The position numbers and the translations under genes are program-made. The notes under the pieces were generated by a model, which did no database searches, was not told the DNA's origin, and saw only the letters and a list, made by a program, of their open reading frames with translations. This document shows, piece by piece, positions 1-32,838 of a stretch of 32,838 bases of DNA. The stretch spans positions 1 to 32,838 of the forward strand of contig DUDM01000013.1 of NCBI GenBank assembly GCA_012959275.1. Reading direction: 5' to 3'. Source of the DNA: Candidatus Poseidoniales archaeon (GTDB taxonomy: Archaea; Thermoplasmatota; Poseidoniia; Poseidoniales; Poseidoniaceae). Positions within the stretch are counted from its first letter, which is position 1; each line of letters opens with the position of its first letter.

Positions 1-231
1 ATCCCCAACCAAAATTGTAATGTTGGTCACATCCCAACCGAAATCCTCATCCTCAAATGGTACCATTACAATATCAACTAATTCATCCGAAGTTCCATTT
101 GAGACTGCACTACTGGAATCTGTGGCTGAGAATGTGATATGGGACCAATCCCCACCATGATCACCTGCTAGGCAACCTGACAAGGAACTGAAAATCAAAA
201 TCAAACTGAACATCAGGGTTGTTAGCTTCAT
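1..231 (-). CDS. Lipoprotein, C-terminus truncated by window edge
   Basis: Manual translation from ATG at 231: MKLTTLMFSLILIFSSLSGCLAGDHGGDWSHITFSATDSSSAVSNGTSDELVDIVMVPFEDEDFGWDVTNITILVGD; open to position 1; signal peptide with LSGC lipobox. Not in the supplied ORF track. Confidence 0.75.
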   Translation of the reverse strand, partial: MKLTTLMFSLILIFSSLSGCLAGDHGGDWSHITFSATDSSSAVSNGTSDELVDIVMVPFEDEDFGWDVTNITILVGD

Positions 232-309
232 AACCACGCCTAGAAGAGCAAACTAATAATCTCAGTGCCGGACGTTTAGATACAAATCCAATGTTGGGAT
301 TCTGACTTT

Positions 310-1155
310 TCAAGACTGCGTAATGCAGTATGAACAAGAAACTCCAAGCACATAATCCTCATTCTCTTGCTCCCCAACCGTCAATGGCTCCCTACAAGCG
401 AAACAAACTTCTGTCCTAGTCTCATTCAACTGCGTATCAACAGCAACCCGTCTATCGAAGACGAAACACTCTCCATCCCAATAGTCGCCACCTGCATGCT
501 CAAAATATCCAAGAATTCCACCTTGCAATTGGCGCACATCTTTGAATCCCTCTTCCAACATGACAACACTGGCCTTCTCACAACGAACTCCGCCTGTGCA
601 AAACATCACGACTGGCTTTTCCTTGTCTAAATTGCAATCTTTTACCGCTTGAGGGAATGCTCGGAAAGATTGGATATTAAAATCAACAGCATCTTCAAAA
701 GTACCCAAGCGGATTTCGTAATCATTCCTAGCATCAAGAATTGTGATGTCTTTGCCTTCATCCAGCCATTGCTTGAATTCGGCTGGAGTAATATTATCGC
801 CGGTAAATTCCGCTGGCTTGACTTGCTCAACTCCCATGCTAATGATTTCTTTCTTCAAGCGGACATTCATTTTCCTGAATGCACTATCTGAACTGTAGGA
901 AACTTTCTGAGCCATGCCAGCAAAGCGCTCATCCTTTTCGATATATTCTGTGAAGCCATCGATTGCCTCTAGACTGCCCGATAGAAAGAAGTTGATTCCT
1001 TCTGTACTTAGTAGAATTGTCCCTAGTAAGCCGAGTTCCTGACAGATATCCTTGAAGGGTTGACGCAGGGCATCCCTATCGGGCAAATCTACAAATCTGT
1101 AGCCGGCGGTATTGACATACTGCTTCGCCATCAAGGTGGGCGAAACTGCTCTCAT
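310..1155 (-). CDS. trhO: tRNA uridine(34) hydroxylase, TrhO/YceA-like rhodanese-domain protein
   Basis: GTILLSTEGINFFLSGS, rhodanese active site CTGGVRCEKAS and a C-terminal CFACREPL...CSYC segment typical of the TrhO/YceA family. Confidence 0.85.
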   Translation of the reverse strand: MRAVSPTLMAKQYVNTAGYRFVDLPDRDALRQPFKDICQELGLLGTILLSTEGINFFLSGSLEAIDGFTEYIEKDERFAGMAQKVSYSSDSAFRKMNVRLKKEIISMGVEQVKPAEFTGDNITPAEFKQWLDEGKDITILDARNDYEIRLGTFEDAVDFNIQSFRAFPQAVKDCNLDKEKPVVMFCTGGVRCEKASVVMLEEGFKDVRQLQGGILGYFEHAGGDYWDGECFVFDRRVAVDTQLNETRTEVCFACREPLTVGEQENEDYVLGVSCSYCITQS

Positions 1156-1165
1156 TCTTCAATGC

Positions 1166-2959
1166 TCAGGAGAGCGCAAAGAAAGATTCAGCCGCGTTAT
1201 TACACAATATGATCAGGTGGTCTCCCGCAACACCAAAGGCGAAGGTACCTAGTGCACATGACCAGATGGCCAAACGTAGGAACCAAGCACGAGGCAAGGG
1301 TTTCCTGCGGTCGCTCTCTGCTTCTTCGAAGAACATGATAACTCCAATTCGAAGATAGTAGAACAATGAGATGGCGCTATTGATGAAGACCGCCAATGCC
1401 AACCACCAAACCCAATGTAGGTCCCAAAATGCTGTTATTCCTCCACTGGACATCAGTGAACCTGCATCGCCGGCTGCTACGTTGACTATCCCAGCGATTA
1501 GCATGAATTTGCTCATGAATCCAGCCAGTGGTGGTACACCTGCCAATGCCATCATGAAGATGAACATCGAGGCTGCAATGACTGGGTCTCTCCTTGCCAA
1601 TCCAGATAGAGAGCCACTGCGACTTGCTCCACCATCTAATTCTAACAGTGCCAATACGAGGAAAGCACCGAGTTTGAAGGTGACTAATACCACGAGGTGG
1701 AACATGATGGCAGTGACTACCCAAGTAGCCGCTTCTTCTGGAGCGCTGATATGTCCCCATCTCCAAGCGCCAACTGCAGTTAATGCAGCCATCATATAGC
1801 CAGCATGAGCAACTGAGGAATAGGCCAACATACGCTTTGGATTATCAGAGCCCAAGGCCGCGAGATTACCCCATGTCATGGTGATGACGGAAAGAGTAGC
1901 CAAGCAAATCAGCCATGCAGCTGAGCCATCGCCTTCAGGAAGTGATATCAAAAGTAGAACACGCATCAAGCCAATGAATCCCATCGCCTTCGATGCCGTG
2001 GCAAGAACCCCAGCAATAGGTGAAGAGGCCCCCGAATAGGCATCAGGAGCAGCAAAGTGGAATGGAACAGCACTAACCTTGAAGCCGAATCCAACCAACA
2101 TCATTCCCAGCGCAATATATGCTAAAGAATCAGCATTCTCAAAAGCCCTATCCAATCCCTGGATGACGATAACACCGCTATCTGCTGAGAAGACATGGGA
2201 AGAAATCTGTAAGTTTCCGTGCCAGATGTAGAGTAGCGACATGCCGTAAAGTCCGATTGCCGAGGCAGTAGCACCGACGATGAAGTACTTGACACCGCCT
2301 TCAGTACCAGCCTTACTCTCTTTGTGGAAGGCGACTAAGACATAAATTGCAAGACTTGCTAATTCAAGTCCTAGGAAGAGCATGAATAAATCTTGAGCCA
2401 ATGCAACGATTGCCATTCCCAAACCTGACATCAGCAATAAGATGTGGAAGTCTACTTGACGACGATTATTAATCAGCGCCTTGACTGAAAGATTCTTGCT
2501 CGGCTTACTAGCGGGCATTCTCGAAACTGTTGCTACAGCAGCCAACATCAAGGCGCCAAAGAATAGAATCTCAAAGACTCTAGCAAAACCATCAACCTTT
2601 AGCAATACTATCATTTCAGTTGATTCTCCCGAATATAGAATCCAACGCGTAGCATTTCCCATCAGGCTTGCAAGAGCAAGAATAGTCGCTATCAGCAAGG
2701 TTGCAATAGAGATTATCGCAGGTATACGAGGGTCAGAAGTTGTCTTGAAGCGCTGTCCTCCAAAGAACCACGGAATACGAATCTTTGTCAGCGGTAGGCG
2801 AATCATCGCCTTACCAAGATTTGGCACAACGATAAGAGCGATGATTCCCATCAACATGACGAATTCTGGCATCAAAGCACTCAAAGTTTGACTGTCGCTG
2901 AATAATTGCTGCCAAACCGCTTGGCTTCCTTCATCCACATGGCTTGTCATCTCAGGCAC
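1166..2959 (-). CDS. nuoN: Complex I subunit N (proton-translocating)
   Basis: Multi-TM antiporter-like; motifs KVSAVPFHFAAPDAYSGASSPIAGVLATASKA and KRMLAYSSVAHAGYMM. Confidence 0.93.
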   Translation of the reverse strand: MPEMTSHVDEGSQAVWQQLFSDSQTLSALMPEFVMLMGIIALIVVPNLGKAMIRLPLTKIRIPWFFGGQRFKTTSDPRIPAIISIATLLIATILALASLMGNATRWILYSGESTEMIVLLKVDGFARVFEILFFGALMLAAVATVSRMPASKPSKNLSVKALINNRRQVDFHILLLMSGLGMAIVALAQDLFMLFLGLELASLAIYVLVAFHKESKAGTEGGVKYFIVGATASAIGLYGMSLLYIWHGNLQISSHVFSADSGVIVIQGLDRAFENADSLAYIALGMMLVGFGFKVSAVPFHFAAPDAYSGASSPIAGVLATASKAMGFIGLMRVLLLISLPEGDGSAAWLICLATLSVITMTWGNLAALGSDNPKRMLAYSSVAHAGYMMAALTAVGAWRWGHISAPEEAATWVVTAIMFHLVVLVTFKLGAFLVLALLELDGGASRSGSLSGLARRDPVIAASMFIFMMALAGVPPLAGFMSKFMLIAGIVNVAAGDAGSLMSSGGITAFWDLHWVWWLALAVFINSAISLFYYLRIGVIMFFEEAESDRRKPLPRAWFLRLAIWSCALGTFAFGVAGDHLIILCNNAAESFFALS

Positions 2960-4697
2960 CTCCTGCTACAAGATTGAGTAATCCACCCATATTGAAGTAG
3001 AAGTGGGCGTTTGCATAGGCCGACATCATATCCCAAATAATCCATGGAAGAACTCCGAATAAGACGATTAGAAGAGCCATCAACAGATTGCCAATATTCT
3101 CCCAAGGTGAGAGATCTCTTGCATCTTCTGCTGCCATGCCTTCTGGTAAGACGACATCTCCAGAGCCTTCGAAGATAGTGCGCTGCATCGACCAGAGGTA
3201 GTATCCAGCGGTTATTACTAGAACAAGTGCTGGGAGCAATACCCACCAACCAAAGGTCATCCAAACTGCAACGAGGACTGTTATCTCAGCAACGAATCCT
3301 GCTAGTAATGGTAGGCCAAGGCTGGCCATCCATGAGAACATCATGTAGCCTCCTAAGAATGGACTGGCCTTTGCTAAGCCGCGAGTAGAACCAATCTCCA
3401 AAGTATGGTAATGATGCTTGAAAGAACCACAGACCGAGAATAGCATCGGCGAAATAATTCCATGAGCAAACATCATGAAGATAGCACCAGCAAAGCCGAG
3501 AGGTTGCATACTTGCAATTCCTAATATTACGATCCCCATGTGTGAAACCGATGAATAAGCGACCATCCGTTTCAGATTAGTCTGACCTAGACAAACTATT
3601 GAGCCGTAAACTAAACTGATCATCCCAATAGCCAACAGTAGATATTGATACTCTGCAAGGGCATGTGGGAACAAGGTTAGAGGTAGGCGGAACATTCCGT
3701 AAGCACCCATCTTCAGCATGACACCAGCCAGCACCATCGAGCCACTTGTCGGAGCCTGAACGTGGGCATCAGGAAGCCAAGTATGGAATGGAACTGCTGG
3801 CAGTTTTACCAAGAATCCAAGCATCAACATCAGGAACAGAGCATTCTGCATACTCTCACCCAACCAAACAGAGCCATCATTGGCGGCCATTTGTGCATTA
3901 TTTGTCATATCTATCATGCTGAAAGTTCTACCAGTTAGGACTCCTCTATCGATGAGATATTGACTTGGGTCTTGAAGGAAGTAAAGGGTGACGATACCCA
4001 AGAGCATGATAACTGAGGCAGTAAAAGTGTAGAGGAAGAATTTCTGGGCCGCATAGCGTCTATCTTTTCCTCCCCACTTTAAGATAAGGAAGAACATTGG
4101 AATCAATGTTAATTCCCAAAAGACGTAGAACATGAACAAGTCAAGTGCTACGAAGACACCGATTAGAGCACCCTCCATCAATAATAACAGTGGGTGGTGG
4201 TACCAGCCTGAGTTTTCTTCCCAAGTGGTAATCATAGTTATGGGGATAATCAGAGTAGTCAACCATAGCATCGGGAAGGAAAGGCCATCAAGACCAACAT
4301 GCCAAGAAATTCCGAGGCTGTTTATCCAAGTGTACTCATGATTCATGTTATATTCATTGATTTTCAGAGTAGTCCAATCTATGGATCCCAACCAACCGAA
4401 GAATAAGGCGCTGCTAATAGCCAAGATGAAAAGGGAGAATCCAAGACTTGCTGCCTTTACTGGGAAGGCCATATTTTCTTTCATACCACGCGGTTGTTGA
4501 CTTGCCAAGGCAAGGAGAATGATTGATGCGAGTATCGGGAAAGCTACCATTGGAATGGTTATCCAATCGATTTCTCCAACTGCTTCCTCAAAGAATAATG
4601 GGAAGGATAGTAGTAAGGCACCTGCTCCAACGACAAGAGTTGCAACAATGCTGAACTCTCGTTCAAATATTGCCTTTTTAGAACTGTTTTCGGACAT
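2952..4697 (-). CDS. nuoM: Complex I subunit M (proton-translocating)
   Basis: Motifs VKLPAVPFHTWLPDAHVQAPTSGSMVLAGVMLKMGAYG and KRMVAYSSVSHMG; 8 bp overlap with nuoN; SD-like GGGGTGG before ATG. Confidence 0.95.
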   Translation of the reverse strand: MSENSSKKAIFEREFSIVATLVVGAGALLLSFPLFFEEAVGEIDWITIPMVAFPILASIILLALASQQPRGMKENMAFPVKAASLGFSLFILAISSALFFGWLGSIDWTTLKINEYNMNHEYTWINSLGISWHVGLDGLSFPMLWLTTLIIPITMITTWEENSGWYHHPLLLLMEGALIGVFVALDLFMFYVFWELTLIPMFFLILKWGGKDRRYAAQKFFLYTFTASVIMLLGIVTLYFLQDPSQYLIDRGVLTGRTFSMIDMTNNAQMAANDGSVWLGESMQNALFLMLMLGFLVKLPAVPFHTWLPDAHVQAPTSGSMVLAGVMLKMGAYGMFRLPLTLFPHALAEYQYLLLAIGMISLVYGSIVCLGQTNLKRMVAYSSVSHMGIVILGIASMQPLGFAGAIFMMFAHGIISPMLFSVCGSFKHHYHTLEIGSTRGLAKASPFLGGYMMFSWMASLGLPLLAGFVAEITVLVAVWMTFGWWVLLPALVLVITAGYYLWSMQRTIFEGSGDVVLPEGMAAEDARDLSPWENIGNLLMALLIVLFGVLPWIIWDMMSAYANAHFYFNMGGLLNLVAGGA

Positions 4698-6926
4698 TCA
4701 AGCCACCCCCCAGATGAGTAAGAATAGTGCTAATGTCCCAAGTGCTGCCATCATGATATAATCACGGGCGCTACCAGTTGTTAGGCTGCGAATATTGCGG
4801 CTTGCTTCTTGACTTCCTGTCTCGATGCCCTTGATGACTCCGTCGATTATTCTACGGTCGAACCAGGCGGCTGCATAAGAAAATGGAACCACAATCTTGA
4901 GCATTAGTGAATCATACCATTGATCGAAGTAGAGGCGATTCCTAAGGGCTGTGCTGAGGCCTGATTCTGCCCAAATGCTATTGTCAAACTTATAGGTGGA
5001 GTGAATTCTTCCACTCAGAGTAATAATCCAGGCGATTGACCAGTGGGCTTTCTGTCCCTTAGCCAACTTGCCCCCATAGAGAGACATTGCATAGAATGGT
5101 CCAATTACCATCGAAAGCAAAATTGTCGTCCAAGTGATAATCAGAATAAATGGATCCATTTGTCCATCAGAGCCCAAAGCAAGGAATGCATGGGTTATCT
5201 CGTGCCATAGGTGACTTGGAGCATGAGAGAGACTGAGGTGAGTTGAATTTTCTCCCAACCAGCCTGCGAAATTAAGGCCTGCAAAGAGGATGCCTCCAAG
5301 TGTCATAAAAGTTAGAGTAACTAGGGGGATTGGGATGAATGGAGTTGTCTCTTCTACATTAGCAGCAACTTCGGTCTTTGGCTTGCCTGCAAAAGTCATG
5401 AACCACATCCTACTCATGTAGAAGCCAGTCATTCCCGCAGTTAGTAATACCAAGATTGCTGGAATAATGAATAAGCCACCGCCATCATACATGACTGCCT
5501 TCCATGCTGAGCCGACGATGCCTTCCTTAGACCAGAAACCGCCAATCAGTGGGATACCGATAATCGAGGCTGAACCTGCGGCCATTGCAATGGCTGTGAT
5601 TGGCATACGAGATGCTAAGCCTCCCATATTGTCCATGTCTTGAGCATCGAAATGGTGGTCATCATCTTCATCGTGTCCATCCTCGCTTTGTTCTAAATGA
5701 TGGTGAGCATGGTGCATTTCGTGGATGACACTTCCACTGGCCATGAATAGCATTCCCTTGGCCATGGCGTGATTGAAGAGATGGAACATCGAAGCACCAA
5801 AAGCAAAGAATGCCAATTCATCATGGCCGTTATTGACGAACCAAAGTGCGGCGCCGAGTCCAGTAAAGATGTAGGCTAATTGGCTCATCGTCGAATATGC
5901 CAATACCTTCTTGATGTCTTTTTGAACGAAGGCTATCGCTGCCGCCATGAAGGCGGTTATTCCTCCAATCATCGCGATTAGTAAGGCGACATCCCCTAAT
6001 TCTCCCGCCATTGCAGGGGCTGCAAAGAATGGGAACATACGAGCCACCAAGTAGAGACCGGCATTGACCATTGTTGCGGCGTGAATAAGAGCCGATACAG
6101 GGGTAGGTCCCTCCATCGCATCTGGAAGCCAAACGTGCAAGGGGAATTGTGCCGACTTTCCAACTGCTCCAATGAACATTAGGAGGAGCATTGCCTTGAT
6201 TAGACCTGCATCTGCGGCGCCAATATTGGCTGCATTAAAGACCACTGCAAAATCCCAAGAGCCGAATTCAGCATGCATGATTAGAAGACCGACAAAGAGG
6301 AAAATATCTCCAACTCTCGTAGTTAAGAATGCCTTCTTTGCTGCATAGGATGCGCTTGGCCTCTCATAATAGAAGCCGATTAAGAGGTAGGAACAAAGAC
6401 CCATTATTTCCCAGAATATGAATAACCAAAGGAAATTATCAGCCAAAACCATTCCGAACATTCCAGCACAAAACAGAACGAATTCACCATAAAATCTGTG
6501 ATTTCGGTTTTCATTAACTTCATCGGTATTCATGTAGCCCAACGAGAATATACAGATTAGTAAACAAAGGAAAGAAGCGACGAAGAGGAGCATAACTGAA
6601 ACATGGTCCAGTTGCATTCCGAAGCCAAGTTCCTGTACTTTCATGTCACCATGTTCAGTGAATAATTGGTAAGAAACCCAATTTCCAACATCAGTGACAA
6701 CATCATCACCATTACCTTCAGAGAAGGCTGATACATGGCCTACGATTAGCCAAAGAGAAAGAAGGAAAACGATAGCCATAACTGCTGTTGCGATGGTTCC
6801 TCCTTCCTTCCAGAAGCCCTTCCATTTTGCATTACCATTGAATAATTGCCCTAAAAATAGGATGACCGGCATTGCCAAAATAGGCAATACGGGAATAAGA
6901 ATTGCTAGTTCACTTGCTTCCATCAT
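4698..6926 (-). CDS. nuoL: Complex I subunit L (proton-translocating)
   Basis: Motifs GKSAQFPLHVWLPDAMEGPTPVSALIHAATMVNAG and KVLAYSTMSQLAY. The ORF track opens at 6959, but the likely start is ATG at 6926, just downstream of the nuoK stop and a GAGGTGG SD-like motif. Confidence 0.93.
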   Translation of the reverse strand: MMEASELAILIPVLPILAMPVILFLGQLFNGNAKWKGFWKEGGTIATAVMAIVFLLSLWLIVGHVSAFSEGNGDDVVTDVGNWVSYQLFTEHGDMKVQELGFGMQLDHVSVMLLFVASFLCLLICIFSLGYMNTDEVNENRNHRFYGEFVLFCAGMFGMVLADNFLWLFIFWEIMGLCSYLLIGFYYERPSASYAAKKAFLTTRVGDIFLFVGLLIMHAEFGSWDFAVVFNAANIGAADAGLIKAMLLLMFIGAVGKSAQFPLHVWLPDAMEGPTPVSALIHAATMVNAGLYLVARMFPFFAAPAMAGELGDVALLIAMIGGITAFMAAAIAFVQKDIKKVLAYSTMSQLAYIFTGLGAALWFVNNGHDELAFFAFGASMFHLFNHAMAKGMLFMASGSVIHEMHHAHHHLEQSEDGHDEDDDHHFDAQDMDNMGGLASRMPITAIAMAAGSASIIGIPLIGGFWSKEGIVGSAWKAVMYDGGGLFIIPAILVLLTAGMTGFYMSRMWFMTFAGKPKTEVAANVEETTPFIPIPLVTLTFMTLGGILFAGLNFAGWLGENSTHLSLSHAPSHLWHEITHAFLALGSDGQMDPFILIITWTTILLSMVIGPFYAMSLYGGKLAKGQKAHWSIAWIITLSGRIHSTYKFDNSIWAESGLSTALRNRLYFDQWYDSLMLKIVVPFSYAAAWFDRRIIDGVIKGIETGSQEASRNIRSLTTGSARDYIMMAALGTLALFLLIWGVA

Positions 6927-6933
6927 AACCACC

Positions 6934-7236
6934 TCAGTGTTTGAGTAACTTGACCTCATCTAGTGAAATCGTCTCATGCTGCGAGTACATCGCAAGGAAA
7001 ATGGCCAAACCAATGGCTACTTCTGCTGCCGCGATGGCGATTGCGAAGGCTGTGTATACCCAACCGGTAGCATCTCCATGTTGAGCTGCTCCAGCGATGA
7101 AGTTCAGGTTAACTGCATTAAGAATTAACTCGATTGACATCAATACAATGATTGCATTCTTTCGAGTGAAGGCACCCCAAAGTCCGATACAGAAAAGGAA
7201 GACTCCTAGTCCAGCAACCCATGATGGATCTATCAT
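6934..7236 (-). CDS. nuoK: Complex I subunit K
   Basis: About 100 aa, three TM; RKNAIIVLMSIELILNAVNLNFIA is a NuoK hallmark; GGAGGTGAGG SD-like. Confidence 0.93.
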   Translation of the reverse strand: MIDPSWVAGLGVFLFCIGLWGAFTRKNAIIVLMSIELILNAVNLNFIAGAAQHGDATGWVYTAFAIAIAAAEVAIGLAIFLAMYSQHETISLDEVKLLKH

Positions 7237-7505
7237 CAGGCCTCACCTCCTTCTTCTAATTCCCACAGGAGATTGACCTTGCGCTCATCTCTAACCAAGT
7301 ATGCCGCACCAACCATGGCCATTGCCAATAATGCACCAAGCACCAACAAACCAATGGCCCAATCGACAAGAATCATTTCTGCCATACTCTCAGTAGTAGG
7401 GACGCTTGCATCTCCATCCCAAACACTACTGCCGGAAATAGCCTGCAATAATACGACGCCGAGAAATACAATCCCCAAACGGGTTAGGATACTGAGTAAC
7501 TTCAT
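7236..7505 (-). CDS. nuoJ2: Complex I subunit J, C-terminal-half-like (split nuoJ)
   Basis: 89 aa, two TM, between nuoJ N-half and nuoK; ATGA overlap with upstream ORF; SD-like GGAGGA. Confidence 0.75.
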   Translation of the reverse strand: MKLLSILTRLGIVFLGVVLLQAISGSSVWDGDASVPTTESMAEMILVDWAIGLLVLGALLAMAMVGAAYLVRDERKVNLLWELEEGGEA

Positions 7506-7780
7506 TCGAAATCCTCCTCCAAGATTTGTCTCCTAGTCAGCATTATCCCGAATAGAACAACCAACATAACGCTAGCCAAGTAGACAAGAATCTGAACTAC
7601 AGCGAGGAATTCTGCCTCCATCAAGATAAATATTCCACCAACTGCCATGAAACAGAAAATCAGGTACATCATTGAGTGGGCTACTCTTTGGGCATGGACT
7701 AGACCGAGTGCACCAAAAATTGCAATTCCAGCCAATATGAAAAATGCTCCCATTTCAGCATATGAAGATGCACTCTCCAT
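7502..7780 (-). CDS. nuoJ1: Complex I subunit J, N-terminal-half-like (split nuoJ)
   Basis: LVHAQRVAHSMMYLIFCFMAVGGIFILMEAEFLAVVQILVYLASVMLVVLFGIML is the conserved NuoJ core. Confidence 0.85.
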   Translation of the reverse strand: MESASSYAEMGAFFILAGIAIFGALGLVHAQRVAHSMMYLIFCFMAVGGIFILMEAEFLAVVQILVYLASVMLVVLFGIMLTRRQILEEDFE

Positions 7781-7782
7781 TC

Positions 7783-8742
7783 TCAGGCCTCCGCTTTCTT
7801 TGCTGCTCTAGCGGCTGCCTTCTCGCGCTTTTCTTTCTCGCGCTTTGCTCTATGTGCTAATTCTGCGTCAACTGCTTCTTGGTGTTCATTGACCAAAACG
7901 CGAGTTCGACTTGCATCAAACCAGAGGTCTTGGCGTGTAAATCCTGACATACCATCATATTCATTGGTCATGAAGAAAGATGTGAATTTGCAGGCTTCCA
8001 TGCATAAACCACAGAACATACAGCGCCCCATGTCGATTCGGCCACTGACAATTTGATCATCTGCGACAAGTAAATTAGATTGCTCCATGACTTCCTCTAT
8101 TCCTGAATCATTCCAGCGCACAGTGGCGCTGTCTCCAGTCAAATCGATGACTTCAGCAAAACGGAATTCGTCAACAGGTGCATCATGGGCTGTTATCGGG
8201 TCTCGCTCTGAATGCTCATCGACAATTCCTTCGATTTCAACTGCTGCATAACCTCCGACTTCCAATTCTCCACCATAACCAGAGTTCTCTCCTTCTGCTC
8301 CATCGAGAACATCTACTCGTAATTCAGTAGTCATGTGAAGACAGTCGTTTGGACATATCTTAACGCATAATTTACAGGCGGTGCAAGTCTCCCAAATTAC
8401 TCCAATTCTACCATTATAATTACCAGGAACGAAGAGCCAAGGCTCCATGTCCTCAAGTCTTTCATAAGGATACATGATAGTTACAGGGCGCCAAATGCTT
8501 GGCACCAAGGTTGAGGATTCGCGGTCAGCGCTATATTCCTGCTTGCCGACCTTATTCATTTTTGAACCCTTTACTCGATTCATACTCTCTGCATCGAGCA
8601 TTATTGCCTTCTTGTTGTGATAACCATTAGAAAATATCTTTCCAATAATTGGGAAGGTTCTCAATGCAGTTTTCAAAGTCATCCAAAATGGCTTGATGAA
8701 GAGGTTCCTGAAATTGGGCTTTGCGTGTTTGTGCATTGGCAT
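7783..8742 (-). CDS. nuoI: Complex I subunit I (4Fe-4S ferredoxin-like) with inter-cluster insertion
   Basis: Two motifs, CTACKLCVKICP and CMFCGLCMEACK; PGNYNGRIGVIWETC context; position in operon. Confidence 0.9.
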   Translation of the reverse strand: MPMHKHAKPNFRNLFIKPFWMTLKTALRTFPIIGKIFSNGYHNKKAIMLDAESMNRVKGSKMNKVGKQEYSADRESSTLVPSIWRPVTIMYPYERLEDMEPWLFVPGNYNGRIGVIWETCTACKLCVKICPNDCLHMTTELRVDVLDGAEGENSGYGGELEVGGYAAVEIEGIVDEHSERDPITAHDAPVDEFRFAEVIDLTGDSATVRWNDSGIEEVMEQSNLLVADDQIVSGRIDMGRCMFCGLCMEACKFTSFFMTNEYDGMSGFTRQDLWFDASRTRVLVNEHQEAVDAELAHRAKREKEKREKAAARAAKKAEA

Positions 8743-8746
8743 ATTC

Positions 8747-10249
8747 TCACTCTCCTGCTTTGTGCGTTCCCGCTGGTTCTAATGTCTGGGCATGGAATGG
8801 ACGTTCGACCATCTCTCCTGGCTCCTCATCCAATGAATAAAGAACGAATAATACTGAAAAGATGAAGGTGACAATAATTGGAACAACCAAGAATAATCCT
8901 ATTCCACCATCCCATGCGAAACCACCTCGGTCATTGAAGCGCAAATTTTCGGCATCGAATAAGTAGAGGCGCATGACCACAGTGATGACCAACTGAACGA
9001 TTGACAATGGCAATAAGTATCTCCATCCAAATTCGAGAATCTGGTCAGTTCGAATACGAGGTAATGCAGCCCTTAGCCATGCAAAGATAACGAAGACAGC
9101 CCAGGCTTTGAGCAGAGTCCAAATGATTCCGGGTATAAGCAGATAACCTGTGCCAAGAATTGGAATGGAGCCGATAACGCCTTGGAATGGAGCATGCCAG
9201 CCGCCAAGGAAGAAGTGGGTGAATAGGAAACAGGCTGCATAAGTACGCATATATTCCGCAGAGAACATCAATCCCCAGCGCATTCCACCGTATTCTGTCC
9301 ACCATCCTTCGACCAATTCTGCTTCTGCCTCAGGCATATCGAAAGGAATGCGCTCTACTTCTGCTACCATCGCTATCAGGAAAATGGCTGCACCAAGTGG
9401 CATTAAGAAGAGGTTCCATGAACCCGCATAATGCTGGTTCTCAACTAATTCTACAAGATTGAATGTGCCACTCAAAATACAAGCGCTGAGTACTGCGATT
9501 AACATGGGTATCTCGTAGGCTGTCAACTGAGCCGCAGAGCGAATTCCCCCCAGTAATGTGTATTTGTTATTGGAAGACCAACCTGCAAAGAATACGCCTA
9601 GAGGGGCTATTCCGAAAATTGCCATCATGAAAAGAACGCTCATCTTTGGATTGATGGCATAGAAGTTTTCCGAAAACGGAATGAATCCGAGGATGACAAC
9701 TGTTGAAGAGATGATTAGGAATGGTGCGATTTCGTAAATCCACTTATCCGCCTTACGTGGAACCATGTGCTCTTTGGTCATGAATTTCATTCCATCAGCC
9801 AGATTTTGGAAAAATCCAGGGAATAAGAACCAGACTCCATGCCATGAGCGGTTGTTTACTCTGTCAACAGTTGGGTGTTTTGGGTCGCGGTTACCTGCAA
9901 CTCGATTCAAGAATCCATTGAGGGCGCCGATTGGACGACCAAGTCCGTATGGTACTTTATTCCACCATGCTCCGGCAGTTACTCCGCTTTCACCAACCCA
10001 AAGAGAGCGCATTGCGGTTATTGCTCCACGCCTGTCCATCAGGCGGCCAAGGATTTTTCTCTCCATCCAAAGGATAACGAACATGGTATTCATGATTCCA
10101 GCAAAGATTAGAGTACAGAGAATCATCTTCTCCATGAAGAATCCCAAGTATTCTGCTTGCTCGGGCCATGGAGTTAATCCCATCATTTCATTTGCCAAGA
10201 AAAGGGAGCCTTCATGCACCCAGTCATTGATTCTTAACCAGTCGCCCAT
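8747..10249 (-). CDS. nuoH: Complex I subunit H (membrane-domain quinone-site subunit)
   Basis: WMERKILGRLMDRRG, GFFQNLADGMKFMTKE, AEVERIPFDMPEAEAELVEGWWTEYGGMRWGLMFSAEYMRTY. Confidence 0.95.
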   Translation of the reverse strand: MGDWLRINDWVHEGSLFLANEMMGLTPWPEQAEYLGFFMEKMILCTLIFAGIMNTMFVILWMERKILGRLMDRRGAITAMRSLWVGESGVTAGAWWNKVPYGLGRPIGALNGFLNRVAGNRDPKHPTVDRVNNRSWHGVWFLFPGFFQNLADGMKFMTKEHMVPRKADKWIYEIAPFLIISSTVVILGFIPFSENFYAINPKMSVLFMMAIFGIAPLGVFFAGWSSNNKYTLLGGIRSAAQLTAYEIPMLIAVLSACILSGTFNLVELVENQHYAGSWNLFLMPLGAAIFLIAMVAEVERIPFDMPEAEAELVEGWWTEYGGMRWGLMFSAEYMRTYAACFLFTHFFLGGWHAPFQGVIGSIPILGTGYLLIPGIIWTLLKAWAVFVIFAWLRAALPRIRTDQILEFGWRYLLPLSIVQLVITVVMRLYLFDAENLRFNDRGGFAWDGGIGLFLVVPIIVTFIFSVLFVLYSLDEEPGEMVERPFHAQTLEPAGTHKAGE

Positions 10250-10259
10250 CTATCTCACC

Positions 10260-11399
10260 TCACCTATCTGTCTCCCCAATACAGGGGTCAAAACTGCCCA
10301 TGATGGCAGGGATATCGGCTATTTTGTAGCCAATCATTGTTTCAGCAACGAATGGAATTGTAATGAACATCGGCGAGCGGATACTGACTCTGTAAGGGTA
10401 CTTTCCGCGTCCTTCTCCTCCTCCTTGCAAGTAGAACATCGATTCTCCACGGCTGTCCTCAAAGTGGTGGTGCCCAGTTGCACCCTCAGGTGCTCGAATT
10501 GGAACCTTTGTCAAGATTTTTTCATCTCCTGATTGGTAATGGCTTTCTGCTCCGCCTGGAATTTTATCAAGAGCATCCAAAACCATGCGGCAAGACTCTT
10601 CCATTTCGGTCATTCTGACTCGGTAGCGGTCATAACAATCCGCACCTTTCACTGAACCAGGTTTCTCAACAGATGAAGTCCAATCAACTTCATCGTAAAC
10701 TGAATAGGGGTGGGCCCAGCGTACATCGTAATTGACACCAGCCGCTCGAACATTTGGTCCAGTTACACCTGCATTGACCATGTCTTCGGCTCTCGCATAG
10801 CCAACACCTTGAGTTCTGACAAGGAAAATTGTAGATTCGTCAAGAAGCATTTCGTATTCTTTCATTCTCTCTTTGAACATCTCTATCTTTACACGGGCTC
10901 TTTGAGCAAAGCCAAGTGGCAAATCGCGCTTTACTCCCCCTGGGCGTGGGAAATTGTAGTGCATTCTGCTTCCACCTAATTCTTGCATTAGGTCAAGGAA
11001 CATCTCACGGTCTCTTAGGCACCAAACGAATACCGTCAAGTTTCCAACATCGGGAGTATAAGCACCAAGCCACATCAAGTGAGAAGCGACTCTCTGTAAT
11101 TCAACCGCAATTAAGCGGATATATTCAGCGCGCTCTGGAACATCAACCTCAAGCAAATCTTCTACTGCATAACAGTAAGAATGGGCCCAGGTCATGGCAC
11201 TTGCATAGCATAAGCGATCGCAATATGGGATGATTTGAGTGAAGTCTCTGCTTTCGCATATTTTCTCAACTCCACGGTGAATGTAACCTAATTCTGGTTC
11301 AGTGTCAACTACTGTCTCCCCATCAATTTTCACGCGAAGTGTCCACAAGCCGTGTGTCATTGGGTGTTGAGGGCCCATTGTAATCCACATTTGTGCCAT
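10260..11399 (-). CDS. nuoD: Complex I subunit D (49 kDa-type)
   Basis: MGPQHPMTHGLWTLRVKIDGE, EPELGYIHRGVEKI, terminal MGSFDPCIGETDR. Confidence 0.96.
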   Translation of the reverse strand: MAQMWITMGPQHPMTHGLWTLRVKIDGETVVDTEPELGYIHRGVEKICESRDFTQIIPYCDRLCYASAMTWAHSYCYAVEDLLEVDVPERAEYIRLIAVELQRVASHLMWLGAYTPDVGNLTVFVWCLRDREMFLDLMQELGGSRMHYNFPRPGGVKRDLPLGFAQRARVKIEMFKERMKEYEMLLDESTIFLVRTQGVGYARAEDMVNAGVTGPNVRAAGVNYDVRWAHPYSVYDEVDWTSSVEKPGSVKGADCYDRYRVRMTEMEESCRMVLDALDKIPGGAESHYQSGDEKILTKVPIRAPEGATGHHHFEDSRGESMFYLQGGGEGRGKYPYRVSIRSPMFITIPFVAETMIGYKIADIPAIMGSFDPCIGETDR

Positions 11400-12068
11400 T
11401 TACTTCACCAACCCCGAGTCAACTGGCTTTCTTCCGAAGCCTTGTGCATCATCATACATTTCGTTATAACCATCGTAGCGTAGTCTGTGCTGTTTCTGGA
11501 GTGGATGGAATCCGATAGGGGAATCGTGGGGGTTTAGGACTCTCATCATATCTTCATGGCCTTTGAAGTCGATACCAACTAAGTCCCAAGTCTCCTTCTC
11601 ATTCCAATCAGCACCTTTCCAAATCATTTGGATGCTATCGATGCTTGGAGCATCTCCTTTTGCCAATGGAATGAATACTTCAACCTCAAGTGGGATATCA
11701 TGGCCAGTCAAATCTGCCGCTTTGTACTCAAGACACTGACCGGGTAATTGGTCCACAACTGGCATTCGCATGAAGTGGTAGGCTACTTCCCAACCGCGGT
11801 CGTCATCCCCATCTGGGAAGTGGGTGCCAGTAATCATAGAACAGTAGTTGATTCCAAGGTCGAAGCGAAGAAACTTGGCTAGTCCAAGCCAGTGTCGAGG
11901 GGTGCTTGTTATTCTCAAAAAGTGGAAGTGCTTTCCAGAAGTCCTCTCTACACTTGTCGCCTCGATGCCTGAACCATCAAAGCGGCCATTAATTGCAGAA
12001 ACTGCAGCATCAACTGCAGCATGATTTTGTTCTGAAGAGAGAGACATTCCCATTTCAGTCCTCTCCAA
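11400..12068 (-). CDS. nuoC: Complex I subunit C (30 kDa-type)
   Basis: WKGADWNEKETWDLVGIDFKGHEDMMRVLNPHDSPIGFHPLQKQHRL. Confidence 0.92.
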   Translation of the reverse strand: MERTEMGMSLSSEQNHAAVDAAVSAINGRFDGSGIEATSVERTSGKHFHFLRITSTPRHWLGLAKFLRFDLGINYCSMITGTHFPDGDDDRGWEVAYHFMRMPVVDQLPGQCLEYKAADLTGHDIPLEVEVFIPLAKGDAPSIDSIQMIWKGADWNEKETWDLVGIDFKGHEDMMRVLNPHDSPIGFHPLQKQHRLRYDGYNEMYDDAQGFGRKPVDSGLVK

Positions 12069-12654
12069 CGATTATTGGTGCCTCACTCGGGCGTTCCTTG
12101 CTTGGTACAGCACCGATGCGGATTATTTTTTCACGTAATTTTCCGAATCCGTCTATCAATGCTTCAGGGCGTGGTGGGCAGCCTGGGATGTAGACGTCGA
12201 CTGGGATTACGGTATCAACACCTTCCAAGATATTGTATGATTGGAAATATGGCCCTCCTGAAATTGCACATTCTCCCATTGCTATGCACCACTTTGGTTC
12301 AGGCATTTGTTCCCACAAGCGAACGATTGGGTCGGCGAATTTCTTAGAGATCGGTCCGTTTACGAGCATCACATCACACTGACGAGGGCTTGAGCGGAAA
12401 ATGACACCAAATCTCTCGGCATCGAAACGTGGACCACCTGCTGCTGCCATCTCAAGAGCACAACATTTGATTCCTAAATGGAGCGGAAATAGAGATTTCC
12501 TTTGAGCCCAATTAAAGAATCTCCCCCCAAGAGTTCCAATGAATTGTTTCATCTTGGTTGCCTTCAGTGCTTCATCGGTAACATCGCCGACCATGTCAAC
12601 CAATGTGCGGCTGTTGAATACGGAATAATTCTCTCCTTCAGACATCATATCCAC
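12055..12654 (-). CDS. nuoB: Complex I subunit B (PSST-type)
   Basis: LGIKCCALEMAAAGGPRFDAERFGVIFRSSPRQCDVMLVNGPI, MGECAISGGPYFQSYNILEGVDTVIPVDVYIPGCPPRPEALIDG. Confidence 0.97.
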   Translation of the reverse strand: MDMMSEGENYSVFNSRTLVDMVGDVTDEALKATKMKQFIGTLGGRFFNWAQRKSLFPLHLGIKCCALEMAAAGGPRFDAERFGVIFRSSPRQCDVMLVNGPISKKFADPIVRLWEQMPEPKWCIAMGECAISGGPYFQSYNILEGVDTVIPVDVYIPGCPPRPEALIDGFGKLREKIIRIGAVPSKERPSEAPIIVGED

Positions 12655-12655
12655 C

Positions 12656-13123
12656 TCAGATGTAAATCCTGCCTCGCTTCCTAAAGACGTGCCAAACGCC
12701 CAATATCATCAGGCTCAAGAATGCTGAAAGTGCAAGTAAGCCTTTCTTTGCAATGCTGCCATCAAGATCGGCATCGGTCTGAGCGCCAGAACTCAAAAAG
12801 CCGCCCAAAGCCATGAACATAAATGCAACATCAAACACTAGGAAAATAATGGCATACCAATAATATTGGAAGTGGAATTGAATCATCGCATCCCCAACTG
12901 GCTCGCTTCCACATTCATATGTTGAAAGACGGCGAGGGTAGAGAGTATGGTCTGTCTCATATCCTTCCAAAAAATAAGAACGTGTGATGTTAGGATTGGA
13001 GGCATCAGTCACCGGTCTGAGGAAGCGAGTCATGATGAAAGACATCAATGGAAAGCCGATTCCAATGAGAGTCATCAGCGCTACAGCAAGATAAGCGTCT
13101 GGAACTGAGTCTGCCGATGCCAA
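12656..13123 (-). CDS. nuoA: Complex I subunit A
   Basis: YECGSEPVGDAMIQFHFQYYWYAIIFLVFDVAFMF; first gene of the operon. Confidence 0.93.
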   Translation of the reverse strand: MASADSVPDAYLAVALMTLIGIGFPLMSFIMTRFLRPVTDASNPNITRSYFLEGYETDHTLYPRRLSTYECGSEPVGDAMIQFHFQYYWYAIIFLVFDVAFMFMALGGFLSSGAQTDADLDGSIAKKGLLALSAFLSLMILGVWHVFRKRGRIYI

Positions 13124-13155
13124 TTAATCACCTAGAGTGTGTTTACGCTCTCTAA

Positions 13156-13166
13156 GTTGGCCCAAC
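13156..13166. promoter_or_regulatory. Inverted repeat gttgg-c-ccaac upstream of nuoA
   Basis: Perfect 5 bp dyad about 33 bp upstream of the nuoA start; function inferred only. Confidence 0.25.
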
Positions 13167-13193
13167 CGAAGGACGGACATAAGCATAACCGTT

Positions 13194-13210
13194 GCCCCCC
13201 TACGGGGGGC
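13194..13210 (-). terminator. GC stem-loop downstream of the NEW3-like protein gene
   Basis: gcccccc-tac-ggggggc, perfect 7 bp stem with 3 nt loop, about 10 bp past the stop at 13220. Confidence 0.5.
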
Positions 13211-13219
13211 CTCAACCAT

Positions 13220-16135
13220 TCACTGCTTCTTTCTGCCATTAAGCAACATTGCTGCACCTAACATCGAGATGATGCCGAGGGCTGCAGTGAACCCTGGCAA
13301 GCCCTCAAATATGCCGACATCTTCAGGCTCTCCATTGATTGTAAACTCCATATTCTTTCTACCTACTAAGCCGCTTTCAGACGGTTCTGCGGAGAAAGTG
13401 AACTCGAAAGTATCCGATACTTCAGAGGAATGTGGAGGCTTCACATCAACCTCTATTGTCACTGACTCTCCGACGTCGAGGATGCAGAGCAATTCTTCAT
13501 CATCTGTTACTTCACAGACCTTGGAATCTTGTTGACTGATACTAATGACCCAACCACGAAGAGCCTCACTGGTGAAAACTCGCATCTCAAATTCAGTATT
13601 TCCTTGGTTGCTCAATTGGATTTCAAAACTTGTTGAGGTAGAATAATCGGTATCGACTTCAGTATCTCCGGTGTGAGTCATGCCGATTTTCTTGATGGTA
13701 TTTACCGAAACTGAAATTGTCAATTCTTCCATTTCTATCATGTTGTTTTGGCTTGCTGCCTGGAAAGTGATAATGCCTGTTCTGCCATTTTCTGAATTAC
13801 TCGAAATGGTAACCTCGATGTAAAGAAGAACTTTGTAAAGAGCAGGTTCATGACTATCGACAAGTCCGTTATCGAAAATATATTGCCATGCTTTATCTTC
13901 AGTGCAATTAGCATCACATAATGGGCTTTCTTCAAACACCACAACTACACCATTTACATCTATCTCAAATTCTCCTGAACTTAGGTTATTGATTGCATAT
14001 CCTTTTGATACAGGCATTCCATCTTCGATTGGCAAACCATTCGAATCAGTTAATTTGATACTGCCCATGCCCTCAAGTCCTGTTGCAGAAATATAGGCGA
14101 TATCGCTCAAATCACCGACATTAAACAGCCATATTGGAATGGTATCTGTACCACCCGGTGCTAGGGAGATTGAGCCCCCATTTTGAGCATCCCATTCCGC
14201 ATCGATTTCTGCATCCATCAAAAATATCCTATTGGAAAGTATGGCTCTAAAAGCCATTTCTGCCTGATTATCAGGGACACCATCACCATCGTCATCTGCA
14301 GTGTTGGAATCACCAATATTTGTCACTCTGACTGTCAAGCGGGTATTCGCTAATTCTTCTTCACCCTCGATCTTGACTACGAGAATTGCATTTCGCGTTT
14401 CTTTTGCTGGTACGATGATTTCAGTGACTGGAGTTTCGCCACCATCTTCCCACAAGAAATGGGTATTCCATCCGGGATTAGAAGTTTGGCTGATGACTGA
14501 AAGCCTGAATCTGTCCTGTGTGTTTCCTGTATTTTCAACTTCGAATGGGAAGTACACCTCTTCATTGCCCTTGCCTGTTTGATCGTCGGCAGAAGTAGTA
14601 ACAAACATTCCATGCACCGCTGCAACACTGATTGAAGCATTAGTTGAGTCGTAGGCGGCTCCTCCAGAAGATGATGAAACTGATATTGGGATTGTGATTA
14701 CTTCATCAGCGAGTGCATCAAATGGTACAGTTATCGCCAATACTGCTTCATTTTGTTTTGCTGAACCATGCTTACTACCGACGGTCAAAACAGTAGTTCC
14801 AATTCCCCCGCTGATAGTCGCACCATCAAGGCTGCCCATCCAACCATTTGGAAGAGTGACTGTAATTCGCATTGATTCCTCACCATTTCCTTGATTGGTC
14901 ACCATAATCGTAGTGCTATCATTACCACCAGGGATGACATTCGTCATCATTGACTTAGAGAGGCTAACCGCTGCACCATGAGATTGACCCACTCGAACTG
15001 TCAAGTCTGAGCTACATTTGACTGGGCCATTTCCATCTTTTCCTTCGATAATGAGAATAACCTCTGAGCCTGAACTGACCGAATCATCGGGAGAGACATC
15101 GATGTCAAATGACTTCGTATCATCTTCAGTATTGTATGGCAAAGTTCCAGAAGATGTACCATCGAATTCAACCCAGTTAGCCTTTGAGCCACTTACTCGC
15201 GCTTGGAGCGACCATTGGGTGTTTCCGGTATTGGTAAATGTAATCGTTGTTGACTTAGTTTCATCGGGGTCAATAACCAATAAATCCGAAGTTAATTCTG
15301 AATCACATTCGTGTAATTCAGGAATTTCAAGGTTGACAGGTAGGTCATCAGTGGAATTGGCTTGTGGGTCATTGGTAACCGATGCATGTACGTTCCAACA
15401 TTGCTTTTTTGCTTGTTGGCCATCAGGAACATCTACTTCCAAATCTACCCATTCTGAAGAGTCATTGTCTATGCTGAGAGAAGTTTCTGAAAGGGTTGCA
15501 GTCAATTCCAGTGGGTCGCATCCCGGTGCATCATCGTCCTCAACTTCCAAAGAAATTGTGGCATTCGTTCTGCCCTTATTCGTGACTTCAATCTGCCATA
15601 TTACTAAGTTCTCGCCTTCCCAATCGCGGTTTGGTTCAGCGGTTTCAAGTTCTACTGCCCATAGTTCATTTGATCCATCTCCATCCACACTTGTGGTCAC
15701 AGTGATGTTCTCTTGAGCGGTTGCACCTGGTGTGTCTGGTGGAGTTACTTGTTCATTTGCGATGGCAGTGACTGTTGTTTCGCATGGGTCCTCCCCAGCG
15801 CCTTCAGTTACATTTACTCTCAAAGTTGTAGTTTCACTGGCGCCCGAATCTATTATTCCAGTAATTTGGTCTACTTGACTTGAAAATCCATTGCAGTCAT
15901 CCCCTTGAGCCTGAGAAAGTTGTACTGTAACTGGGTTGCTCCCTGTATTCCGAATTGATATCGTGTATTCTGCAGTTTCTCCTTTTGGCACCTCTTGGGA
16001 CATCGGGTTGGAACTTATCACAATCGAAGCATCGCGACCAGAAACTGCTGCTGCCGGTACACTGGCTGCAAGCATTGAGGTTAGCAACAATAAGACGAGG
16101 AGGGTTGATTTCCTTCCTTGAAAACGATTCTGCAT
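13220..16135 (-). CDS. Secreted/surface-anchored NEW3/CARDB-like repeat protein with PGF-CTERM-like C-terminus
   Basis: Signal peptide; repeated Ig-like segments such as GETAEYTISIRNTGSNPVTVQLS, NQGNGEESMRITVTLPNGWMG, NTGNTQDRFRLSVISQT; C-term LPGFTAALGIISMLGAAMLLNGRKKQ. Confidence 0.85.
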   Translation of the reverse strand: MQNRFQGRKSTLLVLLLLTSMLAASVPAAAVSGRDASIVISSNPMSQEVPKGETAEYTISIRNTGSNPVTVQLSQAQGDDCNGFSSQVDQITGIIDSGASETTTLRVNVTEGAGEDPCETTVTAIANEQVTPPDTPGATAQENITVTTSVDGDGSNELWAVELETAEPNRDWEGENLVIWQIEVTNKGRTNATISLEVEDDDAPGCDPLELTATLSETSLSIDNDSSEWVDLEVDVPDGQQAKKQCWNVHASVTNDPQANSTDDLPVNLEIPELHECDSELTSDLLVIDPDETKSTTITFTNTGNTQWSLQARVSGSKANWVEFDGTSSGTLPYNTEDDTKSFDIDVSPDDSVSSGSEVILIIEGKDGNGPVKCSSDLTVRVGQSHGAAVSLSKSMMTNVIPGGNDSTTIMVTNQGNGEESMRITVTLPNGWMGSLDGATISGGIGTTVLTVGSKHGSAKQNEAVLAITVPFDALADEVITIPISVSSSSGGAAYDSTNASISVAAVHGMFVTTSADDQTGKGNEEVYFPFEVENTGNTQDRFRLSVISQTSNPGWNTHFLWEDGGETPVTEIIVPAKETRNAILVVKIEGEEELANTRLTVRVTNIGDSNTADDDGDGVPDNQAEMAFRAILSNRIFLMDAEIDAEWDAQNGGSISLAPGGTDTIPIWLFNVGDLSDIAYISATGLEGMGSIKLTDSNGLPIEDGMPVSKGYAINNLSSGEFEIDVNGVVVVFEESPLCDANCTEDKAWQYIFDNGLVDSHEPALYKVLLYIEVTISSNSENGRTGIITFQAASQNNMIEMEELTISVSVNTIKKIGMTHTGDTEVDTDYSTSTSFEIQLSNQGNTEFEMRVFTSEALRGWVISISQQDSKVCEVTDDEELLCILDVGESVTIEVDVKPPHSSEVSDTFEFTFSAEPSESGLVGRKNMEFTINGEPEDVGIFEGLPGFTAALGIISMLGAAMLLNGRKKQ

Positions 16136-16177
16136 GTTTGTCGGACGAGCCGGACCATAATCAACCCAACGCCCCTA

Positions 16178-16194
16178 TGATGCCGTAGGCATCA
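16178..16194 (-). terminator. Stem-loop downstream of the subtilisin-like gene
   Basis: tgatgcc-gta-ggcatca, perfect 7 bp stem with 3 nt loop, 6 bp past the stop at 16200. Confidence 0.45.
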
Positions 16195-16199
16195 ATGAA

Positions 16200-19100
16200 T
16201 TATCCTTTCACAAAACCGCTAACTGGGCTTTGACAACCTCGGCATTTTTGTAAATTTTCAACTCCACAACCATGCTCCTTTGAGTGGTATCTTGCGCCAC
16301 ATCCTGGGCATGCTAATGCCGGCTCTGAAGAGATGTCCTTCATACAAGACCAGCACTGAACTGCCACCGCAGAAACGGATTCTGTATTTGCAGAAAAAGC
16401 CTCAGCGGCTGGCGCTGCAACGGGCGCTACCACAGGTACAAAAGCAGGTGATTCAATTTGTTTTGGGATTGAAGTTAAATTAGCCGCAGTAGGTTTGCGT
16501 TGAGTTATAATAAATGCTATTAATATCAATCCAATTATGATGACGACGAAACTCGACCAAATGACTACCGATGAACCACTCGCTGTTGAATCGGTTATGA
16601 CCTCTCCTTCTGCAGTCAACTCAATTCCATGCTCATTTCCATCCACAGCATCTGCCTCTGAAAGACTGAGAATAACCATCTCAGTTCCTGGTTTGTTTGC
16701 AATAATTCGCAACCTGATTGTCTGGGCCTGTCCGGGTTCGATTTGAATCAGGTTTGAACCATCAAAATTGATTGACCAGCCATCGGGCCTTTCTCCAATC
16801 TGGAGACGATGGCTCAACGCAATGTTTCCATCATTCCAAAGTTGAACTTCGATTGTTGCTTCTTCACCGGTTTCCAAAGTTGGAGTTTTGACATCTGACC
16901 AAGATATTCTGCGGATTTCTTCAACATACATTGAGATTGTACTTTCACGACTGATGCCATCGCCATTCAATGTGAGCACTAATTTTGGCTGACTACCTGG
17001 TGTTAAATCCGAAGTCAAAAACACTGAACAAGTGATTTCAGTTACTTCATCTGCTTCCAATGTCCCAGGGTTTGTACAGTCGCTGATTACTCCTTGGTCG
17101 GCACTGATGGAGACTGTTGGTTGCCAACTCCCCTCACCTTCGTTGATTAGATACCAAGTGAAATTGAATTCCTTACCAAGAGGGTGGCTTCCGGGGCCTA
17201 GTGGATGCTCCCAAGTTTTCCCATCTATCTCGATATTTGCAAATTGCAATGTTGGCTCTGCTAAGGCGAGAACATCAAGTTCCCCCTCCCAAGTGAAACG
17301 GTTTGAAATCCCCGTTAAATGAAGTTTGAAAACTCCACCAACAGCATTACCATTTCCTTCGATTGAAACCAACCAATTTTCTGATTGTCCCGGTGAAACT
17401 TGCATAGTTTGCATTGCAGAGCTCAGGGACCAACCCCCAGGTAACTCAGCAGTTGGAAAAAGAGAAAGAAGACTATTTCCACTATTGAAAACAGTAAATT
17501 GAAGGTTCAATGATGAATCAGGACGCAATGTTCCAAGTGTACTCTCAAGAGTGATAGAGGCATTCTCCACTGTCTCCACAACAAGGTCGATTGAAAGATT
17601 CCACATTCGACTATTATTTGATTGGGAAATCGCTAAGATATCCAATTGTAATTGTGAGCCGGCAGCAACCATCGCGGTTGGTGGAATGATAGTTATTCCA
17701 ATCTCACGCACATTGTTTTTGGGAATGGCTCCGGTTGAACCAGAAGGTGCACCTGGACGGCTCCCTAAATCGTCAAAACCGGCTTGCCAACCACTTGGAG
17801 GTTGAATGAATAAATTCCACCCTTGAGCAGAATTTCCTTGGTTTTCCACCCCAATGATGAGTGGAGTTGGCTGTTCTGGAGATACTGCAATGGATTGAGA
17901 ATCTAAATTGAATACAAGGTCAGGAATTTCTAGAACTTCGAGTGTTAAATCGAAAGGATAAGTGATTCCATTATCAACATCAATACCTAATAATGGCAAG
18001 ATGTAGGTGCCGGGGTCTGGTGGGGAAGGATGTACCAATGTGATGTTGACACTTGCCGAACCCTTACCTTCAAGGGAGAAATTAGAACCGCTGCTTCCAA
18101 TGAACCACTCACTAAAATCCGCGCCATCAGATTGGCGATAAACAGTATCCGTGGTCAAAGAGGCATTTGTTTCCAGCAAAGCAGTATTGGTCAAGTCAAC
18201 CTGCCATGTGCTTACACTATGGGTCGGATCCTCAACAATGACGGTCGACATCGCTGATTCTACTTTCACACCTGGCGCAGTCACTTCAATTATCGTCGTG
18301 ATGTGGTTGTTATTCTCTTCGATTTCATCTATCAAATCATTAGGGTCAGCGCGAATCACAATGGTTCTTTCACCCGCTTGAGTCGGTGTCCATGGCCATG
18401 ACAAGCCCTTGCTTTCCCCAGGCCCTAAATCTATGGTATATGTTGCTAAATCCACTGCGTCTGCAACTGCCTTAACTTCAAGGTCATTTATTTGGACATT
18501 GCCAAAATTTTGGATTTGAGCAGAAATTGTGACATCATCCCCAACTTGGGGAATGGGGATGTTGATACTAACCGAATCCTGTACAGGTGATGCATCTGGG
18601 CGCAAATCATTCACTCCTACGCCTGAAATTGAAAGTGCGTAGGGCTGTGAACGCGACCCACCGTGGCTGTGATCCTTGATACGAACCGTCCAAATCCCAG
18701 ATTGGGCTTGATCGATTAGAACAACTTCAACATTATTCAAATCATCCCATGCACCGCCGGTAGTGCTTCTACCATTGAAGAAATCATTTCCGCGATAGAT
18801 TGTACCATCCGGTGATTCAACTTCCAAATTCAGGTCATTGACCAATTGAGCGCCATTTGAAAAACGGGACCCGCGTTCATCTGACCAAACTAAACTGGAC
18901 TTGAATGCTACATTCCCCGTGGTGATATTGAAAGAATAAGTCTTCACTGAGCCACTACTTGAAACTACACTGCGGTCATCAACCCATATTCCTCGGCCAG
19001 CATTTGGAGCCAAAGTATTGCGCAGATTTATCCTACCCCAACCCTCATCGTTATTCGGTATATCTCTGCTACTTCCACTATCTTCAGCACCGAGAATTAG

Positions 19101-20768
19101 AAGTGATTTTACAAGTGCACCTTGGGGTTGTTGGCGCTGGGCAATCTCTGTCAGGTATTCACGAACCATGGCTGCAGCACCTGCTGCGTTTGGCGTTGCC
19201 ATCGAGGTTCCAGTGTACTCCATATACCATTGATTTGACCAAGTGCTTCCCGAGGTATCCTGTGCCTCTTGAGCACGACAGGAACGAACATATCCTCCAG
19301 GAGCAAGTAAATCAGGCTTGATTCGTCCATCATCGGTTGGACCACGGCTTGAACTACTCATGATATCGTTTGGAGCACCGCTGTAGCGAGCCTGATGCAT
19401 CCCCACTGAAATCGCATTCTTGGCGGTAGCAGGAGCACCCACAGTGCCAGAATTAGGACCATCGTTTCCATTTGCAAAAAGGACTGTTAAACCATCTCTC
19501 CCGCTATAATAGCGGTCATAATAATTGGTTCTGTCATCAACATCTTCTGCATCAGTAGTATATTTTCCATAATCACTTGAAGACTTTGAACCCCATGAAT
19601 TAGTATGTGTCCTTGCGCCATTACTGTAGCCTGAATTGAGTAAAGTGTTGATGCTCGCAGAATACATATTTCCTGAAGCATCGTGTTCCATTGCCTGAAA
19701 ATACAATTCCGCTGCTGGGACAACGCCTGCATAACCTCCTTGTGAGCCATCGCCAAGCACGGAACAAGCAACATGGGTTCCATGTCCAGAATCAGTATCG
19801 GCGGTCGAACTATCACCCACCATATCCACCGTCTGAATAATTCGTGTGCCAAAATCACCATGGTCATCATCTATTCCAGTATCCGCAATCCCCACAATTT
19901 GACCTGAACCATCCAAGTCTGAAGTAAACCAAGTGGACATGGTGTTTGCATTCATGTGAGAACGAGATTGATCATTCCAAATTCCAAAGACAGGAGGTTG
20001 ACGAATCCATGCAATAGCAGGGTCCTGCGATAATTCTGCGAGTGAATCAATCGGCATCATGCCTTGCCAACGCCCTTCAGCGTGCCACCATGCATCATCG
20101 AGAAGGACCCTTGCACTATATCCAATATCTCCGCCAATTCTCTTTCCACTGATATCAGTGAGAACGAAATCTGATGAAATCACTTCATTTGCATCATCTC
20201 TCCATGCCTCGATTCTAACTTCAATGGTTTCATTTGAAAACAACAATGAATCATCTACAACCATCGCTGCAGGTACATGATGTATGGCTACAACTTCTGG
20301 AAGTAATTCTGCCTGAGCAAGAGCGAGTTTGGTTCCTTGTAATAGATAGCCAGAAGGTGAAATATATTCCCTGACCAATAAACCGCTGATATCGGAAAGG
20401 TTTGCCCTTGCAATATCCAATGCGACATCGCTCGAAACTAATGCCAAGCCGAGGTCACCTCTTGGCACAGTTGCCCATTCTGCTAATTCAATGCTAAGAC
20501 TCAGTCCATCCACACTAAAATCACCTAAACGGCTCTCTGCTATTTCTGGTCGCCTGAAGGTAATTTCTTCCCAAGAGGCTTCCAAACTTCCTCTTGCATC
20601 GAAGATTTTATTTTCATCAATCGAAAAATATAGTCGCTCAGGCTCACTGTTTTCTAAGTTTACATCCACTTCTGATGGAATGTCATCTGGAATGGCGAGG
20701 CTTGTAAATCCAGCCAGCAAGAATAGCACTAGCATCGATAGGCTGGTAGCCTGACGAGTCCTCATCAA
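16200..20768 (-). CDS. Subtilisin-like (S8) serine protease with CARDB/NEW3-like repeats, one C-terminal TM and cytoplasmic Cys/His zinc-finger (RING-like)
   Basis: Triad motifs IVGIADTGIDDDHGD, GHGTHVACSVLG, GTSMATPNAAGAAAM; CARDB-like VGDDVTISAQIQNFGNVQINDLEV; TM VVIWSSFVVIIIGLILIAFII; tail CWSCMKDISSEPALACPGCGARYHSKEHGCGVENLQKCRGC. Start is TTG at 20768 or ATG at 20765. Confidence 0.9.
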   Translation of the reverse strand: MMRTRQATSLSMLVLFLLAGFTSLAIPDDIPSEVDVNLENSEPERLYFSIDENKIFDARGSLEASWEEITFRRPEIAESRLGDFSVDGLSLSIELAEWATVPRGDLGLALVSSDVALDIARANLSDISGLLVREYISPSGYLLQGTKLALAQAELLPEVVAIHHVPAAMVVDDSLLFSNETIEVRIEAWRDDANEVISSDFVLTDISGKRIGGDIGYSARVLLDDAWWHAEGRWQGMMPIDSLAELSQDPAIAWIRQPPVFGIWNDQSRSHMNANTMSTWFTSDLDGSGQIVGIADTGIDDDHGDFGTRIIQTVDMVGDSSTADTDSGHGTHVACSVLGDGSQGGYAGVVPAAELYFQAMEHDASGNMYSASINTLLNSGYSNGARTHTNSWGSKSSSDYGKYTTDAEDVDDRTNYYDRYYSGRDGLTVLFANGNDGPNSGTVGAPATAKNAISVGMHQARYSGAPNDIMSSSSRGPTDDGRIKPDLLAPGGYVRSCRAQEAQDTSGSTWSNQWYMEYTGTSMATPNAAGAAAMVREYLTEIAQRQQPQGALVKSLLILGAEDSGSSRDIPNNDEGWGRINLRNTLAPNAGRGIWVDDRSVVSSSGSVKTYSFNITTGNVAFKSSLVWSDERGSRFSNGAQLVNDLNLEVESPDGTIYRGNDFFNGRSTTGGAWDDLNNVEVVLIDQAQSGIWTVRIKDHSHGGSRSQPYALSISGVGVNDLRPDASPVQDSVSINIPIPQVGDDVTISAQIQNFGNVQINDLEVKAVADAVDLATYTIDLGPGESKGLSWPWTPTQAGERTIVIRADPNDLIDEIEENNNHITTIIEVTAPGVKVESAMSTVIVEDPTHSVSTWQVDLTNTALLETNASLTTDTVYRQSDGADFSEWFIGSSGSNFSLEGKGSASVNITLVHPSPPDPGTYILPLLGIDVDNGITYPFDLTLEVLEIPDLVFNLDSQSIAVSPEQPTPLIIGVENQGNSAQGWNLFIQPPSGWQAGFDDLGSRPGAPSGSTGAIPKNNVREIGITIIPPTAMVAAGSQLQLDILAISQSNNSRMWNLSIDLVVETVENASITLESTLGTLRPDSSLNLQFTVFNSGNSLLSLFPTAELPGGWSLSSAMQTMQVSPGQSENWLVSIEGNGNAVGGVFKLHLTGISNRFTWEGELDVLALAEPTLQFANIEIDGKTWEHPLGPGSHPLGKEFNFTWYLINEGEGSWQPTVSISADQGVISDCTNPGTLEADEVTEITCSVFLTSDLTPGSQPKLVLTLNGDGISRESTISMYVEEIRRISWSDVKTPTLETGEEATIEVQLWNDGNIALSHRLQIGERPDGWSINFDGSNLIQIEPGQAQTIRLRIIANKPGTEMVILSLSEADAVDGNEHGIELTAEGEVITDSTASGSSVVIWSSFVVIIIGLILIAFIITQRKPTAANLTSIPKQIESPAFVPVVAPVAAPAAEAFSANTESVSAVAVQCWSCMKDISSEPALACPGCGARYHSKEHGCGVENLQKCRGCQSPVSGFVKG

Positions 20769-20828
20769 GGATTGTCGGACCGCGGAACGGATTTGAACCC
20801 ATTCCCTTCAGAACCCCTTCCCAAATGC

Positions 20829-20845
20829 GCTACCTATGGTAGCGG
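20829..20845. other. Perfect hairpin cgctacc-tat-ggtagcg in the intergenic region
   Basis: 7 bp stem, 3 nt loop, upstream of the protease gene and next to a T-arm-like sequence. Confidence 0.4.
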
Positions 20846-20943
20846 TTGTCGCAAACAGACAAAATCACAACAATTTTTCTCCAAAAAAACTTCATTAACT
20901 GTTGCCATTAAATGAATAAAATATTGCTTAACAATCCCCGCGG

Positions 20944-20960
20944 CAGCCATTTTGTGGCTG
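20944..20960 (-). terminator. Candidate stem-loop downstream of the 215 aa protein gene
   Basis: cagcca-ttttg-tggctg, 6 bp stem, about 60 bp past the stop at 21020. Confidence 0.3.
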
Positions 20961-21019
20961 AAAGTAAGGTCCAATCACAAATTTGGTGAGAAAGGAATTG
21001 ATGCAACAATAATTGGAAA

Positions 21020-21667
21020 TTAGAATAATATCCAGTTTCTACCGGCTTCATCAAAGAAATGTTCTGAAGTCCATTCTCCTACTTGATGGCTAAAAGTTTC
21101 AGAATGCTGACGCCCAGAATCATCTTGCCAAGATAAACTGAGGATGATTGTATATTCATCCCAAACCGTATAACCCTGGACTAATAATTCTAAATCATCC
21201 CCCGAATAACTGCTATGTGATGGTAATTCGCCTTTATGCCATGAAGTTTCAGCGATATTGAATCCTTCTGAATCCTCAAATATTAGAGTCAATGAGATAT
21301 CTTTTATTGTTCGGGAACCGAGGTTATCCACTTGAACCAAGATGACATGCCCGCCTCCTCGTTGAAAGTAAACAGTCTCTACATCTACTGCATCTCGGGG
21401 AATAACCCAATACCAAGTTGCAAATATTGAAAATAATAATAACAAGACAATTGCTGATGCTGCAAAAACTCTGACTGGAGTTATTGATCTACCCAAACGC
21501 AACAGCCTTTCTGCGGCTTGTTGAGCAATTTCATATTCCTCTTCGGTTGCTTCATCGAGAACTTGAATAGAAGCAATTTCAGAATCGTCAGTAACCACTC
21601 GGCCATCTGCGGTGACAACGAAGCCCTCTTCATCATCCCACAATTCCATCGCCTTCTTTCCACTCAT
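21020..21667 (-). CDS. Single-TM protein with acidic N-terminus and predicted extracellular beta domain, unknown function
   Basis: TM VRVFAASAIVLLLLFSIFATWYWVI; SD-like TGAGGTGA before ATG; starts 10 bp after the upstream giant gene. Confidence 0.75.
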   Translation of the reverse strand: MSGKKAMELWDDEEGFVVTADGRVVTDDSEIASIQVLDEATEEEYEIAQQAAERLLRLGRSITPVRVFAASAIVLLLLFSIFATWYWVIPRDAVDVETVYFQRGGGHVILVQVDNLGSRTIKDISLTLIFEDSEGFNIAETSWHKGELPSHSSYSGDDLELLVQGYTVWDEYTIILSLSWQDDSGRQHSETFSHQVGEWTSEHFFDEAGRNWILF

Positions 21668-21677
21668 CTAAATCACC

Positions 21678-24600
21678 TCATAGGAAAGTTGCCACCAGCG
21701 TTAAAATCAAAGAAGTAAATGGTTCGGGAACAATGATGTGAGTAGTACTTGCAGAGCCCCCAGTAAATGCATTAAGAATAGAAAGGTCGCTAACAACACC
21801 ATTGACGCCAATTGTTGATGCTGTTGGAATGATGCCTGTTATTTGGGCATCAAGTAGAACTCCTCGAGCGTCCCATTCTGTGCCGAATAATTCCACTTTC
21901 GCATCTGCAGTTGCAACTATTCTACCACCTGTGATATCATCGATAATGATAATTGGATAAGGACCTACATTATTGATGTGAATTGTAGCACTTTTGAGAT
22001 TTTCACCTGCTATTTCTATCTGCTCTATCCACAAACCTGGTTGAGCTGGAATATTGGTTTGTTTGAGATATATTTTGCTGATTCCTTCCCCTGAAGATGC
22101 AACTTCAACCCCCCAATCCTCTGTCGGTGCGATGACTGTTCTTTTGGCTAAATTTTCCGCTAACATCAGGGTGTCTCCGCGTTGCTCAATTGCCCTTCCT
22201 GTTGATTCTACATAGAGATCCATTGTATCTGTATTGCTGGTATAATCAAGGGTCATTGCGCCTTGGAATTGCATCGGGGAATTGATATCGAATATTTGTT
22301 GCGGGCGCATTGACAAATCCATGAATCCGGGTAAATCTCTCATAAATACAGTAGCAGGCCACCACCTATCCTCCTTCCATCTCAGCATCTGTAGCATCAC
22401 AGCCTCAGCTGAACGAGTTCCTATTCTCAGATGCTCTGGCACTTCAAAGTTAATCAAAAGAATATCACCAATCGTTGCAACCAACGAGGCCTCTGAAGGA
22501 ACATCTTTGACAAAGACCTCAACTCTTTGTTTAACTCGATGATTAATCATCAAGGCCCGAACGTGGTCAAGTCTTTTTCCAAGATTGAAATACATATCCA
22601 CATTGGTTCGAGGAACCGCATAAGCATCATCTGTGCCAATTAACATTCTAACTTCAGCATCCTGAGGCTGAGTTGTGTCAAGGCCATCCAATTCAAACTC
22701 TATATCATATCCATTTAGACCCTTTATTTCAATCCTCAAAGCACTAAGAATCGGTTGCCAATCCTTTACTTTGAGCAGTATTTCCCAAGTAGGGACTTCT
22801 GCATTTCTACTATAATTAAAACGTATTTCTTCGATATTTTGAGGTAGACTAGGAATCCAAGTTCGGATATGCCATGAACGTCTTTCATCAAAGACAAAGC
22901 CATTGGCTGTCAACATCTGTTCATCCATGCGCAACCATTCGTCTTCGGTAATTTCACCATCCATCAAAGTGTCTGCCAAACGAGTAGCATTATCAACACC
23001 GATAATAGTTGAAATTCTGTCAATAAAATCTTGTCGTTCATCTCTGACAAGGATGCCGTCGGCGAGCAGATCTTCCACCGCTTCTTGCTTGCTACTAGTG
23101 AAAATAACCGGTAGTAAGGTGTGATTCCAAGATAATCTACTGTGTCTGGCAATACCCATTCCAATTCCATGCATCCAAGCTGGATCCTCAGCGACCATAT
23201 CTCCTTTTTCAATATCTGCTATGAAACTGAAGTCTTCGCCTGCATTCAGGGAGAGTGAAAGTAGTACGTTTTCATCCTGCCCTTCCCCGCCTGCAAGGTC
23301 AATTGTTAAGGCCTCAAGTAAATCGCTGACTGTCCTTCCAAGTGATACCATGTCGCCGATGAAAAATGCTAATGAAGCGACACCGTCTTGTTCACCTAAT
23401 TGTGGTAATTCCAAACTGCCGCTACTAACTTCACTTGGATAATCGAAGCCTACTGATGCTGGGAGAGGGTCTAGGCGAATTGTAGCATTGAATCCCAAAT
23501 AAGGGTCTGCATGTGAAGATTCATCCCGCAACATAATATCAAGGCGTGAAGAAGATGCTCGCTCAAGAATAACATGCCCATTACCGGCTTGACCGGATGC
23601 TCCTTCGACCTCTGGAGAACTTCTTGACAACTTCGTGATATTGGAAATTCTTCCGGAAAGAGTTGCTTCACCTAGGTCTTTATCGGTAGTAAATAAAATA
23701 TGGTCACCGTTCATCGAAACCGGTTCTGTTGCATTGCTTATCTGTAGGTGTATAGCCCCTATGGGCTCTGATGACGAATATCCCAATTCATCGCCAAGCA
23801 ATATTTCAAAACTCGATGGAAGGGATTCTAAGCGCAGCGCATTCTTCTGCTTTCCTTCTGAAGCGGTGTATGTTATGGTTCCAATGTTGTCATCAGCATC
23901 ATATTTCACATACTCAGTAGTTTGTTCCATGCGGATGTTATTCGGTCTATCAGATATGTGTGCATCTTGCATTTGCCCTTCCAATGAGCCTGAATCATGC
24001 TCCATGTAAATGAAATCCAAAGCGGCTCTTGAAGTTCCATTTATCTCAATAATTCTCACTTCGGTATCAGGGTTATATTGGTGCATTAATCGAGAAATTC
24101 CACTCATTTTTATACTCAAAGCGACTTCAACTAAGGGGATTTCATCCTTTGTTCGGCCAGGGACAGGGTTGAGGTTTCTGTCGGTAGCAAGTAGGAGGTG
24201 GTCTCCTTCCTCAAGAACGGGATGGTCACTTGAAGCCATCTCCAAGCCTAAAGTTCCAATCGATTCAGATACCCTCAATAAGTTTCCACTACCTTTGCTA
24301 ACCCTGCTATACAACTCGACTGACACAGTTCCTCCGCCTTGGCCAGTGCTGTCAAGAATTGCGGCTGGTAATCCATTAACGATAGCACCAATATCGAGGA
24401 CAATTTCTACTATTGTCAATAAGGTGTCATCGAAGAATTGAGAAAATAAATCAAGATTTGGATTGTCATATAATACTCTAATTCCTCCACCAGATGGCAA
24501 TTGAAATGTACCTTGAATAATGAATACTGGCGGTAAATCCTTGAGAATTATTGCCGTTCTACTGCGGTCATCATTTGAGCCATAACGCTTGATATATGCA

Positions 24601-26357
24601 ACGAATTCTACACTCTTGATGCGGTCAGTAGAAATTACACAAACCAAACTATCTGGTGGTGAACCTGGGTTAACAGGTAAGTCCGGGTGGTCACCATTTC
24701 CATCGGCATCACGGGTGAAATTCTTGATTCCGATTATCATAGTCAATTGTGTCGGAACTCGACCTGGCAAATCGTCCGAGTCAGGAGCCATCCCAAGCAT
24801 CGTGAAAATAGCGGCGATTTCCTCTTCACTCATACTTCCAGAAGGTAGGCCCCTCAACCAGATTTCTGCATCCGTAATATTTCCATAAGGTTCGGTTGAA
24901 TCCGGTTCAGTATAGTTTGAACGGTCTTCAAAATAATGCACATACAAATCAGCATCTTCATTACTGAAATACTCTAAGGTATCCAAGGAATTTGCCTGCA
25001 AATTATCATTTCTCAAGATGATGTCGATTTCTTCAGGTAACTTTCTTCGGCCTTCGATTGGATGGGCTGCAGCATCAAGATATGCAACTTCCAAAACCTC
25101 TCGTTCGCCTCCAGAGTCTTTGGCATCAAAGTGAATGTAGCCAATACCTACGCCTAATGCACAGCGATGGGCATGACTTGGTGAATCGTAATCACGCGAA
25201 ATATTGTACCATGGCTCATTAGATACTTCGACTCCGCCTTGACAGGTGGTTTGACGTGGGTTTCCAGAGGTATCGGGATTCTCGATTTCGATTAGATAAG
25301 GAGCAAGGACTTCAGTTATTGACAAGGTCGAACCATCTAGACCTGTACTGAATAATGAAAGAACTACTTCTGCAAGAGTATTGAATGCACCTGTGATGGA
25401 AAAAGTAACCCTTTCGATTCCGACTTTCAGTTCAAAGTCATCAGGAGGTTGGGTAAATCTTGAATCGATGACCAATGCATAAGATTCACCGTCGCTCAAT
25501 AAATTGTAAGCAAATCCCTTCATCAATGAGACTTGCATCGTAGCCATGCTATCCCATAAATCATCGCCGGCATTTATCATCTGAACATTCCAAACAATGG
25601 TTGGCCGAATCCAAATCGCATCGGGGACCGGTAGCAAATCATTTGTCATTTCAACATCCCATGTTTCTCCTTGACCGTCTAATGAAAATCCCTCAACTGT
25701 AATACTAACAAGAATATCATCTTCCTCATCTCCGTCGATATCCATCGAATTTACAAAGGGTCTGAAATCATCTCCAAAAGCAATAATATCTCCAGTAAAT
25801 GAACCATAATCCCACGCCTCATATTGAGGTCCGCCAAATCGGGAGGTGTAATTCAAGTAGAGCACATAACTGTTCAAACCGATTGCCAAAGGGTCGTTAA
25901 AATCATCTGGTAACTCGAATAAAGTGTCGATTAAATTATCGGGAAAACCTGGGGGCTGCGTCTCTGTATCCATTAACAATCGGTAGGGCCTTGGGTGGTC
26001 AGGGGCTGGAGCGGTGGTGTTTCGCATGCTTACTTTGGTTCTGCCTTCGTCTACTTCTGAGAGTGGATCGTTAGAGTTTATTTGCCTCATGTTGGCTTCA
26101 ACATCGCTCATATTGGCCATTGCCATGATTTCTACTTCAGGGGAGTCTGCATCACCTGCTCGCTGCTGGAGGGCGGAATCGAGGGCAGCGAGGACTCCGA
26201 AGTCATCACTTGCTACTTGTAATGTGCTTGCAGCCATACCAACTGGTAAGACCACAGGGATTAGTAAAATTACCACAAACAGCAGTGCTACTTGCCTCGT
26301 ACGCCCCCTTAGGGGGCGTTGTCCGGCAACCACAAGCCGTACATTTGGTACTGTCAT
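21678..26357 (-). CDS. Giant (1559 aa) secreted repeat protein with VPEP-hydrophobic C-terminus, unknown function
   Basis: Arg-rich n-region plus hydrophobic signal segment (RGRTRQVALLFVVILLIPVVLPVGMAAS); recurrent LxxLPxx and GDHxLxxTDxxL elements; C-term VPEPFTSLILTLVATFL. Confidence 0.75.
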   Translation of the reverse strand: MTVPNVRLVVAGQRPLRGRTRQVALLFVVILLIPVVLPVGMAASTLQVASDDFGVLAALDSALQQRAGDADSPEVEIMAMANMSDVEANMRQINSNDPLSEVDEGRTKVSMRNTTAPAPDHPRPYRLLMDTETQPPGFPDNLIDTLFELPDDFNDPLAIGLNSYVLYLNYTSRFGGPQYEAWDYGSFTGDIIAFGDDFRPFVNSMDIDGDEEDDILVSITVEGFSLDGQGETWDVEMTNDLLPVPDAIWIRPTIVWNVQMINAGDDLWDSMATMQVSLMKGFAYNLLSDGESYALVIDSRFTQPPDDFELKVGIERVTFSITGAFNTLAEVVLSLFSTGLDGSTLSITEVLAPYLIEIENPDTSGNPRQTTCQGGVEVSNEPWYNISRDYDSPSHAHRCALGVGIGYIHFDAKDSGGEREVLEVAYLDAAAHPIEGRRKLPEEIDIILRNDNLQANSLDTLEYFSNEDADLYVHYFEDRSNYTEPDSTEPYGNITDAEIWLRGLPSGSMSEEEIAAIFTMLGMAPDSDDLPGRVPTQLTMIIGIKNFTRDADGNGDHPDLPVNPGSPPDSLVCVISTDRIKSVEFVAYIKRYGSNDDRSRTAIILKDLPPVFIIQGTFQLPSGGGIRVLYDNPNLDLFSQFFDDTLLTIVEIVLDIGAIVNGLPAAILDSTGQGGGTVSVELYSRVSKGSGNLLRVSESIGTLGLEMASSDHPVLEEGDHLLLATDRNLNPVPGRTKDEIPLVEVALSIKMSGISRLMHQYNPDTEVRIIEINGTSRAALDFIYMEHDSGSLEGQMQDAHISDRPNNIRMEQTTEYVKYDADDNIGTITYTASEGKQKNALRLESLPSSFEILLGDELGYSSSEPIGAIHLQISNATEPVSMNGDHILFTTDKDLGEATLSGRISNITKLSRSSPEVEGASGQAGNGHVILERASSSRLDIMLRDESSHADPYLGFNATIRLDPLPASVGFDYPSEVSSGSLELPQLGEQDGVASLAFFIGDMVSLGRTVSDLLEALTIDLAGGEGQDENVLLSLSLNAGEDFSFIADIEKGDMVAEDPAWMHGIGMGIARHSRLSWNHTLLPVIFTSSKQEAVEDLLADGILVRDERQDFIDRISTIIGVDNATRLADTLMDGEITEDEWLRMDEQMLTANGFVFDERRSWHIRTWIPSLPQNIEEIRFNYSRNAEVPTWEILLKVKDWQPILSALRIEIKGLNGYDIEFELDGLDTTQPQDAEVRMLIGTDDAYAVPRTNVDMYFNLGKRLDHVRALMINHRVKQRVEVFVKDVPSEASLVATIGDILLINFEVPEHLRIGTRSAEAVMLQMLRWKEDRWWPATVFMRDLPGFMDLSMRPQQIFDINSPMQFQGAMTLDYTSNTDTMDLYVESTGRAIEQRGDTLMLAENLAKRTVIAPTEDWGVEVASSGEGISKIYLKQTNIPAQPGLWIEQIEIAGENLKSATIHINNVGPYPIIIIDDITGGRIVATADAKVELFGTEWDARGVLLDAQITGIIPTASTIGVNGVVSDLSILNAFTGGSASTTHIIVPEPFTSLILTLVATFL

Positions 26358-26422
26358 TGCTAACGGTGGCGTACTCGTTGACCTTCAACCATTGGGTCGT
26401 ACGAGTGATAAAAGTGATGAGT

Positions 26423-28909
26423 TCATCGACTAAACAATTGTTCGAGGCCACATTTCGGACAATCAACCAATACTTCGCTAACTCCTTGAGGAAGTTGTAC
26501 TGCGAAGGCCTGACCACAGGAACTGCAAGTTCCCTTTGAGCCAGAAGGCTTTGCTGCCGGTTGCTGTTGCGTAGTTTTTTGTTGAGGAACACTGACGCCG
26601 CCACTCTCTGAGGTTGAAATTGAAGGTACATTTTTCTTGACTTGACCAGGCTCCTCATCAACAAATAATGCCGCTGCATCTAATGCCGCAGCCTGTTGTG
26701 CTGAATCCAACGTTCGAGAAGTAGTTGTAGCGCCACCTGCGCCTGCCATAGCAGCAAACTCAGCATCTGCGCCGGCTCTAGAACTGGCTGGTGAAGCAAA
26801 CCCTGCGTTGGGGTTTGCCTGTGTTCCATCACCATAAAGTCGCTTCAATTCAGCCTGCTTTGCAGCCTCAGCCTTTTGCTCTTCAGTCATTTGTTGAGAA
26901 CTTTCACCGAGGCCTGCAAGAACCACGCTCTTTGCGAAGAATGAAGGTTTTTGAGTCTCCTTCACATGGTTCATTCTGACAACAGTTTCTTCATGGGAAA
27001 GACCATGTGAAGCCAATAATTGGCGAGCCATTCCCATCTCTTTTTGTCGCCACATGAAGGCACCTGCCCCAGCGCATATTACGAGGATTGCAATAACCGT
27101 CATCACAGTACCCATAATACTAGTTTTAGGAGCACTTTCAACATTAACAGTAAATGGAAATGAAGCTGTATTCCCGCTAGAATCTACCACATTCAAACGA
27201 ACTGATTCTTCCCTAACCTCTTGGAAAACAACATTTTGAACAGGCCCGCTTAATTCTGCATCATTCCACTTGATGCCGTCTCCATCCAAATCAGTATCAA
27301 GGTCAAAATCCCAACCATAAGTCAAGGTTGAATCATCATCCCAACTATCACTTGCGGCGTTTGATGCATCGAATACAACAACTTTTCCGGCAACAGCCGT
27401 TTCAGGAATGTTGACCTTGCTTTCATCAATTATCGGTTCGGTATTATCTACTACCTCGATCTCCAATTCTGTTCTAGCGGAATTTCCAGAAACGTCAGTG
27501 GCTTCCAATACCAAAGTATGATTGCCCAAAGAAGTCCAGCCTTTAGTCCAAACTTCATCAGAACTAACCTCGACTCCATCCAGACTCCAACGCTTACCAG
27601 CAATAATGTGGTCATCACTAACCTGAGCAGTAAATTCTACCATTTCGCCAACCGGAGCAAGAACCTGACCAAGGCTATTTGAACCTGTATTATGCACAAT
27701 TAAAACTGATGGATTGACTACATCAACAACGCTAATCTGATGACTAGCCTGCGCCTTTGCTCCGGTTGGAGTTGTTACTGTCAACAATACGCGATGACTA
27801 CCAGGGGTATTCCATGAAGTGCTAACTTTCCAGCCGGTTTTATCGACATCATTGTCAATATCCCCATCATTATCGGTATCCTCATCTAAATCTAAATCCC
27901 ATTCCAAAATTTGTATCTGACCTTGCCGATTAGCAGTAGATGTAGCATCAAACTCCACTGATTGCCCCAGCACAGCAGCATTTCCATCTAAGTCATCAAC
28001 TATCATCGGGTCCACGATAGGGTTAATTTCAACCTTTATCGAAACTCTTGATTCAGAAGAACCATCTCCGCCACCGACTGGAGTACCCTCATTATCGACC
28101 ATCAGGAATAATGGTTGGCCATCGTATTCTTGAGTCACGGTCCACAGCAAATTTGTTTGCTGCGAAAGTGAAAGCATTGAGGCCCCAGGAATATGGAAAC
28201 TTCCGCTTCCTTGGTTCAAGTAACTAGTTCGATGTGATTGATTCATCAAATATATATCTGGCATTCCTTGCATTGGCCATGCAGTTATGGAAATTTCACT
28301 CCCCGCATCCAAAGTTAATTCCTGAGAGCCTAGTATCTCCTCGTGGCTTCCCGAGTTCAATACACTCAAGCCGTTGAATGCCGTCCAATGTGAATTTTGA
28401 ACTTCATTTAACACAATTGAAACTGACGACGTAGAACCGCCCATATCTCCCTCATCACCATCATTATCATGGTCAAGGTTATCAAAAACTAAACGGAATT
28501 CTTCGTATTGGTCATTCGCATCAGGGCTCCAATGGAATGAATATGTGCCAGTTGCAGAAAGTATCGAAGAGTCTTCAACAGCGTGAAGGTGACTAAAGCC
28601 ACCAGCATAGGCATCGAATACATTATCGAGCATGAACATCAAATCGATGGCATCATCCGAAATATTAATTTCCAATTCCAAGACACTATTCGATGATACC
28701 ATGCCAATATCATAGATTCTGCATTGGCCATCCTCAACTTGGAAATTGCTCAGTCCTGAGGTTGAAACGGCAGTACAAACTACCGCATCTCTACCACTCG
28801 CTTCGACTGGTGAAACGGTCAATACGAGTGAAGAAATGAGCAGTAAGGCCAAGGCCAAATGGCTGCGCATATTTACGGCTACTCTCGCTTTCATTTGAAG
28901 CAAACCCAT
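26423..28909 (-). CDS. PKD/Ig-like repeat surface protein, single TM, cytoplasmic tail with C-terminal zinc ribbon
   Basis: Signal peptide then SGRDA; PKD-like segments (GQSVEFDATSTANRQGQIQILEWDLDLDEDTDNDGD; VVVFDASNAASDSWDDDSTLTYGWDFDLD); TM IMGTVMTVIAILVICAGAGAFMW; tail CSSCGQAFAVQLPQGVSEVLVDCPKCG. Confidence 0.85.
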   Translation of the reverse strand: MGLLQMKARVAVNMRSHLALALLLISSLVLTVSPVEASGRDAVVCTAVSTSGLSNFQVEDGQCRIYDIGMVSSNSVLELEINISDDAIDLMFMLDNVFDAYAGGFSHLHAVEDSSILSATGTYSFHWSPDANDQYEEFRLVFDNLDHDNDGDEGDMGGSTSSVSIVLNEVQNSHWTAFNGLSVLNSGSHEEILGSQELTLDAGSEISITAWPMQGMPDIYLMNQSHRTSYLNQGSGSFHIPGASMLSLSQQTNLLWTVTQEYDGQPLFLMVDNEGTPVGGGDGSSESRVSIKVEINPIVDPMIVDDLDGNAAVLGQSVEFDATSTANRQGQIQILEWDLDLDEDTDNDGDIDNDVDKTGWKVSTSWNTPGSHRVLLTVTTPTGAKAQASHQISVVDVVNPSVLIVHNTGSNSLGQVLAPVGEMVEFTAQVSDDHIIAGKRWSLDGVEVSSDEVWTKGWTSLGNHTLVLEATDVSGNSARTELEIEVVDNTEPIIDESKVNIPETAVAGKVVVFDASNAASDSWDDDSTLTYGWDFDLDTDLDGDGIKWNDAELSGPVQNVVFQEVREESVRLNVVDSSGNTASFPFTVNVESAPKTSIMGTVMTVIAILVICAGAGAFMWRQKEMGMARQLLASHGLSHEETVVRMNHVKETQKPSFFAKSVVLAGLGESSQQMTEEQKAEAAKQAELKRLYGDGTQANPNAGFASPASSRAGADAEFAAMAGAGGATTTSRTLDSAQQAAALDAAALFVDEEPGQVKKNVPSISTSESGGVSVPQQKTTQQQPAAKPSGSKGTCSSCGQAFAVQLPQGVSEVLVDCPKCGLEQLFSR

Positions 28910-28972
28910 AGTTGGTCCATCGCGCTTTGGACTATTTACCTATCAATCAACAGAAATGGCGTTTACCTCTCC

Positions 28973-29086
28973 CTCGCGAGCGCGCATATGCGCGGGTCAA
29001 CACACGCGACTGTTTCCCACGAGCAAAAGCAGTTTTCTAAGGTCTAAAACAAACACCTCGCGTACGCGGCCGTACGCGCCGCGCGA
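28973..29086. repeat. CG-rich cluster of palindromes in an otherwise AT-leaning intergenic region
   Basis: ctcgcgag (28973-28980), cgcgcatatgcgcg (28981-28994), cgcgtacgcg and a second cgtacg within 29059-29086. Confidence 0.6.
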
Positions 29087-29091
29087 CTACA

Positions 29092-29130
29092 CAGAAGATA
29101 CGGGTTCAGACCAGAAGATGGGGTTCAGAC
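29092..29130. repeat. Two-copy tandem repeat of about 20 bp
   Basis: cagaagatacgggttcagac followed directly by cagaagatggggttcagac. Confidence 0.75.
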
Positions 29131-29171
29131 AACTGTTTGAACGGAAAAGAAGACTATTTGGGAATGATAAC

Positions 29172-30326
29172 TCAAAATGAATCATGGAGTTGTGACCAAC
29201 CACGACCATCATACCTGAGGTGAGAAATGCCACCTTCCAAATCCATCTTGACAATATCTCCATCTACTGCAGCAGCGGTCGAAGGATGAATCTCTCGAGC
29301 CTCTGCCAATAATTGTGAAGTGTCTTCAATTCTTGAACTATAATGAGTCAACAACAAATGCTTAGCCGACATCTCCATTGCTGCATTAGCAGCATCTTGG
29401 GAGGTAGAATGCAACCACTGGCGGGCTCTATCCACTCTTTCGCTAGTATAAGTCGCCTCATGAATCAACAGAGTTGGCCCAACTTCAATCTTTGAGAAAG
29501 ATGGAGCACCTGCTCCCGTATCACCACTAATCAAAACACAGGGGGCAACTCTTGGAAGTCCACGGAAATCTTCAGCCTTCAATAATTCACCATCGATTTC
29601 TACATTTTCTCCGGCCGCAAGACTTCGCTTCTGCTCAGAATCAAGATTCATTTCGGATGCTTTTTCTCTTTCAAAGCGTCCAGCCTTGTCAGCAAGTTGA
29701 ATCGACCAGCCACAACTTGGAACAGAATGCAATGTCTCATGCGGGTGGACACATACTCCATCCATAAGCACTGGCGGGTTATCCAATAAACTACATTCTC
29801 CGCTTTCTGGGTTGAGTTTTAACCAACGTTCACCGATCGAAAAATCAACCGCAAACCAAGTGATATCATAACCAAGTTCTGAATTTGTTGCGCCAAGACT
29901 CCACCATTGTTGCCACTGGCGAGCCAAATCGACCTTGACGATTCCTGGGTCGTTCAAAATAGCATTTGCACCATTAGCCAACAGGGCATCAAATGAAATG
30001 TCAGAAATTGGACCTGCAACAGCTAATGGTTTGTTGCGTCCATCGAGCGACATAGTCTGCAACATCGGCAACACACCCCAACAATGGTCGAGATGTCCAT
30101 GAGTCAACAACAACAATCGCAGACGGGTGTGACGTAGGCGTTGTTTCATATCACAAGCCTTCAACTGTGAATTGTGGACTAACATTCTTTCTTGGAACCC
30201 CTCACCACAATCAACTACGATTTGGCCCGTCGGTGTATCTACTACAGAGCCAGAAACATGCCTGCCATGAGCAGGACGAGCCGATGAAACACCAAGCACA
30301 TGTACCTCTAGCATGACTGCACCCAA
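29172..30326 (-). CDS. rnz: RNase Z-like metallo-beta-lactamase-fold protein (tRNA 3' processing)
   Basis: LTHGHLDHCWGVLPML, VVDCGEGFQERM, ISGDTGAG, LIHEATY, LLTHYSSR. True start is possibly the internal MLEVHVLG Met (about 30314). Confidence 0.82.
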   Translation of the reverse strand: MGAVMLEVHVLGVSSARPAHGRHVSGSVVDTPTGQIVVDCGEGFQERMLVHNSQLKACDMKQRLRHTRLRLLLLTHGHLDHCWGVLPMLQTMSLDGRNKPLAVAGPISDISFDALLANGANAILNDPGIVKVDLARQWQQWWSLGATNSELGYDITWFAVDFSIGERWLKLNPESGECSLLDNPPVLMDGVCVHPHETLHSVPSCGWSIQLADKAGRFEREKASEMNLDSEQKRSLAAGENVEIDGELLKAEDFRGLPRVAPCVLISGDTGAGAPSFSKIEVGPTLLIHEATYTSERVDRARQWLHSTSQDAANAAMEMSAKHLLLTHYSSRIEDTSQLLAEAREIHPSTAAAVDGDIVKMDLEGGISHLRYDGRGWSQLHDSF

Positions 30327-30339
30327 AGCCTCGGACAGG

Positions 30340-30633
30340 TTAGGGGTTCTTTGGGATAGGGGTAGGTGGGAACCAGCGTAATATCACAACATCATTGATT
30401 CCACGCACCCATTTCCATGGAATTGCCAAGTGAATTCCACCTTCTACTAACTCCGGAGAGGTGTCTTTTACGAAGAGATGAGAACATTGCCAGTCTTCCT
30501 CATCGATGACCGTATCATGAACAATACCGACCTTTCTGCCATCTGCAAGGTAGACCCCGAGGCCCCTCATCGAAGATAGTCGCCTCTCGCCCACAAAACA
30601 CCTCAGAATGTAGCCCTCCATCAACATTGGCAC
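30340..30633 (-). CDS. Small PRC-barrel-like protein
   Basis: LGVYLADGRKVGIVHDTVIDEEDWQCSHLFVKDTSPELVEGGIHLAIPWKWVRGINDVVIL resembles PRC-barrel beta pattern. Confidence 0.6.
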   Translation of the reverse strand: MPMLMEGYILRCFVGERRLSSMRGLGVYLADGRKVGIVHDTVIDEEDWQCSHLFVKDTSPELVEGGIHLAIPWKWVRGINDVVILRWFPPTPIPKNP

Positions 30634-30667
30634 AAGAAAAGTACAAAATCACAAGAAGCGATGTGGC

Positions 30668-31756
30668 ATGAAGACTCATAATGAAGTAGAACAACGGCGA
30701 AGCATGGCCGACATTCCGATGATTGGAGACATGTCCATCACCGACGAGCATAAATTGGTTCCATTGAAGACCAAAATGAAGAAAATTCTTGATATTTTGA
30801 GGAATGAACCCTCAACGGCTATCATCCTTGCCGATGGAAAAGGAGAGAAGATGAAAATTGCTGGAGTGATAACCGCCGAAGATATTGACAAGGCTGTTGA
30901 TGCGGGCAAAAACCCGAAGAAACTTAGCGTTTCAGATGTCATGCTAACCAATATACTTGAAGTTCCAAATGATGTGCCAATCGACCAAGCCATAGAAGTC
31001 ATCGCCCAAAAAGGACCCGATGCTGTTATCGTACGCCATAAGAAAAATGGCGGCTTTGCTGGATACTTCAGTGTTGAAGATTACCAAGAGGCAAAAGGTA
31101 TCGTTGAATCTCAACAACAACGAGCCCAAGATTTCCAAAAGAATACCAAGGGTTTCGAGGGCCGCGCCCAAGCATTACAAAATCAACTTGAAGATGATGG
31201 TGCTGACGATGATGATGATGACTACATTCCTGCTGGAATGAAAGGATTACCAATCTCACCACAGATGAAGAGCGTATTCAAGTCAGTATCTCGCTCAAAG
31301 CCTGATGCAAGTAGAGCACCCGCAGCAAAACCCGACCTTTCCAATGATCCAAATCGGGTTAGCGTTGAAGCGCCAAGCGGGCCAGGGCGCGAGGTAAAGG
31401 GTACTTCAGGACCTCCTCAATCTCGTGGGCCACCCGGCAAAACGGCAGGACCTCCGAGTCGCGGACCTCCAGGGAGAAGCAAAAAAGAATCTGAGCCGGA
31501 GATGGAAACTGCTCGCCCAGCCGGCCCATCACTTCCAGGAGGAGGACCTCCTAATCGTGCACCCACCAGTGGTGGTGTCACAAACATTGGCGATGAGAAG
31601 GCTGGAGCCGTAGACCATAACACAACCCGCTCAAACAGGGGGGCGGTTGTCGCTGGCGGTGGTGGTAGTGATGAGCAGCCCTGTCCCTTTTGTGGAGAGA
31701 CAATCAAAGCCGCGGCCAAGAAATGCCGCTTCTGTATGGAATGGCTTGATAACTGA
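30668..31756 (+). CDS. CBS-domain-like protein with GPP-rich disordered linker and C-terminal zinc ribbon
   Basis: CBS-like IILADGKGEKMKIAGVITAEDI...VSDVMLTNILEVPNDVPIDQAIEVIAQKGPDAVIVRHKKNGGFAGYFSVEDY; tail CPFCGETIKAAAKKCRFCMEWL. Start may be the internal MADIPMIGD. Confidence 0.8.
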   Translation: MKTHNEVEQRRSMADIPMIGDMSITDEHKLVPLKTKMKKILDILRNEPSTAIILADGKGEKMKIAGVITAEDIDKAVDAGKNPKKLSVSDVMLTNILEVPNDVPIDQAIEVIAQKGPDAVIVRHKKNGGFAGYFSVEDYQEAKGIVESQQQRAQDFQKNTKGFEGRAQALQNQLEDDGADDDDDDYIPAGMKGLPISPQMKSVFKSVSRSKPDASRAPAAKPDLSNDPNRVSVEAPSGPGREVKGTSGPPQSRGPPGKTAGPPSRGPPGRSKKESEPEMETARPAGPSLPGGGPPNRAPTSGGVTNIGDEKAGAVDHNTTRSNRGAVVAGGGGSDEQPCPFCGETIKAAAKKCRFCMEWLDN

Positions 31757-31768
31757 ACTCTTGAAAAA

Positions 31769-32473
31769 ATGAGGGATTCGATGCAGTTAGAATGTCCAGT
31801 ATGTGCAGAACAGATTCCTGCTTCCAGTGAGGTTTGTCCAGTTTGTGCAGAGCCAACCAGTTTCTATGGAACAACAGGATTAGACGCTGATGATGGAGGA
31901 ATTGAATGTCCAGTTTGTGCCGAAGTAATCGACTTCTCCTCTGATGTTTGCCCTGTATGCGCCGAAGCAACAGGGTTTGGCGAGGCTGTTCCTGCGGGTG
32001 GCATTGAGTGTCCAGTATGCGCTGAAGTCATCGAACCCTCGTGTGATGTGTGCCCAGTATGCACAGAGCCAACCGGTTTCACAGACATGGGATATGTCGA
32101 TGATAGCATCGAGTGTCCAGTATGTGCAGAAAATATTCCTTCAGCGAGTCAAGTCTGTCCAGTTTGTGCAGAGCCCCTCGAAATGGTAGATAATACCGAA
32201 CCCATGATTGGTGAAAGCAAGGCCGAAATTCCTGATTCGGCTGTTGCCGACACCTTGATTCTCGACGCTCCAACTGCTGCTCCCGAGACTACGGATGCGG
32301 CTATGCCACCTTCCCATTCAGAGCACGACGAAGTTATGAGTGCCGATGATGAGACCTGGGATCTTGTCAAAGACAGCAACAACGTCGCTGATATCGAGTA
32401 TTATCTAGAGAATTATCCAACTGGGAAGTATTCAATTCCAGCCAAACTGAAACTGCGGCAATTGAGCCGCTGA
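31769..32473 (+). CDS. Tandem zinc-ribbon protein (four ECPVCAE...VCPVCAE units) with C-terminal helical motif
   Basis: Four units, eight CPVC knuckles; C-term WDLVKDSNNVADIEYYLENYPTGKYSIPAKLKLRQL. Confidence 0.85.
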   Translation: MRDSMQLECPVCAEQIPASSEVCPVCAEPTSFYGTTGLDADDGGIECPVCAEVIDFSSDVCPVCAEATGFGEAVPAGGIECPVCAEVIEPSCDVCPVCTEPTGFTDMGYVDDSIECPVCAENIPSASQVCPVCAEPLEMVDNTEPMIGESKAEIPDSAVADTLILDAPTAAPETTDAAMPPSHSEHDEVMSADDETWDLVKDSNNVADIEYYLENYPTGKYSIPAKLKLRQLSR

Positions 32474-32648
32474 AAGTAGTTTGAAATCATTCGTAATCGA
32501 GGAATCAACCCTTGCAACACCCACGAGTGAGACGTATGTTGCATGGGTCCCATCCAACACCCGTTAGTTGCATGGGGACCCTTCCAATTGATTTGAAGTA
32601 CCAGACGTTCATAGATACACAAATTAAGTAAAGACAATACAGGGAACC

Positions 32649-32838
32649 ATGAAACGAATTAAACCTCTCCTCCTTTGCTCACTTCTCGTCCTTTCATCTC
32701 TATCGGGTTGCATTGGAACCGATGAGCCAGATGTGGAAAGCAATCCCCAAAAAGAAGATTCGACTGAACTTTCCAAATGGACCACCTACTATGCAGTCGA
32801 TTTGAGTGACCTTCCTGCCTGCAATACCGACTCAATCG
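32649..32838 (+). CDS. Lipoprotein, C-terminus truncated by window edge
   Basis: Manual translation: MKRIKPLLLCSLLVLSSLSGCIGTDEPDVESNPQKEDSTELSKWTTYYAVDLSDLPACNTDSI; LSGC lipobox; open to window end. Not in the supplied ORF track. Confidence 0.75.
   Translation, partial: MKRIKPLLLCSLLVLSSLSGCIGTDEPDVESNPQKEDSTELSKWTTYYAVDLSDLPACNTDSI

Follow-up and report, generated by a model that had tools for sequence, protein, structure and literature searches.

A probable 63-nucleotide templated insertion from a PKD surface protein gene into the linker of a nearby zinc-ribbon protein gene in a Poseidoniaceae archaeon

Replication template switching yields reverse-complement copies (PMC8794818). The insertions attributed to template switching, and more generally to templated repair (MMBIR/FoSTeS and end joining with filler DNA), consist of a short copy of same-genome DNA in reverse orientation, with the source kept, no homologous target and scant homology at the junctions, and all of this also holds for the locus described here. 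The best-studied template switches have a shorter range than 4.7 kb. Here the source lies 4.7 kb away and not in the immediate neighbourhood, and the product is an in-frame peptide insertion that was kept as coding sequence. A second comparison concerns the Rickettsia palindromic elements, in-frame intragenic repeats of a MITE-like kind (PMC10969869). These likewise place tens of codons in frame into an unrelated protein gene, but they form a repeat family of about 150 nt, whereas the present case comprises one source and one copy of 63 nt, lacks terminal repeats and has ordinary PKD coding DNA as its source. Finally, domain shuffling among archaeal surface and zinc-ribbon proteins likewise moves a piece of protein between unrelated genes, although the piece found here is sub-domain in size and was placed in a linker. 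A literature search recovered no published report of the event, and to our knowledge the family has no cultured member.

The window (the whole stretch analysed, 32,838 nt of a contig of genome G000) contains a PKD-type surface protein gene and a tandem zinc-ribbon protein gene, for which an initial annotation had noted a shared segment of 22 codons. Both peptide readings were confirmed (Table 1), as were the reported 56 identical nucleotides out of 66, a count that includes the last codon of that reading, and the run of 17 identical bases at one end, which are the first 17 bases of the segment (GTAGATAATACCGAACC). The portion that proved to be copied, referred to below as the graft, is identical to the source tract at 55 of its 63 nucleotides. 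In a comparison of the window against itself the two genes supplied the single inverted pair, in which the zinc-ribbon arm listed in Table 1 matches 27388-27459 (E 5.7e-16 within the window; E 8.5e-17 in the genome assembly of 1.92 Mb, which is 77% complete). The arms are separated by 4718 nt, in line with the earlier statement that the two genes lie some 4.7 kb apart in opposite orientation. The runner-up among ungapped 63-mers in the window reached 33 matches out of 63, and no third copy was present in the assembly (1.92 Mb, 77% complete). When the source DNA was searched against 171 genomes of the family, high scores were obtained only for the source itself, its orthologue in genome G002 and the graft. 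Elsewhere the score was at most 38 bits, compared to 81.5 bits for this pair, and the similarity is therefore far better than that between any two PKD-like domain borders. The looser resemblance that had been read beyond the segment (VVVFDASNAA versus LILDAPTAA) falls outside the copied piece: the sequence ...APTAAPE is native to the zinc-ribbon linker of the sister genomes, and thus the copy does not extend past 32249.

Table 1. Positions in the window of the two genes, the source and the graft
Feature	Position	Strand	Description
Donor gene	26423-28909	-	828 aa; Pfam PKD_4 4.7e-11
Shared segment, PKD side	27386-27451	-	reads VDNTEPIIDESKVNIPETAVAG
Source tract	27389-27451	-	63 nt, codons 487-507, VDNTEPIIDESKVNIPETAVA
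Recipient gene (listed start)	31769-32473	+	tandem CPVCAE double zinc ribbons; Pfam DZR 1.3e-11
Zinc-ribbon-encoding repeats	31790-32175	+	four degenerate direct repeats, ~65 nt, spacing 102-114
Full extent of similarity	32178-32249	+	72 nt, 85%; includes shared TCGA just upstream of the junction
Shared segment, zinc-ribbon side	32186-32251	+	reads VDNTEPMIGESKAEIPDSAVAD
Graft	32186-32248	+	63 nt, 21 in-frame codons, VDNTEPMIGESKAEIPDSAVA

The donor protein starts with a signal-peptide-like N-terminus, followed by a PKD/Ig-like array, a transmembrane helix and a C-terminal tail that ends in a CxxC...CxxC motif. Homologs were found in 150 of the 171 family genomes, spread over all 11 genera. 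A structure model of residues 302-702, which shows a long helix, places the source tract at model residues 186-206 (local pLDDT around 80), where it takes in the final part of the last strand of a PKD-like domain, the linker, and the short first strand of the domain that follows; the segment had indeed been described as an inter-domain boundary. The description of the pair as two zinc-ribbon proteins reflects a coincidence that explains nothing about the transfer: the one zinc-ribbon-like motif of the donor is weak (Pfam Zn_ribbon_8, 0.024, below cut-off) and located at the far C-terminus, around 290 residues from the copied piece.

The recipient protein is made up of zinc ribbons, an Ala/Pro-rich linker and a short C-terminal helical tail. 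Its true start is probably at 31781, four codons past the listed one (31769-31784 region), considering that GAGG sits shortly before the ATG at that position and that a stop codon of G002 sits between the two candidate starts. Within the genus, full-length relatives were recovered in G002, G004 and G005 only, and G001 and G003 gave partial matches; the named relatives derive from an uncultured euryarchaeote MAG, a Candidatus Poseidoniaceae MAG (ETNP7_MAG_77) and a Euryarchaeota MAG (bin107o), which assigns the window to a marine Group II archaeon of the Ca. Poseidoniaceae. The graft begins 10 nt past the last zinc-ribbon repeat and falls in a stretch of low pLDDT between the fourth repeat and the tail (below 50 over residues 134-188, in a model that is weak evidence as its alignment held four sequences). 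The linker that holds it is presumably disordered. It is also the least conserved part of the gene, with 78% nucleotide identity to G002 compared to 90-92% for the other parts, and its length differs among the congeners. In G001 the helical tail of the zinc-ribbon protein forms the end of the CBS gene (L034:2259-3809, contig C91), where it follows TGPADPLEDIDIGGAR-type repeats; tandem zinc ribbons are absent from the visible sequence of this gene, and part of the reading frame reads N.

The direction of the copying follows from the sister genomes. The closest relative, G002, can be followed in collinear order across almost the entire window (91.9% nucleotide identity), and its zinc-ribbon gene lacks exactly the 63 nt of the graft, between GAAATG and GAAACC. 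The graft is likewise missing from the orthologues in G004 and G005, with flanks that can be aligned on both sides in all three genomes, while each of the five genomes of the genus in which the PKD gene was found has inherited the source tract. Because the three recipient orthologues lack the piece and the five PKD genes keep it, the comparison of these sequences indicates that it went from the PKD gene to the zinc-ribbon gene, on the G000 branch only. A single insertion on that branch explains the distribution, whereas the opposite direction would require several exact losses. Each species is represented by one genome, and the insertion was seen in G000 alone. As to confirmation within the species, a degenerate pattern of the junction gave no match in viral contigs, and the genome collection yielded only three congeners. 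The donor and recipient genes are similarly arranged in G002 and G004, around 4-5 kb apart, and the source was therefore nearby at the time of copying. The duplication that had been proposed for the pair is thus borne out and has now acquired a direction. It had also been called recent, which is apt insofar as the insertion most likely post-dates the split from G002 (92% nucleotide identity), and less so insofar as the copy has since gained around 7 substitutions.

Taken together, we consider it likely that the graft is a templated insertion, with source, direction and branch given by the sister comparison, copied by what we infer to have been template switching or microhomology-assisted repair, and near-neutral in its effect. 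The PKD gene of the same genome retains the source (55/63, E 8.5e-17 in the assembly), and the insertion is absent from the ancestral state as represented by the orthologues of G002, G004 and G005. Synthesis would have halted within the linker of the zinc-ribbon gene on the G000 branch and would briefly have resumed at a distance of 4.7 kb with the PKD gene as template, of which 63 nt would have been copied in inverted orientation before the return to the original template, leaving the PKD source intact. By chance the copy preserved both the frame and the sense of reading, and the zinc-ribbon protein thus gained 21 residues in the flexible linker that connects the last zinc ribbon to the C-terminal helical tail. 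In register, the microhomology amounts to 1 nt at either junction, and a shared TCGA lies 4 nt upstream of the left one; comparison of the junctions revealed no direct repeat or duplication flanking the insert. Such minimal microhomology neither proves nor excludes template switching as against the capture of a stray fragment. The event is real and probably a one-off, a well-polarised case of what is likely an already known type of mutation.

It is unlikely that the insertion is older than the split from G002 and was precisely lost there, or that a grafted allele was recombined in from an unsampled relative, although certain substitutions could be read that way. The graft carries GAA for N as does the PKD gene of G005, and TCG for T as do those of G001 and G004. 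These states may be ancestral instead of new, and since they occur in more distant PKD genes too, the polarisation is imperfect. In addition, the ATG codon of the graft looks older than the ATA of the present source. Against this, an older insertion needs an exact deletion in G002, and the silent divergence between G000 and G002, 0.29 in both genes, is no higher in the recipient (dS 0.293) than in the PKD gene (dS 0.289).

The changes that accumulated after copying bear on function. The copy differs from the source at 8 of 63 nucleotides, and of these differences 1 is silent and 7 are nonsynonymous. At one of the 8 positions it was probably the source that changed, as the graft and the PKD gene of G002 share the other base, which leaves around 7 changes in the graft. 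Unconstrained DNA of this length should collect around 9 changes along one complete branch, taken as half the dS of 0.29 multiplied by 63, whereas constraint as in the PKD gene (dN 0.043) predicts around 1 nonsynonymous change. The observed number suggests that the graft evolves at about the neutral rate, without strong constraint beyond the maintenance of the frame. Position and substitution pattern thus suggest a tolerated filler, that is a longer flexible linker that is functionally near-neutral. The 7 to 1 ratio and the open reading frame could also be taken as signs of an adaptive graft, a longer and acidic linker that alters the spacing or the interactions of the zinc-ribbon protein. We regard this as improbable, given that the total of changes is near and not above the neutral expectation, that the insert sits in the fastest-changing region of the protein, which is modelled with low confidence, that linker length varies among the congeners regardless, and that the downstream tail demands an open frame whatever the insert does.

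An assembly artefact in the form of a chimeric contig is very improbable, even though the assembly is fragmented and 77% complete. A chimera formed within the genome would be identical to its source, whereas the copy is 13% different and in frame. Moreover, orthologous recipient sequence flanks the graft on both sides, and the graft is 8-9 differences away from both known PKD alleles, which differ from each other by 5.

A small in-frame mobile element, similar to a Rickettsia palindromic element or a MITE, is hardly tenable: the insert does lie in frame inside a gene, and its strand folds better than that of the source (-17.3 versus -8.0 kcal/mol), with 6 of 7 graft differences creating pairs, but the genome assembly contains only two copies, one of which is native PKD coding sequence that is itself not palindromic, further copies are absent from the 171 family genomes, and neither a target duplication nor terminal inverted repeats were seen when the junctions were compared by eye. 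A dispersed element was rejected on the same count of copies, within the own genome and the 171 family genomes. The hairpin was noticed post hoc, and it is matched by random substitutions in 195 out of 20,000 trials (p ~0.01); according to a hand analysis a single local switch event cannot explain both of its arms. We therefore take it as a hint that deserves little weight. Gene conversion and a domain graft, both offered in the initial annotation, can be put aside, the former since the change is a net insertion of 63 nt and the sister recipients contain nothing homologous that could have been overwritten, the latter as too strong a term for an inter-domain linker plus one beta-strand, which is not a folding unit.

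The graft represents an unusually clean natural case in which the source, the target, the branch, the frame and the later decay of a peptide gained from an unrelated neighbour can all be read. If such grafts were recurrent in the marine Group II archaea, they would constitute a measurable source of new peptides in an abundant uncultured group. Stretches of G000 (728 kb) and G002 (548 kb), of which 246 kb could be aligned, were surveyed for insertions by counting the breaks between alignments only, a procedure that misses insertions inside one alignment (roughly those below 40 nt). Six insertions of at least ~27 nt were recovered, three in each direction, and the graft was the only one with a detectable template in the surveyed sequence. 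The 246 kb thus give no sign of frequent templated insertions. A weaker parallel to the graft is found at the adjacent CBS/zinc-ribbon gene, whose 3' end (31678-31775) recurs as a 98-nt copy with 90% identity at 4976-5073 of contig C15 of G000 (L105). The copy covers the terminal zinc ribbon, the stop codon and downstream DNA, and closes what seems to be a CBS-domain paralogue, split over contigs C59 and C15. In G005 this tail is missing from the equivalent CBS gene, which continues into a peptidyl-prolyl isomerase. G002 contained no match to that region except the CBS tail itself. On one reading, short templated grafts recurrently build the zinc-ribbon and CBS proteins of this lineage, the same locus being the recipient of the PKD piece and the apparent source of the 98-nt copy, and local switches may have perfected the hairpin of the graft; this reading seems unlikely.

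Other insertions and repeats were observed in the same sequence. An intergenic insertion of 112 nt relative to G002 is located at 20892-21003, and nothing similar occurs elsewhere in the own genome assembly that could have been its template. Its flank (~20780-20850) appears tRNA-like by eye; ARAGORN reports no tRNA there. A further intergenic insertion relative to G002, of 40 nt (29112-29151), appears by eye to be a tandem duplication of the adjacent CAGAAGAT..GGGTTCAGAC. The remaining short repeats in the surveyed part of G000 comprised a tRNA-Leu pair, Asp-rich (TSP3-like) repeats, a contig overlap and local repeats.
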